The notes below the pieces were generated by a model that was given only the letters and a program-made list of their open reading frames with translations, did not search any database and was not told the DNA's origin. A DNA stretch of 64,000 nt. It comes from an uncultured Paracoccaceae bacterium (GTDB taxonomy: Bacteria; Pseudomonadota; Alphaproteobacteria; Rhodobacterales; Rhodobacteraceae). Location of the stretch: positions 1 through 64,000 of the forward strand of contig CALMJS010000012.1 in NCBI GenBank assembly GCA_937864535.1, given 5' to 3'. The position numbers and the translations under genes are program-made. Positions within the stretch are counted from its first letter, which is position 1, and every line of letters begins with the position of its first letter. Positions 1-64,000 of the stretch are shown here, piece by piece.

Positions 1-3000
1 TCGGGGTTCTGGGTACAAACGCCGACCGGGCAGGTGTTCGACTGGCACTGACGCACCATGATACAGCCCATCGCGATCAGGGCAGCCGTACCGATACCGA
101 ATTCTTCGGCACCCAGCATCGCAGCCATGACGATATCGCGGCCCGTCCGCAAACCACCATCGGTCCGCAGCGTGACGCGGTCGCGCAGGTTGTTCATCGA
201 CAGAACCTGATGCGCTTCGGTCAGACCCATTTCCCACGGCAGACCCGCGTATTTGATCGAGGTCGCAGGCGACGCACCGGTGCCGCCGTTGTGGCCAGAG
301 ATCAGGATGATGTCGGCCTTGGCCTTGGCCACGCCCGCAGCGATGGTACCAACGCCCGATGAGGCGACCAGCTTGACCGTGACCTTGCAGCGCGGGTTGA
401 TCTGCTTGAGATCGTAGATCAGCTGGGCCAGATCCTCGATCGAGTAGATGTCGTGGTGCGGCGGCGGTGAAATCAGCGTCACGCCCTTGGTCGAGTGGCG
501 CAGACGTGCGATCAGGTCGGTCACTTTCATGCCCGGCAGCTGACCACCTTCACCCGGCTTGGCCCCTTGGGCGACCTTGATTTCCAGTTCTTCACAGTGG
601 TTCAGGTATTCGGCAGTGACGCCGAAACGACCCGAAGCAACCTGCTTGATCTTGGCCGACGGGTTATCGCCGTTCGGTTCCGGAACAAAGTGCGCCGGAT
701 CCTCGCCACCCTCGCCCGAGTCGGACTTGGCACCGATGCGGTTCATCGCGACGTTCAGCAGTTTATGCGCCTCGGGCGACAGCGCCCCCAGCGACATGCC
801 CGGCGTCACGAAACGCTTGCGGATCGAGGTGATCGATTCCACCTCTTCGATCGGAACCGATTTGCCCATCGGTTTGATGGCCAAGAGGTCACGCAGGTGC
901 AGCGGCGGATTCGACTGCATCGAAGACGAGTACTGCTTCCACAGTTCATAGGACGCACGGTCACAGGCTGCCTGCAGCATGTGCATGGTCTGCGCTTCCC
1001 ATGCGTGCTTTTCCCCGGAACGGCGGGCTTTGTAGAAACCGCCGACCGGCAGAACGTCAACGCCGGACTTCCAGCCCTTGGCGTGTACTTCTTCCAGCTT
1101 GTGCTGGATGCCATGCAGACCGATACCCGAAATGCGGCTGTGCATGCCGGGGAAATATTCGGCGCACATGGCGCGCGACAGACCCACGGCTTCAAAGTTC
1201 AGACCGCCGCGATAGGACGACAGAACCGAAATGCCCATTTTCGACATGATCTTGAGCAGGCCACCGTCAACGGCCTCGCGATACTTGCGCATCGCATCCG
1301 ACAGGGACAGATCCAGCAAACCGCGGTTGATGCGGTCGGAAATGCTGTCCTGAGCCAGATAAGCGTTCACCGTGGTCGCACCGCAGCCGATCAGCACCGC
1401 AAAATAATGCGGGTCGATACATTCCGCCGCACGCACATTGAGCGACGTGAACGTACGCAGCCCTTTGCGGGTCAGCCACGAATGCACTGCCGAGGTCGCA
1501 AGGATCATCGGCATGGCAACGCGATCTTCGCCCTGCTTTTCATCGGTCAGAACCAGATGGCCCGCACCCGAACGCACAGCGTCTTCGGCCTCGGCACGGA
1601 TACGTTCCAGCCCGTCACGCAGCGCGTCCTGACCCGCGCCAACCGGGAAGGTACAGTCGATGATGGTGACGCTGTCGCCGAACTGCTTGACCATCTGCGC
1701 AAACTCGGCGTTTGCAACAAACGGGCTCTCCAGAACCAGAATTTCGGTCTGGCTGCTGCTCTCGTCCAACACGTTCTTGAGGTTGCCAAACCGCGTCTTG
1801 AGCGACATCACGCGGGTTTCGCGCAAAGAGTCGATCGGCGGGTTGGTCACCTGGCTAAAGTTCTGGCGGAAGAAATGCGACAGCGGGCGGTACTGTTTAG
1901 ACAGAACCGCGGCCGGCGTGTCATCGCCCATCGAGGCGATCATTTCCTTGCCGTCTTCGGCCATCGGCGTCAGAACCTGTTCCAGTTCTTCCAGCGTAAA
2001 GCCGGCGGCGATCTGACGCTTGCGCAGCTCGCCCCCCGAGAACATCGCCGTTTCCGGGACGTCGCGCATCATTTCGTTCAGATCGACGACCTTTTCGATC
2101 CAGTCGCCGAACGGCTGGCTCGAGGCTAGACGGTCCTTGATCTGGGTGTCGTGGTAGAGCTTGCCCTCTTTCATATCGACAGCAATCAACTGACCCGGCC
2201 CGAGAGCGCCCTTTTCAACGACGGTCGCTTCGTCGGTCGGAACCATGCCCACTTCGGAACCGGCAATCAGCATGCCGTCGCCGGTGACGACATAGCGCAT
2301 CGGACGCAGACCGTTACGGTCCAGACCACCACAAACCCAGCGACCATCGGTCATCGCCAGAGCGGCGGGGCCATCCCACGGCTCCATCACGGCGTTGCAG
2401 TAGGAATACATATCCTGCCACGCCTTGGGCATATCGACGGCCTGCTTGGACCATGCTTCGGGGACGAGCATCGTCTTGGCCATCGGCGCCGAACGACCAG
2501 CGCGCACCAGCACTTCGAACACAGCGTCCAGCGCACCCGAGTCAGAGGTCGCGGCGGGGATGATCGGCTTGATGTCTTCGGCCATGTCGCCAAAGGTCGA
2601 AGAGGCCATACGGATTTCGTGGCTCTTCATCCAGTTGACGTTGCCCTTGAGCGTGTTGATCTCACCGTTGTGAGCCAACATGCGGAACGGCTGTGCCAGC
2701 TTCCATTCCGGGAAAGTGTTGGTCGAATACCGCTGGTGATAAATCGCAAAGGCGGATTCGAAGCGCACGTCTTCCAGATCGGGGTAGAACACCGATACCT
2801 GTTCGGCCAGCATCATGCCCTTGTAAATGATCGACCGGCAGGACAGCGAGCAGACATAGAGCGTCGGAACCTGAGCGGCCAGCGCAGCCTTTTCGATGCG
2901 GCGACGAATAATATAGAGTTCGCGCTCGAACTGCTCTTCGTCGATGTCCTTGTCACAGCGGATCAGTATCTGTTCGATTTCCGGACGGGTGGCATTTGCC

Positions 3001-3461
3001 TTTTCGCCCAGACATTCGGTGCTGACCGGAACGTGACGCCAGCCATAGATATAGTGACCCATCCGCAGGACTTCGGATTCAACGATCGTCCGGCAACGTT
3101 CCTGGGCGCCAAAATCGGTACGCGGCAGGAATACCTGACCCACAGCGATCCGCTTGTTCATGTCGGGCTCGTGGCCGGTGCGACGGATCTGGTCGTAGAA
3201 GAACGGAACAGGGATCTGCACGTGAATACCTGCGCCGTCGCCGGTCTTGCCGTCGGCGTCAACGGCACCACGGTGCCAAATCGCGCGCAGCGCAGTGATG
3301 CCCTTGTCCACAACGCTCCGCGACGGTTTCCCGTCCAGCGCAACGACCAAGCCAACGCCGCAGGACGAATGTTCGTCATCGTCGCGGTACAGGCTGTTTT
3401 CGGCCATCCACTTGCGTTTGGCCTCTTCGGTAGCGACCCAATGTTCGTCGTAAGTGGTCAT
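1..3461 (-). CDS. gltB: Glutamate synthase large subunit (partial, 3' end outside window)
   Basis: Minus-strand reading frame open from ATG at 3461 to the window edge; N-terminus [55 protein letters not shown] with the nucleophile-type Cys region of GltB; next to gltD. Confidence 0.95.
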
Positions 3462-4183
3462 GAGGCATCTCCTTTAACCTTGGGATGGACGGGGGCGCGG
3501 GACATAACCGCGTCACAGCCATACTGGGGATTGACGGTCAGGAATCCGGGTTCCCCCGGAAAAGCGAAGTCCACCGGCGTATCGTCGGCGTCATAGGTCT
3601 CTTCATCCGTTTTGATGGTGCTGGTTCCGGGCAGGAAACGGCCCCATTCACGGCTGATAAATTCGTTGCCAGCAGAGCGCCACATCTCGGCGCCTTCGGC
3701 GTCATAGGCGATCATGGAAAATTCGGTCTGATCCAAGGTAACACCGTCGATCACGACGGTTTTTCCGGTCAGGCTGTCCTGTCCCACGAACCGCATCATC
3801 CCCGCCTGAGGCGAGTCTGTGCGGAAATCGAAACTGTCATGCGCCATCGCCAGCAATTCGGTCAGCGAGGCAGGATCGGCCGGATCCGCCATCAGGGATT
3901 CGGAGATCCCTCTGGCAATGCTCAGGCTCTCGATCCACTGCGTTTCCGCGTCGATGACCCCGGCATAGACCATGCCGTCCGGCGTATAGGACACAGTGCG
4001 CTGCCAACCGGTCGGATCGGCGGCGCAGGTAAAATAATGCTGCACTTCGCAGCTACGGATTTGCACCGTAACCTTGGCGGTACAGCCTTCGGGCAGGGTG
4101 ACCTGCTGAGCAGCAGCCGGCATGCCATATCCGGCGGCAAAAGCCACCGAACACAGGCACATCAGACGGCTCCGCAGGATCAT
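3458..4183 (-). CDS. Hypothetical secreted protein between gltD and gltB
   Basis: 241-aa ORF with N-terminal signal peptide ([27 protein letters not shown]); stop overlaps gltB start by 4 nt. Confidence 0.8.
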
Positions 4184-4192
4184 CTTGTTCCC

Positions 4193-5626
4193 TTACTCGG
4201 CTGCGACGCTGGCAGCCTGATTGAACTGGCCCAAGATCGCCTGAGCGGCCTCGCGGCCGTCACGGATCGCCCAGACCACCAACGAGGCACCGCGCACGAT
4301 GTCGCCAGCGGCGTAAACGCCCGGCAGGCTGGTCTTGCCGGTGCCGAACTCGGCCTTGACGGTGCCCCAACGGGTGACGTCCAGACCATCGGTGCCCCAG
4401 AGTTTCGGCAGGTCTTCGGGCTCAAAACCCAGCGCCTTGATCACGAGGTCGGCCTTTTCGACGTAGTCGGCACCCTCGATCACTTCGGGCGAACGGCGGC
4501 CGGACGCATCGGGTGCACCCAGACGCATTTTCTGCACCTGAACGCCGTTGACCGGATTGCCCTCAAAGCCCTTGGGCGCGGCGAGCCAGACGAACTCGAC
4601 GCCTTCTTCCTCGGCGTTCTGGGTTTCGCGCTGCGAACCGGGCATGTTGGCGCGGTCACGACGGTACAAACACTTGACCGAGCTGGCGCGCTGACGAATG
4701 GCGGTCCGCACGCAGTCCATCGCCGTGTCGCCGCCGCCGATCACGACGACCGACTTGCCTTCGGCGTTCAATTCGCCCGAATCGTATTCCGGAACGGCAT
4801 CGCCAAAGTTTTTGCGGTTCGATGCGGTCAGATAGTCGAGCGCACGGACAATACCGGTCGCATCTGCGCCCGGATCACGCAGGTCGCGCGATTTGTACAC
4901 ACCCGTCGCGATCAGTACCGCGTCATGCTTCGCCTTCAAATCCGCAAAGGAAATGGTGACGCCCACGTCGCAGTTGTGCACGAATTCAACGCCGCTGGAC
5001 TTCAGCAGATCATAGCGACGCATCACGACATCCTTTTCCAGCTTGAAGCCGGGGATGCCGTAGGTCAGCAGACCGCCAGCGCGGTCATAACGGTCATAGA
5101 CCGTGACCTGAACGCCAGCGCGACGCAGCATGTCAGCCGCAGCCAGACCCGCCGGACCAGCACCGATGATGCCAACCGATTCCTTGCGCTCGGTGTGCGG
5201 CTTGATGGCCTGAACCCAGCCTTCTTCCCATGCGGTGTCGGTGATGAATTTCTCGACCGAACCGATCGTCACAGTGCCGTGGCCGGACTGTTCGATCACA
5301 CAGTTGCCTTCACACAGACGGTCCTGCGGGCAGATGCGGCCACAGATTTCCGGGAATGTGTTGGTGGCCTGACTGATCTGATAGGCCTCTTCCAGACGGC
5401 CAGCGGCGGTCATGCGCAGCCAGTCAGGGATGTTATTGTGCAGCGGGCAGTGCGCCTGACAGTACGGAACACCGCACTGGCTGCAACGGCTCGCCTGTTC
5501 CTCAGCCTTGGCGGCGGCGAACTCGGCATAAATCTCGTTAAAGTCCTGACGACGGTCATCAGCCGACCGCTTGGTGGGCATGTCGCGGCCAACCGTCACG
5601 AACTTGAGCATCTTTTCAGTAGCCAC
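4193..5626 (-). CDS. gltD: Glutamate synthase small subunit
   Basis: 477 aa; Cys-cluster N-terminus (CSQCGVPYCQAHCPLHNNIPDWL), GAGPAGLAAADMLRRAG and GGGDTAMDCVRTAIR nucleotide-binding motifs. Confidence 0.96.
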   Translation of the reverse strand: MATEKMLKFVTVGRDMPTKRSADDRRQDFNEIYAEFAAAKAEEQASRCSQCGVPYCQAHCPLHNNIPDWLRMTAAGRLEEAYQISQATNTFPEICGRICPQDRLCEGNCVIEQSGHGTVTIGSVEKFITDTAWEEGWVQAIKPHTERKESVGIIGAGPAGLAAADMLRRAGVQVTVYDRYDRAGGLLTYGIPGFKLEKDVVMRRYDLLKSSGVEFVHNCDVGVTISFADLKAKHDAVLIATGVYKSRDLRDPGADATGIVRALDYLTASNRKNFGDAVPEYDSGELNAEGKSVVVIGGGDTAMDCVRTAIRQRASSVKCLYRRDRANMPGSQRETQNAEEEGVEFVWLAAPKGFEGNPVNGVQVQKMRLGAPDASGRRSPEVIEGADYVEKADLVIKALGFEPEDLPKLWGTDGLDVTRWGTVKAEFGTGKTSLPGVYAAGDIVRGASLVVWAIRDGREAAQAILGQFNQAASVAAE

Positions 5627-5695
5627 AGGCCATCCTCCGCAAAGTCTTCGGAGCGCCTGAATAAAACCATCCGCCGGAAAAGAAAAGTCAGCACA

Positions 5696-5766
5696 ACTGA
5701 CCTAAATGGGAGGATTTTGGGGTCTTGGGAAATTATTTCCTCCAAAACCCGAAAAACTAGGTCAGT
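5696..5766. repeat. Imperfect long inverted repeat between uppP and gltD
   Basis: ACTGACCTA (5696-5704) and TAGGTCAGT (5758-5766) are perfect reverse complements; a second inner arm pairs GGATTTTGGGG with CCTCCAAAACC with one mismatch and one wobble. Confidence 0.7.
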
Positions 5767-5796
5767 ATGTGTTACTTAAATGCCAAAAATTGCGTC

Positions 5797-6594
5797 TTAG
5801 GCCATTAGTCCTGCCGCAGAAAGCGCCAACAGGCCACCGCCAAAGATGATTCGATAAATCGCAAAGGCTGTAAATTTGTTGGAGCGAATAAAGCCGAGCA
5901 GCCATTTGACCGACACAAAGGCAGTCACCATCGAAACGACAAACGCGATTCCCAGCCCGGTCCAATCCTCTGCCACAGCGGTCGAGTCGGTAAACTGCTT
6001 GAGCAATTCATAGGCGCTAGCAGCGTACATCGTCGGAATGCCGACCAGAAACGCGAACTCGGTCGCTGCGGGGCGGTTCGACGTACCGAGCAACATCGCC
6101 ACAAAAATCGTGGTCCCAGACCGCGACAGGCCCGGAAAAATCCCGGCGACGATCTGCGCAATCCCGACGGCGATCGCCACCATCATCGTGATTTGCGCGG
6201 CATCCGGTTTACGTTCGGCCAGTTTTTCAGCGGCAATCATCCAGAACCCGCCCAGAACCAAGGCCCAAGCCACCGGCTGCACGGTTTCCGGCAATTCAAA
6301 GCCCAGCTTTTTGACGACCAGCCCCAAAACCGAGGTGATCAGAAACGCCACCGTGAGTTTGACCAGATAGTCGCGGTTTTCAGCGTCCCGCCAACCGCTC
6401 ACGAGACCGACAATCCGCTGCCAGTAGATCAGCGTTACCGCCAAAATCGCGCCGGCCTGAATCACGATGTTGTACATATCTGACCGCGCGCCCAGCCAAT
6501 GCTGCGCGAGCAGCAAATGGCCAGTGCTGGAAATCGGCAGAAATTCGGTCACACCCTCGATCACGCCGAGGATGACGTCGTTCAGATAGCTCAT
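5797..6594 (-). CDS. uppP: Undecaprenyl-diphosphatase
   Basis: 265 aa; GVTEFLPISSTGHLLL and FPGLSRSGTTI motifs typical of BacA/UppP. Confidence 0.96.
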   Translation of the reverse strand: MSYLNDVILGVIEGVTEFLPISSTGHLLLAQHWLGARSDMYNIVIQAGAILAVTLIYWQRIVGLVSGWRDAENRDYLVKLTVAFLITSVLGLVVKKLGFELPETVQPVAWALVLGGFWMIAAEKLAERKPDAAQITMMVAIAVGIAQIVAGIFPGLSRSGTTIFVAMLLGTSNRPAATEFAFLVGIPTMYAASAYELLKQFTDSTAVAEDWTGLGIAFVVSMVTAFVSVKWLLGFIRSNKFTAFAIYRIIFGGGLLALSAAGLMA

Positions 6595-6637
6595 ATCAAA
6601 ATCTTCTTCTCAATAGGCCTGAACGACGCGGAACCGA

Positions 6638-7621
6638 TCAGGCGTTCTTCAAATTCTTTGCAGACTTCTTGATTGCATCGTACTGACCCGACGGGCGGAA
6701 TCGCCAGAGGTAATCGGGCAGAACGGCCTCCAAATCGGTCGGAACGATGCCCAAATCAGCAAAACCGCGGGCTTGTGCCGATACGACGTTATCTTTGCTC
6801 AGGTTCTTGACCTGATCAGTGGTCACCGGGGCCTTAACGATCCCGAGGCTCAGCGACTGAACAGCGCCAAGCACGCCAGCGACGATCTTGGCGATACCAA
6901 ACGGCAGATTGATCACCAGACGGCGGCGATCAATCACACGCAGCATTTGCGCCATCAGATCACGGAATGTCGCAACATCGGGCCCGCCCAATTCGTAGAT
7001 GCCGGCAGCGGCCCGACCGGTTGCGGCGACGACAGCGGCCTGCGCCACGTCATCGACCCAGACCGGCTGGAATTTGGTATCCGCACCGACAATCGGCAGA
7101 ACCGGGCCAAACCGCGTCATGCCGGCGAATTTGTTAAAGAACTGGTCCTCGCTGCCAAAGATTACCGAAGGCCGCAGAATCACAGCGGACGGAAACGCCG
7201 CGAGCACAGCAGCCTCGCCCTCACCCTTGGTCCGGGCATAATCGCTGTCCGAAGATGCATCGGCCCCGATCGCGGAAATCTGCACCAACTGCGAGACACC
7301 CTGCGCAGCAGCGATGCGGGCAATGCGGGCTGCGCCATCTGCCTGAACCGATTCAAAGGTGTTAGGCCCTTTGGGCGCCAGAATACCGACGCAGTTTACC
7401 ACGGCATCGGCCCCATCCATAACCGCAGCAACGCTCGCATCGTCGCGGATATTGCAGAACACAGGCTCTACCTGACCGACAACACCGTAAGGCTTGACGA
7501 AAAGTGCCTCGTTCGGATTGCGGACCGCCACACGAACGCGCCAGCCCTCTTTGGCCATGCGACGCGCAATATAACGACCGACAAACCCTGAACCGCCGTA
7601 GATGGTGACTAGCTTAGACAT
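6638..7621 (-). CDS. NAD(P)-binding protein, complex I NDUFA9-like family
   Basis: 327 aa; GGSGFVGRYIARRMAKEGWRVRVAVRNP Rossmann motif and NDUFA9-like context. Confidence 0.85.
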   Translation of the reverse strand: MSKLVTIYGGSGFVGRYIARRMAKEGWRVRVAVRNPNEALFVKPYGVVGQVEPVFCNIRDDASVAAVMDGADAVVNCVGILAPKGPNTFESVQADGAARIARIAAAQGVSQLVQISAIGADASSDSDYARTKGEGEAAVLAAFPSAVILRPSVIFGSEDQFFNKFAGMTRFGPVLPIVGADTKFQPVWVDDVAQAAVVAATGRAAAGIYELGGPDVATFRDLMAQMLRVIDRRRLVINLPFGIAKIVAGVLGAVQSLSLGIVKAPVTTDQVKNLSKDNVVSAQARGFADLGIVPTDLEAVLPDYLWRFRPSGQYDAIKKSAKNLKNA

Positions 7622-7775
7622 GGGGCGCCTCTTTTCTTAACTTGGCCACGGTTTACCCCTCGGACCCCTTGCAGACAAGGCGCAAAGCAAGATGGTTTTT
7701 AGGTTTTGAAAAAAGTTGCATTTTTCCCGTTGACACCCCCCGCGCTCACATCTAGAAGCCCGCTCACACCATCTG

Positions 7776-7862
7776 GCCCAGATGGCGGAATTGGTAGACG
7801 CGCTGGTTTCAGGTACCAGTGGCTTAACGGCCGTGGAGGTTCGAGTCCTCTTCTGGGCACCA
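7776..7862 (+). tRNA. tRNA-Leu(CAG), CCA encoded
   Basis: Acceptor GCCCAGA/TCTGGGC, anticodon loop TTCAGGT (CAG) closed by CTGGT/ACCAG, long class II variable arm, GGTTCGAGTCC T arm, 3' CCA. Confidence 0.97.
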
Positions 7863-7889
7863 AATTTCCCAGCAATGGGAAAGCGTTAG

Positions 7890-7917
7890 CAGGCTCCTTC
7901 GGGAGCCTGTTCGCTTT
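7890..7917 (+). terminator. Intrinsic terminator-like hairpin after tRNA-Leu
   Basis: CAGGCTCC-TTCG-GGAGCCTG 8-bp stem with TTCG tetraloop followed by T-rich TTCGCTTTT. Confidence 0.6.
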
Positions 7918-8024
7918 TGTGGGTCCCGGTCTCCGTCAGATTGAACTGCACGGGCCGACCAACGGTCTGTTGCGAAACGGTCGCCCGTCCACTATCCCCT
8001 TGAGCAAGCGTAAAAGAGGCTGAA

Positions 8025-8636
8025 ATGGCAAATTTCCTTTACAAAAATGATCTGCCAGCCGGGGTCGATTTGGGGTCAATCGTCGCCATTGATTGCGAAA
8101 CCATGGGCCTCAATCCGCATCGGGATCGCCTGTGCCTGATCCAGATGTCGGGCGGCGACGGCAATTGCCATATCGTTCAGGTCGATCTGGGCCAAACCGA
8201 GGCCCCGAATCTGTGCAAGATGCTGACCGACCCCAAGGTCCTAAAGCTGTTCCACTTTGGCCGATTTGACATTGCCGCGCTCTACAATGCCTTTGGTGCC
8301 CTAGCCGCACCGGTCTACTGCACCAAGATCGCATCGAAAATGGTACGAACCTTTACGGATCGTCACGGGCTAAAATACCTGCTGCAGGAAATGGTGGGCG
8401 TCGATATTTCCAAACAACAACAGCAATCGGACTGGGGTGCACAGACCTTGACCGATGCCCAGTTGGACTATGCGGCCTCTGATGTGTTGTACCTGCACCG
8501 GCTAAAGGTCGAATTGGACAAACGACTCGCCAGAGAAGGTCGCGCGGAATTGGCGCAGTCCTGTTTTGATTTTCTGCCCACCCGGGCACGGCTGGACCTC
8601 TTGGGGTGGATCACGCCCGATATATTCGAGCATTAA
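8025..8636 (+). CDS. rnd: Ribonuclease D-like 3'-5' exonuclease (short form)
   Basis: 203 aa; DEDD exonuclease motifs AIDCETMGL and LDYAASDVLYLHRL; no HRDC tail. Confidence 0.9.
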   Translation: MANFLYKNDLPAGVDLGSIVAIDCETMGLNPHRDRLCLIQMSGGDGNCHIVQVDLGQTEAPNLCKMLTDPKVLKLFHFGRFDIAALYNAFGALAAPVYCTKIASKMVRTFTDRHGLKYLLQEMVGVDISKQQQQSDWGAQTLTDAQLDYAASDVLYLHRLKVELDKRLAREGRAELAQSCFDFLPTRARLDLLGWITPDIFEH

Positions 8637-9601
8637 TGATGGACAGATCCCGCTTTATCGCCACCGCCCGCCGCGTCGTGACCGAAGAATCCGCAGCACT
8701 CTCCACGCTGGCACAGACGCTGGGGGACGATCTGGCCGCCGCCGCGCAGGCCATTCTCGAGGCGCCGGGCCGGGTGATCGTATCAGGCATGGGAAAATCG
8801 GGGCATATCGGGCGCAAGATCGCCGCGACTCTGTCCAGCACCGGAACACCCGCCCATTTTGTACACCCCGCCGAGGCATCGCACGGCGATTTGGGGATGA
8901 TCTCCAAGGGTGACGTGGTGCTGATTCTGTCCAATTCCGGCGAAACCCCCGAATTGGCCGACCTGATCGCGCACACGCGCCGCTTTGGCATAACGATGAT
9001 TGGCGTCGCGTCACGCCCCGACAGCACCCTGATGCAGCAGGCCGATGTCCGATTGGTCCTGCCACAGCTGGGCGAGGCCTGTGGTCATGGCGTTGTGCCG
9101 ACCCTGTCAACCTCGATGACTCTGGCACTTGGCGACGCGTTAGCGGTAGGCCTGATGGAGCATCGCGACTTTGGCGCCGAGCATTTCCGGCAGTTCCATC
9201 CGGGCGGCAAACTGGGCGCGCGCCTGTCCAAGGTCCGCGACCTGATGCACGCTGGAGAATCGCTACCTCTGACGACCGTGACCAGCCCGATGTCTGAATG
9301 CCTGCTGACCATCAGCCAAAAAGGCTTCGGTGTCGTCGGCGTCACCGAGGACGATGAACTGGTCGGGATCATCACGGATGGCGACCTGCGTCGTCATATG
9401 GATGGCCTACTGGATCGAACCGCCGGCGAGGTGATGACCAAGGCACCGCGGACCATCGGTCCCGACGCGCTGGCCGCCGAAGCCGTCGCGGTGATGAACG
9501 ACAAGAAAATCACCTGCCTGTTTGTGGTCGATCCCAAGGGATCACAACATGCCGTCGGCATTCTGCATATCCATGACTGCCTGCGGGCCGGGGTGGTCTA
9601 G
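8636..9601 (+). CDS. kdsD: D-arabinose-5-phosphate isomerase, KpsF/GutQ family
   Basis: SIS domain (GMGKSGHIGRKIAATLSSTGTPAHFVHPAEASHGDLG) plus two CBS-type repeats; start MMDRSRF overlaps rnd stop by 1 nt. Confidence 0.92.
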   Translation: MMDRSRFIATARRVVTEESAALSTLAQTLGDDLAAAAQAILEAPGRVIVSGMGKSGHIGRKIAATLSSTGTPAHFVHPAEASHGDLGMISKGDVVLILSNSGETPELADLIAHTRRFGITMIGVASRPDSTLMQQADVRLVLPQLGEACGHGVVPTLSTSMTLALGDALAVGLMEHRDFGAEHFRQFHPGGKLGARLSKVRDLMHAGESLPLTTVTSPMSECLLTISQKGFGVVGVTEDDELVGIITDGDLRRHMDGLLDRTAGEVMTKAPRTIGPDALAAEAVAVMNDKKITCLFVVDPKGSQHAVGILHIHDCLRAGVV

Positions 9602-9604
9602 ATC

Positions 9605-10192
9605 GTGCGCGACAACGCCTATAGCCAGTTTGTGTCCTACGCCAAGGTCATCCTGCCGCTGATTTCGCTGGCTCTTTTGTCGACGCTGTTTCTCTTTGCC
9701 CGGCCTTCCGGCAATGGATCGGACATCCCCTACGCCGACATCGAGAGTATCGCCCGTGAACCGCGCCTAAACGGCCCGGATATTTCCGGCGTCACAGAAA
9801 CCGGCGGTGCATTTTCCATCGCGGCCGACGTCGCGCGGCCCATAGATACTGAGGATGGCAGCTTTGCGATCGAAGGCATCAACATCACGCTCGAATCCCC
9901 GACAGGACAGGCGGTGCAGTTGACTGCCGGACAGGGCACGCTCCTTGAGAGTCTGAACCGCGTTATTTTCGACAACCTCGTGCGGTTGGCCTCTAACGAC
10001 GGCTATCTGATGGAAATGCGGGGCCTGATTGCCGACCTCGATCAGGGTCATCTCGAATCAACCGCACCGTTGGAAATCCGTGCGCCCTTTGGCAGCCTGA
10101 CGGCCGGTCATATGGAAGTGATCCAGACCGGATCGACCGTTCAAATGAATTTCAATCAAGGCGTCACGCTGATATACCAGCCCCCGAACTGA
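9605..10192 (+). CDS. lptC: LPS export ABC transporter periplasmic protein LptC
   Basis: 195 aa with GTG start, N-terminal TM, located between kdsD and lptA/lptB. Confidence 0.85.
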   Translation: MRDNAYSQFVSYAKVILPLISLALLSTLFLFARPSGNGSDIPYADIESIAREPRLNGPDISGVTETGGAFSIAADVARPIDTEDGSFAIEGINITLESPTGQAVQLTAGQGTLLESLNRVIFDNLVRLASNDGYLMEMRGLIADLDQGHLESTAPLEIRAPFGSLTAGHMEVIQTGSTVQMNFNQGVTLIYQPPN

Positions 10193-10202
10193 GGATATAA
10201 CC

Positions 10203-10691
10203 GTGCGATATTTGGCTCTTTGCGTTGCTCTGATCCTGTCTGTGACCGTTACTGCGACGGCACAGACCAATGTCGATCTCGGCGGCTTCCAGGCTGATCC
10301 TACAGCACCCGTTGAAATCAACGCTGACAACCTGTCTGTCGATCAGGCAACTGGACGCGCTGTTTTCAGCGGGAATGTCTCTATTACGCAGGGCGACCTG
10401 AACATCACCGCCGGTCTGGTCGAGATTACCTATGACGGCACTTCGGGCCAAATGACGCATCTCACCGCCGGCCAAGGCGTTATCTTTGTGACCGAAACCG
10501 ACTCGGCCAAGGCCGAGACGGCAGAGTATGACCTGGTGGCACAAACGCTGGCTATGGCGGGCGGTGTCACCCTGACCCAAGGCGCCAGCACGATTTCTGC
10601 GGACAGCATGACGGTCAATCTGGCGACGGGCGCAGCGCAATTGGACGGACGGGTCACGACGACCTTTGTCCAGACAGGCGGAAATGAATGA
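10203..10691 (+). CDS. lptA: Lipopolysaccharide transport periplasmic protein LptA
   Basis: 162 aa, signal peptide, OstA-like repeats (PVEINADNLSVDQATGRAVFSGNVSITQGDLNITA). Confidence 0.9.
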   Translation: MRYLALCVALILSVTVTATAQTNVDLGGFQADPTAPVEINADNLSVDQATGRAVFSGNVSITQGDLNITAGLVEITYDGTSGQMTHLTAGQGVIFVTETDSAKAETAEYDLVAQTLAMAGGVTLTQGASTISADSMTVNLATGAAQLDGRVTTTFVQTGGNE

Positions 10692-11440
10692 CCAACACCC
10701 CTGAGGCTGATCAGACGGTCGGGTTGCAAATCGTCAACCTGCGCAAGAGCTATCGCAAGAGGACCGTCATCCGCGATGTGTCCCTGACGCTCAATCGCGG
10801 CGAGGTCGTTGCCCTACTTGGACCGAACGGCTGTGGCAAAACCACGACCTTCTATTCGATTGCCGGTTTGGTCAGCCCGGAGGGCGGTCACGTTTTCGTC
10901 GATGGCCGTGAGGTCACCACCCTGCCGATGTACCGCCGTGCACGGTTGGGTATTGGCTATCTGCCGCAGGAAATGTCGATCTTTCGCGGGTTGAACGTCG
11001 AAGACAACATCCTCGCAATTCTGGAAATCGCCGAATCCGACCCTTTGCGTCGGCGCGAACGTCTCGAAGAACTGCTGAGCGAATTTTCGATCGAGCACCT
11101 GCGCCGCGCGCCTGCCCTTGCGCTGTCGGGCGGGGAACGGCGCCGCGTCGAAATTGCGCGCTGTCTGGCCGCCGACCCCAAATATGTGCTGTTCGACGAA
11201 CCCTTTGCCGGGGTAGACCCGATTGCCGTTGGAGAAATCCGCCATCTGGTCGCCGACCTGCGCAACCGCGGCATCGGCGTGCTGATCACCGATCACAACG
11301 TGCGGGAAACATTGGAAATTGTCGACCGGGCCTACATCCTGCACGATGGCAAGGTCCTGATGTCCGGCACAACCGAAGAGGTCATTCGGGACGAAAATGT
11401 ACGGCGCGTCTATCTGGGACAGTCGTTCCGCGTAAATTGA
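10688..11440 (+). CDS. lptB: LPS export ABC transporter ATP-binding protein
   Basis: 250 aa; Walker A GPNGCGKTT, signature LSGGERRRVEIARCLA, Walker B YVLFDEPFAGVDP. Confidence 0.96.
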   Translation: MTNTPEADQTVGLQIVNLRKSYRKRTVIRDVSLTLNRGEVVALLGPNGCGKTTTFYSIAGLVSPEGGHVFVDGREVTTLPMYRRARLGIGYLPQEMSIFRGLNVEDNILAILEIAESDPLRRRERLEELLSEFSIEHLRRAPALALSGGERRRVEIARCLAADPKYVLFDEPFAGVDPIAVGEIRHLVADLRNRGIGVLITDHNVRETLEIVDRAYILHDGKVLMSGTTEEVIRDENVRRVYLGQSFRVN

Positions 11441-11470
11441 CCGTTTCGCTGCACCCTGCAGATACCCCCA

Positions 11471-11499
11471 TTGACAAATCACTGGACCGGGCGTGTCAT
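11471..11499 (+). promoter_or_regulatory. Possible sigma70-type promoter for hpf
   Basis: TTGACA-N17-TGTCAT in the 230-bp lptB-hpf gap; -10 matches 4/6. Confidence 0.35.
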
Positions 11500-11670
11500 G
11501 AAGGGGATGAGAACGAACGTTATCCAGTGCGGCGCCTTGCAGGTCTTTCGGCCTCGGGGTCGTTTGCAGCCGGAGGACACGGTTTCATCCCCCCACGACA
11601 CGGCGCACCCTGCACCGCGCGATCGCGTGTGCAACCGCATGTGCCCGTGCAACACTTGAGAGGAGCCAAT

Positions 11671-12237
11671 ATGCGGTACCAGATCAGCGGAAAACAAATT
11701 GATGTCGGTGAAGCTCTGCAAAACCATGTCAAAACCGAACTGGGTGCTACGCTGGAAAAGTATGCGGGCCGTCCCACGGACGCGCAGGTCATCTTTTCCA
11801 AGTCGGGCGCTGAGTATGTTTGCGAAGCGATCGTTCACCTCTCGACCGGCCTAACCTGCCAAGCCAAATCTCATACGCATGAAATCTATTCCGCCTTTGA
11901 TAGCTGCTGTGAGAAAATGGACAAACAGTTGCGCCGTTACAAGCGTCGCCTGAAGGACCACCACAAAGCGAGAACAGAGCCGGTTGAACTCGCGTCCGGT
12001 TCCTCTTATATCCTCGCCGCGACGGAAGAGACGGAAGATGCGGGTCAGGACGACAGCGGACCGATGATCATCGCAGAGATGGAAGCCAAGATTCCGTCCC
12101 TGTCGGTGGGTGAAGCGGTGATGCAAATGGAGTTGGCCCATCATTCAGTCCAGGTTTTCCGAAATGAAAAACACGGCGGGCTCAATGTGGTTTACCGTCG
12201 CGATGACGGTAATATTGGGTGGGTCGATCCCCGCTAA
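11671..12237 (+). CDS. hpf: Ribosome hibernation promoting factor, long form
   Basis: 188 aa from ATG preceded by GAGAGGAG; N-terminal S30AE domain and C-terminal dimerisation-type segment (LSVGEAVMQMELAHHSVQVFRNEKHGGLNVVYRRDDGNIG). Confidence 0.92.
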   Translation: MRYQISGKQIDVGEALQNHVKTELGATLEKYAGRPTDAQVIFSKSGAEYVCEAIVHLSTGLTCQAKSHTHEIYSAFDSCCEKMDKQLRRYKRRLKDHHKARTEPVELASGSSYILAATEETEDAGQDDSGPMIIAEMEAKIPSLSVGEAVMQMELAHHSVQVFRNEKHGGLNVVYRRDDGNIGWVDPR

Positions 12238-12270
12238 CCCATAGGGGAAGACGGGCCATAAGGCGGACAT

Positions 12271-12735
12271 ATGCAGCTTTCCGAAATACTTGCGCTTTCT
12301 GCGGTTAAGGTACTTTCTTCCTCGACCAGCAAAAAGCGGCTGTTCCATGACCTCGCAGACATGGCGCAGCACTGCTATGGCTTATCGTCATCGGATGTTG
12401 TCGATGCTCTGCTGGACCGTGAAAGTCTCGGACCAACAGGCGTGGGACAGGGAATTGCCCTGCCCCATGCCAGACTAAAGGACGCCAAGACCGTGCGCGG
12501 GCTCTTTGTGCGGCTGGAGAAGCCTCTCGATTTTGATTCGGTTGATCGCCAGCCGGTTGATCTGGTCTTTACGTTGTTGGCGCCTGATGCCGCTGGCGTT
12601 GAACACCTCAAGGCGCTGGCACTGGTGTCACGGACCATGCGTGATCCGTCGATCTGCGCCAAATTGCGGGCCAATAGTGACCCCGCCACATTGCACACGA
12701 TCTTGACGTCGTCCCAGAACTCTCAGGCAGCCTAG
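12271..12735 (+). CDS. ptsN: PTS IIA-like nitrogen regulatory protein
   Basis: 154 aa; active-site region GVGQGIALPHARL typical of EIIA-Ntr. Confidence 0.95.
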   Translation: MQLSEILALSAVKVLSSSTSKKRLFHDLADMAQHCYGLSSSDVVDALLDRESLGPTGVGQGIALPHARLKDAKTVRGLFVRLEKPLDFDSVDRQPVDLVFTLLAPDAAGVEHLKALALVSRTMRDPSICAKLRANSDPATLHTILTSSQNSQAA

Positions 12736-14156
12736 GCTGCCGACCAGTCACAAAATCCGAACGTGATATAGTCGCGCTGGTAGGCTTCCTGCGCGGCTTT
12801 TTCTATTTCAGCATCATAGATCCGGGCCAGCCGGTCGGAATGCGGGCAATGGGAACCGGGCCAGGCAGGGGTATCTGCTCGCCCCACGCCCGACATGAGC
12901 CAAGCCAGATCCGCTGCCAAATGGTCTTCGCGGAAAATGACGTCAGGGGCGGCATTTTGGGAAAATCCAGCAACAATAGCCGCCTGACTGGCCCAGGCAG
13001 GATCAATCCGGACAGAGGTCTGGGCCGAAACATTCGCCTTGGCAAAGGCTAAAAACGCGAGGAATGCAGCGCGGTGGGCCGCATCATCATATGCGGGACC
13101 GGGCGGAACCTCCTCGGGTAAGGCTATCTTGAAGACCTGCGTCAGTGTTCTGCGGATCTCGTAAAAAACATTGTCGTCATAGCCGAGGATATGATCGCAG
13201 AATGCCGCATGTGCCCGCAAAACCGGGTGCCGCACTACGGTAAAGCTGCGATTGCCGGGATGCGCGGCTTTCCAGTCGCGCAGTGTCCGATGGTTGAACC
13301 CGGTCTGAACTTCTGCCCCGTCCAATTCAGCCAGCCAAGTCACAACCCGCGCCTCTGGCCCGCCCTTGATCGGCATATAGAGAATCGGGCTCTGCGCGGG
13401 GGCGACATATTGCGGAATCACCGCCCCACGACGCGGTTCAAAATTGGGCGTCCGTGTCAGATTGAACCGGTCCAGCCGTGCCAGTGCCCGCTCCATCGCG
13501 TCAAAGTTCGAAACCTTGGCCTCGATCGGTTCGGGATTTTGTTTCTTGAGCGTTTTATCCAGCGAGGCAAGCCGCGCCTCGACCCCCAGATACGCTGCTA
13601 GGCCGTTCATGACCTCCACGTCCTGCAGGTCCTCATAGGCGATATAGAACGCGGTCTGGCCACTGCGCTGCAACGCATTCAGCAGCGTCACCTGAAAATC
13701 CTGCAGCGCCGTCATATGGCGTTCAAATTCCGCTTCATCAAACAGCGCGGTGTCCGATTTGGCGTTTTTGACGTTGGTCAGTTTCCACTGCCCCGTCGCC
13801 TGCGCGATTTTCCAACTGACGTAGCTATCGACGGGGTTCCGGGTCAGAATGATCTTGGCGCATTTGGGATCAGACAAGAGCTGATCCAGAATCCGCGGGT
13901 CATGGTCGTGGAAATAGCGAAATCCGCCGATCCCGTCGGACCGTTTGATATGATTGATCAGCTTTTTCGGATTGTTTTCCCGCTGTGCCTGCGTGACGCC
14001 CAGAATATCCTGTTGGTTCGGATAGCCGATAAAATGCGGATTGAACGCCTCGCCATAGCAAGTGACACCCTGCATCGCGTTCAAATTCGCCTCGAGAAAG
14101 TTCGAGCCGGTCCGCATCTCTGCGAAAACGACAAAGTAATCAAATTTGGCCATCAA
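12732..14156 (-). CDS. Sulfotransferase family protein, probable two-domain
   Basis: 474 aa; N-terminal PAPS-binding-type MRTGSNFLEANLNAM and ILTRNPVDSYVSWKIA; second C-terminal set YMPIKGGPEARVVTWL / FTVVRHPVLRAHAAF / RDYITFGF. Confidence 0.8.
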   Translation of the reverse strand: MMAKFDYFVVFAEMRTGSNFLEANLNAMQGVTCYGEAFNPHFIGYPNQQDILGVTQAQRENNPKKLINHIKRSDGIGGFRYFHDHDPRILDQLLSDPKCAKIILTRNPVDSYVSWKIAQATGQWKLTNVKNAKSDTALFDEAEFERHMTALQDFQVTLLNALQRSGQTAFYIAYEDLQDVEVMNGLAAYLGVEARLASLDKTLKKQNPEPIEAKVSNFDAMERALARLDRFNLTRTPNFEPRRGAVIPQYVAPAQSPILYMPIKGGPEARVVTWLAELDGAEVQTGFNHRTLRDWKAAHPGNRSFTVVRHPVLRAHAAFCDHILGYDDNVFYEIRRTLTQVFKIALPEEVPPGPAYDDAAHRAAFLAFLAFAKANVSAQTSVRIDPAWASQAAIVAGFSQNAAPDVIFREDHLAADLAWLMSGVGRADTPAWPGSHCPHSDRLARIYDAEIEKAAQEAYQRDYITFGFCDWSAA

Positions 14157-15857
14157 TTATCGAACCAGATAGGGTTTCCTTGCCGCGCGTGTGGCATTGG
14201 TCGGTACAGGATCCACAGGAAAGTCCCCAATTAGAAAAGGATGCATCCCTTGGTTCTTGAGATTTTGCAGGAACTGGCCAAAGCCTGCAAGGTTCACCAT
14301 GCGCGGTGCCTCTGTCAAACGCCGTCCCTGCTTTGGCGAAATCTCATCCACGACAGTTTGCAGGGCCTCCATCGGGGCCTCGACAAACTCTGCCATGGTC
14401 CAGACGCGAATTCGCGCCTTGGCATAGATGGATCGCAGAATATCGAGGTGCTGACTCTCGATTTTCTGCAGACGCGCGGCCTCTTCTCTCAGGTCGGCAA
14501 AATTGCTGTTGGATAAAAACAGCGGCACGGCCCAAGCACCTGAAATCACAATGATTTGCGCGTTGGGGTCCTTGGCCAGATCCCAACTGATGTATTGTTT
14601 GTCCCGCGGACCGAACTGGAAACACTGGCGTTCGCCGCGGGTGTTCCAGATCAGGTTCCGTAGAAAACTGCGGCCATTGTTGTCGCGCAACGTAGGAGAA
14701 TCCGACAAACCACCGGCAAAAACAGGCTGCCGCCCTTCAAATTCGGCACGCTCCGGATGGAACAGATGCCCATGCACCCGCGCACCGGTGGTTTTTGCCA
14801 ACCAAGGTTCAAAATCCTCGAACAGGTCCGAAAACCCTTCAAAGATCGAATAAGGCCCGCTGGAAACGCCGTTTTCCCAGCCTTCATGCGGGAACCGCGA
14901 TTGCATGTAGAGACCGGATCGCCCTCTGGTCCGGCGATCAACCGCGCGGGCAAAAATCCTGTCGATCTTGCCCGGGTTTGGTTCGGACTGGTTGGTTTTC
15001 AGCGGATCACCCAGAAAAACCTCATACAGCCGATCCGCATGCGTCCAGATTTTCCGCGCGACAAAGCAATCCGACCGACGCAGCAATTGCAGGTGGTCGT
15101 CGTAGAAAATATGCGGCTTACCCTGAAAATCGAACTTGGACAGGGTCAGAGACCGGCTCTCGATCCGGGTGGAGTAGAGGCGGACCAAGGTTTGGAAATA
15201 GCATTCGTCGGGAATCCACACCTTGCGGAAGTAGGCATCATAGGTGCCACGATCAGGGTCCTGAAGAATGGCCGAGAGCGTTTGGCGCGTCAGACACCAC
15301 CATTGAGACCCCATGTGTGGCACCAGACCATCAGGGATCTTGCGGCGAAATTTGACACGACGCTGGAGAGATACATAGGCATCGAACAAGCGGCGATGGC
15401 GTTTCCACGAAAATGGAAACCGCAGCGTAAAGCGTTCTTGATCCAACCCGCCGACTGTCCACGGAACATCGGCGGTGGTCGCGCTCTCGATAAAATCGGT
15501 GCGCGGGCGGGCCTCGAGGTAATCGCGCAATTCGTTCATCGGCCGCAGCGGCAGACAGGACCCGGACGCCAGATAAACGTGAGTCACATCCGGAAAATCG
15601 GCCAGCATCATGGCCGAGGCCTCTTGGGTCGCAGCAACAATGCCCCAGGTGCCCCATTCACAGCGATGCCGCCGCGAAAATCTGACCATCGGCAGGTCAG
15701 ACAGCGAGAGGACGAATTTGTCGTAGGTCCCTTTTTCGACGTTCTTGTCGACGTGGATGACCACCGGACAGCCGCTATCAACCCAATAACGCGCAACCTG
15801 TTCGGCACGGTGCAGTGCCGTGTGGACCAACATTATGATGCCGACATTTACGGTCAT
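14157..15857 (-). CDS. Beta-1,6-N-acetylglucosaminyltransferase-like (core-2/I-branching type) with extra C-terminal domain
   Basis: Likely start MTVNVGIIMLVHTALHRAEQVARYW (15857) within the longer 592-aa ORF; VYLASGSCLPLRP and GSQWWCLTR motifs; about 300 aa of unassigned C-terminus. Confidence 0.75.
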   Translation of the reverse strand: MTVNVGIIMLVHTALHRAEQVARYWVDSGCPVVIHVDKNVEKGTYDKFVLSLSDLPMVRFSRRHRCEWGTWGIVAATQEASAMMLADFPDVTHVYLASGSCLPLRPMNELRDYLEARPRTDFIESATTADVPWTVGGLDQERFTLRFPFSWKRHRRLFDAYVSLQRRVKFRRKIPDGLVPHMGSQWWCLTRQTLSAILQDPDRGTYDAYFRKVWIPDECYFQTLVRLYSTRIESRSLTLSKFDFQGKPHIFYDDHLQLLRRSDCFVARKIWTHADRLYEVFLGDPLKTNQSEPNPGKIDRIFARAVDRRTRGRSGLYMQSRFPHEGWENGVSSGPYSIFEGFSDLFEDFEPWLAKTTGARVHGHLFHPERAEFEGRQPVFAGGLSDSPTLRDNNGRSFLRNLIWNTRGERQCFQFGPRDKQYISWDLAKDPNAQIIVISGAWAVPLFLSNSNFADLREEAARLQKIESQHLDILRSIYAKARIRVWTMAEFVEAPMEALQTVVDEISPKQGRRLTEAPRMVNLAGFGQFLQNLKNQGMHPFLIGDFPVDPVPTNATRAARKPYLVR

Positions 15858-16933
15858 GCCCAGTTCCCCTTGGACATGAGACCCAAAATCTCGAGTTGCC
15901 GCCAATTGATGTATTTTTCGGACCATTTGCACCACAGGTCCGTCTGATCCTGAAGACCTGAAAGATACGCCAGATATTCCTGGCTGGCGGCATAATGTTG
16001 ACGGCGCTTTGCCTCCTCCTCGGCCTTGACGGTCAATGTGTCGAGGAATTTGGTGTGGAGCAGGATGCCGCTGGCCTTTTCACCGCCCCATTCATCGTAA
16101 ACGAGGTTCAAACCACGCGGCAGCAACATATGCGTGCTGCTGACATAGGCGTAACGGCGGTTCCATTTGACCAACGGAACCTTATTCAATGCAGGCGCGG
16201 AACCCGGCATATCGGAAAAGAATGTCCGGGCCCGAACTCCGCCCTGAATCCAGAGATTTCCAAAATCATCATTGCGGCTGATCATATAGTTGCCGCTATC
16301 GAACCAAGACGCGATTTCGAGCGGATTATCACCCCGCTGATACGGAACCGATGAAATCGGGCCCTTGGGGTACATATCCAGCAGCATCGCGGAAAACGAT
16401 TTGATCGAGGACGCATCCAGCCAATCGGTCAACGCCCGCAATGGGCGGGTATCGCAAAACGGATAGACAAAGAATTCGTCCGGATCGACAACCAGCGTCC
16501 AGTGGCCATGGCCGTGGCGCATCAACAGCCAGTTGATCCAATCCATACCAAAGCGAGACCGTTTGTAGCCTGCCGCGGTTTTCCAGACCGACACATCGGG
16601 TTGATCGGCCAGATATTCACGACCGCCATCACTGCTATCGTTATCAACGAACAGAAAGTGATTGACGCCAAGGTCGCGATAATACTGCAAGAAATACGGC
16701 AGCCGCACATCTTCGTTGCGCAGGGTGCAAAATAGCAGGATGTCCGATTGCCGGATTTGATGGGTCCGATCAGCAACCACCGACAGTTCACGACGTTTGC
16801 GGATGGCGCGGGCCAACCACTTCTGCCGCTGAAACCGGAGTTTATATGACCGCCAAAGACCCAAAACTGCCCTCTCCACTAGGAGGTGAATTACGCGCCT
16901 TTGCCAAATACCTTGGCAAAATGTTGTTCCCAA
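15854..16933 (-). CDS. Glycosyltransferase, family 2/92-like
   Basis: 359 aa; FCTLRNEDVRLPYFLQYYRDLGVNHFLFVDNDSSDG and WTLVVDPDEFFVYP. 4-nt overlap with next gene; 43-nt overlap with upstream GT, so start uncertain. Confidence 0.8.
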   Translation of the reverse strand: MGTTFCQGIWQRRVIHLLVERAVLGLWRSYKLRFQRQKWLARAIRKRRELSVVADRTHQIRQSDILLFCTLRNEDVRLPYFLQYYRDLGVNHFLFVDNDSSDGGREYLADQPDVSVWKTAAGYKRSRFGMDWINWLLMRHGHGHWTLVVDPDEFFVYPFCDTRPLRALTDWLDASSIKSFSAMLLDMYPKGPISSVPYQRGDNPLEIASWFDSGNYMISRNDDFGNLWIQGGVRARTFFSDMPGSAPALNKVPLVKWNRRYAYVSSTHMLLPRGLNLVYDEWGGEKASGILLHTKFLDTLTVKAEEEAKRRQHYAASQEYLAYLSGLQDQTDLWCKWSEKYINWRQLEILGLMSKGNWA

Positions 16934-18120
16934 GTCGGCGGAACAAATGGACGAGCGTCATTCTCTCTCTCAGATGCCATTAAATCCTTAACGGCTTCCC
17001 GCCAAGAATAGTTATCCTGAGGATCCAAATATCGTGCATATTCTCCGAGTAACTCGCGGAATACGGGCAGGTCGGAACACAGCACTGGAACACCCAAGGC
17101 CGCGGCCTCTAGGGGAACCAACCCAAATCCCTCTGCCAAAGAAGGAACCAGAACTCCCTTGCTGCCATGCATGACCGCCGCCAAGGCAGAATCACTGAGG
17201 CCCGGAACTTCGATCACACTTGGCTGTCCACGATCGAGGGCCGCAAAAACCGCCTGATTGAGCCAGCCTCGCGCCCCGCAGATCAGCAGGTTGGGCCGAT
17301 CATCCGGCGGGAAAACGCCCCAGGTTTCCATGAGCATAGCGTGGTTCTTGCGCGGTTCGATGGTTCCGGCGATGACGAAATAATCCCGTTCCAGATCAAT
17401 CCATTCCGGCAGGTCCGCATAGCGCGGTTCCGGGACTGGCACGCCAAGGGGCGCACAGACCATCCGCGGCACGCGCCCACGGCGTTCCAGCTCGGGGATG
17501 ATTGTGTCTCGGGTCGCATTCGCGAGGCAAATCACCGTGTCGGCGATCTGGGCAACCGCCTTTAGCCCTTCGGAAAACCGCTGGATCATCCAGTAATTCT
17601 GGGTCTCCGGATAAAGAACCGGAATCACATCGTGAAGCATGACATTGATTTCCGTCATACCGCCGATCTGCACAGCATTCAGGAAATCGCTGTTTAGATT
17701 TTGATGACCGACCGAATAGAACGCCGCCCCGCTGGGCAGAGTTTCTGACAACATGCGCGACAGGCGGCCGTATACGCATCGGGCAATGCGATGACGACGT
17801 ACCAGTGTTTGCGCCGCCTGGACCGATCGAGAGAGATGGCTACGCGTTCTGGACAACAGATCCGGCGTTCCCCATTGCCCGCTGACTTGCGCAGTTCGGA
17901 TGACTTCTCCCCCTGCGCGGTCTAGCAAACAATAGCCGAACGCCGTCCTGACGAGGAAAAAGCAATCCTCCGGGTCAGAAAGAAAGCGTTGGAAATACGC
18001 CATCTCGACCCTGTCGATGCCAGTGGGGACCTTGCCAGCGCGAGAGATCAGTCGGCTAAGGTCGAGTATTCGCGGTTTCTTATTTGTCGTAATGTCCACT
18101 CTGGTGCCAACGCCACGCAT
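16891..18120 (-). CDS. Glycosyltransferase family 4 (group 1)
   Basis: 409 aa; YFVIAGTIEPRKNHAMLMETW and VPSLAEGFGLVPLEAAALGVPVLCSDLPVFREL. A GTG at 18099 (VDITTNKK) is an alternative start. Confidence 0.88.
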   Translation of the reverse strand: MRGVGTRVDITTNKKPRILDLSRLISRAGKVPTGIDRVEMAYFQRFLSDPEDCFFLVRTAFGYCLLDRAGGEVIRTAQVSGQWGTPDLLSRTRSHLSRSVQAAQTLVRRHRIARCVYGRLSRMLSETLPSGAAFYSVGHQNLNSDFLNAVQIGGMTEINVMLHDVIPVLYPETQNYWMIQRFSEGLKAVAQIADTVICLANATRDTIIPELERRGRVPRMVCAPLGVPVPEPRYADLPEWIDLERDYFVIAGTIEPRKNHAMLMETWGVFPPDDRPNLLICGARGWLNQAVFAALDRGQPSVIEVPGLSDSALAAVMHGSKGVLVPSLAEGFGLVPLEAAALGVPVLCSDLPVFRELLGEYARYLDPQDNYSWREAVKDLMASERENDARPFVPPTWEQHFAKVFGKGA

Positions 18121-19063
18121 CGGTAATCATTTGTCTGAGTGTAGACCGTTGCGGCGTCCAGCCCAACTCCTCAATTGCGCGGATGCTACCAGAAACCAGT
18201 TTTGTTGCATCTCCGGGACGGCGGGGGCCCTCAGTTATCGGGACCGGACGGTTCGTCACCTCGGCAGAATGGGCAACCACGTCACGCACGCTGAACCCGG
18301 TTCCGGTTCCCAGATTGAAAACACGGCTCTTTTTGCCGTTTTCCAGCCAGTTGACACCCAACACATGCGCATCGACCAGATCGCAAACATGGACGTAGTC
18401 ACGGATGCAGGTGCCATCCGGAGTGTCGTAATCCGTACCAAAAATCGTCAGCGCCGCCCGTTTGCCATCGATTGCATCCAGCATCAGCGGAATGAGATGG
18501 GTCTCAGGCCGATGGAATTCGCCCACTTCGCCCTCCGGATCGGCACCGGCAACGTTGAAATAGCGGAAAATGACAGAGCGGAGTCCGTGGCTCTGGCCAA
18601 AATTGACCAGCATATCCTCGATGGCACGCTTGGACGCACCATAGGAATTGAGCGGCTGCTGGACGCAGTTTTCATCCAGCGTCACGCCGTCCTGTTCACC
18701 ATAGGTCGCACAGGTCGAAGAGAATACGAATTGCAAACACCCCGCCGCAATCGCGGCCTCGATCAGGTTCAGCGATCCGACCACGTTATTGCGCCAATAG
18801 GCGCCGGGGTCTTTCATGCTGTCGCCGACCTGAGAGAGGGCCGCAAAGTGCATCACCGCAACCGGCGCATATTTGGCGAATACCTCGTCCAAACGCGCGC
18901 GATCCAGCAAATCGCCCTGTTCAAAGGGGCCGAATTTGACGGCATCCTGCCAACCGGTGATCAGATTGTCATAGGTTACAGGTGTATAGCCAGCAGCCTT
19001 CAGCGCCTTACAGGCGTGCGAGCCGATATAGCCCGCACCCCCCGTCACAAGTACGATCGTCAT
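18080..19063 (-). CDS. galE: UDP-glucose 4-epimerase
   Basis: 327 aa; VTGGAGYIGSHACKALKAAGYTPVTYDNLITGW, SSTCATYG, SYGASKRAIEDML. Confidence 0.95.
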   Translation of the reverse strand: MTIVLVTGGAGYIGSHACKALKAAGYTPVTYDNLITGWQDAVKFGPFEQGDLLDRARLDEVFAKYAPVAVMHFAALSQVGDSMKDPGAYWRNNVVGSLNLIEAAIAAGCLQFVFSSTCATYGEQDGVTLDENCVQQPLNSYGASKRAIEDMLVNFGQSHGLRSVIFRYFNVAGADPEGEVGEFHRPETHLIPLMLDAIDGKRAALTIFGTDYDTPDGTCIRDYVHVCDLVDAHVLGVNWLENGKKSRVFNLGTGTGFSVRDVVAHSAEVTNRPVPITEGPRRPGDATKLVSGSIRAIEELGWTPQRSTLRQMITDAWRWHQSGHYDK

Positions 19064-19072
19064 TCCCGGTCC

Positions 19073-19966
19073 TTATTGAGCGGCCTTTTGCAGCGCCATC
19101 ATCTCATCAAGGAATTGCGAGAATTCATCGCGCAGATCATCGCGTGCCAGACCATAGGCCACAGTCGCCTGCAAGAAGCCCGCCTTGGACCCACAGTCAT
19201 ACCGCTGGCCACGGAAGCGATAGCCGTAGACCTCGCGGTTTTCCTGCAATTCCATCGCGATCGCGTCGGTCAACTGGAGTTCACCACCTGCACCACGGTC
19301 GATCTTGCCTAGGTTTTTCATAACGCTCGGCGTCAGGATATAGCGGCCGATCACGGCCAGATTCGACGGCGCATCCTCTGCCTTGGGCTTTTCGACCATA
19401 CCTTTGGTCGACACGATGGTGCCCATGTCATCCTTGATGTCCAGAACGCCGTAGGACGATGCCTTTTCGTAGGGGACCTCCATCGCGGCAACCATACAGC
19501 CGCCGGTTTCGGCATAGCCTTCGACCATTTGCTGCAGACAGGGCTTGTCCGCCGCAATCACGTCGTCCGGCAGAATCACCGCAAAGGGTTCGTCGCCCAC
19601 CAGACGGCGTGCGCACCAGACCGCGTGCCCCAGACCCAGCGCCTTGTGCTGACGGATGTAGGCAATCGCGCCGCTCTCCATATAGGTCTGCTTGAGCGTT
19701 TCCAGCAGTTTATCCTTGCCGGATTTGCGCAGGGTGCTCTCGAGCTCGGGCGAGCGGTCAAAATAGTCTTCCAGAGCGGACTTGCCCTTGGACGTGACGA
19801 AAATGAAATCGGTGATTCCAGCGGCGCGCGCCTCGTCGATGGCATATTGAATCAGGGGGCGATCAACCAAGGTCATGATTTCCTTGGGCACCGACTTGGT
19901 CGCCGGCAAAAACCGGGTCCCGAGGCCAGCTACCGGGAAAATCGCTTTGGTTACCTTCTTCTTCAT
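19073..19966 (-). CDS. galU: UTP--glucose-1-phosphate uridylyltransferase
   Basis: 297 aa from MKKKVTKAIFPVAGLGTRFLPATKSVPKEIMTLVDRPLIQYAIDEA; upstream part of the listed 394-aa ORF looks non-coding. Confidence 0.95.
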   Translation of the reverse strand: MKKKVTKAIFPVAGLGTRFLPATKSVPKEIMTLVDRPLIQYAIDEARAAGITDFIFVTSKGKSALEDYFDRSPELESTLRKSGKDKLLETLKQTYMESGAIAYIRQHKALGLGHAVWCARRLVGDEPFAVILPDDVIAADKPCLQQMVEGYAETGGCMVAAMEVPYEKASSYGVLDIKDDMGTIVSTKGMVEKPKAEDAPSNLAVIGRYILTPSVMKNLGKIDRGAGGELQLTDAIAMELQENREVYGYRFRGQRYDCGSKAGFLQATVAYGLARDDLRDEFSQFLDEMMALQKAAQ

Positions 19967-20093
19967 TCTCAAGTCTCCAGCAGGCATACCCCGAAAAGGA
20001 GCGTCACCCAAATATGAACGAAATATTCTAATACAGATACAGGCTATCGTGCCTGAGTAATGTTTACATGACCATGTGTAACAGTAATTCTGG

Positions 20094-21329
20094 TCATTGG
20101 TAAGGCCGGAATGCCTGTATTCTGTGCAACTCAAACGCCGTTCTAGATTTTTTGCTCCAAAATTGAAACAGCGGCCCCTGCCGCGTCGAACGACCGAACA
20201 AACCTCCCTTTTGATACCAGATACCATCGTCACCGAAGGAAATTCGATGGAATCCAATGGTCAAAGAATAGTGAAAAATGGTGACCCTCTGCCCTTTGGC
20301 CAGAGCATCGCGCGCAGATGCCAGAATTTTATGCAAATTATACCAGCGCGCAACAAAGGCCACATGTCCTGTCATGGGCACCGGCCGGTCATATCGCAAG
20401 AACGGACTAGCGGCGGGCCCCAGAGGCGGCAAATCGACGATTCTCGCGGTGGCACCTTCGGTCAATCCCTCATCGAAACTGCGCAGCAGGAGACCGATAT
20501 CTCCGGGTTCGACACGGCCCTCGACCATCTGGCGCAGCGCTCGACGTTTTTGGCGGTCTCTCTCGCGGTCGATAACCTGTTGCCAGCGATCCTCCGGACA
20601 GTGTTTGCGCAGATAGATCATCAGACTGCGGCCGATCTGAAACAGTGACAACGGGGTGCGATCCTTGCGCCGCCGGACGCTAGCGCCATAGGCGTGATGA
20701 ACGACAGCATTCGGCACAATCGCGGACACCACACCACGTTTTGCCGCACGCATATTCAGATCGGTTTCATCGAGATAGAACTGAAATGCCGGATCAAACC
20801 CGCCGACTGCGGCCAACCAATCGCGATCAAAGGCCATATTCGTGCCTTCGGTTTTGACGCCTTCCTCCGGATTGGTCTGCACCAGCAAGGGTTCCGAGGT
20901 TTCGACATCAAGCGACTCGCAATCGCCGGTAACCCGGACATTCCGGGCCCGCCATTGCCAAGAGATGCCGTTACGCCCCAGCACAAATCCGCCCGCACAC
21001 ACGGCCTGACGCGCGGCAATCGGAGCAACCAGATGCGTCAACCAGGTCGGCTCTGGCACCGCATCATCGTCGATAAAGGCGACAACTTGCCCTGCCGCCA
21101 CTGCAAGCCCCAAGTTCCGCGCAGCAGCGATATTGGCCTGATCATAAGCGACCATTTTGAAACGGTGCGACTGTCCGCCTGCCTTTACGGCCTCGATACC
21201 CTCGGGATCAGCCACGACGATGATTTCAAAGTTGGGATAATCCAGTTGACCAAGCCCGGTCACGCAGCGTCGAAGCATCCGTGGGCGATCACGGCTGACG
21301 ACGACGATGCTAACAGGAGCCGCCGTCAC
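20094..21329 (-). CDS. Glycosyltransferase family 2
   Basis: 411 aa; PVSIVVVSRDRPRMLRRCVTGLGQLDYPNFEIIVV and VVAFIDDDAVPEPTWL. Confidence 0.88.
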   Translation of the reverse strand: MTAAPVSIVVVSRDRPRMLRRCVTGLGQLDYPNFEIIVVADPEGIEAVKAGGQSHRFKMVAYDQANIAAARNLGLAVAAGQVVAFIDDDAVPEPTWLTHLVAPIAARQAVCAGGFVLGRNGISWQWRARNVRVTGDCESLDVETSEPLLVQTNPEEGVKTEGTNMAFDRDWLAAVGGFDPAFQFYLDETDLNMRAAKRGVVSAIVPNAVVHHAYGASVRRRKDRTPLSLFQIGRSLMIYLRKHCPEDRWQQVIDRERDRQKRRALRQMVEGRVEPGDIGLLLRSFDEGLTEGATARIVDLPPLGPAASPFLRYDRPVPMTGHVAFVARWYNLHKILASARDALAKGQRVTIFHYSLTIGFHRISFGDDGIWYQKGGLFGRSTRQGPLFQFWSKKSRTAFELHRIQAFRPYQ

Positions 21330-22126
21330 GCAGCGCCCATCTGCCGCAACATCGCCTCGATCCGCGGGACATCTTGCGGGTTATTGAGTTCCCAGAATTT
21401 GCGCCCTTTGGCCTCGACCTCGACGCAGAGCACATGCACCCCGCGTTCAAGGAACCGGAGTTGCTCTAGCCCCTCTAGCTGCTCCAGCGGACCTGCCGCC
21501 CAGCGCGGATAGGCAGCCAGCGCCGAGGGTCGATAGGCATAGACGCCGACATGGTGGAAGACCGGTGTATCTTCGTCATCGGCGAAGGTGCGCCCTGTGT
21601 AGGGGATAACCTCCTTGGAAAAATACAGCGCATTCCGGTCAATCCCAAAGACGGCAGTGGTGCCGCCCACGCGGCCCTCGCGGCGATCCTCGAGGAAGCC
21701 GTTGAGCGCCGCCCCTTCGGTGCGCAGGACGGGCGTCGCGACCTCGGCCACGGGATGATTGCGAAGACCGGCGATCAGGTCTTCGACGAACCACGGCGGA
21801 GTGAGCGGCGCATCCCCCTGCAAATTCACCACAACATCATAGCCACCGCCCAACGCATCAAAGGCCTCGGCACAGCGTTCGGTACCGTTCTGGCAGGTTT
21901 CAGAGGTCATGACGACCTCTGCCCCGAACGCCTGTGCGGCATCGCGAATGCGGGTGTCGTCGGTGGCGACGACCACCCGATCAACGCCGCGCACCTGCAT
22001 CGCAGCATCCCAACTCCGCCGGATCAGGCTCTTGGCCTCTCCGGTCGCTCCGGTCAGTTCCACCAAGGGCTTGCCCGGATACCGGGTCGAGGCGTAGCGG
22101 GCGGGGATGACGATGAGATTGGGCAA
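21326..22126 (-). CDS. kdsB: 3-deoxy-manno-octulosonate cytidylyltransferase
   Basis: 266 aa; IVIPARYASTRYPGKPLVELTG, VVNLQGDAPLTPPWFVEDLI. Confidence 0.92.
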   Translation of the reverse strand: MPNLIVIPARYASTRYPGKPLVELTGATGEAKSLIRRSWDAAMQVRGVDRVVVATDDTRIRDAAQAFGAEVVMTSETCQNGTERCAEAFDALGGGYDVVVNLQGDAPLTPPWFVEDLIAGLRNHPVAEVATPVLRTEGAALNGFLEDRREGRVGGTTAVFGIDRNALYFSKEVIPYTGRTFADDEDTPVFHHVGVYAYRPSALAAYPRWAAGPLEQLEGLEQLRFLERGVHVLCVEVEAKGRKFWELNNPQDVPRIEAMLRQMGAA

Positions 22127-22924
22127 TCAGGCCTCCTGCAGATCCACGCCCGGCGCGTAGGCGATAAAGAACGGGTTGGCAAAACCGTCCTTACCATAGC
22201 GCAGCGGCTGGTGGTTATCAAAACGGACCACATCGCCGCCAGCCCCGACCAGAACCGCGTGACCCGCAGCGGTATCCCATTCCATCGTCCGGCCGACACG
22301 CGGATAGAGATCGGCCTCGCCGGTGGCGACCAGACAGAATTTGAGCGACGACCCGGCGCTGGTCATGTCTTTGACCGTGTATTTGGCAATGTAATCATCG
22401 GTGGCCTGATCGCGGTGAGATTTGGACGCAACGACCATCAGCCCGGCAGCATCGGGTTTTGACACACGGATCGGCGTCACCGCGCCAACAGTCTGTTTGT
22501 CGAACGGTCCGGTTTCTTCGACTGCGTTCCCGCCAGCGTCCGTATAGAACAAACGTCCCTTGGCCGGAGCATAAACCACGCCGCGTACCGGCGAGCCCTC
22601 ATGAACATAGGCGATGTTGACCGTGAAATCGCCGCGACGCTGCACAAACTCTTTGGTCCCGTCCAATGGGTCAACGATCAGGAAAGTGCTGACCGTTTGA
22701 TCATGGCTGGCAGATTGTTCCTCGGTCACGAGAGCGACATCCGGGAATTCGGCGCGCAACCCGGCCGAGATCAACGCATCGGCAGCCTCGTCCGCTTCGG
22801 TGACAGGGCTGGAGTCGCTCTTGGATTTCACTTCGAATTCGGGGCTGTTGTAGATCTCCATGATCTTGTCACCGGCCTCGAGGGCCAAGCGGCGCATGAC
22901 AGTCGTCAAATGAGCGAAATCCAT
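22127..22924 (-). CDS. cysQ: 3'(2'),5'-bisphosphate nucleotidase
   Basis: 265 aa; DSSPVTEADEAADALI, LIVDPLDGTKEFVQRRGDFTVNIA inositol-monophosphatase-fold metal motifs. Confidence 0.93.
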   Translation of the reverse strand: MDFAHLTTVMRRLALEAGDKIMEIYNSPEFEVKSKSDSSPVTEADEAADALISAGLRAEFPDVALVTEEQSASHDQTVSTFLIVDPLDGTKEFVQRRGDFTVNIAYVHEGSPVRGVVYAPAKGRLFYTDAGGNAVEETGPFDKQTVGAVTPIRVSKPDAAGLMVVASKSHRDQATDDYIAKYTVKDMTSAGSSLKFCLVATGEADLYPRVGRTMEWDTAAGHAVLVGAGGDVVRFDNHQPLRYGKDGFANPFFIAYAPGVDLQEA

Positions 22925-23042
22925 CTATTTCTCCTTATAAATCCAGCTTCCCGGGCATTTGAACCCCGGGGTCGCGGGTGTTATGGTAGAGCCCGCCATC
23001 AACAGCAAGACAATCCTAAGTATTTGGTGGTATTAAGTCCCC

Positions 23043-23882
23043 ATGACAGACCAAACCGCCCTCTTTCAGGTCCACAAACCGCGCACGATGTTCGGCTCCG
23101 CGCTGAACACGTTAGAGTTGATTTTTCACTCGACAGTCCGCGAGATTCGAAAAGGGCACAAAAACGCGATTGTCGGCCTGCTGATGAACATGCTTCAGGC
23201 CCTGATTTTTGTCGGCGCGTTCTACCTGATGTTTACCGTACTGGGGATGAAACGCGTCCAGCTGCGCGGCGATTTCATGCTCTACCTGATGTCGGGCGTG
23301 TTTTTGTTCATGACCCATTCCAAGGCGATGAGCGCGGTCTTCGGGTCAGAGGGATCGACCTCGGCGATGCTCAAACACGCGCCGTTGAACACGATCATCC
23401 TGATCACCGCCGCCGCGTTGGCTTCGCTCTATACTCAGGTCATGTCCTTGGCGGTCATTCTGTTTATTTACCACGTGATGGGAAATCCGGTGGTGATCGA
23501 CCAACCCGTTGGTGCCGCGGCGATGTTCCTGCTAGCATGGTTTTCAGGCATCGGCGTTGGCATCATTTTCATGTCGATCAAGCCGTGGTTCCCCGACTTT
23601 GCCAGTGTTGCGCAAACCGTCTATGCCCGCGCCAATATGATTGCATCAGGAAAAATGTTCGTCGCAAACGCGACGCCGGGCTATATTCTGGCGCTGTTCG
23701 ATTGGAACCCGCTGTTCCACTGCATCGATCAGGAGCGCGGATTTGTGTTCGGAAACTACTTTCCGCATCACAGTTCGATCAGCTATCCGATTTACGTCAG
23801 CCTCACCTGCATTGTGATCGGGATGATGGCCGAATTCTTTACCCGTCGCCACGCAAGCGAGAGCTGGAACGCCGCGCGCTAG
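23043..23882 (+). CDS. ABC-2 type (capsule/polysaccharide export-like) permease
   Basis: 279 aa, about 6 hydrophobic segments, KpsM/ABC-2-like N-terminus; no ATPase partner adjacent. Confidence 0.7.
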   Translation: MTDQTALFQVHKPRTMFGSALNTLELIFHSTVREIRKGHKNAIVGLLMNMLQALIFVGAFYLMFTVLGMKRVQLRGDFMLYLMSGVFLFMTHSKAMSAVFGSEGSTSAMLKHAPLNTIILITAAALASLYTQVMSLAVILFIYHVMGNPVVIDQPVGAAAMFLLAWFSGIGVGIIFMSIKPWFPDFASVAQTVYARANMIASGKMFVANATPGYILALFDWNPLFHCIDQERGFVFGNYFPHHSSISYPIYVSLTCIVIGMMAEFFTRRHASESWNAAR

Positions 23883-24487
23883 GTGACGACGCGCAGCGTC
23901 ACGTTGATCCGCCCGCCCTTGGGTAATAGCGACGAACTCCCCGCCCGGATGCGGTCGACACCATGAAACAGCAAACGCGATTCGCCGGTCAGCGCCATGA
24001 CGTCGCCGCTCTCGAGCCAGAAACTCTCGGTCGAGCCGCCACGCTCTGCATTTCCCACCCGAAACAGCGCCGCATCGCCCAAGGAAATCGACAAAACCGG
24101 CGCGGAAAAATCCGCCTCGTCCCGGTCCTGATGCAACCCCATCCGCGCCGAAGCGTCGTAAAAATTCACCAGACAGCTCTGAGGATCGCGGTCATAGCCG
24201 GACAGTGTCCTCCAGACCTCTAGCACGGCATCGGGAATCGGCGGCCACTCCATGCCGGCCGGATGCACCTGTTCATAGCGATAGCCCCTGCGATCCGACA
24301 CCCAGCCATATTGCCCCGCAGAGGTCATCCGGACCGACATTTCCTTGCCTCGCATCGTGACCGGATGAAACAGGGGCGCCTGACGCACCACCTCACGCAA
24401 GTCCAAAACCAGTCTGGATTGCTGTTCGGGCGACAAAAATGCCTTCCAGACGGGGACGCCGCGGACGGAAAAGGTGGGTAAAGTCAT
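23879..24487 (-). CDS. alkB: Alpha-ketoglutarate-dependent dioxygenase AlkB
   Basis: Start MTLPTFSVRG (24487); VNFYDASARMGLHQDRDEADFSAPVLSISLGDAALFRVG with HxD and later LLFHGVDRIRAG. Confidence 0.93.
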   Translation of the reverse strand: MTLPTFSVRGVPVWKAFLSPEQQSRLVLDLREVVRQAPLFHPVTMRGKEMSVRMTSAGQYGWVSDRRGYRYEQVHPAGMEWPPIPDAVLEVWRTLSGYDRDPQSCLVNFYDASARMGLHQDRDEADFSAPVLSISLGDAALFRVGNAERGGSTESFWLESGDVMALTGESRLLFHGVDRIRAGSSSLLPKGGRINVTLRVVT

Positions 24488-24536
24488 CTGGCACTCAACC
24501 AAGTTGCAAATTTAGCACAGTTTGTCGTGCGGACCC

Positions 24537-24568
24537 CGTTGCAGGGCGCTTTTCCGCCTCCTATATAC
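24537..24568 (+). promoter_or_regulatory. Putative RpoH (sigma32-type) promoter of dnaK
   Basis: CGTTGCAG-N16-CTATATA upstream of dnaK resembles alphaproteobacterial heat-shock promoters. Confidence 0.55.
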
Positions 24569-24677
24569 CGTTCGATCCAGTGATTGGACCAGATGTCCGG
24601 TCACAAATCCAACCACAGGTGCGGATGCCAGCCTTGGGTTCGTGCCGCTCAAACCGCCTAAGAAAGGGATTTGAAAG

Positions 24678-26597
<1,920 letters not shown>

Positions 26598-26614
26598 GGT
26601 CTGCTGACAGGATC

Positions 26615-26645
26615 AGACCGGCCTTAACCATAGGGCCGGTCTTTT
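26615..26645 (+). terminator. Intrinsic terminator/attenuator between dnaK and dnaJ
   Basis: AGACCGGCC ... GGCCGGTCT perfect 9-bp stem followed by TTTTCC. Confidence 0.75.
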
Positions 26646-26667
26646 CCTTTCCCAGAGGGGGAACAAC

Positions 26668-27822
26668 ATGTCCAAACGCGATTACTACGACGTTCTAGGC
26701 GCCAGCAAAGGCGCCAGCGCCGAGGAATTGAAGAAAGCCTATCGCAAGAAGGCCAAAGAACTTCACCCGGATCGGAATTCCGACAACCCGAACGCCGAAG
26801 CCCAGTTCAAAGAGGTGAACGAGGCCTACGACGTGCTCAAAGACCCCGAGAAAAAGGCAGCCTATGATCGGTATGGTCACGCCGCATTCGAGGGTGGCAT
26901 GGGTGGCGGCGCACGGGGCGGCGGCGCGGGCTTCCGCGGCAACGGTGATTTCGCTTCTGCCTTCTCCGATGTGTTCGACGATCTGTTCGGCGACTTTATG
27001 GGGGGCCGCGGGGCTGGCGGTGGGCGTAGCCGCGCCCAGCGGGGCAATGACCTGCGCTATAACCTGCGCATCACCCTCGAAGAAGCCTTTGGCGGGCTGC
27101 AAAAGACGATCCACGTGCCCACGGCCGTTGCCTGTTCCTCCTGTAACGGCAGCGGCGGCGAGGCCGGCAGCGAACCTGTTACCTGTCCGACCTGTTCGGG
27201 CATGGGCAAGGTGCGGGCGCAGCAGGGTTTCTTTACCGTCGAACGCACCTGCCCGACCTGTAACGGGATGGGTCAAACGATCAAGAACCCGTGCAAATCC
27301 TGCCACGGTGCTGGTCGGGTCGAAAAGGAAAAGTCCCTGTCGGTCAACATCCCTGCGGGTGTTGAAACCGGGACTCGCGTGCGTCTGGCTGGAGAAGGCG
27401 AAGCTGGCCTACGCGGCGGTCCCACAGGCGATCTCTACATCTTTATCGATGTGGCAGAGCACGAGATTTTCCAACGCGACGGTACGACGTTGTTCTGCCG
27501 CGTCCCGGTCTCGATGGTCGATGCGGCGCTCGGCGGAGAGGTCGAGGTCCCGACGATCGACGGCGGTCGCAGCCGCGTGCGCATCCCGGAAGGTAGCCAG
27601 TCTGGCCGCCAGATGCGTCTACGCAGCAAAGGCATGCCCGCCCTGCGCGGCGGCGGGATCGGCGACATGCTGATCGAATTGTCGGTGGAAACGCCTGTCC
27701 AACTGACCAGCCGGCAAAAAGAACTGCTGCGCGAGTTCGCCAAGGAGAGCGCCGAGAACAACCCGCAGTCCTCGCGGTTCTTTTCGGCAGTCAAAGGGTT
27801 CTGGGACTCGATGAAAGGATAA
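26668..27822 (+). CDS. dnaJ: Molecular chaperone DnaJ
   Basis: 384 aa; J domain with HPDR, G-rich region, four CxxCxGxG repeats. Confidence 0.99.
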
Positions 27823-27846
27823 CGGCAGGCCTTCGGGCCTCCGTTT
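27822..27846 (+). terminator. Terminator-like hairpin after dnaJ
   Basis: ACGG-C-AGGCC-TTCG-GGCCT-CCGT then TTT. Confidence 0.55.
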
Positions 27847-27882
27847 ACCAACCGTTAAGCGAGTCTGGTCAATGCTAAGGCC

Positions 27883-28647
27883 ATGACCCAGATTCGCCAC
27901 ATGGCCGAAGCGCCAATGCCCCTCTTTGATATCCCCTCGGACGAGGTTGAGGTTCCCGCCGAACAGCGGCAGGTGCCGTCCTATTTGCGCGACCACAGAA
28001 CGCGGCTGCGCGACCGGTTCATGTCCGGCGGCGCGGCTGCACTGCCGGATTACGAGATGCTGGAACTGGTACTCTTCCGGGCGATACCGCGGCAGGATGT
28101 CAAACCTCTGGCGCGCGCGCTGATTGACCGCTTTGGCGATTTTGGCCGGGTAATCACTGCCTCGGCCACCAGCCTGAAACAGACGCGGGGTGTCGGCGAC
28201 GCTGTCGTGATCGAACTGAAAATTGTCGAAGCCGCCGCGCACCGGCTGGCCCGCGCCAAGGTCATGCAGCGCCATGTCATCAGTAGCTGGGATGCCGTGC
28301 TGGATTATTGTCACACGGTCATGGCACACCGCGAAACAGAACAGTTTCGCGTGCTGTTCCTTGATCGCAAGAACGTGCTGATCGCCGACGAAGAACAGGC
28401 CAAGGGCACGGTTGACCATGTTCCTGTGTACCCGCGAGAGGTCGTTAAGCGGGCATTAGAATTAAATTCTAGTGCCATCATTCTGGTCCATAACCACCCG
28501 TCCGGTGATCCGACGCCATCGCAGGCAGATATCGACATCACACGCCAGATCGACGCCGCCGCACAAACGCTGGGACTCACGCTGCATGATCATCTGATCA
28601 TCGGGAGATCACGCGAACTCAGCTTTCGCGCAGAGGGACTATTGTAG
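27883..28647 (+). CDS. radC: DNA repair protein RadC/JAB-domain protein
   Basis: 254 aa; HNHPSGDPTPSQADIDITRQI metal-binding motif. Start could be the internal Met at 27901. Confidence 0.94.
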   Translation: MTQIRHMAEAPMPLFDIPSDEVEVPAEQRQVPSYLRDHRTRLRDRFMSGGAAALPDYEMLELVLFRAIPRQDVKPLARALIDRFGDFGRVITASATSLKQTRGVGDAVVIELKIVEAAAHRLARAKVMQRHVISSWDAVLDYCHTVMAHRETEQFRVLFLDRKNVLIADEEQAKGTVDHVPVYPREVVKRALELNSSAIILVHNHPSGDPTPSQADIDITRQIDAAAQTLGLTLHDHLIIGRSRELSFRAEGLL

Positions 28648-29589
28648 GGCGGCCAGGTCTTCTGACGGGCTGAACATCGTTGTCAGCGACAGGTAATCCC
28701 CGACCGCATCACACGCAGGCATAGTCAGCGTCAGATCGACCGCAGCGGGGTTTTGACCGGGCCGGAAATCCAGGCTCTGCGCAGAAATGTCCTGACCGCA
28801 GTTTGCCGCCGTAATCTCCAGTTCCACGGTCAGATCGACGCTGGGACCCTGTACCGGCACCGAATAGACCTGCGCCAATTGCGGCGCAAAGGCTTGGTCA
28901 TCGCCAAGGGTCACCAGTGTCCCGACGCTCGATCCAGTTGCGCCAGCAAAGACATGTCCGGCGTCGGCAAAGCCGGCACCATTCTCAAAGGCATGCAGGG
29001 CCACTCCGGTATCGCCCTGCCATTGCAGAACTGCCCGGTGAAACAGCGGGAAATCGGGGACCACAGTCGTCGCGACAGCCGTCAGGCCATTGTCAAACGC
29101 AGCAATAAAGACAGCATCGATGGCCAAGGCCGGAACTTCGACAGATAGCAGCCCGTCTCGATCCGTTTCCGCCGTGAACATCATGCCCTGATGGTGGATC
29201 GTCAGGCGGCTACCGGGCGCGCAAATCGCATCCACAGACAATGTCACCATAGCATTGTCCGCAGGGACAGCGATCATCACGGGATCACATTCGGCCCCAT
29301 GTTCCAGCGCGACGCCAAACGCCTGATCCGGCGAGGCGGCCGCCACGAATACCGGCGTCACAGGGTGCAAGTCAGGCTCGAACGGAGACGGGAGGTGAAC
29401 CTCGGCCTCCGAAACAGCCACGGCGTTCAACATGGGGCTCTGGGTCATCGCGACAATTTCTGGCGCAGAGGGGACAACCTCTTTGCTATAGCGCTCGGCC
29501 AGTGCATCACCATTTTGCATAAAGAAACCCACAGCCAGAGCCGTCAGAAACGTCCCCCCCGCGAGTACAATCTTGCCAAATCGTGCCAT
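28639..29589 (-). CDS. Hypothetical exported/membrane-anchored protein beside secA
   Basis: Start MARFGKIVLAGGTFLTALAVGFFMQNG (29589) with N-terminal hydrophobic segment; no recognisable enzymatic motif. Confidence 0.75.
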   Translation of the reverse strand: MARFGKIVLAGGTFLTALAVGFFMQNGDALAERYSKEVVPSAPEIVAMTQSPMLNAVAVSEAEVHLPSPFEPDLHPVTPVFVAAASPDQAFGVALEHGAECDPVMIAVPADNAMVTLSVDAICAPGSRLTIHHQGMMFTAETDRDGLLSVEVPALAIDAVFIAAFDNGLTAVATTVVPDFPLFHRAVLQWQGDTGVALHAFENGAGFADAGHVFAGATGSSVGTLVTLGDDQAFAPQLAQVYSVPVQGPSVDLTVELEITAANCGQDISAQSLDFRPGQNPAAVDLTLTMPACDAVGDYLSLTTMFSPSEDLAALQ

Positions 29590-29710
29590 CGAATCCCCCA
29601 ACCAGATCTTTGACAGCTGGAAGGATCGCACCGGATGATGGTTCAGGCAGGACCGACGCGTGTCATGTTTCGGGCCAGATTGTGGCCGGGTCGCCGCATT
29701 TCAAACAGTT

Positions 29711-29737
29711 GGGGCGCCACCCTGTGAGTGACGCCCC
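29711..29737 (-). terminator. Stem-loop downstream of secA
   Basis: GGGGCGCCAC / GTGACGCCCC 10-bp stem (one wobble), just past the secA stop. Confidence 0.45.
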
Positions 29738-29743
29738 TAATCC

Positions 29744-32440
29744 TTAGAACTTGCCGTGGCAGTGCTTGAACTTTTCGCCCGACCCACAGGGGCACGGATC
29801 GTTGCGACCCGGATTGCCCCAAGTATTGGGGTCCGTTTCATCAAACCCGGGCTTGGCCTCCGGCTTTGGTTCTTCGACAATTGCCGGAGCGGCGGCGGCG
29901 GCCTGAGCAGCGCGCTGTTGTTCCAGATACTGCTGGATCAACTGCTGCTGTTGTTCGGCTGTCATCGGCTGAACCTTGGACAGTTTCTGCGTCACGTCGG
30001 TGCGCAGACCATCCAGCAGGTTTTCAAACAGCTGGAAAGCTTCGGTCTTGTATTCGTTCAACGGATCGCGCTGTGCATAGCCACGGAACCCAACGACCGA
30101 CCGCAGATGTTCGAGCCGCAGCAGGTGATCGCGCCACTTGCCATCGATGGTTTGCAGCAGGATTTGCTTTTCCAACTGGCGCATCACGTCAGCGGTAAAG
30201 GCAGCAGTCTTGTCAGCCATCATCTTATCAGCGGCTTCGACGATGCGATCGCGCAGAATGGCGTCGTCGACGCCTTCTTCCTCGGCCCATTTGATGATCG
30301 GCAGATCGAGGTACAATTTTTCGATCACGGCGGCATAGAGGCCGTTCACGTCCCACTGGTCAGCATAGCTGCGTTCGGGAATGAACTGGTCGATCAGATC
30401 TTCGATCACTTCGTTGCGCATATCATCGACGATCTCGGACAGGTCCTGCGCTTCCATGATTTCGCGGCGCTGCTTGAATATCACCTTACGCTGATCGTTC
30501 ATCACGTCGTCGAACTTGAGCAGCTGCTTACGGATGTCAAAGTTGCGACCTTCGACCTTGGCCTGCGCCCGCTCCAGCGACTTGTTCACCCAAGGATGGA
30601 TGATCGCCTCGCCCTCTTTCATGCCCAGCGACGACAGAACCTTGTCCAGACGTTCCGATCCGAAAATGCGCATCAGATCGTCTTCGAGCGAGAGGAAGAA
30701 CACCGAACGACCCGGGTCGCCCTGACGGCCCGAACGACCGCGCAGCTGGTTGTCGATACGGCGGGATTCATGGCGCTCTGTTGCCAGAACGAACAGACCG
30801 CCAGCGGCCTTTACAGCCTCTTCGTCGGATTTATGCGCGGCTTCGATCTGGGCGCGCACTTCGTCCGGGTGTGCGTCAGGGTTGGCAGCGATAGCCTCCA
30901 TCACCTTGAATTCGACGTTGCCGCCCAATTTGATGTCGGTCCCGCGGCCCGCCATGTTGGTGGCGATGGTCACCGCGCCCAGTTTACCGGCGTCGGCGAC
31001 GATCTGCGCTTCTTGTTCGTGCTGACGGGCGTTCAGAACGTTGTGCGTGATCTTGGCCTCGGTCAGCAACCGCGACAGCATCTCGGACTTTTCAATCGAA
31101 GTCGTGCCGACCAGAATCGGCTGCTGTTTTTCGTGTGCCTTTTGGATTTCGCGCACGACGGCCTGATATTTTTCAGCCGTAGTCCGGTAGACTTGGTCGT
31201 GCTCATCCTTGCGGGCGACGGGGCGGTTGGTCGGCACCTCGACCACACCCAGCCGGTAAATTTCCATGAATTCATCGGCTTCGGTCATGGCGGTACCGGT
31301 CATACCGCCCAGTTTGTCATAGAGGCGGAAATAGTTCTGGAAGGTCACGCTGGCCAAGGTGACGTTTTCCGGCTGGATCGACACGCGTTCCTTGGCTTCG
31401 ATGGCCTGATGCAAACCGTCCGACAGCCGGCGGCCATGCATCATACGGCCCGTAAATTCATCAATCAGGACGATATTGCCATCGCGAACGATGTAGTCTT
31501 TGTCCTTGGTGAACAGTTTATGCGCCCGTAGGCCTTGGTTCACGTGGTGAACGATGGTCGTGCTCTCAGGATCATAGAGCGTGTTTTCGGACGGCAGGAT
31601 GCCAGCCGCATGCAATCGCTGTTCGAGGAACTCGTTGCCTTCGTCGGTAAAGGTCACCTGACGGGTTTTCTCGTCGATGGTAAAATGCGACTCGGACAGT
31701 TCCGGGATCAGAGCATCCACAGCGATATAGAGCTGCGACCGGTCCTGCGCAGGACCAGAGATGATCAGCGGCGTGCGGGCCTCGTCCACGAGGATCGAGT
31801 CGACTTCGTCAACGATCGCGAAATAGTGGTCGCGCTGCATGATCTGCGACAGCTCGGACTTCATGTTGTCGCGCAGGTAGTCAAAGCCGAGTTCGTTGTT
31901 GGTCGCATAGGTGATATCGCAGGCATAGGCGGCCTGCTTTTCCGGCTCGGGCTGCTGCGGGACCACGATGCCTGTCGTCATACCCAGTGCGCCGTAAACC
32001 TTGCTCATCCATTCGGCGTCGCGACGGGCCAGATAGTCGTTCACCGTCACAACGTGGACACCGCGCCCGACCAGCGCGTTCAAATAGGCCGGGAAAGTCG
32101 CAACCAGCGTTTTACCTTCGCCGGTCTTCATTTCCGAAATATTGCCCTGATGCAGGAAAATCCCGCCCATCAACTGCACGTCGAATGCCCGCAGACCCAA
32201 GGCCCGTTTGGCAGCTTCGCGGCAGTTCGCAAAGGCTTCGGGCAGGAGCGCATCCAGATCTTCGCCCTTGGCAATGCGATCCTTGAATTCAAGAGTTTTC
32301 TCTTTCAGCCCGTCGTCGGACAGTTTTTCAAACTCAGGTTCCAGCGCATTGATTTTGGCGATCAGGGAACGGGTCGCTTTGACCTTGCGATCATTCGCAG
32401 TGCCAAAAACCTTTTTCGCCAGCGTTCCAAATCCCAACAT
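29744..32440 (-). CDS. secA: Preprotein translocase subunit SecA
   Basis: 898 aa; [41 protein letters not shown]-terminal zinc motif [18 protein letters not shown]. Confidence 0.99.
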
Positions 32441-32626
32441 GTTCTCTCCGCGCCCCTACATTAGGGGTCTAATGACGTCGATATGATGAGGAGGTTGCTT
32501 GTCCGTCAAAGCGTCATTGCCTAAACAGGGACCAAGACGGCCCCCTCGGAGCCAGTAAGCGATGTAAGGGGAGGGTCTTGAAGTGTCAACGCTGTGGGCC
32601 TCTGCGCCTCAATCAGGAACGAATTT

Positions 32627-33484
32627 ATGAACAAAATTGCTTCTTTTGCCGCAACCAGCTTGCTCGCCATGATGGCGGTAACGGCAAATGCTCAGGACGC
32701 AGCAGTAGACCTGCCGTCGGTCGACACGGTGGTCGCCACAGTCAACGGAACCGATATCACCGTCGGTCAACTGCTGGTCGCCCGCGCCCAGCTGCCGCAG
32801 CAGTATCAGTCGCTCCCGGCTGATGTGCTGTTCGACGGTCTGGTCCAGCAATTGATCCAGCAGAACCTGCTGGCCGAACAGGTAGAAGACCTGCCGCTCC
32901 GCGCACAAGTGGAACTGGATCTGAACACGCTGTCGATCAAGGCTGGCGTTGGCATTGCCGATCTGTCGGCCGAACTCGTCACCGACGAGGCCATTCAGGC
33001 CGCCTATGACGAAATGTTCGCGGAATTCGCACCGGAAACCGAATTCAACGCCTCGCACATTCTGGTTGCCACCGAGGAAGAAGCCATCGCCGCCAAGGCC
33101 CGTATCGACGCTGGCGAAGATTTCGCAGCCGTCGCCGCAGAACTGTCGCAGGATGGCTCGGCTGCCAATGGCGGCAATCTGGGTTGGTTCGGCAAGGGCA
33201 TGATGGTCGAGCCCTTCGAAGCTGCTGTTCTGGCTCTGGAGCCGGGTGCCGTATCCGAGCCGGTGCAAACCCAGTTCGGCTGGCACATCGTCAAACTGTT
33301 GGAGAGCCGCCCGACCGAAAAGCCGGCGCTGGAAACCGTGCGCGATCAATTGGCCCAGCAGGTCCAGCAGCAGGCCATCGACGCCCGTCTGGCCGAGCTT
33401 GAAGCCGACGCTGACATCACCCGCGCCGAAGCTGGCAGCATCGACCCGAACGTTCTGACCCACATCGAACTGTTGGACCAGTAA
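32627..33484 (+). CDS. Parvulin-type peptidylprolyl isomerase
   Basis: Start [23 protein letters not shown] (signal peptide); [14 protein letters not shown] and [23 protein letters not shown]...[11 protein letters not shown]. Confidence 0.93.
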
Positions 33485-33488
33485 TCAC

Positions 33489-34703
33489 ATGCCCCTTTCT
33501 CCGCTTGCTCCTGCCGCTTTCCCTGACCTGCCGGTGATTGAAGGCGTGCGTTTTGCCTCTGCTATGGCAGGTGTGAAATACCAGAACCGGACCGACGTTA
33601 TGTTGGCCGAACTGGCCGAAGGCAGCACCGTCGCCGGTGTCTTTACCCGCTCGGCCACTCGTTCCGCTAACGTGCTGGATTGTCAGGCCAAAAACGGCAA
33701 GACGCAGGCGGGTCGGGCCGCGATTATTGTAAACTCGGGCAACTCGAATGCCTTTACGGGTGGGCGCGGCGTCGAAGCCGTGGCCGCCCTGTGTGCCGGC
33801 GTTTCCGAACAGACCGGCATCGCTGCGGACCGGATTTTCACCTCGTCCACTGGTGTGATCGGTGAACCCCTGCCCTACGAACGCATCACCGCCAAGATCG
33901 GCGAGCTGAGCGCGAACCTGAGCGCTGACGGCATTGCTGGCGCGGCCAAGGCGATCATGACCACCGACACCTTCCCCAAGGGATCTGCGGCAGAAATCAC
34001 CGTTGATGGTAAGCCCGTTCGGATCGCAGGCATCGCCAAGGGATCTGGGATGATCGCCCCGGACATGGCAACGATGCTGGTTTACATCTTTACCGACGCC
34101 CTGATCGGCTATGAGGCGCTACAGGCGGTTCTGTCGGGCCTGACCGATAAGACATTCAACTGCATCACCGTGGACAGCGATACGTCGACCTCTGACACAC
34201 TGGTCATGGGGGCAACCGGCGCCTCTGGCGTCGATGTCACCGGCAACGCGGACTTTACCGCCGCGCTGCACAAGGTCATGCTCGACCTGTCGCATCAGGT
34301 CATCCGTGACGGTGAAGGCGCGACCAAGTTCGTTGAAATCCAGGTCACCGGGGCTGCCGACGACGCCGATGCTAAACGCGTCGGGATGTCGATTGCGAAC
34401 TCGCCCTTGGTCAAGACCGCCATCGCCGGCGAGGATGCCAACTGGGGCCGGATCGTTGCGGCTGTCGGGAAATCCGGCGCGGCTGCAGATCGCGACAAAC
34501 TGTCGATTCGGTTTGGCGACATCACCGTTGCGGAAAACGGCTGGCGTGCGCCCAACTACTCCGAAGCCGACACCAGCGCCTATATGAAGCGTCAAGAGTT
34601 GGTGATCGGAGTCGATCTGGGGATCGGAACCGGCGCATCGACGGTTTGGACCTGCGATTTGACCTATGAATACATCCGCATCAACGCGGATTACCGCTCG
34701 TGA
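33489..34703 (+). CDS. argJ: Bifunctional glutamate N-acetyltransferase/amino-acid acetyltransferase
   Basis: 404 aa; KGSGMIAPDMATMLVYIFTDA autocleavage-site region. Confidence 0.97.
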   Translation: MPLSPLAPAAFPDLPVIEGVRFASAMAGVKYQNRTDVMLAELAEGSTVAGVFTRSATRSANVLDCQAKNGKTQAGRAAIIVNSGNSNAFTGGRGVEAVAALCAGVSEQTGIAADRIFTSSTGVIGEPLPYERITAKIGELSANLSADGIAGAAKAIMTTDTFPKGSAAEITVDGKPVRIAGIAKGSGMIAPDMATMLVYIFTDALIGYEALQAVLSGLTDKTFNCITVDSDTSTSDTLVMGATGASGVDVTGNADFTAALHKVMLDLSHQVIRDGEGATKFVEIQVTGAADDADAKRVGMSIANSPLVKTAIAGEDANWGRIVAAVGKSGAAADRDKLSIRFGDITVAENGWRAPNYSEADTSAYMKRQELVIGVDLGIGTGASTVWTCDLTYEYIRINADYRS

Positions 34704-35104
34704 GTCGCAAGGTCATTCTGGTATCAGCGGTCGCGCTCATCGATGTCGATGGGCGCGTACTGCTGGCACAACGGCCGGAGGGTAAATCTCTGGCCGGGCT
34801 CTGGGAGTTTCCCGGCGGCAAGGTCGAACCGGGTGAAACCCCCGAAGAGGCGCTCATTCGGGAACTGCACGAAGAGTTGGGGATCGAAACCTGGAACTCT
34901 TGCCTCGCGCCGCTGACCTTTGCGAGCCATAGCTACGATGACTTTCACCTTTTGATGCCGCTCTTCGCTTGCAGGCGCTGGAATGGCACCCCGCAAGGCC
35001 GCGAGGGGCAGACCCTCAAATGGGTCAGGGCGCAGGATTTGCGCGATTACCCCATGCCGCCGGCTGATATACCATTGATACCGATACTCCGCGATTGGCT
35101 CTAG
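34700..35104 (+). CDS. mutT: 8-oxo-dGTP diphosphatase, MutT family
   Basis: 134 aa; Nudix box GGKVEPGETPEEALIRELHEELGI; 4-nt overlap with argJ. Confidence 0.92.
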   Translation: MSRKVILVSAVALIDVDGRVLLAQRPEGKSLAGLWEFPGGKVEPGETPEEALIRELHEELGIETWNSCLAPLTFASHSYDDFHLLMPLFACRRWNGTPQGREGQTLKWVRAQDLRDYPMPPADIPLIPILRDWL

Positions 35105-35183
35105 CGTCTCTCCTCTCGCGCTAAGGTGGTTCGTCACTCTCTGTGATATTCTGGAGGGGTTAACCAGAGCGGAGTGTTCCACA

Positions 35184-35315
35184 ATGTATCAAACGATCAC
35201 CATCGGTAGCAGCCTATCGATCCAAGGCATTTTCGTTTCAAACGCACCGGATGGACGCGTGGTGATTCGGGTCGATGATCGGACATTTGTCGGAAAACCA
35301 GTCAGAAAAGCCTGA
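35184..35315 (+). CDS. Small protein (43 aa), tandem paralogue 1; not in ORF track
   Basis: MYQTITIGSSLSIQGIFVSNAPDGRVVIRVDDRTFVGKPVRKA*; same length as, and 18/43 identical to, the ORF at 35468. Confidence 0.75.
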   Translation: MYQTITIGSSLSIQGIFVSNAPDGRVVIRVDDRTFVGKPVRKA

Positions 35316-35349
35316 CCGCGCTGATAAAAACGGTCTCTTTTGCCTATAT

Positions 35350-35379
35350 TTGTAACGCCGCACCGCAGAAACGTTACAA
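35350..35379. promoter_or_regulatory. Inverted repeat, candidate operator or stem-loop
   Basis: TTGTAACG-N14-CGTTACAA perfect 8-bp arms between the two 43-aa ORFs. Confidence 0.5.
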
Positions 35380-35391
35380 TGTGTCAAGAGT

Positions 35392-35419
35392 ATGACGGTT
35401 TTTCTATGCATCCTATAAT
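35392..35419 (+). promoter_or_regulatory. Putative promoter of the second 43-aa ORF
   Basis: ATGACG-N16-TATAAT; exact TATAAT -10 at 35414-35419. Confidence 0.5.
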
Positions 35420-35467
35420 TGTTGGTGCTACAAAAAGCTTAGCGATTAAGCTGAAAGGTCCGCGAAA

Positions 35468-35599
35468 ATGCTGAAAACGATCACAGTTGGGAGCTGCGTT
35501 TCTGTGCAGGGGCTTTTTGTTCGCCAACTCGATAATGGACGAATCATCGTCGATGTCGGTGGAAAAACCTATGAAGGCAAGCCGGCTTCGCGCCAGTAA
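35468..35599 (+). CDS. Small protein (43 aa), tandem paralogue 2; not in ORF track
   Basis: MLKTITVGSCVSVQGLFVRQLDNGRIIVDVGGKTYEGKPASRQ*; GAAAGG RBS-like sequence upstream; many I/V/L, K/R, F/Y exchanges relative to paralogue 1. Confidence 0.78.
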   Translation: MLKTITVGSCVSVQGLFVRQLDNGRIIVDVGGKTYEGKPASRQ

Positions 35600-35633
35600 C
35601 CCTTTAATCACTCACGCCAGCCTACCACTCAAT

Positions 35634-35667
35634 AAAAAAACCGGAGCAGGATCTGCTCCGGTTTTTT
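35634..35667. terminator. Bidirectional intrinsic terminator between small ORF 2 and infB
   Basis: AAAAAAA-CCGGAGCAG-GAT-CTGCTCCGG-TTTTTT: 9-bp GC stem flanked by A- and T-tracts. Confidence 0.9.
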
Positions 35668-35694
35668 AATTTTTGCGCCAAAGGAGGCAGCCCG

Positions 35695-38250
35695 TTACAG
35701 GCTGCGCTCGACCTCTTCGCGTTCGAAAATTTCGATGACGTCGCCGGGGCGGATATCATCGTAGTTTTCAAAGGCCATACCGCATTCCTGACCGGAAATG
35801 ACCTCTTTGACTTCGTCCTTAAAGCGCTTGAGGGTCTTGAGCGTACCTTCGTGAATAACCACGTCGTCACGCAGCAAACGCACGCCAGCCGAACGACGCG
35901 CCACGCCTTCGGTGACCAGACAGCCAGCAACCTTGCCAACGTTAGAGACCTTGAACACTTCCTTGATCGCGGCATAGCCGATGAAGTGCTCGCGGACTTC
36001 GGCAGAAAGCAGACCCGAGGCAGCCTTTTTCACGTCGTCCACGAGGTCATAGATCACCGAATAATAGCGGATCTCGACGCCCTTCTGGTTGGCGCTGTTA
36101 CGGGCCGGTGCGTTCGCACGAACGTTAAAGCCGATAACCGGGGCACCCGAGGCTTCGGCCAGACCAATATCGGTTTCGGTGATCGCACCAACACCGTAGT
36201 GCAGGACGCGCACGCGCACTTCGTCGTTGCCGATCTTTTCCATCGCCTGGACGATTGCTTCGGCAGAGCCCTGAACGTCAGCTTTGACCACGATCGGCAG
36301 TTCAGCAACGTTCTGATCGGCTTTGTGCTTGGCCATCAGCTGATCCAGCGTCGTTGCGGCACCGGCTGCTGCACGCTTTTCACGGGCGGCATGGGCACGG
36401 TAGTCCGCGATTTCGCGGGCCTGCGCTTCGGTCTCAACCACGTTCAGCACGTCGCCAGCCTCTGGCGTACCGTTCAGACCCAGCACTTCGACCGGAACCG
36501 ACGGACCGGCTTCTTCGACGCGGTCGCCCTTGTCGTTGATCAGTGCGCGGACCTTGCCCCACTGCTCGCCCACGACAAAGATATCGCCGCGCTTGAGAGT
36601 GCCGTGCTGGACCAGAACGGTCGCAACAGGACCACGGCCCACGTCTAACTGGGCTTCGATGACAGCGCCCTGAGCTGCGCGGTTCGGGTTCGCGGTGAGT
36701 TCCAGAATTTCCGCCTGAAGCGCGATGGCTTCGAGCAGGTTATCCAGACCCATGCGGGTTTTGGCCGAAACTTCGACGGTCTGGACGTCGCCGCCCATCT
36801 CTTCGACAACCACTTCGTGTTGCAGCAGGTCTGTGCGTACCTTGGTCGGGTTCGCATCCGGCTTGTCACACTTGTTGATGGCGACGATCATCGGAACCTG
36901 CGCGGCCTTGGCATGCGCAATGGCTTCGACGGTCTGCGGCATCACGGCGTCATCGGCGGCAACAACCAGCACCACGATATCCGTGACCTGAGCACCGCGA
37001 GCCCGCATCGAGGTAAACGCAGCGTGGCCCGGCGTATCGAGGAACGACAGAACCGATCCCGATTCGGTCGTGACCTGATAGGCACCGATGTGCTGGGTGA
37101 TCCCGCCAGCTTCGCCGGACACAACGTTCGCCTGACGGATCGCGTCGAGAAGCGAGGTCTTGCCGTGGTCAACGTGACCCATGATCGTGATAACCGGCGG
37201 ACGCGGCAGCAGGTTTTCGGGCTTGTCGACTTCGGTCTCGATCGCCTGTTCTACGTCGGAGTCAGACACACGCTGCACGCGGTGGCCGAATTCCTCGATG
37301 ATCAGTTCGGCGGTATCGGCGTCGATCGACTGGTTCTGGGTGGCCATAATGCCGTTCTGCATCAGGACCTTGACCACGTCAGCCACACGCTCGGCCATCC
37401 GGTTTGCCAGTTCGGCAACCGTGATCGCTTCGGGCAGCTGGACGTCACGCACGATCTTTTCGCGCTGTTGCTGACCGCCCATCGCCTTTTGACGAGCACG
37501 CTCTTGTTTGCGCTTCATCGCGGCCATCGAACGTTGACGACCACCTTCGCCACCGGCGAGAGCGTCATTGAGCGACAGCTTGCCCGAACGACGGTTGTCA
37601 CCTTCGCGGCCCGGCTTGGCCTTGACGACCTTTTCGCCACGCGCGTCGCCGCGATCGCGGTCAACCTTGCGCGGACCGGTCGAGGCGACATCACCACCCG
37701 CCGTCGTGCCGCGACGGTCATCACCGGCTGCCTGAGGGGCAGCCTGCTGGGTCGCAGCGGGCGCCTGACGCGCGGGCTTGGGTTCGACTTCTTTGGCCTT
37801 GCGCTCGGCAGCGATACGGACAGCTTCTTCAGCTTCCTTTGCCTTGCGCTCTTCTTCTTCCTGCTTGGCACGCAGCGCTTCTTCGCGCTCACGTTCCTCG
37901 CGTTCTTTGGCTTCCACCTCTAGCCGGCGACGCTCGCGCTCTTCTTCGCGGGCCTTTTCGTCGGCTTCGCGCTTAGCGGCTTCGTCGGCTTCGCGGGCCT
38001 TGGCCATCGCCAAGGCTTTCATCCGGCGTTCCAGTTCGGCATCAGAAATGCCGGCCGGGCGCTTGGACGGATCCCCAGCCAGCGGAGACCCGCCAGCGGG
38101 CTTGGCTCCGCCGGGCTTGGGTACAACAACCCGCTTGCGCTTGGTTTCCACCACGACATTCTTGGTCCGGCCGTGGCTGAAGCTTTGCTTCACGTTTCCA
38201 GAGCCGCCGCTACGAATGCCAAGGGGTTTTTTACCGTCGTTATCGCTCAT
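35695..38250 (-). CDS. infB: Translation initiation factor IF-2
   Basis: 851 aa; [28 protein letters not shown] motifs and charged N-terminal region. Confidence 0.99.
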
Positions 38251-38882
38251 CTAGCTACTTTTTCCTTTCCGGTGGACCCATTTCCACCGTCAGTTTCGCG
38301 CAAGCCTTTCAGCTTTGCGGCTTCCTCTACAACACGATCGCTGAGTCCGCCAGTCGCGAGCGCGCCATGTATCACACTTTGCCGTCCGAAAGCCAAACCC
38401 AATTCCTGAGACGTCAGGCAATCGAAGTATCTGGCGCCCTGCGGCGTCCACAGTTTGGCCTTGCCACGGGATGACCCGTCATCGGCCTGTAGCAGCACAC
38501 GGACATTCTCACCGCCCGCCAGCCAACCTTTGACCTTTTCAAACCCGCAAACGGCTATGCCGGATTTACGCGCCAGAGCGATCAGATCAGCAACACGCCG
38601 GACGAGTTGACGTTCAACCTCGTCGGCCAGACCGTCGGGAACCTTGACCGCCATCTTTGCGGATCGGGAAAACTGCCCTTTGGTGGCCTGTTCAAGTATG
38701 GCGCGGTCTGCAGTCACCCACATCCCGCGGCCCGGTAGTTTTTCTAGAACGTCAGGGATAACCGTCCCGTCCGGTCCGACAACGAACCGGATCAAACCGG
38801 CCTTGGGCCCAATCTCGCCAGTGACGATGCACTTGCGTTCTGGGTCCAGTGCCCTGTCGTTATGTTTACCCCCACGAGTCAT
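38247..38882 (-). CDS. RNA-binding protein, YlxR (DUF448) family with L7Ae-like tail
   Basis: 211 aa; [24 protein letters not shown]...[16 protein letters not shown]; between nusA and infB. Confidence 0.9.
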
Positions 38883-38902
38883 TTTTCAAGGTTGCGAGGA
38901 AA

Positions 38903-40504
38903 TTACTCCTCGCCCTCCTCTTCTTCGTCCTCGTCGGACACCAGATCCGCCGGATCAACCCAGCCCAGCATTACGCGGGCGGTCATGATCAGGCTCTGGG
39001 CTTCTTCGAGGCTCACATCGTACTTTTCCAACACGCCTTCGTCCTTGACGCGCTGTCCATCCACGGTCGTCCAGCCACCGGCCAGTTCCCAGTCCGCACA
39101 GGTCGCAAAGTCTTCGAGCGTTTTGACACCATCCTTGGCCAAGGCTTCGACCATTTGCGGGGTCAGGCCTTCGAACTCGATCAGGCTATCTTCGGCACCC
39201 ATGGCGCGGGCGTTTTCCAGCGCCTTTTTGTTCTGGGCTTCCAGATAGTCGCGTGCGCGCGCCTGCAGTTCTTCGGCGGTGCCGTCATCCACACCATCGA
39301 TCACCAGCAGTTCGTCGATGTCGACGTAGGCCACTTCCTCGAGGTTGGTAAAGCCTTCGGACACCAGCAACTGGGCAAAGAATTCGTCCAGATCCAGCGT
39401 TTCCATGAACAGCTTGGTGCGGACTTCGAATTCGGCCTGACGACGCTTGGATTCTTCGGCCTCGGTCATGATGTCGATATCGAGTCCGGTCAGCTGAGAG
39501 GCCAGACGCACGTTCTGACCACGACGGCCGATCGCCAGCGACAGCTGCTCTTCGGGAACCACGACTTCGATTTTGCCGGCTTCTTCGTCCAGAACCACTT
39601 TCGACACTTCGGCCGGTTGCAGCGCGTTCACGAGGAAGGTCGGCATATCCTCGTTCCACGGAATAATGTCGATCTTTTCGCCCTGCAGTTCGTTCACGAC
39701 GGCCTGAACGCGGCTACCGCGCATACCGACGCAGGCACCAACCGGGTCAATCGAATTGTCAAACGATACGACGGCGATCTTGGCGCGCGAACCCGGATCA
39801 CGGGCAACGGCCTTGATCTCGATAACGCCTTCGTAGATTTCCGGCACTTCCATCTTGAACAGCTCGGCCATGAATTCCGGCGCGGTGCGCGACAGGAAAA
39901 TCTGCGGCCCTCGCTGTTCGCGGCGCACGTCCTTGACGTAGGCGCGAATGCGGTCGCCGGGGCGATAGGCTTCGCGGCCAATCTTTTCATTGCGACGCAG
40001 CACAGCCTCGCCAGCGCCGACGTCAACGATAACGTTGCCATATTCTTCGCGCTTGACGGTGCCGTTGATGATCGTGCCATGACGATCCTTGAATTCCGAG
40101 TATTGCTTGTCACGCTCGGCTTCGCGGACCTTTTGCAGGATCACCTGCTTGGCCGACTGGGCAGCGATACGGCCCAGTTCAACCGGCGGAACCTCTTCGG
40201 CATAGATGTCGCCAACCTGCGGGTCGGCCATGTACTGTTTTGCCTGCTGGACAGTCATTTCCGACTGATAGTTTTCCAGCAGCTCATCCTCGACGACGGT
40301 ACGGACGCGGGTAAAGGTCGCCTTGCCGGTCTTGCGGTCGATTTTGACGCGGATATCCATTTCCGAGCCGTAACGCGACTTGGCCGCACGGGCGAGCGAC
40401 TCTTCCATCGCTTCGACCACTAGACCGGGGTCGATCATCTTTTCGCGGGCCACCGCTTCGGCGGTTTGCAGCAGTTCAAGCTGGTTGGCAGAGGTAATTG
40501 CCAT
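38903..40504 (-). CDS. nusA: Transcription termination/antitermination protein NusA
   Basis: 533 aa; S1/KH region DPVGACVGMRGSRVQAVVNELQGEKIDIIPW. Confidence 0.98.
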   Translation of the reverse strand: MAITSANQLELLQTAEAVAREKMIDPGLVVEAMEESLARAAKSRYGSEMDIRVKIDRKTGKATFTRVRTVVEDELLENYQSEMTVQQAKQYMADPQVGDIYAEEVPPVELGRIAAQSAKQVILQKVREAERDKQYSEFKDRHGTIINGTVKREEYGNVIVDVGAGEAVLRRNEKIGREAYRPGDRIRAYVKDVRREQRGPQIFLSRTAPEFMAELFKMEVPEIYEGVIEIKAVARDPGSRAKIAVVSFDNSIDPVGACVGMRGSRVQAVVNELQGEKIDIIPWNEDMPTFLVNALQPAEVSKVVLDEEAGKIEVVVPEEQLSLAIGRRGQNVRLASQLTGLDIDIMTEAEESKRRQAEFEVRTKLFMETLDLDEFFAQLLVSEGFTNLEEVAYVDIDELLVIDGVDDGTAEELQARARDYLEAQNKKALENARAMGAEDSLIEFEGLTPQMVEALAKDGVKTLEDFATCADWELAGGWTTVDGQRVKDEGVLEKYDVSLEEAQSLIMTARVMLGWVDPADLVSDEDEEEEGEE

Positions 40505-40509
40505 TCTAC

Positions 40510-41112
40510 TTACTCCTCGTCGCCATCGATGATGGTTTCTACTTCGTCAAACTGGGCCTCGTCGATCTGGCCCTTATCCTTGCGACCGCGCAGAACTTCG
40601 CGGATCAATTCATCCGTCAGCACCAGCTTGGCGTCCGACAGCCAGTCGAACTTGAGGCCGATGGTGATTTCTTCGGCTTGATCATCCAGCGTGATCAGCA
40701 CTTCGTCGTCTTCGACACCGGCAAGCGCACCCTTGAACCGGCGGCGACCGTCGATCAATTCCGTCGTTTCGAGCTTGGCAACATAGCCTTCCCACTGCTC
40801 GAAATCCTTGAGGCGGGTCAGGGGCCGGTCGATACCGGGCGAAGACACCTCGAGGTCATAGGCCTCTACAATCGGGTCCTCGACGTCCAGAACCGCGGAA
40901 ATCGCCGTGCTGATTGCACCGCAATCATCCACTTCGATCGTTCCGTCGGGCCGCTGCGCCATAATCTGCAACGAGGTTTCCTTGGCCGATTTCTGCAGGC
41001 GTACCCGCACGACCTCAAACCCCATGTCTTCGATGACTGGGGTAATAATATCCGCGATCCGGCGGTCCAGTGCCGCCTTGGCGATCAGATCGTTCATCTG
41101 TTCTCCAAACAC
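40510..41112 (-). CDS. rimP: Ribosome maturation factor RimP
   Basis: 200 aa; [28 protein letters not shown]; internal Met at 41097 may be the true start. Confidence 0.95.
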
Positions 41113-41135
41113 AAAAAAACGGGCTCGCGGCCCGT
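41113..41135 (-). terminator. Intrinsic terminator of the substrate-binding protein gene
   Basis: Minus strand ACGGGC-CGCGA-GCCCGT followed by a T tract. Confidence 0.65.
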
Positions 41136-41226
41136 CGATCTTTCCCGGTGGAGCCTCAGGTCAGAACCATCGGCGCCGCTGTTGAGGGGTCGATAGGCGC
41201 ATTTTTCCCTGAATGCAAGGAAAACC

Positions 41227-42675
41227 TCAGGCCACCCACCAGCGTTCGGCAAAACGGGCATTATCCAGATGCCACAGGTTGCCAACTGTCTGCGGTGTCG
41301 CGATGCGCGCGCTGACACCATGTCGCCAATCGGCAAAGACCGGGATCACCGCCCCGCCATCGTCGCGCAAAATCGCCTGCATCTCGTGATAGAGGTCGCG
41401 GCGGCGATCGCTGTCCAGCTCCGAGCGAGCAGCGAGCAGCAAGGTGTCGAAGCGTTGATCGGCCCAACCCGAATCGTTCCAAGGCGCAGAGGACAGATAT
41501 CCGGCGCTGAACATCCAATCCTCGGTCACGCGGCCCGACCAGTCCCGCAAGGCAAAGCCGGCACCGGGCGTGGGCTGCAACGCAATCCCCGCAGCACCGG
41601 CAGAGGCCGCATAGACCCGCGCCGCCAAACCACCCGACAAATCGAGCGTTAGCCCGGTCAGTCCCGCCTGCGCCAAGTGCCAGCGTGCACGGTCGGGATC
41701 ATATGACACAGCGCCCAGCGCGGGATTGAAATAGGGATTTCCAGGACCAATCGGGCTATCACCCGCCAGCACCCCATGACCGCCCAGAACCTGATCCAAC
41801 ACAGCCTGTCGGTCGATCCCGAATTTCAGCGCACGACGAACGTTTATATTATCAAAGGGTTGGGTATTCGTCGGCATCGCAAAGCTGATATGGCGATTGC
41901 CCTGAACCTGCACAATCCGGTCCGCCCCATCCGCAGCCAGATCGGCAACATCGATCCGTCCAGCGGCAAGCGCCTCTGACTGAGCAGCGACATCATTCAT
42001 ACCGTAAAATTCTATACGGTCAAAATATCCGGCCTGACCGTCACGATAATGGCCGTTGACCCGAAGGGCTGTCATCCGCTCGCCCGGCTGGAAACGGTCC
42101 ACCCGATAGAGGCCGGTTCCGATCCCCTTCTGCATCGCGTCAGCCAAATGGGCATGGGGATAGATGATCAGATGGTAGTCAGACATCAGATAGGGAAAAT
42201 CAGCGTTTCCCTCATTCAGGACAAAGCGGACCTGATGATCCGATAGCCGATCAATGTGGAAAATCGCGTTTGCAATCGGGGCGGCGCCGGATTGGGTTCC
42301 CTTGTGCAGCAGGATCGATGCAATCACGTCATCCGCCGTAAAGGCCGCGCCGTTATGGAATTTCACCCCGCGACGCAGGTTAAAAATCCACTGGCGGGCG
42401 CTATCCGTCGCCTCCCAGCCGGTGGCGAGTTCGCCGCGCAGCGATCCATCAGCCGCAACTTCGGTCAGGGTATCGAAAACGGCACCATGCGCCGCCGCGA
42501 TCATAAAGGCCCCGGCGTGCGTGCGCCCGTCCCAACTGTCGGTAGACCATGCTCCCGACAGCCCGGCGCGCAGGGTACCACCGCGCGGACGTGCCTCAAC
42601 CGCAACGCCAGTCGCCATAAGAACGGCGGCTGCAACGCCCGAGTGAAAGAGCCTACGTCTGCTGATGGGTGCCAT
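41227..42675 (-). CDS. ABC transporter substrate-binding protein, peptide/solute family 5, Tat-type signal
   Basis: 482 aa; SRRRLFHSGVAAAVLMATGVAVEA; FNLRRGVKFHNGAAFTADDVIASI and NVRRALKFGIDRQAVLDQVLGGHGVLAGDSPIGPGNPYF. Confidence 0.9.
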   Translation of the reverse strand: MAPISRRRLFHSGVAAAVLMATGVAVEARPRGGTLRAGLSGAWSTDSWDGRTHAGAFMIAAAHGAVFDTLTEVAADGSLRGELATGWEATDSARQWIFNLRRGVKFHNGAAFTADDVIASILLHKGTQSGAAPIANAIFHIDRLSDHQVRFVLNEGNADFPYLMSDYHLIIYPHAHLADAMQKGIGTGLYRVDRFQPGERMTALRVNGHYRDGQAGYFDRIEFYGMNDVAAQSEALAAGRIDVADLAADGADRIVQVQGNRHISFAMPTNTQPFDNINVRRALKFGIDRQAVLDQVLGGHGVLAGDSPIGPGNPYFNPALGAVSYDPDRARWHLAQAGLTGLTLDLSGGLAARVYAASAGAAGIALQPTPGAGFALRDWSGRVTEDWMFSAGYLSSAPWNDSGWADQRFDTLLLAARSELDSDRRRDLYHEMQAILRDDGGAVIPVFADWRHGVSARIATPQTVGNLWHLDNARFAERWWVA

Positions 42676-42732
42676 TGCGCCCTCCTATGCCGAAATCAGA
42701 GCTTAGGGCGCTTTGATCGCCTCGTCCACGGG

Positions 42733-43704
42733 CTAATGCGTGGCGATCTCGTCCATAATGCGCACCAGTTCACGGGTGATTCCCGGTTCTGACAGCGCAT
42801 GGCCTGCCATCGGGATCATATGTATGCGCGACTCGGGCCATTTTCGATGCAGGGACCACGCCGCGGCGGGCGGGCAGATCATATCATAACGCCCCTGAAC
42901 AATCCGGCCCGGAATGCCGCGCAGCCGGTGCATATTGTTCAGAATGGCGGTCTCTTGAGTCAGGAACCCGCCATTGATGAAATAGTGATTCTCTAGCCGC
43001 GCAAAGGCCCGCGCATAGTCCCCCGGCGCCTCACCCGCAAAGCCGTTGCTATCGACCGAGGCCAAGGCATTTTCCCAATTCGCCCAAGCCCGCGCATGGC
43101 GGATTTCATCGGGCATATGGCCGCTGAACAGACGGCGGTGATAGGCCTCTATCAGATTGCCGCGCTCTGCCTCTGGAATGGGGTCCACAAACCGCGCCCA
43201 GAGATCGGGCCAGAATTGCCCGGCGCCGCCGCCATAGAACCAGTCCAGTTCGCGCTGGGTCATCAGGAAAACACCACGCAGAATCAGGCTCAGGACCCGT
43301 TCGGGATGGGTTTGCGCATAAACCAAGGCAAGCGTCGCGCCCCAGCTACCGCCAAAGGCGTGCCAGCGCCCGATCCCCAGCACCTGCCGAATCTGTTCGA
43401 TGTCCCGCACAAGATCCCAGGTCGTGTTATTATGCACGCTCGCCTGCGGGACGGACCGCCCGCACCCACGCTGATCAAACAGAACGATACGATAGACGTT
43501 TGGGTCGAAATACCGCCGCATGGCCGGACTACAGCCGCCACCGGGACCGCCATGCAGTACGATCACCGGCACCCCGTCGCGACGCCCGCATTGTTCAACA
43601 TAGATCCGATGCCCATTGCCCACGTCCAGCATCTGCTGGTCAAATGGGTCAATCGGGGGATAAAGGTGCGGCACAGCGCGTCTTTGACCTGAAACCTTGT
43701 CCAT
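42733..43704 (-). CDS. pip: Proline iminopeptidase
   Basis: Start MDKVSGQRRAVPHLYPPIDPF (43704; MTMDK at 43710 possible); VIVLHGGPGGGCSP, HAFGGSWGATLAL. Confidence 0.92.
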   Translation of the reverse strand: MDKVSGQRRAVPHLYPPIDPFDQQMLDVGNGHRIYVEQCGRRDGVPVIVLHGGPGGGCSPAMRRYFDPNVYRIVLFDQRGCGRSVPQASVHNNTTWDLVRDIEQIRQVLGIGRWHAFGGSWGATLALVYAQTHPERVLSLILRGVFLMTQRELDWFYGGGAGQFWPDLWARFVDPIPEAERGNLIEAYHRRLFSGHMPDEIRHARAWANWENALASVDSNGFAGEAPGDYARAFARLENHYFINGGFLTQETAILNNMHRLRGIPGRIVQGRYDMICPPAAAWSLHRKWPESRIHMIPMAGHALSEPGITRELVRIMDEIATH

Positions 43705-43758
43705 GGTCATTCTATATAGCACGCAAACGCCGCAGACCATCAGTGAGTGGAGAGCAAG

Positions 43759-44493
43759 ATGTCCGTAACCGTTGATCCCGCCGAAGTGGCCAAATTTGAA
43801 GCAATGGCTGCTGAGTGGTGGGACCTTGATGGCAAATTCAAGCCCCTGCACATGATGAACCCCGTGCGACTGTCCTATATCACCACGCAAATCGCTGCCG
43901 AATTCGGTCGTGACCTGAGCGCTGAGGCTCCCTTTGCGGGGCTGCGCATTCTGGATATCGGCTGTGGTGGCGGTCTGCTCTGCGAACCGATGGCGCGTCT
44001 GGGGGCCACGATCGTCGGGGTTGATGCCGCAGAACGCAACATTCCGGTTGCGCAGGCGCACGCCCGCCAATCCGGTCTGACCATTGATTACCGCCACACA
44101 ACGGCCGAGGCGCTGGCAGATGCCGGCGAACAATTCGACGCCGTTTTGAACATGGAAGTGGTCGAACACGTCGCCGACCCGCTGGCCTATCTCACGGCCT
44201 GTCAGCAATTGCTGAAACCGGGCGGGCTGCATCTGTGTTCAACGATCAATCGCAATCCCAAGAGCTTTGCCGTCGCCATTCTGGGCGCAGAATACGTGAT
44301 GCGGTGGCTGCCCAAGGGCACGCATGACTGGGCGAAATTCATCACGCCTGACGAGTTGTTCGATCTGATCCGGCGCGCTGGCCTCGATCCTGTGGACCGC
44401 AAGGGCTATGTGTTTAACCCGGTCCTGTGGAAATGGTCGATCAGCGACCGCGATCTGTCGGTGAACTATGTGACCGCGGCGATCAAACGCTAG
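43759..44493 (+). CDS. ubiG: Bifunctional 2-polyprenyl-6-hydroxyphenol methylase/3-demethylubiquinol 3-O-methyltransferase
   Basis: [66 protein letters not shown]. Confidence 0.96.
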
Positions 44494-45275
44494 TAGCCGC
44501 GCCGCATGACGGCGGTGATCTGTTCATGCGGGACAAATCCCGCCCGTTCATACAGCCGCCGCGCATCGCCGTCCGCATCGGCAGCGATCACAAACCGCAG
44601 CCCCGGCTGGCGCGCATCGGCCCAATCATGCGCCACCTTGAGCAGGGCAGAACAAATCCCGCGACGACGGTAGGACTGCCTCGTTTCAACAGCCTGATAC
44701 CGCGCGACCCTGTCGTCGTGAAAAATACCCATGGCAGCCGCCAGAACGTCACCGTCAAAGACGCCAAACCACTGACCCTCGCCGCGCGCGATTTGGTCCC
44801 GACGCGCTGCATTGCGACGCTCCAGATAGGTCCGATGGGTCGAGTCGCCGTAGCCCAGTTCGCGGCCGATTTCCTCCATCAGGTCGGTCAGGCTGGTCCA
44901 GTCGTCGCCATCAATCGCCCTGACCGTCAGGCCCTCGGGCATCGCAGGTGATTTCATTGAACCGGCGAGAGTGAGGAATGCTGATTTTTCAACACTATAG
45001 CCATGCTCTTGGAACCAAACTTGGGCGGCGGCGTCCATAGCGTAGTCGGCCAGATCCCATTGGATGCACACATGCGATACCTGCGGAAAATGCGTGGCAA
45101 ACCGGTCCGCGACTTCGGCAGGATCAGACGGAGCATGACGTTCGATCAGGCAATTTCCAAACCAGTAATCAGGCTCTGACGGAGTTGTGCAGACAACATA
45201 GCGGCCCATGTCGGTCAATTGCGTGAGACCCCGCATGACCAGCATATCCGTCGCGATCCCGTCAGATTGAATCAT
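44490..45275 (-). CDS. GNAT family N-acetyltransferase
   Basis: 261 aa; [28 protein letters not shown] acetyl-CoA-binding motif. Confidence 0.85.
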
Positions 45276-45715
45276 TCGCCTTCACTCAGTTGTAGCCGCA
45301 GTTCACGCAATACCGGAATCACGGCCCGGACCTTATCCGACCCGACCTTATCGACAAGGCCGGTAATGATCGGCGTCATCGCGGCGAGGGCATCGTCCCG
45401 CGCCCGTTTGCCCGCAGGGCTGATCGACACCAGTTTGCGCCGGGCATCGTCCCAATCCGGCCGGATGTGAACCCATCCCGCCCATTCAAGTTTTCCCAGC
45501 GTATTCGTCATCGCCCCGCGGGTCAGGTGAAAGGTCCGCGCCAATTGCGCTGGCGTCCGTTCATCCCCGCTATGAGCCAAATGATTGAGAACCGAAAAAT
45601 GCGACAGTTCCATCCCCTTGGGCAGGACCCGGGCAACGTTCGCCCGCGCGAGCTGATCCACAGTGAGGATCTCGCTGAAAAACGTGACTGCCAAATTGTT
45701 GGTCTGACTATTCAT
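45272..45715 (-). CDS. MarR family transcriptional regulator
   Basis: 147 aa; wHTH LAHSGDERTPAQLARTFHLTRGAMTNTLGKLEWAGWVHIRPDWDDARRKLVSISPAG. Confidence 0.9.
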   Translation of the reverse strand: MNSQTNNLAVTFFSEILTVDQLARANVARVLPKGMELSHFSVLNHLAHSGDERTPAQLARTFHLTRGAMTNTLGKLEWAGWVHIRPDWDDARRKLVSISPAGKRARDDALAAMTPIITGLVDKVGSDKVRAVIPVLRELRLQLSEGE

Positions 45716-46544
45716 TCGGGCCTTTGAAGGATCGGTCGTGCATCAGGGACGGGACGCGCGCCCGTGCTTTAGACACCTCGTCCGGGTTCAGATCAACAAA
45801 AACAATACCTTCAGCCTCGCCTCCATCCGCAATAACCGCGCCCCAGGGCGAAATTGCGAGACTATGCCCATAGGTGCGGCGCCCCTTGGTTGTGGGTCCC
45901 GGATGCAGGCCGGTTTGGGCAGCCGCCAAAACATAGCAACCCGTCTCGATCGCACGCGCCCGCAACAATGGTTCCCAATGCGCCGCCCCGGTGACGGGTG
46001 AAAACGCCGCAGGTGCCAGAATAATCGTCGCGCCGGACTGGGCCAACAAACGGTGCAAATGCGGAAACCGCAGGTCGTAACAGACGGTCAGACCCAGTCG
46101 GCCAAAGGGCGTATCGCACAGCACCGCGCGATCGCCCGGTCGAAAACCTGCAGATTCGCGATAGATTTCCGTCTCCGACACCTGCACATCGAACATATGG
46201 ATTTTATCGTAACGCGCAGCGATTTCGCCGCTCGGGGTAATCACAAACGACCGATTGGCAAACCGTCCATCCGGGTCTGTGGTTTTCACCGCCAGAGATC
46301 CTATCGAGACCCAGATCCCATGTTTGGCCGCCGTATCGCGCAGACCGGCAAGGACGATGTCCTGTTCTTCGGACGTCAGCACTGCCTGCTGATGGGCGCG
46401 GTCCATGCTGATGATATTGGTCACCTCGGGCGTCAGAACGAATCCGGCACCATCCGCAACAGCCCGTTCAATAGCGCTGCGGACCATCACCAAGTTATCG
46501 GCTGGCTGGTCAGACGACGTGATCTGAAGGAGCGCGGCCCTCAC
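45708..46544 (-). CDS. Carbon-nitrogen hydrolase (nitrilase superfamily)
   Basis: 278 aa; Glu/Lys/Cys triad contexts VLTPEV, YDKIHMFDV, LTVCYDLRFP. Confidence 0.92.
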   Translation of the reverse strand: MRAALLQITSSDQPADNLVMVRSAIERAVADGAGFVLTPEVTNIISMDRAHQQAVLTSEEQDIVLAGLRDTAAKHGIWVSIGSLAVKTTDPDGRFANRSFVITPSGEIAARYDKIHMFDVQVSETEIYRESAGFRPGDRAVLCDTPFGRLGLTVCYDLRFPHLHRLLAQSGATIILAPAAFSPVTGAAHWEPLLRARAIETGCYVLAAAQTGLHPGPTTKGRRTYGHSLAISPWGAVIADGGEAEGIVFVDLNPDEVSKARARVPSLMHDRSFKGPNE

Positions 46545-46795
46545 GCCAAGAGCGGGTCCAGCCTGCCCGCGCGATCAAGGGCGTGGATATCGTCGCAGCC
46601 ACCAACATGTTGACCGTCAATGAAAATCTGCGGGACGGTGCGCCCGCCATTCGCCCGCCGGACCATCTCTGCCCGGCGGTCCGGGTCTGCGATAACGTCG
46701 ATTTCGGTAAACGCCACGCCCTTGGATTTCAGCAAATGTTTTGCCCGGTGGCAAAATCCGCAAAAGGGCGACGTGTAAATCTCGACAGGTTTCAT
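46541..46795 (-). CDS. grxC: Glutaredoxin 3
   Basis: 84 aa; VEIYTSPFCGFCHRAKHLL and TVPQIFIDGQHVGGCDDI. Confidence 0.95.
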   Translation of the reverse strand: MKPVEIYTSPFCGFCHRAKHLLKSKGVAFTEIDVIADPDRRAEMVRRANGGRTVPQIFIDGQHVGGCDDIHALDRAGRLDPLLA

Positions 46796-46824
46796 GGAAA
46801 ATCCTCTGCTTGAGTCATCCCAAT

Positions 46825-47547
46825 TTAGGCATCTTTTGCCGCGCGGGCCAGTGTCAGTACGCTCACCTCTCTGGCACCAGCACGAAATGCCCCGTCGGTT
46901 GCCGCGCTCAGTGTCGCGCCGGTCGTCATAACATCGTCGATAATCAGAACGTGCCGCCCGCGCAATCGCCCGCCGCGCCGGGGATGGGGCTGAATCGAAT
47001 CCAATTGGTTGAGCAGGCGGTCCTCACGGCTCATCCCCTCGGTAGGAGGCGTACGGCGGATCCGTATCAACCCATCCACGCTGACCGGTCGCCCAACCAG
47101 ATGCCCGACCTCCTGAGCCAGAACCGCAGACTGATTGTACCTGCGCCGCAAGAGCCGCGTCCAATGCAACGGTACAGGCACGATAACCGTATCAGTCTGA
47201 AGCAAGGGTCGCGCCACCTGTGCCATCATACGGCCTAGCACAGGGACGAGGTCGAGCCTATCACCGTGTTTTAACGCCAGAACCAGTTTGCGACCAGCAC
47301 CCGCATAGCGCATCGCGGTTCTGCCGTTTTTCCAATTCCGGGTCACACGCAGACATTCGTCACAAAGAACGGGACCGTCGTCAGTCCCCGGCAACACGGT
47401 GCCGCAGCACTCGCAAACCGTACCACTGGCGAACTCCGCCTCTCGCCAGCAGGTCGCACACAGGCCACCGTCCCCTTCGGTAAAGGACCCACATAACCCG
47501 CATTGCGGTGGCATGATGATGCGGACAGCCCTTTGCAACATTCCCAT
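46825..47547 (-). CDS. ComF family phosphoribosyltransferase-like protein
   Basis: 240 aa; N-terminal CxxC zinc-like motifs, VLIIDDVMTTGATLSAATD PRPP motif. Confidence 0.92.
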   Translation of the reverse strand: MGMLQRAVRIIMPPQCGLCGSFTEGDGGLCATCWREAEFASGTVCECCGTVLPGTDDGPVLCDECLRVTRNWKNGRTAMRYAGAGRKLVLALKHGDRLDLVPVLGRMMAQVARPLLQTDTVIVPVPLHWTRLLRRRYNQSAVLAQEVGHLVGRPVSVDGLIRIRRTPPTEGMSREDRLLNQLDSIQPHPRRGGRLRGRHVLIIDDVMTTGATLSAATDGAFRAGAREVSVLTLARAAKDA

Positions 47548-47566
47548 TCTTGCCTAAACCGGGTGT

Positions 47567-48388
47567 ATGAAAACCCCGCCTCTCCTTACCGATGTCAAAG
47601 CTCTGCGGCGTAACCGCCAGAGGTTGTCTGCAACTTTCATGCTGGATCTGATCGCAGATGAAGTTGATGAAAGACTGATTGAGGTTAACAGGTCGTTTAA
47701 CGCACCTGCGATCGTCACCGGACTGCCAGACTATTGGCAAACGCGCCTGCCTACTGCGGTGGTTGCCGAAGATCTCGACAGGTTGACGCTGGACAGCGCC
47801 GCGCATGATCTGGTGATCCATGCGATGGGCCTGCATTGGGCCAGCGATCCTATTGGGCAGATCGTACAGGCTCGCCACGCGCTGCGCCCTGACGGGCTGT
47901 TCCTCGGGGTGATGTTCGGCGGACAGACCCTGCATGAATTGCGCAGTGTTCTGGCCGAGGCGGAGGCGCGCGTCACCGGCGGCCTATCGCCGCGCGTGGC
48001 GCCGATGGCGGAAATCCGCGATCTGGGCGCACTGTTACAGCGGGCCGGAATGGCCCTGCCGGTCGCCGACGCTATGCCGCTGACCGTGACCTATGCCGAC
48101 ATCTGGGCGCTGATGCGTGATCTCCGAGCGATGGGCGAGGCAAACGCGCTATCCGCCCGCCTACGCCATCCGACGCGGCGCGCCGTGTTCCAAGAGGCAG
48201 AGCGCCTGTATGCACAGCATTTCGGCACGCAGGACGGCCGGATCAGCGCAACCTTTGAAGTGATTTTTCTGACCGGCTGGGCGCCTGACGACAGCCAGCA
48301 AAAACCGCTCCGCCCCGGTTCGGCGCAGGTCAGTCTGGCGCAGGCCCTAGGCACATGCGAATTTCCACCTCCTCCTTCGAAGGATTGA
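47567..48388 (+). CDS. SAM-dependent methyltransferase (NDUFAF5/BioC-like)
   Basis: 273 aa; LDLIADEVDERL...DLVIHAMGLHWASDPIGQIVQARHALRPDGLFLGVMFGGQTLHELR. Confidence 0.85.
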   Translation: MKTPPLLTDVKALRRNRQRLSATFMLDLIADEVDERLIEVNRSFNAPAIVTGLPDYWQTRLPTAVVAEDLDRLTLDSAAHDLVIHAMGLHWASDPIGQIVQARHALRPDGLFLGVMFGGQTLHELRSVLAEAEARVTGGLSPRVAPMAEIRDLGALLQRAGMALPVADAMPLTVTYADIWALMRDLRAMGEANALSARLRHPTRRAVFQEAERLYAQHFGTQDGRISATFEVIFLTGWAPDDSQQKPLRPGSAQVSLAQALGTCEFPPPPSKD

Positions 48389-48420
48389 CCCAGAGCGGTA
48401 TAGGCCTACCTTCGGCGGAA

Positions 48421-49512
48421 ATGATGAAACGGGACACCATGAAAGACGTACAAAACAAAGGCGGCATTGCAACCTGCCCCGCCCATGCCCCCAAAGATCA
48501 TCCGCGTGTCAAACCACGGCGGATCGGTGTTCTCTTGGCAAATCTGGGGACACCGGACGCAACGGACTATTGGTCGATGCGTCGGTATCTGAGCGAATTT
48601 CTGTCGGACAAGCGGGTGATCGACTATCCCGCGTGGAAATGGCAGCCGATCCTGCAGGGGATCATTCTGTCAATCCGACCGTTCAAGTCCGGCAAGAATT
48701 ACCAGTCGATCTGGAACAATGACCTGAACGAGAGCCCGTTGATGACAATCACGCGGGACCAGACCTCGGCCATCCGCGCCAGCCTCGCCGGGATGTTTGG
48801 GGAACAGGTCATGGTGGATTTCTGTATGCGCTATGGCAATCCGTCTACCGTATCCAAGGTACGGGAAATGGTCGCCGCCGGCTGTGATCGCATCGTGTTC
48901 ATGCCGCTCTACCCGCAATACGCTGGTGCGACCTCGGCCACCGCAAATGACCAGCTGTTCCGTGCGCTGATGCAGGAAAAATGGCAGCCCGCCGTTCGGA
49001 TCGTTCCGCCCTATTTCGAAGAACCGGCCTATATCGACGCGCTGGCTGCCTCTGTCCGCCGGGTCTACGATACGATGGCCGAAAAACCGGACGTGCTGGT
49101 CTGTTCCTATCACGGCCTGCCAAAGCGGTATCTGACCGAGGCCGGGGACCCCTACCACTGTCAGTGCGTGAAAACCACGCGACTGCTGCGCGAACGTTTG
49201 GGTTGGACAACCGACCAGATCATCACGACCTTCCAGTCGAAATTCGGCCCAGAGGAATGGCTCCAGCCCTACACCGTAGAAGAGGTCGCACGACTGGCCG
49301 AACGCGGCAAAAAGCGGATTGCCGTGATTGCACCGGCCTTTAGCGCCGACTGCATCGAGACGCTGGAAGAGATCAACGAGGAAATCCGCGAAAGCTTTGA
49401 GCACGCTGGCGGCGAGAGCTTTACCTACATTCCCTGTCTGAACGATGACACGGCCCATATAGAGGCCCTGACCGGGGTCATCGTCGAAAACCTCAAAGGT
49501 TGGATCGGATAA
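48421..49512 (+). CDS. hemH: Ferrochelatase
   Basis: RRIGVLLANLGTPDATDYWSMRRYLSEFLSDKRVID; LVCSYHGLPKRYLTEAGDPYHCQC; start among M48421/48424/48439. Confidence 0.96.
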   Translation: MMKRDTMKDVQNKGGIATCPAHAPKDHPRVKPRRIGVLLANLGTPDATDYWSMRRYLSEFLSDKRVIDYPAWKWQPILQGIILSIRPFKSGKNYQSIWNNDLNESPLMTITRDQTSAIRASLAGMFGEQVMVDFCMRYGNPSTVSKVREMVAAGCDRIVFMPLYPQYAGATSATANDQLFRALMQEKWQPAVRIVPPYFEEPAYIDALAASVRRVYDTMAEKPDVLVCSYHGLPKRYLTEAGDPYHCQCVKTTRLLRERLGWTTDQIITTFQSKFGPEEWLQPYTVEEVARLAERGKKRIAVIAPAFSADCIETLEEINEEIRESFEHAGGESFTYIPCLNDDTAHIEALTGVIVENLKGWIG

Positions 49513-49520
49513 AACAAAAA

Positions 49521-49545
49521 GGGCGGTAACCAGAGGTTACCGCCC
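49521..49545 (-). terminator. Terminator hairpin between hemH and small secreted protein gene
   Basis: GGGCGGTAACC-AGA-GGTTACCGCCC, 11-bp perfect stem; T tract on the minus strand (TTTTTGTTTT). Confidence 0.8.
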
Positions 49546-49569
49546 AATTCGTTTGCGTCGGTCCTAAAA

Positions 49570-49752
49570 TTAGGAAGCAGCGACGGCGATCAGAGCGACC
49601 AGGATCAGCGGAATGATCAGGCCGGAAGCGGACGAACCAGCAGCGGCTTCTTCAACCACAACCGGAGCGACTTCAACAACGGGGGCCATGCCACCAGCGA
49701 AAGCGGTCGATGCAACGCCAGCGAAAGCTGCTGCGAGAGCGAGTTTTTTCAT
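49570..49752 (-). CDS. Small secreted / tail-anchored hydrophobic protein
   Basis: 60 aa: MKKLALAAAFAGVASTAFAGGMAPVVEVAPVVVEEAAAGSSASGLIIPLILVALIAVAAS; signal peptide plus C-terminal TM; own terminator. Confidence 0.75.
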   Translation of the reverse strand: MKKLALAAAFAGVASTAFAGGMAPVVEVAPVVVEEAAAGSSASGLIIPLILVALIAVAAS

Positions 49753-49897
49753 GTTAGTTCTCCAAGTTTTACCCACGGCCAATGTTGAGGACAGCCAAGG
49801 GCATTTAAGTATTACCTCGTGACCCTTTTAACGCGCAATTTCGATGCTTTGCCAAGAGGTCACACATCGTTCACGTCAAAACTAGGGCGCGATGTCG

Positions 49898-50488
49898 TCA
49901 AATCAGCAACACTTGTGTGCCGACTTGGGTCAAACTGAACAATTCTGCGATGTGCTCATTGTACAAACCGATGCATCCGTTGGATGATCTTCGGCCAATT
50001 TTCCGGGTGTCATGGGTTCCGTGGATCCGGTAAAACTCCCACGACAGGTACAGCGCATGGGTGCCCAAGGGGTTATCCGGCCCCGGCCCGATATAATCCG
50101 GCCATTCGGGATTGCGTTGTTTCATTGCGGGGGTCGGACGCCATTCGGGGCCTTCAACCTTGCGGGTGATTTCGGTGTGACCACGGCGGGTCAGGTCATC
50201 CGTCAAGGGAACCGAAGTCGGAAAGAGTTTGTAAACCGATTCGTCTTCGGACCAGTAGTGCAGAGCACGGCTCTGGATATCGACCAAGACCGCACCTTTG
50301 TTCAGGTTGTCGAAATAGGGGCGCCAATCCAGCGACCGGAAACTTGAAATGTTCCGCTCAACTGTTTGTGAAATCGCGGATTCAAGTTCCGTCGAACCTG
50401 CGGTCTGGGACTGCGCAAATGCACCTGTACCGACCGTCGCGGCGGCGGTGGCAACAAAGGCGCGGCGAGTCAGCTTATGTTCGCTCAT
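49898..50488 (-). CDS. L,D-transpeptidase (YkuD family), Tat-type signal
   Basis: MSEHKLTRRAFVATAAATVGTGAFAQ; catalytic HGTHDTRKIGRRSSNGCIGLYN. Confidence 0.9.
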   Translation of the reverse strand: MSEHKLTRRAFVATAAATVGTGAFAQSQTAGSTELESAISQTVERNISSFRSLDWRPYFDNLNKGAVLVDIQSRALHYWSEDESVYKLFPTSVPLTDDLTRRGHTEITRKVEGPEWRPTPAMKQRNPEWPDYIGPGPDNPLGTHALYLSWEFYRIHGTHDTRKIGRRSSNGCIGLYNEHIAELFSLTQVGTQVLLI

Positions 50489-50659
50489 GATTTTTCTCTG
50501 CCGATAGTGTCTGGGGCCTGATGATCGCCCCATACAATAGGTTCATGGAAACCGCACATCAATTCACACTCGCGGGATGTGGGCGGAACAAAGCCGACCA
50601 AGATTTGATCTGATGCGCCACAAAGGCTACAGAGACCCAAGTTCTAAACGGAGATCACT

Positions 50660-51175
50660 ATGAATCGTCGCGCCTTGGTCTTTGGGGCTCTTGCCCTTGG
50701 TCTGACGGCCTGTGGACAGACCGCATCGCGGATTGGTCCCGATGGCCTGCCCTTGCCGCAAATCTATCAGATCAAACCGGGTGACGAGGGCGATGTTCAG
50801 TATCGCTTCCTTGATTCGGTCAACTCGCTGCGCGCTGCGGCCGGACTTGTCCCGCTGACGATGAGCGCCCAGCTGAATGCCGCCGCCGCAACCCATTCGC
50901 GTGACATGGCGCTGCAAAACCGTCCGTGGCACTTTGGCTCGGACGGGTCGTCACCGCTGCAACGCGCCCAGCGTGTTGGCTACACAGGGCGTATTCTGGG
51001 CGAAAACATCTCGGAAACCTATGAGACCGAGCTGGAAACGCTGGCAGCCTGGCTAGAGCAGGCCGACACGCGTGACGTTGTGATGGACCGGGCCGCGACC
51101 GAAATGGGCTTTAGCTGGTACCAGGAACCCAATGGCAAGATCTGGTGGACCTTTGTCACCGGGTCAGGATACTAA
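50660..51175 (+). CDS. CAP/SCP-domain lipoprotein
   Basis: 171 aa; lipobox ALGLTACG; LDSVNSLRAAAGLVPLTMSAQLNAAAATHSRDMALQN. Confidence 0.9.
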   Translation: MNRRALVFGALALGLTACGQTASRIGPDGLPLPQIYQIKPGDEGDVQYRFLDSVNSLRAAAGLVPLTMSAQLNAAAATHSRDMALQNRPWHFGSDGSSPLQRAQRVGYTGRILGENISETYETELETLAAWLEQADTRDVVMDRAATEMGFSWYQEPNGKIWWTFVTGSGY

Positions 51176-51178
51176 CCC

Positions 51179-51679
51179 CTATGGGTAAATAAAAATCGGC
51201 GTTCCGGGGCGAACCATGGAATAGATCTCCTCGATCTCTTCGTCCCGGACCGCGATACAGCCAGCAGTCCAATCCGTATCCGGATCGGCGCGACCCTTTG
51301 GCCCCCCGTGCACGAAAATATCGCCACCCGGTGACCGTCCCTGAGAGGCCGCATAGGCCCTGTCTTGGGCGTTGGGATAGGAGACGCGCAGGGCCCTGTG
51401 GTATTGGCTATTGGGGTGCAGCCAGTCGATGAAATAGGTGCCCTCCGGGGTTTTTCCGTCGCCCTCGAACTGCTTGTGACCGACCGGATTAAAGCCCAGC
51501 GCGATATCATAGGACTTCATGACCTGATCGTCGTGCATCAGGTAGAGTTTGTGTCGCTCTTTATAGACGACGATGCTGGTCACCTCGGGGCCAGTATAGG
51601 CCGGCGGCGCGTCTGGCCGTCCGAAACAGCCCGATAGGCCAATGGCCAGCGCCAACGCCGTTAAAACTCTTAGGATCAT
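51179..51679 (-). CDS. L,D-transpeptidase family lipoprotein
   Basis: Start MILRVLTALALAIGLSGCFG (lipobox); IFVHGGPKGRADPDTDWTAGCIAVRDEEIEEIY. Confidence 0.9.
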   Translation of the reverse strand: MILRVLTALALAIGLSGCFGRPDAPPAYTGPEVTSIVVYKERHKLYLMHDDQVMKSYDIALGFNPVGHKQFEGDGKTPEGTYFIDWLHPNSQYHRALRVSYPNAQDRAYAASQGRSPGGDIFVHGGPKGRADPDTDWTAGCIAVRDEEIEEIYSMVRPGTPIFIYP

Positions 51680-51772
51680 TGCTCTCTGCCTCGGCGTTTT
51701 GCCTATTGTTGCAGAGGGTCTACAGGATTTCACGCGACCCCGCTAGCAGCGCAAGCGAGGTAGCCAATTCCA

Positions 51773-52966
51773 TCACGGTCGATTGAAGGCCGCGACCACC
51801 TCTGTGTGGGGCGACCAGCGGAACTGATCCACGACCGTCAGCGGCTCCATCACGAAACCCGCAGCAATCAACGCCTTGGCGTCGCGTGCAAAGGTGACAG
51901 GATTACAGGACACCATGGCGACCGTTTTGAGGGCCGACGCGGCGATTTCCGCGATCTGCGCCTCTGCTCCGGCGCGAGGCGGGTCGATGACCGCAGCGTC
52001 GAATTTGTCCAACTCATCAGGGAGCAGCGGACGACGGAACAGATCACGGGTCTCGGTCGATACCTTGCGCAATTCGCGCCCCTGCCGCCATGCCGCATCT
52101 AGGGCCGTCATCATGACCTTATCGCCTTCGACGGCGTGGACCTCGGAATGGCGGGAAATTGGCAGGCTAAACGTACCTGACCCGGCAAAGAGATCGACGA
52201 CCCGATTCGCGCCAGCAACAATCGCCAGAACCGCCTGCTGAAGGGCGATTTCGCCATCCTTGGTCGCCTGCAGGAATGCGCCAGGCGGGGGAACGACCCG
52301 CACCCCGCCAAAGCTCTGGAGCGGCGTGCGCACCGTCACAACGGGCTCATCCTTCCAGACCAGCCGCGCGATGCCAAATTCATTCGCCACCCCGGCCAGT
52401 TGCACTCGCAAGTCTTCGGTCAGGTCTTTGTCGGTATCGATGCGAATATCCGGTCCGGATTCACTCTCGGTCACGGTCAATCCCACCTCGCCCTTGCGAC
52501 TGGCAGCGAGGATAGTGAGCGCGTTCAACGCCGGCATCGTGGCCATGATCGCCGGAGATAGCAGTTTGCAATCAGGTACTTCGATGATCGTATCAGAGGC
52601 ACGGGCATGGAAGCCGACCAGAGTCGCCTTTTTCGTGCGACGCCCGGACAGTTTGGCCCGCCGACGCGACTGCACTGCCGAGGTCTGAACCCCCGCCACC
52701 GAAACATCTAGACCATGCGCAGCCAGCGCGCGCAGGACGATGCCCGTCTTCCACTCCGCCACAAAGGCATCAGAGGCATGCTGCATCGCACAGCCTCCGC
52801 AGGACCGGAAATGACGGCAAACCGGCGCGATACGATCCGCCGACGGCGTGATGATCCGTGCGCCGTCCTCGGTCAGTTCAACCTCTTCGCCGGGCAGAAC
52901 CCGTGGAACCAATGTGCCGTCTTCGGCGCGGCCGAGACCTTGATGTGTGATGCTATCGATTTTCAT
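51773..52966 (-). CDS. Class I SAM-dependent RNA methyltransferase (RumA/TrmA-type)
   Basis: 397 aa; N-terminal Fe-S-type Cys cluster CRHFRSCGGCAMQH, VVDLFAGSGTFSLPI, VSCNPVTFARD. Confidence 0.9.
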   Translation of the reverse strand: MKIDSITHQGLGRAEDGTLVPRVLPGEEVELTEDGARIITPSADRIAPVCRHFRSCGGCAMQHASDAFVAEWKTGIVLRALAAHGLDVSVAGVQTSAVQSRRRAKLSGRRTKKATLVGFHARASDTIIEVPDCKLLSPAIMATMPALNALTILAASRKGEVGLTVTESESGPDIRIDTDKDLTEDLRVQLAGVANEFGIARLVWKDEPVVTVRTPLQSFGGVRVVPPPGAFLQATKDGEIALQQAVLAIVAGANRVVDLFAGSGTFSLPISRHSEVHAVEGDKVMMTALDAAWRQGRELRKVSTETRDLFRRPLLPDELDKFDAAVIDPPRAGAEAQIAEIAASALKTVAMVSCNPVTFARDAKALIAAGFVMEPLTVVDQFRWSPHTEVVAAFNRP

Positions 52967-53008
52967 GACAGCGTGATTACGGCAAAGCCCGATCCAAGGC
53001 CAGATAGT

Positions 53009-54832
53009 CTATTCAGCCGCCTCTTCCCCGATAAAGCCGCCGGACTGCCGCGCCCAATAGCGCGCATAGATCCCGTCAGCCTGCAGCAGTTCCGTATGGC
53101 TGCCCTGTTCGACGATCTCGCCCGCCTCTAGCACGATGATCCGGTCCATCTGCGCAATCGTGGACAGCCGGTGCGCGATGGCCAAAACGGTCTTGCCCTG
53201 CATCACCTGATCAAGGCTCTCCTGAATCGCGGCCTCTACCTCGGAATCGAGAGCGCTGGTCGCCTCATCCAGCACAAGGATCGGCGCATCCTTGAGAATG
53301 GTGCGGGCAATGGCGATCCTCTGCCGCTGACCGCCCGACAGTTTCACGCCGCGTTCGCCCAGATAGGCGTCATATCCCGTCCGCCCCTTTGCATCCCGCA
53401 GGCCGAGAATGAGATCATGGGCCTCGGCGCGTTTGGCAGCGGTCTTGACCTCGTCATCTGTGGCGGCGGGCCGACCATAGCGGATGTTGTCCAGCGCACT
53501 GCGATTGAACATCGACGTGTCCTGAGTAACCATCCCGATATGCCCCCGCAGCGAGGCCTGAGTCACCTTGGCGATGTCCTGACCGTCAATCAGGACCTGT
53601 CCCTCTTCGGTATCGTAGAGACGCAGCAACAGCGACACGAGTGTCGATTTCCCAGCGCCCGACGCACCGACGATCCCGACCCGTTCCCCCGGCTGGATCG
53701 TCAGCGAAATGTCACGCACGCCGCCTGTCCGGCTCCCGTAGGCAAAGCTGACATTGCGAAACACGATCTGTCCCCTCTCGACAGACAGATCACGCGCCGC
53801 AACGTCATCCAACAGGTCATGCGGCGGTGTCAGTGTCCGCATGCCATCCTCGACCTCGCCGATCGCGGCGTACATGCCCATCAATGTAAAACTGACCCAA
53901 CCCGTCATTTGCGATAGTCGTAGCGCGATCGCGCCAGTCGCGGCGATGTCACCCGCCGTCGCCTGCCCGATATTCCACAGCGCCACAGTCCCGCCAACCA
54001 GCGCGACAGGAACGATCCCTGCAACACCCATCAGGACAAACCGAAACAACGCAGAAAGACGGCCGAAATCCTGCGCCTTGGCGCGAAACTCGTCCATCGC
54101 CTCTAACGCGACCTGATCTTCGTAATCATCATGGGCAAACAGTTTGACCGTACGGATGTTGGTCAATGTATCTACAATTTGTCCAGTCACGATAGCCCGC
54201 GCATTCGACCGCTGTTTCGCCCGTAAACGGACCCGGGGAATGAACCAACGTATCATCAGCAAATAGACACTAAACCACCCGAATAGCGCCAGAGCGATCC
54301 AGCTATCCACACCCAACAAGAGAACGATCGAGCCGATCACGGACGCAAATGCAAAACAGATTGTATTTACAAATTCGCTGCCTAGCTCTGTCACGGCATT
54401 GGACACCTGCATCTGTTTTTGCGTGATCCGGCCCGCGAAATCCTCGTCGAAAAACCGCACCGAATGGCCCATGGTCCAGCGGTAGAGACGGCTCAACACC
54501 TGCGGCGACAGATTTGGCTGAAGGATCATGTTATTCGTCACGGCAGAGAGGCCGAAAACCACCGGGCGGGCTATCAGGAAAAAGCCCAGAAACACGGCAA
54601 CCAGCCCGTAGTTGGTAGACCAGAAACCGCCGGGCGCCGCGCTGGCGGCATTGACCACCCAGCCCAACATCACCGCCGTGAGCACATCCATCGTCCCGGC
54701 CATGGCCGACACGATGCCCGCCACGGTCAGGATGCGCCAAGAGCCGGAAAGGCACCACCCGATGAATCGCCAGAGCGATGTAGGCGGCGGCGACTTCGGG
54801 CGATCAAAGGTTCCGGTGGTAAAAAAGCTCAC
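53009..54832 (-). CDS. ABC transporter, fused permease/ATP-binding protein
   Basis: 607 aa; GASGAGKSTLVSLLLRLYD, LSGGQRQRIAIARTILKDAPILVLDEATSALD. Confidence 0.93.
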   Translation of the reverse strand: MSFFTTGTFDRPKSPPPTSLWRFIGWCLSGSWRILTVAGIVSAMAGTMDVLTAVMLGWVVNAASAAPGGFWSTNYGLVAVFLGFFLIARPVVFGLSAVTNNMILQPNLSPQVLSRLYRWTMGHSVRFFDEDFAGRITQKQMQVSNAVTELGSEFVNTICFAFASVIGSIVLLLGVDSWIALALFGWFSVYLLMIRWFIPRVRLRAKQRSNARAIVTGQIVDTLTNIRTVKLFAHDDYEDQVALEAMDEFRAKAQDFGRLSALFRFVLMGVAGIVPVALVGGTVALWNIGQATAGDIAATGAIALRLSQMTGWVSFTLMGMYAAIGEVEDGMRTLTPPHDLLDDVAARDLSVERGQIVFRNVSFAYGSRTGGVRDISLTIQPGERVGIVGASGAGKSTLVSLLLRLYDTEEGQVLIDGQDIAKVTQASLRGHIGMVTQDTSMFNRSALDNIRYGRPAATDDEVKTAAKRAEAHDLILGLRDAKGRTGYDAYLGERGVKLSGGQRQRIAIARTILKDAPILVLDEATSALDSEVEAAIQESLDQVMQGKTVLAIAHRLSTIAQMDRIIVLEAGEIVEQGSHTELLQADGIYARYWARQSGGFIGEEAAE

Positions 54833-56661
54833 TCGTCCTCTCCTAGAAATCCACCAGACTGCCGCGACCAGAGGCTGGCATAAATCCCGTTTTGTGACAG
54901 CAACGCGTCATGCGAGCCATCCTCGATGATTTCACCGCGGTCCATCACGATAATCCGGTCCATCTGGGCGATGGTCGACAGTCGATGCGCGATGGTCACG
55001 ACGGTTTTGCCCTGCATCAGACCGTAGAGCGTGTCCTGAATGGCCGCTTCGACCTCGGAATCGAGGGCACTGGTCGCCTCGTCCAACAGCAGGATCGGCG
55101 CATCCTTTAACATGGCCCGGGCAATCGCGATGCGCTGGCGCTGACCACCGGACAGTTTCACACCCCGCTCGCCGACGCGGGCATCATAGCCGGTCCGGCC
55201 CTCGGAATCCTCGAGCCCGAGAATAAACTCGTGCGCTTCGGCGCGTTTGGCGGCGTCGATCATCTCGACTTCGGTCGCATCGGGACGACCATAGAGGATA
55301 TTGTCCCGAACCGACCGATGCAGCAGCGAGTTATCCTGCTGCACCATCCCGATTTGCCGCCTCAGGCTGTCCTGAGTGACCTGCGAAATGTCGGCCCCGT
55401 CGATCAAAATCCGCCCCGCCTCGACATCGTAGAACCTCAGCAACAGCTTGACCAAGGTTGACTTTCCGGCACCCGATCGCCCGACCAGACCGATTTTCTG
55501 ACCGGGTTCAATCGTGAGGGAAACGTCCCGCAGGCCACCGGATTTTCGTCCATAGTGGTGCGTTAGACCCTGAATTTCGATCCGTCCCTTGACATCGGGC
55601 AAGGCTTTGGCCCCAGCCGGATCAACCAGCGTAATCGGTTGGGAAATCGTCTCCATCCCTTCCTTGAACACGCCCAATTCGCGAAAGAACGTGCTGATAG
55701 CCCACATGATCCAACCGCTCATCGCGTTCAGACGCAGCGCCAGCGCCGTCGCAGCGGCCACAACCCCGACCGTCGCAGAGGCCCCGAACCAGAGCCAGAG
55801 CGCATAGCCCACCACCCCGACGATCAGCACGCCGTTCATCACCATCAGCGCCAGATCCATCGTGGTGAACAGCCGCATTTCACGGGCAAATGTCTGGCGC
55901 GCGCCTTCGATTGCCTCTTTGGCATAGGCAATTTCACGGTCATGATGGGCGAACATCTTGACCGAATGAATGTTGGTGTAGCTGTCGACCACCCGTGCGG
56001 TGATCTTACTGCGCATATCGGACGAGGCCTGCGACGCCGGACCGATTTTCACCACGACCCAACGCAACAAGAACAGATAGGGGATCAGCCACGCCATCAT
56101 CGGCACGATCAACCGAACATCCGCGTCAGCCAGCAAAACAGCGGCACCAACCACATAGGCAATCGCAAAGGCGATGGCATCAAACAGTTGAAACACGACA
56201 TCGCCCGCCGCCGGAGGGGCCTGCATGATCCGGTTCGCAATCCGCCCTGCAAAATCGTTTTCAAACCAGCCAATCGATTGCCGCAGCACATGCCTATGCG
56301 CCCGATATCGGATCATCGTCGGGAAATTGACCAGAATAGTGTTATTGAGCAGCGCGATCTGGCAAATATGCACCAGCGGACGCAAAACCAGAATAAAGAC
56401 GGCAACCGCAACAAGTTCGGCTCCGTAACGGGCCCAGACCTCGCTGGGCGTGTTATCGAGCATATCAACCAATCGCCCCATATAGGCGATCAGCCAAATC
56501 TCGACAAAGGCGATGACAATCGACAATGCGCCCGTGACTGCAAAAATGCGCTCAAACGGACGTGCATAGTCGCGCAAAAACGGCCAGAGCCGCTGCGGTG
56601 GGGTGTCGGTCTCCTGATACGCGGTATAGGGATCGACCAGGCGTTCGAAGAATTTGAACAC
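54829..56661 (-). CDS. ABC transporter, fused permease/ATP-binding protein
   Basis: 610 aa; GRSGAGKSTLVKLLLRFYD, LSGGQRQRIAIARAMLKDAPILLLDEATSALD; 4-nt overlap with downstream paralogue. Confidence 0.93.
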   Translation of the reverse strand: MFKFFERLVDPYTAYQETDTPPQRLWPFLRDYARPFERIFAVTGALSIVIAFVEIWLIAYMGRLVDMLDNTPSEVWARYGAELVAVAVFILVLRPLVHICQIALLNNTILVNFPTMIRYRAHRHVLRQSIGWFENDFAGRIANRIMQAPPAAGDVVFQLFDAIAFAIAYVVGAAVLLADADVRLIVPMMAWLIPYLFLLRWVVVKIGPASQASSDMRSKITARVVDSYTNIHSVKMFAHHDREIAYAKEAIEGARQTFAREMRLFTTMDLALMVMNGVLIVGVVGYALWLWFGASATVGVVAAATALALRLNAMSGWIMWAISTFFRELGVFKEGMETISQPITLVDPAGAKALPDVKGRIEIQGLTHHYGRKSGGLRDVSLTIEPGQKIGLVGRSGAGKSTLVKLLLRFYDVEAGRILIDGADISQVTQDSLRRQIGMVQQDNSLLHRSVRDNILYGRPDATEVEMIDAAKRAEAHEFILGLEDSEGRTGYDARVGERGVKLSGGQRQRIAIARAMLKDAPILLLDEATSALDSEVEAAIQDTLYGLMQGKTVVTIAHRLSTIAQMDRIIVMDRGEIIEDGSHDALLSQNGIYASLWSRQSGGFLGEDE

Positions 56662-56717
56662 GGCAGGCCCTCTTGGTTACCTGCGAGATATAGACCGAAA
56701 CTCCGCGTCGGAAAACG

Positions 56718-57848
56718 TCAGTCAGCGCACAACTCAGACGCGCTGAGCGCAAAACCGGAGTCGATCCATTTCTGCTCTAACTGCTTTAGCTTTTGCCCCA
56801 AGGCGGGCCCGGTATATCGCGGCATCAGGTCCGCGGCAGATACCGGAAAAACCTGCGTTGCGGCATCTGCTATCCGAGCCAGATCAGCGGGGTCCAGTGG
56901 CTGTCCAATCGAGGCCTGTTGAACCAGATAGCTATCTGCGGCCGTTTCCGGGAAACGGTAGCCGAGCTCTTTCAGGTCAGTGCCTATTCCGGCTAAAATA
57001 GACTCTAATTTGCGCCTATCTGCCTTGCTCAGCCGCAGTTTCGCGGTCTCGCCGCCGATGACCGCCAAACGCCGGACCGGATCAGGGCCACGCTGATGTT
57101 CAAGGTGGACCAGAACTGCCAAAGCCGCCGCACTGGCCCCCGGCAAAAGCACGGCCAGACCACCGATCGAGGCGAGTGAGGCGACAGCCATGCTTGGATC
57201 AGGAGCCGCCAAAAGTTTGAGCAGTTCCGATGTGACCCTTTCAACCGATAGCAGAGAAAGCCCGTCAATATGCGCCGCACAAGCGGCCAAACCGTCGGCG
57301 TCGATGCCCAAATCTGGATTGCCGTACCACGCAGAGAACCGGAAAAACCGCAATATCCGCAGGTAGTCTTCGGTAATTCGGGCCTCTGGGTCGCCGATGA
57401 AACGCAGATGGCCAGCTGTCAAATCGGTGACGCCATCAACAGGATCATGCACCGCGCCCGATGCATCCGCATAGAGCGCGTTCATCGTGAAATCGCGACG
57501 CCGGGCGTCCTCTTGGATCGTGTCGGCAAAGGCGACAACGGCGTGGCGGCCGTCGGTTTGAACATCACGGCGAAAGGTCGTCACCTCATAGGGGATGCCC
57601 TCTACGATGACGGTGATCGTGCCATGATCATATCCGGTTGGAACGGCCTTTAGACCAGCGGCGCGCGCCAGTGTAATCGTTTCATCCGGCCGTGCGCTTG
57701 TGCAAACATCCAGATCGGACACAGGCGCGCCAATCAGTGCATTGCGAACGCAGCCACCGACGAAATAGGCCTGATGCCCGGCATCGTTCAGCATACCGCA
57801 GACCTGTTGCGACGGGGCAGATGTCAGCCAATCCGATGTTATTCGCAC
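56718..57848 (-). CDS. cca: CCA tRNA nucleotidyltransferase
   Basis: 376 aa; YFVGGCVRNALIGAPVSDLDVCTSARP and RRDFTMNALYAD. Confidence 0.95.
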   Translation of the reverse strand: MRITSDWLTSAPSQQVCGMLNDAGHQAYFVGGCVRNALIGAPVSDLDVCTSARPDETITLARAAGLKAVPTGYDHGTITVIVEGIPYEVTTFRRDVQTDGRHAVVAFADTIQEDARRRDFTMNALYADASGAVHDPVDGVTDLTAGHLRFIGDPEARITEDYLRILRFFRFSAWYGNPDLGIDADGLAACAAHIDGLSLLSVERVTSELLKLLAAPDPSMAVASLASIGGLAVLLPGASAAALAVLVHLEHQRGPDPVRRLAVIGGETAKLRLSKADRRKLESILAGIGTDLKELGYRFPETAADSYLVQQASIGQPLDPADLARIADAATQVFPVSAADLMPRYTGPALGQKLKQLEQKWIDSGFALSASELCAD

Positions 57849-58489
57849 AGCCGACCTGCCAATCCCCGCAGCATCCGTGCGGTTGCACCCCAGATGTAAT
57901 ACGGCCCATAGGGAACGGCATAATAATAGCGCCGCCGCCCCTGCCAGCGGCGTCCTTCGATCCGAAAATTGCGCGGGGACGCGATATGGTCAAAGGGGAC
58001 CCAAAACGCCTCTTCGACCTCGCCAACCTCGGGTGTCGGGATAAACTCGGAGGTGATTAACGCGACCACAGGTGTCACAACAAACCCGGTCACGGTTTCA
58101 TGGACAGGCAGTGCGCCGATCACATCGACCTGCGCAGGCATCAGGCCAACCTCTTCGCATGCTTCGCGCAGGGCGGTTTCAGTGGCTGTCTCTCCTTGAT
58201 CGCTCTTGCCGCCCGGAAAGGCGATCTGCCCCGGATGATGCTTGAGCTTGGCCGACCGTTTCGTCAGGAGTAGCCGCCCATCCGGATCAAAGGCAATCAA
58301 GACCGCGGCAGGACGCAGGATACGGTTTTCAGGCAGTTTAGTGTCTGGGTTTAGATCAAAATCAGAAGAGTCGGCGCCCCTGCGATCAAGGGCCGCCAAC
58401 AATCGGGATCTGATTTCACTCGTCCTCGTCACCCGGTTTCTCCGTCGCCTCAAACCCCAAGGTCCGTGGGTCGAATTGATAATGCGCAC
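57839..58489 (-). CDS. CoA pyrophosphatase-like Nudix hydrolase
   Basis: 216 aa; PGGKSDQGETATETALREACEEVGL; the true start may be a downstream codon near TRTSEIRSRLL. Confidence 0.88.
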   Translation of the reverse strand: MRIINSTHGPWGLRRRRNRVTRTSEIRSRLLAALDRRGADSSDFDLNPDTKLPENRILRPAAVLIAFDPDGRLLLTKRSAKLKHHPGQIAFPGGKSDQGETATETALREACEEVGLMPAQVDVIGALPVHETVTGFVVTPVVALITSEFIPTPEVGEVEEAFWVPFDHIASPRNFRIEGRRWQGRRRYYYAVPYGPYYIWGATARMLRGLAGRLCE

Positions 58490-59420
58490 CGCAAAACTGG
58501 CAATCGGCAGTGACGATCCCCTCTGGTGTTGTCATGTGCCGAATGTCTTTGGCGGAATAGATCGACAGGCTCTGACGAACACGTTCCGACGAACAGGAAC
58601 ACCCGAACTTGACCGGCTGCGGATCGTAGACCCGCGGACCCTCTTCGTGGAAGAGCCGCACCAGCAGATCCGTCGGCTGAACGGTCGGCCCGATCAATTC
58701 CAGCTGTTCGACGGTATCCAGCAGGATGTTGGCCCGGTTCCAGTTTTCGTGCTCATCATCGGATAGCAAATCCTGAACCGCGAGTAGACCTTCCTCGCCG
58801 CTGGCCTCTTCGACTTTGGCAAAGGGCGACGCCTTGGGCATATGTTGCAGCATCACACCACCGGCGCGCCAGCCAGCAGGTTGGCCGGGCATTTGCGATT
58901 TGCCAAAGGTCAGCTCGAACCGGGTCGGTAATTGCTCTGACTGGGCGAAATAGGTTTCGGCGCAGGCGGACAGTGACGCGCCAGCGATCGGCGTGATGCC
59001 CTGATACGGGGTCGTGCCCTGCCCTTGGTCGATCAAAATGGCAAAATAGCCTTTTCCGATCTGGCTGAACGGCGATTGCCCCGGCACCAGCCGGTCTTCG
59101 TCATAGCTGGCCCAGGCGCGAATACGACCGATTTCGCCCTCTTTTTGCGGAGCATAGTAGTCCGTCGCGATCAGCCGGGCGGCGCCATCGCCACGCACCT
59201 GCAAGGACAGTTTCCACCGCAATTTGACCGTCTGACCGATCAGCGCCGTCAAGAGCGCCATTTCAGCGACCAAGGCCTCGATCTGGGCAGGGTAATCATG
59301 TTGGCGAAGAATTTGATCCAACACACCGTCCAGCCGGGCCACGCGGCCACGCACATCCGAAAGATCCAATTGAAACGGCAGGACGGTATCGTCCCAGGCA
59401 ATCTGACTGCCGATAGACAT
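58416..59420 (-). CDS. hslO: Redox-regulated chaperone Hsp33
   Basis: 334 aa; C-terminal CxC...CxxC zinc motif (FGCSCSSERV...DCQFCGAHYQF). Confidence 0.93.
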   Translation of the reverse strand: MSIGSQIAWDDTVLPFQLDLSDVRGRVARLDGVLDQILRQHDYPAQIEALVAEMALLTALIGQTVKLRWKLSLQVRGDGAARLIATDYYAPQKEGEIGRIRAWASYDEDRLVPGQSPFSQIGKGYFAILIDQGQGTTPYQGITPIAGASLSACAETYFAQSEQLPTRFELTFGKSQMPGQPAGWRAGGVMLQHMPKASPFAKVEEASGEEGLLAVQDLLSDDEHENWNRANILLDTVEQLELIGPTVQPTDLLVRLFHEEGPRVYDPQPVKFGCSCSSERVRQSLSIYSAKDIRHMTTPEGIVTADCQFCGAHYQFDPRTLGFEATEKPGDEDE

Positions 59421-59497
59421 AGGCTTTCCTTACTGGACAGGGTTTGGCATACCCGGCTGCATATAAGCGCATCACGCGCAGGTCCAAGGGGAATCGT

Positions 59498-59929
59498 ATG
59501 ACTTTGCGTTTCGGAGAGGCCATTCGGCCCGATATTCGGTACAAAACGCGGCCCGGCGTCTATGTCATCCTCCCTTTGGGGGATCAAATCCTGCTAACCC
59601 ATCAAGCCAGCCCTCGGCCAGAGTTTCAACTGCCCGGCGGCGGCATTGATAAGGGAGAACAGCCCGTTGCTGCCCTCCACCGCGAAGTGATGGAGGAAAC
59701 CGGCTGGACAATAGGGACCCCGATCAAGCTCGGAGTCTATCGGCGGTTCTGCTTTATGCCGGAATATGATCTCTGGGCCGAAAAGGTCTGCCATATCTAT
59801 CTTGCACGCCCGGTTCGCAGGCTCTGCGATCCCCTGGAGGCAGGCCATACGGCAGTCTGGATGCCCAAGGTTCAAGCAGAACAGGTAATCGCCAGCGAGG
59901 GCGACCGGGCCTTTGTCGCCAGCCTCTAA
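59498..59929 (+). CDS. Nudix hydrolase
   Basis: Start MTLRFGEAIRPD; Nudix box GGGIDKGEQPVAALHREVMEETGW. Confidence 0.9.
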   Translation: MTLRFGEAIRPDIRYKTRPGVYVILPLGDQILLTHQASPRPEFQLPGGGIDKGEQPVAALHREVMEETGWTIGTPIKLGVYRRFCFMPEYDLWAEKVCHIYLARPVRRLCDPLEAGHTAVWMPKVQAEQVIASEGDRAFVASL

Positions 59930-60726
59930 TAAGACAGATTACGACCTTCGATCAGGTGGCCGTATAGGGTCGTCAGGATACTGACCCCGACCATCATCAT
60001 CACCCATTGGAATGCCAGATCCAGCACCAGCCCGATGACCGGCAGACCCATGCTGATGATTTGCAGCACAATCGACCCTGCCAACCCGATGCCCATCAGG
60101 ATGCCGCAGACGCCCATGATCGTCCGGCTCAGCCTACGCGTCGCCTGAAAGCCATCGGCGAGGCCAAGCCCGCGCCCCAGCGCGATCGACGGCAGGGTGA
60201 TCCCCAGCCGCATATAGAACCAGGTCAAGAGGATGACTGCGGCGACCATGCCCAACGAGCCAATGACCGGAGCTATCGGCTCGATTACAAATTTCAGCAC
60301 GAACCCGACAACCACCCAAGCCGCCAGCATGATCAGCGCAATGCCCATGGCCCGCAGGAAATAGCGGCCGACAACCGACATCTCCAAACGGGGCAAAATC
60401 GTAGGATACTCTTCGAGAAGGACAAAACGGTGCCACAGCACGGCAATCCACGCGACAGCAAAGGATACGAAAATCGCGGCACACACACCGGCACCGGCCA
60501 GAGACCAGAGTTTTTCGGTGAGCCAAGCCACCTCCTCTGCGGTCGGATTGCCGGCGGCACTGATGGATTGCATGTCGCCAATATCTACAAGGCGAATACC
60601 GGAAACCCAAAAGGCCAGAACGGAGAGAAGAACCGCCAAGAGCAACGGGATAAGCGAAACCTTAATCGCGTCAAAAAGGTTTCCAAACACCATGTTAAAG
60701 GCGTGCCGAACGATGTTCCAGCTCAT
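59926..60726 (-). CDS. Multi-pass membrane protein of unknown function
   Basis: 266 aa, several hydrophobic segments. Confidence 0.8.
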   Translation of the reverse strand: MSWNIVRHAFNMVFGNLFDAIKVSLIPLLLAVLLSVLAFWVSGIRLVDIGDMQSISAAGNPTAEEVAWLTEKLWSLAGAGVCAAIFVSFAVAWIAVLWHRFVLLEEYPTILPRLEMSVVGRYFLRAMGIALIMLAAWVVVGFVLKFVIEPIAPVIGSLGMVAAVILLTWFYMRLGITLPSIALGRGLGLADGFQATRRLSRTIMGVCGILMGIGLAGSIVLQIISMGLPVIGLVLDLAFQWVMMMVGVSILTTLYGHLIEGRNLSY

Positions 60727-60852
60727 CTGTCAAACTTTCTGGTCTCAAACCATACTTAGGTGGCATTCGCAGGCACTGTGGTCAATGGGCTTCCCTTGCT
60801 TGTTTGGTCAAACTTCGGTATCGCCCCTGCGATAGTTATCACGGAGGCCACT

Positions 60853-62079
60853 ATGTCTGCTCCCAAGAAAGTCGTCCTCGCCTATTCGGGCGGTCTGGAC
60901 ACCTCGATCATCCTGAAATGGCTGCAGACGGAATACGGCTGCGAAGTCATCACCTTTACCGCTGACCTTGGTCAGGGCGAAGAGCTGGAACCTGCGCGTG
61001 CCAAGGCCGAATTGCTGGGGATCAAGCCGGAAAACATCCACATCGTTGACGTGCGCGAAGAGTTCGTGCGCGATTTCGTGTTCCCGATGTTCCGCGCTAA
61101 CGCCGTCTACGAAGGCCTGTATCTGCTGGGCACCTCGATTGCGCGTCCGCTGATCTCCAAGCATCTGGTGGAAATCGCTGCGGCACATGGTGCCGATGCC
61201 GTCGCCCACGGTGCCACCGGCAAAGGCAACGATCAGGTTCGTTTCGAACTGTCCGCCTATGCGCTGAACCCGGAAATCAAGGTCATCGCGCCCTGGCGTG
61301 AATGGGACCTGACCAGCCGGACCAAGCTGATCGAATTCGCAGAAGCGAACCAGATTCCGATCGCCAAGGACAAGCGCGGCGAGGCTCCGTTCTCGGTCGA
61401 TGCCAACCTGCTGCACACCTCGTCCGAAGGTAAGGCACTGGAAAACCCGGCCGATATGGCACCGGAATACGTCTACCAGCGCACTGTGTCGCCGGAAGAG
61501 GCCCCGAACGAGCCCGAATTCATCGAAGTCACCTTTGAAAAGGGTGACGCGGTTGCCATCAACGGCGAAGCGATGTCCCCGGCCACCATCCTGACCAAGC
61601 TGAACGAGTTGGGCGGCAAGCACGGGATCGGTCGTCTGGACTTTGTCGAAAACCGTTTCGTGGGCATGAAGTCGCGCGGCATCTACGAAACGCCGGGCGG
61701 TACTGTCCTGCTCGAGGCGCACCGTGGTATCGAACAGATCACGCTGGATTCCGGCGCTGGCCACCTCAAGGACAGCCTGATGCCGCGCTACGCCGAACTG
61801 ATCTACAACGGCTTCTGGTTCTCGCCCGAGCGTGAGATGCTGCAGGCGCTGATCGACAAGTCGCAGGAAAACGTCACAGGCACCGTTAGGCTGAAGCTGT
61901 ACAAGGGTTCGGTCAATTGCGTCGGTCGCTGGTCTGAATACTCGCTGTATTCGGAAAAGCACGTGACCTTTGAAGAAGACGCTGGCGCCTATGACCAGAA
62001 AGACGCCGCTGGCTTTATCCGCCTGAACGCGCTGCGTCTGAAACTGATCGCGACCCGCAATCGCCGCGTTGCAAAGTAA
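60853..62079 (+). CDS. argG: Argininosuccinate synthase
   Basis: Start [38 protein letters not shown]. Confidence 0.99.
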
Positions 62080-62153
62080 TCTAACGCCGCGTCACGCTTG
62101 AGACATTGATGGCCGTCCCCTAGCCGATAGATCGGCGACAAAAGGGGGCGGCC

Positions 62154-62438
62154 ATGACTTTTTCAGAGATCGTTGAACGGATGTCACGCGGGCTGGATGC
62201 GTCCCGCCTGTCCGAGGTTTTGAAATTCGACTGCGGCGCGGATGGCGTCATCACCCTCGGACCCGATGGCGTGGGAACTGTCGAACGCGACGCCGATTGC
62301 ACGATCAGGATTTCGACCGACAATCTGGGAAAACTGATTACCGACAAACTGAACCCGATGACTGGCGTCATGATGGGCAAGCTGAAGGTTTCGGGTAACC
62401 CGGCCGTCGCGATGAAACTGGGAAAATTGATTTCATAG
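62154..62438 (+). CDS. SCP2 sterol-binding domain protein
   Basis: 94 aa; LKFDCGADGVITLGPDGVG...ADCTIRISTDNLGKLITDKLNPMTGVMMGKLKVSGNPAVAMKLGKLIS. Confidence 0.9.
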   Translation: MTFSEIVERMSRGLDASRLSEVLKFDCGADGVITLGPDGVGTVERDADCTIRISTDNLGKLITDKLNPMTGVMMGKLKVSGNPAVAMKLGKLIS

Positions 62439-62454
62439 TCTCTATGAAATCAAT
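62426..62454. repeat. 13-bp perfect hairpin spanning SCP2 stop codon
   Basis: ATTGATTTCATAG-TCT-CTATGAAATCAAT. Confidence 0.8.
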
Positions 62455-62513
62455 GGGTTAGACTCTAATCCATAATTCTGATGGCGTTGGTTATAGAACT
62501 ATGCGCCATCCCA

Positions 62514-62542
62514 AAACAAAAAGGGCGACAGACGCCGCCCCT
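62514..62542 (-). terminator. Terminator-like hairpin of ribokinase gene
   Basis: Minus strand GGGCG-N8-CGCCC followed by TTTTTGTTTT. Confidence 0.5.
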
Positions 62543-62572
62543 TAACATAATATTTCTGCGATTTTGGCCTAG

Positions 62573-63439
62573 TTAGGGTCTAAAATTCGTCACTTCCGAG
62601 AGATCCGGAATTGCATCAGCGGCCCCCAATCGGGTGACCATCAGCGCAGCTGCCCGGGTGGCCAATTGGATCGCCTGTTCGATCGGCATCCCCCGGTCCA
62701 GCCCTGCCAGCACATAACCCGTAAACGTATCGCCTGCCCCTGTCGTATCCACGGGCTCCACCGGTACGGCGGCAAAGTCGGTGCACGTCGTACCCTGAAT
62801 CAGCTGACAGCCCTTTGCCCCCAATGTGACAATCACCGTCGGGACGTCCAGTTCAGTTGCGGACTTGCCCAGCGCAGCTTGCAACTGCGCCATTTCGATT
62901 TCATTCAGGATCAGGAAATCCAGTAGCGGCAACACCGCCGCCACCGCCTGCGCCGAAAACGGAGCAGCGGCATAAGCGACCTTGAGCCCCAACTCTTTGC
63001 CCAAAGAGAGCGCAAGGTTCTGAGCGTTGGTTTCGTTTTGCGTGACAACCCAATCGCCAACCCGCGCCTCTGCCAGAGCACCGCGAACCAGATCCTCGGG
63101 GATCGCGGCGTTCGCACCGGGATGCAGGATGATGGCATTTTCGCCATCGGCGGCCACGGTGATGATCGCTTCGGCGGGATCGCTGTCCAGCCCAACTATG
63201 GAGCGCGTATCGACACCGTACTCAAGCAGCCGTCCGGCAGTCCAATCAGCCCCACGGCCAAAGGCACCGATGTGCCGCACATGCGCGCCAGCGCGTGCGG
63301 CGGCAACGGACATATTGGCCCCCTTGCCGCCCAGAAAAACCTGACGTGCCGTGGAAACCAGAGTTTCACCCGGTGCCACGATATGCGGCACCGAGAAAAC
63401 AACATCAGTGTTGATCGACCCGAGGTTCCAGATGGTCAT
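62573..63439 (-). CDS. rbsK: Ribokinase (PfkB family)
   Basis: 288 aa; GGKGANMSVAAARAGAHVRHIGAFG and VDTTGAGDTFTGYVLAGL. Confidence 0.92.
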   Translation of the reverse strand: MTIWNLGSINTDVVFSVPHIVAPGETLVSTARQVFLGGKGANMSVAAARAGAHVRHIGAFGRGADWTAGRLLEYGVDTRSIVGLDSDPAEAIITVAADGENAIILHPGANAAIPEDLVRGALAEARVGDWVVTQNETNAQNLALSLGKELGLKVAYAAAPFSAQAVAAVLPLLDFLILNEIEMAQLQAALGKSATELDVPTVIVTLGAKGCQLIQGTTCTDFAAVPVEPVDTTGAGDTFTGYVLAGLDRGMPIEQAIQLATRAAALMVTRLGAADAIPDLSEVTNFRP

Positions 63440-64000
63440 TTACTTGACCTTGCACGCAGCCATGACAGCCATGTTCAGAATATCGTTCACCGTCGAAACC
63501 GTGGAACAGATCTGAATCGGCTTATCCAGACCCGAAAGGATCGGACCAATCACCGTCGCCCCGCCCATTTCCTGCAGCAGTTTCACAGAAATCGAGGCCG
63601 AATGGCGCGCCGGAACGACGAGGACGTTGGCCGGACCTGTCAGGCGGCTGAACGGATAGTGTTCCGCCGAACGCGGGTTCATGGCCACATCGACGGTCAT
63701 TTCGCCTTCGTATTCGAAATCTACGCCGCGCCGATCAAGGACCGAAGGCGCAACCCCCATCTTGGCCGCACGTTCGGAAATCGGATAGCCAAAGGTCGAG
63801 AAGGACACGAATGCCACACGCGGTTCCAGCCCCAGATCGCGGGCAACTTCGGCACCGCGTTCGGCGATATCGCCCAGATCCTCTTCGTCCGGCCATTCAT
63901 GGACCAACGTATCGGCGAGCAGGACAATCCGCCCCTTGTTCAGAATGGCAGAGACGCCGACGACGCCCGATTTGGGCTGTGCATCAAACACATGGTTGAT
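63440..64000 (-). CDS. NADP-dependent malic enzyme, C-terminal phosphotransacetylase-like domain (partial)
   Basis: Frame open to the window edge; VHEWPDEEDLGDIAERGAEVARDLGLEPRVAFVSFSTFGYP...YPFSRLTGPANVLVVPARHSASISVKLLQEMGG. Confidence 0.85.
   Translation of the reverse strand: MNHVFDAQPKSGVVGVSAILNKGRIVLLADTLVHEWPDEEDLGDIAERGAEVARDLGLEPRVAFVSFSTFGYPISERAAKMGVAPSVLDRRGVDFEYEGEMTVDVAMNPRSAEHYPFSRLTGPANVLVVPARHSASISVKLLQEMGGATVIGPILSGLDKPIQICSTVSTVNDILNMAVMAACKVK

Follow-up and report, generated by a model that had tools for sequence, protein, structure and literature searches.

A tandem pair of 43-residue proteins between mutT and infB and their family in the Rhodobacteraceae

Pos19, a small protein of Rhodobacter sphaeroides whose gene lies on chromosome 2 with cxp and fadB on either side, is driven by RpoE and is confined to strains of that species (PMC5036791). 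By fold, the described proteins that come closest are the biotin ligases (BirA), which carry an SH3-like C-terminal domain (BPL_C), and the Sm, Lsm and Hfq proteins, which combine a helix with a five-stranded barrel. The DNA analyzed here, a window of 64,000 nucleotides from an uncultured Paracoccaceae bacterium, likewise encodes small proteins in a relative of R. sphaeroides. We find it nearly certain that these two tandem open reading frames are duplicates within a genuine translated family of approximately 40 to 50 residues that none of the searched libraries describes and that is, as far as tested, restricted to the Rhodobacteraceae.

The tandem pair and its family

Copy 1 (35184-35315) and copy 2 (35468-35599) both lie on the forward strand and consist of 43 codons plus a stop, as a first-pass annotation of the DNA letters had read them. 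In a conserved neighborhood, they follow mutT (NUDIX; 34700-35104, forward strand) and face the convergent infB (translation initiation factor IF-2; 35695-38250, reverse strand). A recount again gave 18 identities over the 43 ungapped positions; when copy 2 was shuffled 20,000 times, the maximum was 12 identities to copy 1, and no shuffle reached 18. Copy 2 retains the family consensus GSCVSVQG, including Cys at position 10, where copy 1 has Ser and most of the family has Cys. A consensus scan places a candidate sigma-70-like promoter of copy 2 at 35392-35419 on the forward strand (TATAAT at 35414-35419, with ATGACG 16 bp 5′ of it) and a strong 15-pair hairpin terminator 3′ of the ORF at 35635-35667 (forward strand), and GAAAGG lies approximately 10 nt 5′ of the copy 2 ATG; all three elements had been picked out in the earlier reading. 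These matches suggest that copy 2 may be expressed independently. Because the hairpin is near-symmetric and also lies 3′ of infB on the opposite strand, it may terminate infB as well.

Copy 1 alone, used as the query in 60 related genomes, recovered clear homologues in many genera of Rhodobacteraceae without the aid of a profile. A family profile was then built from 27 homologues, the window copies among them; its matches to copies 1 and 2 begin at the same Met, with E-values of 2e-21 and 9.5e-24, respectively. The profile matches 269 of 397 Rhodobacteraceae genomes, sampled at about one per genus (396 genera). These homologues, with their conserved reading frame, make chance untenable as an explanation of the pair, in agreement with the first-pass annotation. 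The gene is missing from approximately one-third of genera and is thus dispensable over evolutionary time. No convincing match was found outside the Rhodobacteraceae in a class sample of 387 genomes, and matches in a phylum sample of 299 genomes came solely from this family, which points to a taxonomic restriction within the range covered. A weak class-level match (G740) was dismissed as antisense to a longer ORF. One record titled Exiguobacterium profundum (L115) carries a Rhodobacteraceae locus and looks like a mislabeled metagenome bin.

No model in Pfam, NCBIfam or PHROGs scored above cut-off for the family, and Rfam returned sub-threshold matches only, all over the terminator hairpin. DUF5983_N (PF25638) gave a weak Pfam match in 3 of 63 members (best E 8e-4); membership was rejected, copy 2 scoring 16.3 bits over 23 residues against a cut-off of 27. 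A text search of the literature did not find the peptide, nor anything relevant on small proteins near infB or mutT. Some members may already be entered as "hypothetical protein" in NCBI protein records. The protein was apparently missed by annotation because it is only 43 residues long.

Synteny was surveyed at 80 named loci; because a pattern close to the N-terminus served to choose them, conservation in that region is inflated. When flanking ORFs were clustered, 55 of the 80 loci had argJ upstream, 45 had an ORF in the mutT position and 52 had convergent infB, whose median distance downstream of the mini-protein ORF was 90 bp; loci without these neighbors were cut by contig ends or missed by crude ORF calling. 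The usual setting, which the window pair shares, is between mutT and convergent infB, mostly as a single copy. In genomes without the gene, infB follows mutT by 16 to 196 bp or the neighborhood is rearranged, indicating that the gene can be lost. Synteny by itself tells little about function.

Within the window genus, two tandem copies occur in the window genome and three others (the nearest named one being Marivivens donghaensis, L097), one copy occurs in two genomes, and none in two, one of which is an 87% complete assembly. At copy 1, two same-genus genomes show 65% identity. In a phylogenetic tree the copy 2 sequences cluster with a support of 0.77 and one unrelated sequence intruding; the copy 1 sequences group with low support, unsurprisingly for proteins of 43 residues. 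In one genome (G005) it is copy 1 that has Cys at position 10 and copy 2 that lacks it, so this residue cannot serve to tell the copies apart. The distribution is most simply read as a single duplication within the genus, followed by losses.

All 81 copies examined start with ATG, their lengths range from 43 to 52 residues, and in 55 of them at least 6 of 8 positions match TGGGGAGG upstream. Close pairs have dN/dS values mostly between 0.00 and 0.07, with a few between 0.1 and 0.3. Over 714 more distant pairs (dS 0.1-1.5) the median is 0.26, in a range where the method saturates; the very low values are thus confined to close pairs. Visual inspection of an alignment of Sulfitobacter loci agrees: most changes are at third positions, and the conserved elements flanking the ORF are limited to an inverted repeat, the ribosome-binding site and the terminator. 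The low dN/dS of close pairs, far below 1, argues that the mini-protein is very probably translated in vivo; no value near 1 was seen. The idea of a duplicated, diverged and translated micro-protein, advanced by the first-pass annotation, is borne out by these comparisons. Out of that reading's sight were the family's wide and normally single-copy distribution, the duplication within the genus and the fusion described below.

The Sulfitobacter inverted repeat lies in the promoter region. Eight loci (L079, L092, L095, L099, L107, L114, L123 and L126) share a conserved GAAACAAT approximately 70 nt upstream of the match, followed in most by an ATTGTTT-like arm approximately 20 nt after it. The repeat may be a regulator site; an exact search for it in three genomes returned the locus's own site only.

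Further free copies lie outside the chromosomal setting. They occur on Paracoccus plasmids, and a diverged free subfamily on Sulfitobacter plasmids (L182, L183, L184 and L036; Tyr at position 10, an FVRAL motif, no listed gene) adjoins mannose-1-phosphate guanylyltransferase or other polysaccharide genes. Nine free plasmid copies, one of them a fragment, have no gene listed beneath them in a collection whose gene table is incomplete. Scans of a viral contig collection gave no match with alignments A2, A5 and A6 and two prophage-like contigs with A7, each carrying a 42-residue copy (L258:4001-4126 and L259:4001-4126) beside tail-like and lysis-like genes, roles that were assigned by eye.

Predicted fold and fusion to sulfate-binding proteins

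AlphaFold2 predicted four strands even without an alignment. Supplied with 63 homologues, it reached a pLDDT of 92.7 and a pTM of 0.68, with strands in copy 1 at residues 2-7, 11-20, 26-30 and 33-39 and no helix, in keeping with the small all-beta fold that had been proposed from the residue pattern. A Foldseek search against solved structures returned nothing at E < 0.001, the best E-value being 0.2, and the single-sequence model was uninformative in this search. The highest-ranking matches are consistent: biotin protein ligases come first (with a probability as high as 0.96, TMq 0.51-0.65 and E 0.2 or worse), followed by Sm, Lsm and Hfq proteins. As no single match reaches significance, the barrel assignment rests on this run of related weak matches, which supports, short of proof, a small SH3/Sm-like barrel. 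A sequence search of solved structures returned short weak stretches only.

In approximately 25 of the 397 genomes, the substrate-binding proteins of sulfate ABC transporters begin with the same module at their extreme N-terminus, and a Ponticoccus plasmid encodes a divergent relative likewise in frame with a sulfate-binding protein (fused loci L035:3001-3204, L181:2001-2120 and L186-L205). The approximately 25 cases, from about as many genera, were counted from long open frames, and 20 were retrieved. Each of these 20 has its hydrophobic signal core downstream of the module, starting at residue 45-69, and then the mature protein with the motif LNVSYDPTRE. Two plasmid fused proteins were assigned to TIGR00971/NF008022. 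Compared profile to profile, fused modules and free family match at E 5e-19, and dN/dS of the fused modules is mostly 0.08-0.43, with one pair at 0.60. The annotated start of the sulfate-binding protein includes the module in Thioclava; in Ponticoccus alexandrii it lies downstream of the module and thus omits it, and some annotated start sites of these proteins appear to be wrong. No sulfate-binding protein scores above the family cut-off in the window genome, and a literature search on extended signal peptides of sulfate-binding proteins returned nothing relevant.

Free and fused forms have in common a start at residue 1, T4, Q14-G15, D/N23-G24-R/K25, G37 and P39, residues that suggest a shared fold or site. 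Sequence ahead of a signal peptide normally stays in the cytosol, and the module is therefore most likely cytosolic in both settings.

Possible roles of the module

As an overall explanation, we favor a duplicated, translated family that acts as a cytosolic mini-barrel adaptor, and hold it with confidence evenly balanced for and against. Each protein would form a small cytosolic domain of four beta strands, similar to an SH3/Sm-like barrel, and its surface would bind a common cytosolic partner or another copy of itself. Such an adaptor would act in trans when made as a free protein at the mutT-infB locus, and in cis when the module precedes the signal peptide of a sulfate-binding preprotein; in the latter case it would stay in the cytosol, still attached to the signal peptide once this is cleaved off. 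The mechanism proper, binding to protein or self-association, is tentative, and we rate it as possible rather than probable. The main rival casts the free form as a small RNA-binding protein, an Hfq/Sm-like mini-barrel whose basic surface contacts RNA and which would adjust translation or the fate of RNA. Most free members have Arg or Lys at positions 3, 19, 25, 29 and 33, the family pI has a median of about 9.5-9.8, and Sm and Hfq proteins are among the nearest folds. Yet the net charge is modest, at about +1 to +2, those fold matches are weak, and LSM and Hfq models gave no sequence match among the 63 members scanned. The fused modules, moreover, are near neutral, with Asp or Glu at position 29 in 13 of 20. 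A basic RNA-binding face is thus not shared by the module in all its forms, and for this reason we prefer the protein-binding or self-associating adaptor; RNA binding by the free form appears somewhat doubtful.

Three further readings are less probable. A translated leader or regulatory ORF, in which translation matters and not the product, would suit the sulfate operons, where the coding region begins with the module, in cis and in the same frame. The infB-linked form, however, has no nearby downstream gene on the same strand, because infB converges on it, and strong amino acid selection together with a confidently predicted fold makes this account improbable. Nor does a convergent position at a median of 90 bp from infB make a convincing case for an antisense or 3′-end regulatory RNA of infB with an incidental ORF: synonymous sites diverge and amino acids do not, Rfam has no match near its gathering score, and neither the fused copies nor those on plasmids lie close to infB, so that we find it hardly credible. 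The copies on plasmids and on two prophage-like contigs, and a 57-residue protein in a viral structure library that shares 45% identity with copy 1 across 42 alignment columns, might instead indicate a mobile accessory gene that confers a trait connected with phages or plasmids, for example defense. Nearly all strong matches with flanking DNA nevertheless occupy one fixed chromosomal position between housekeeping genes, and phage records searched with natural family sequences gave no match at a meaningful E-value; a mobile gene is accordingly very improbable. Returning to the adaptor, one could extend it to a lineage-specific cytosolic recognition module, free and ahead of signal peptides, through which export or supply of a nutrient-binding protein would be coupled via a shared partner to the free infB-adjacent protein. 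We regard this extension as rather unlikely.

Significance and comparison with known systems

The family adds a strongly selected protein to most genera of a major bacterial family, including close relatives of the model R. sphaeroides. Its fusion to sulfate-binding proteins is the first handle on the function of the mini-protein; folded domains seldom precede a secretion signal, and this arrangement makes function testable in sulfate uptake, a phenotype that is easily measured.

Of known proteins, the biotin ligases are the best Foldseek targets, and the matched part is probably their C-terminal SH3-like domain, judging from the 40-residue match length and its all-beta type. BPL_C itself had no Pfam match at E 0.1 among the 63 members scanned, and the mini-protein differs from the ligase domain in that it stands alone or precedes a signal peptide. 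A mini-protein segment, ITVGSxVxVQG, resembles part of the OB-fold protein PriB, at a nonsignificant E-value of about 0.7 over 15 residues. With the Sm, Lsm and Hfq proteins it shares small size and a basic character, the near folds in the weak Foldseek matches being Caulobacter Hfq (6gwk) and an archaeal SmAP (6tfl), whereas it is shorter than these and is predicted to have four strands and no N-terminal helix. The mini-protein appears to represent a new family of a known kind, the small beta-barrel microprotein, in an unusual place before a signal peptide.
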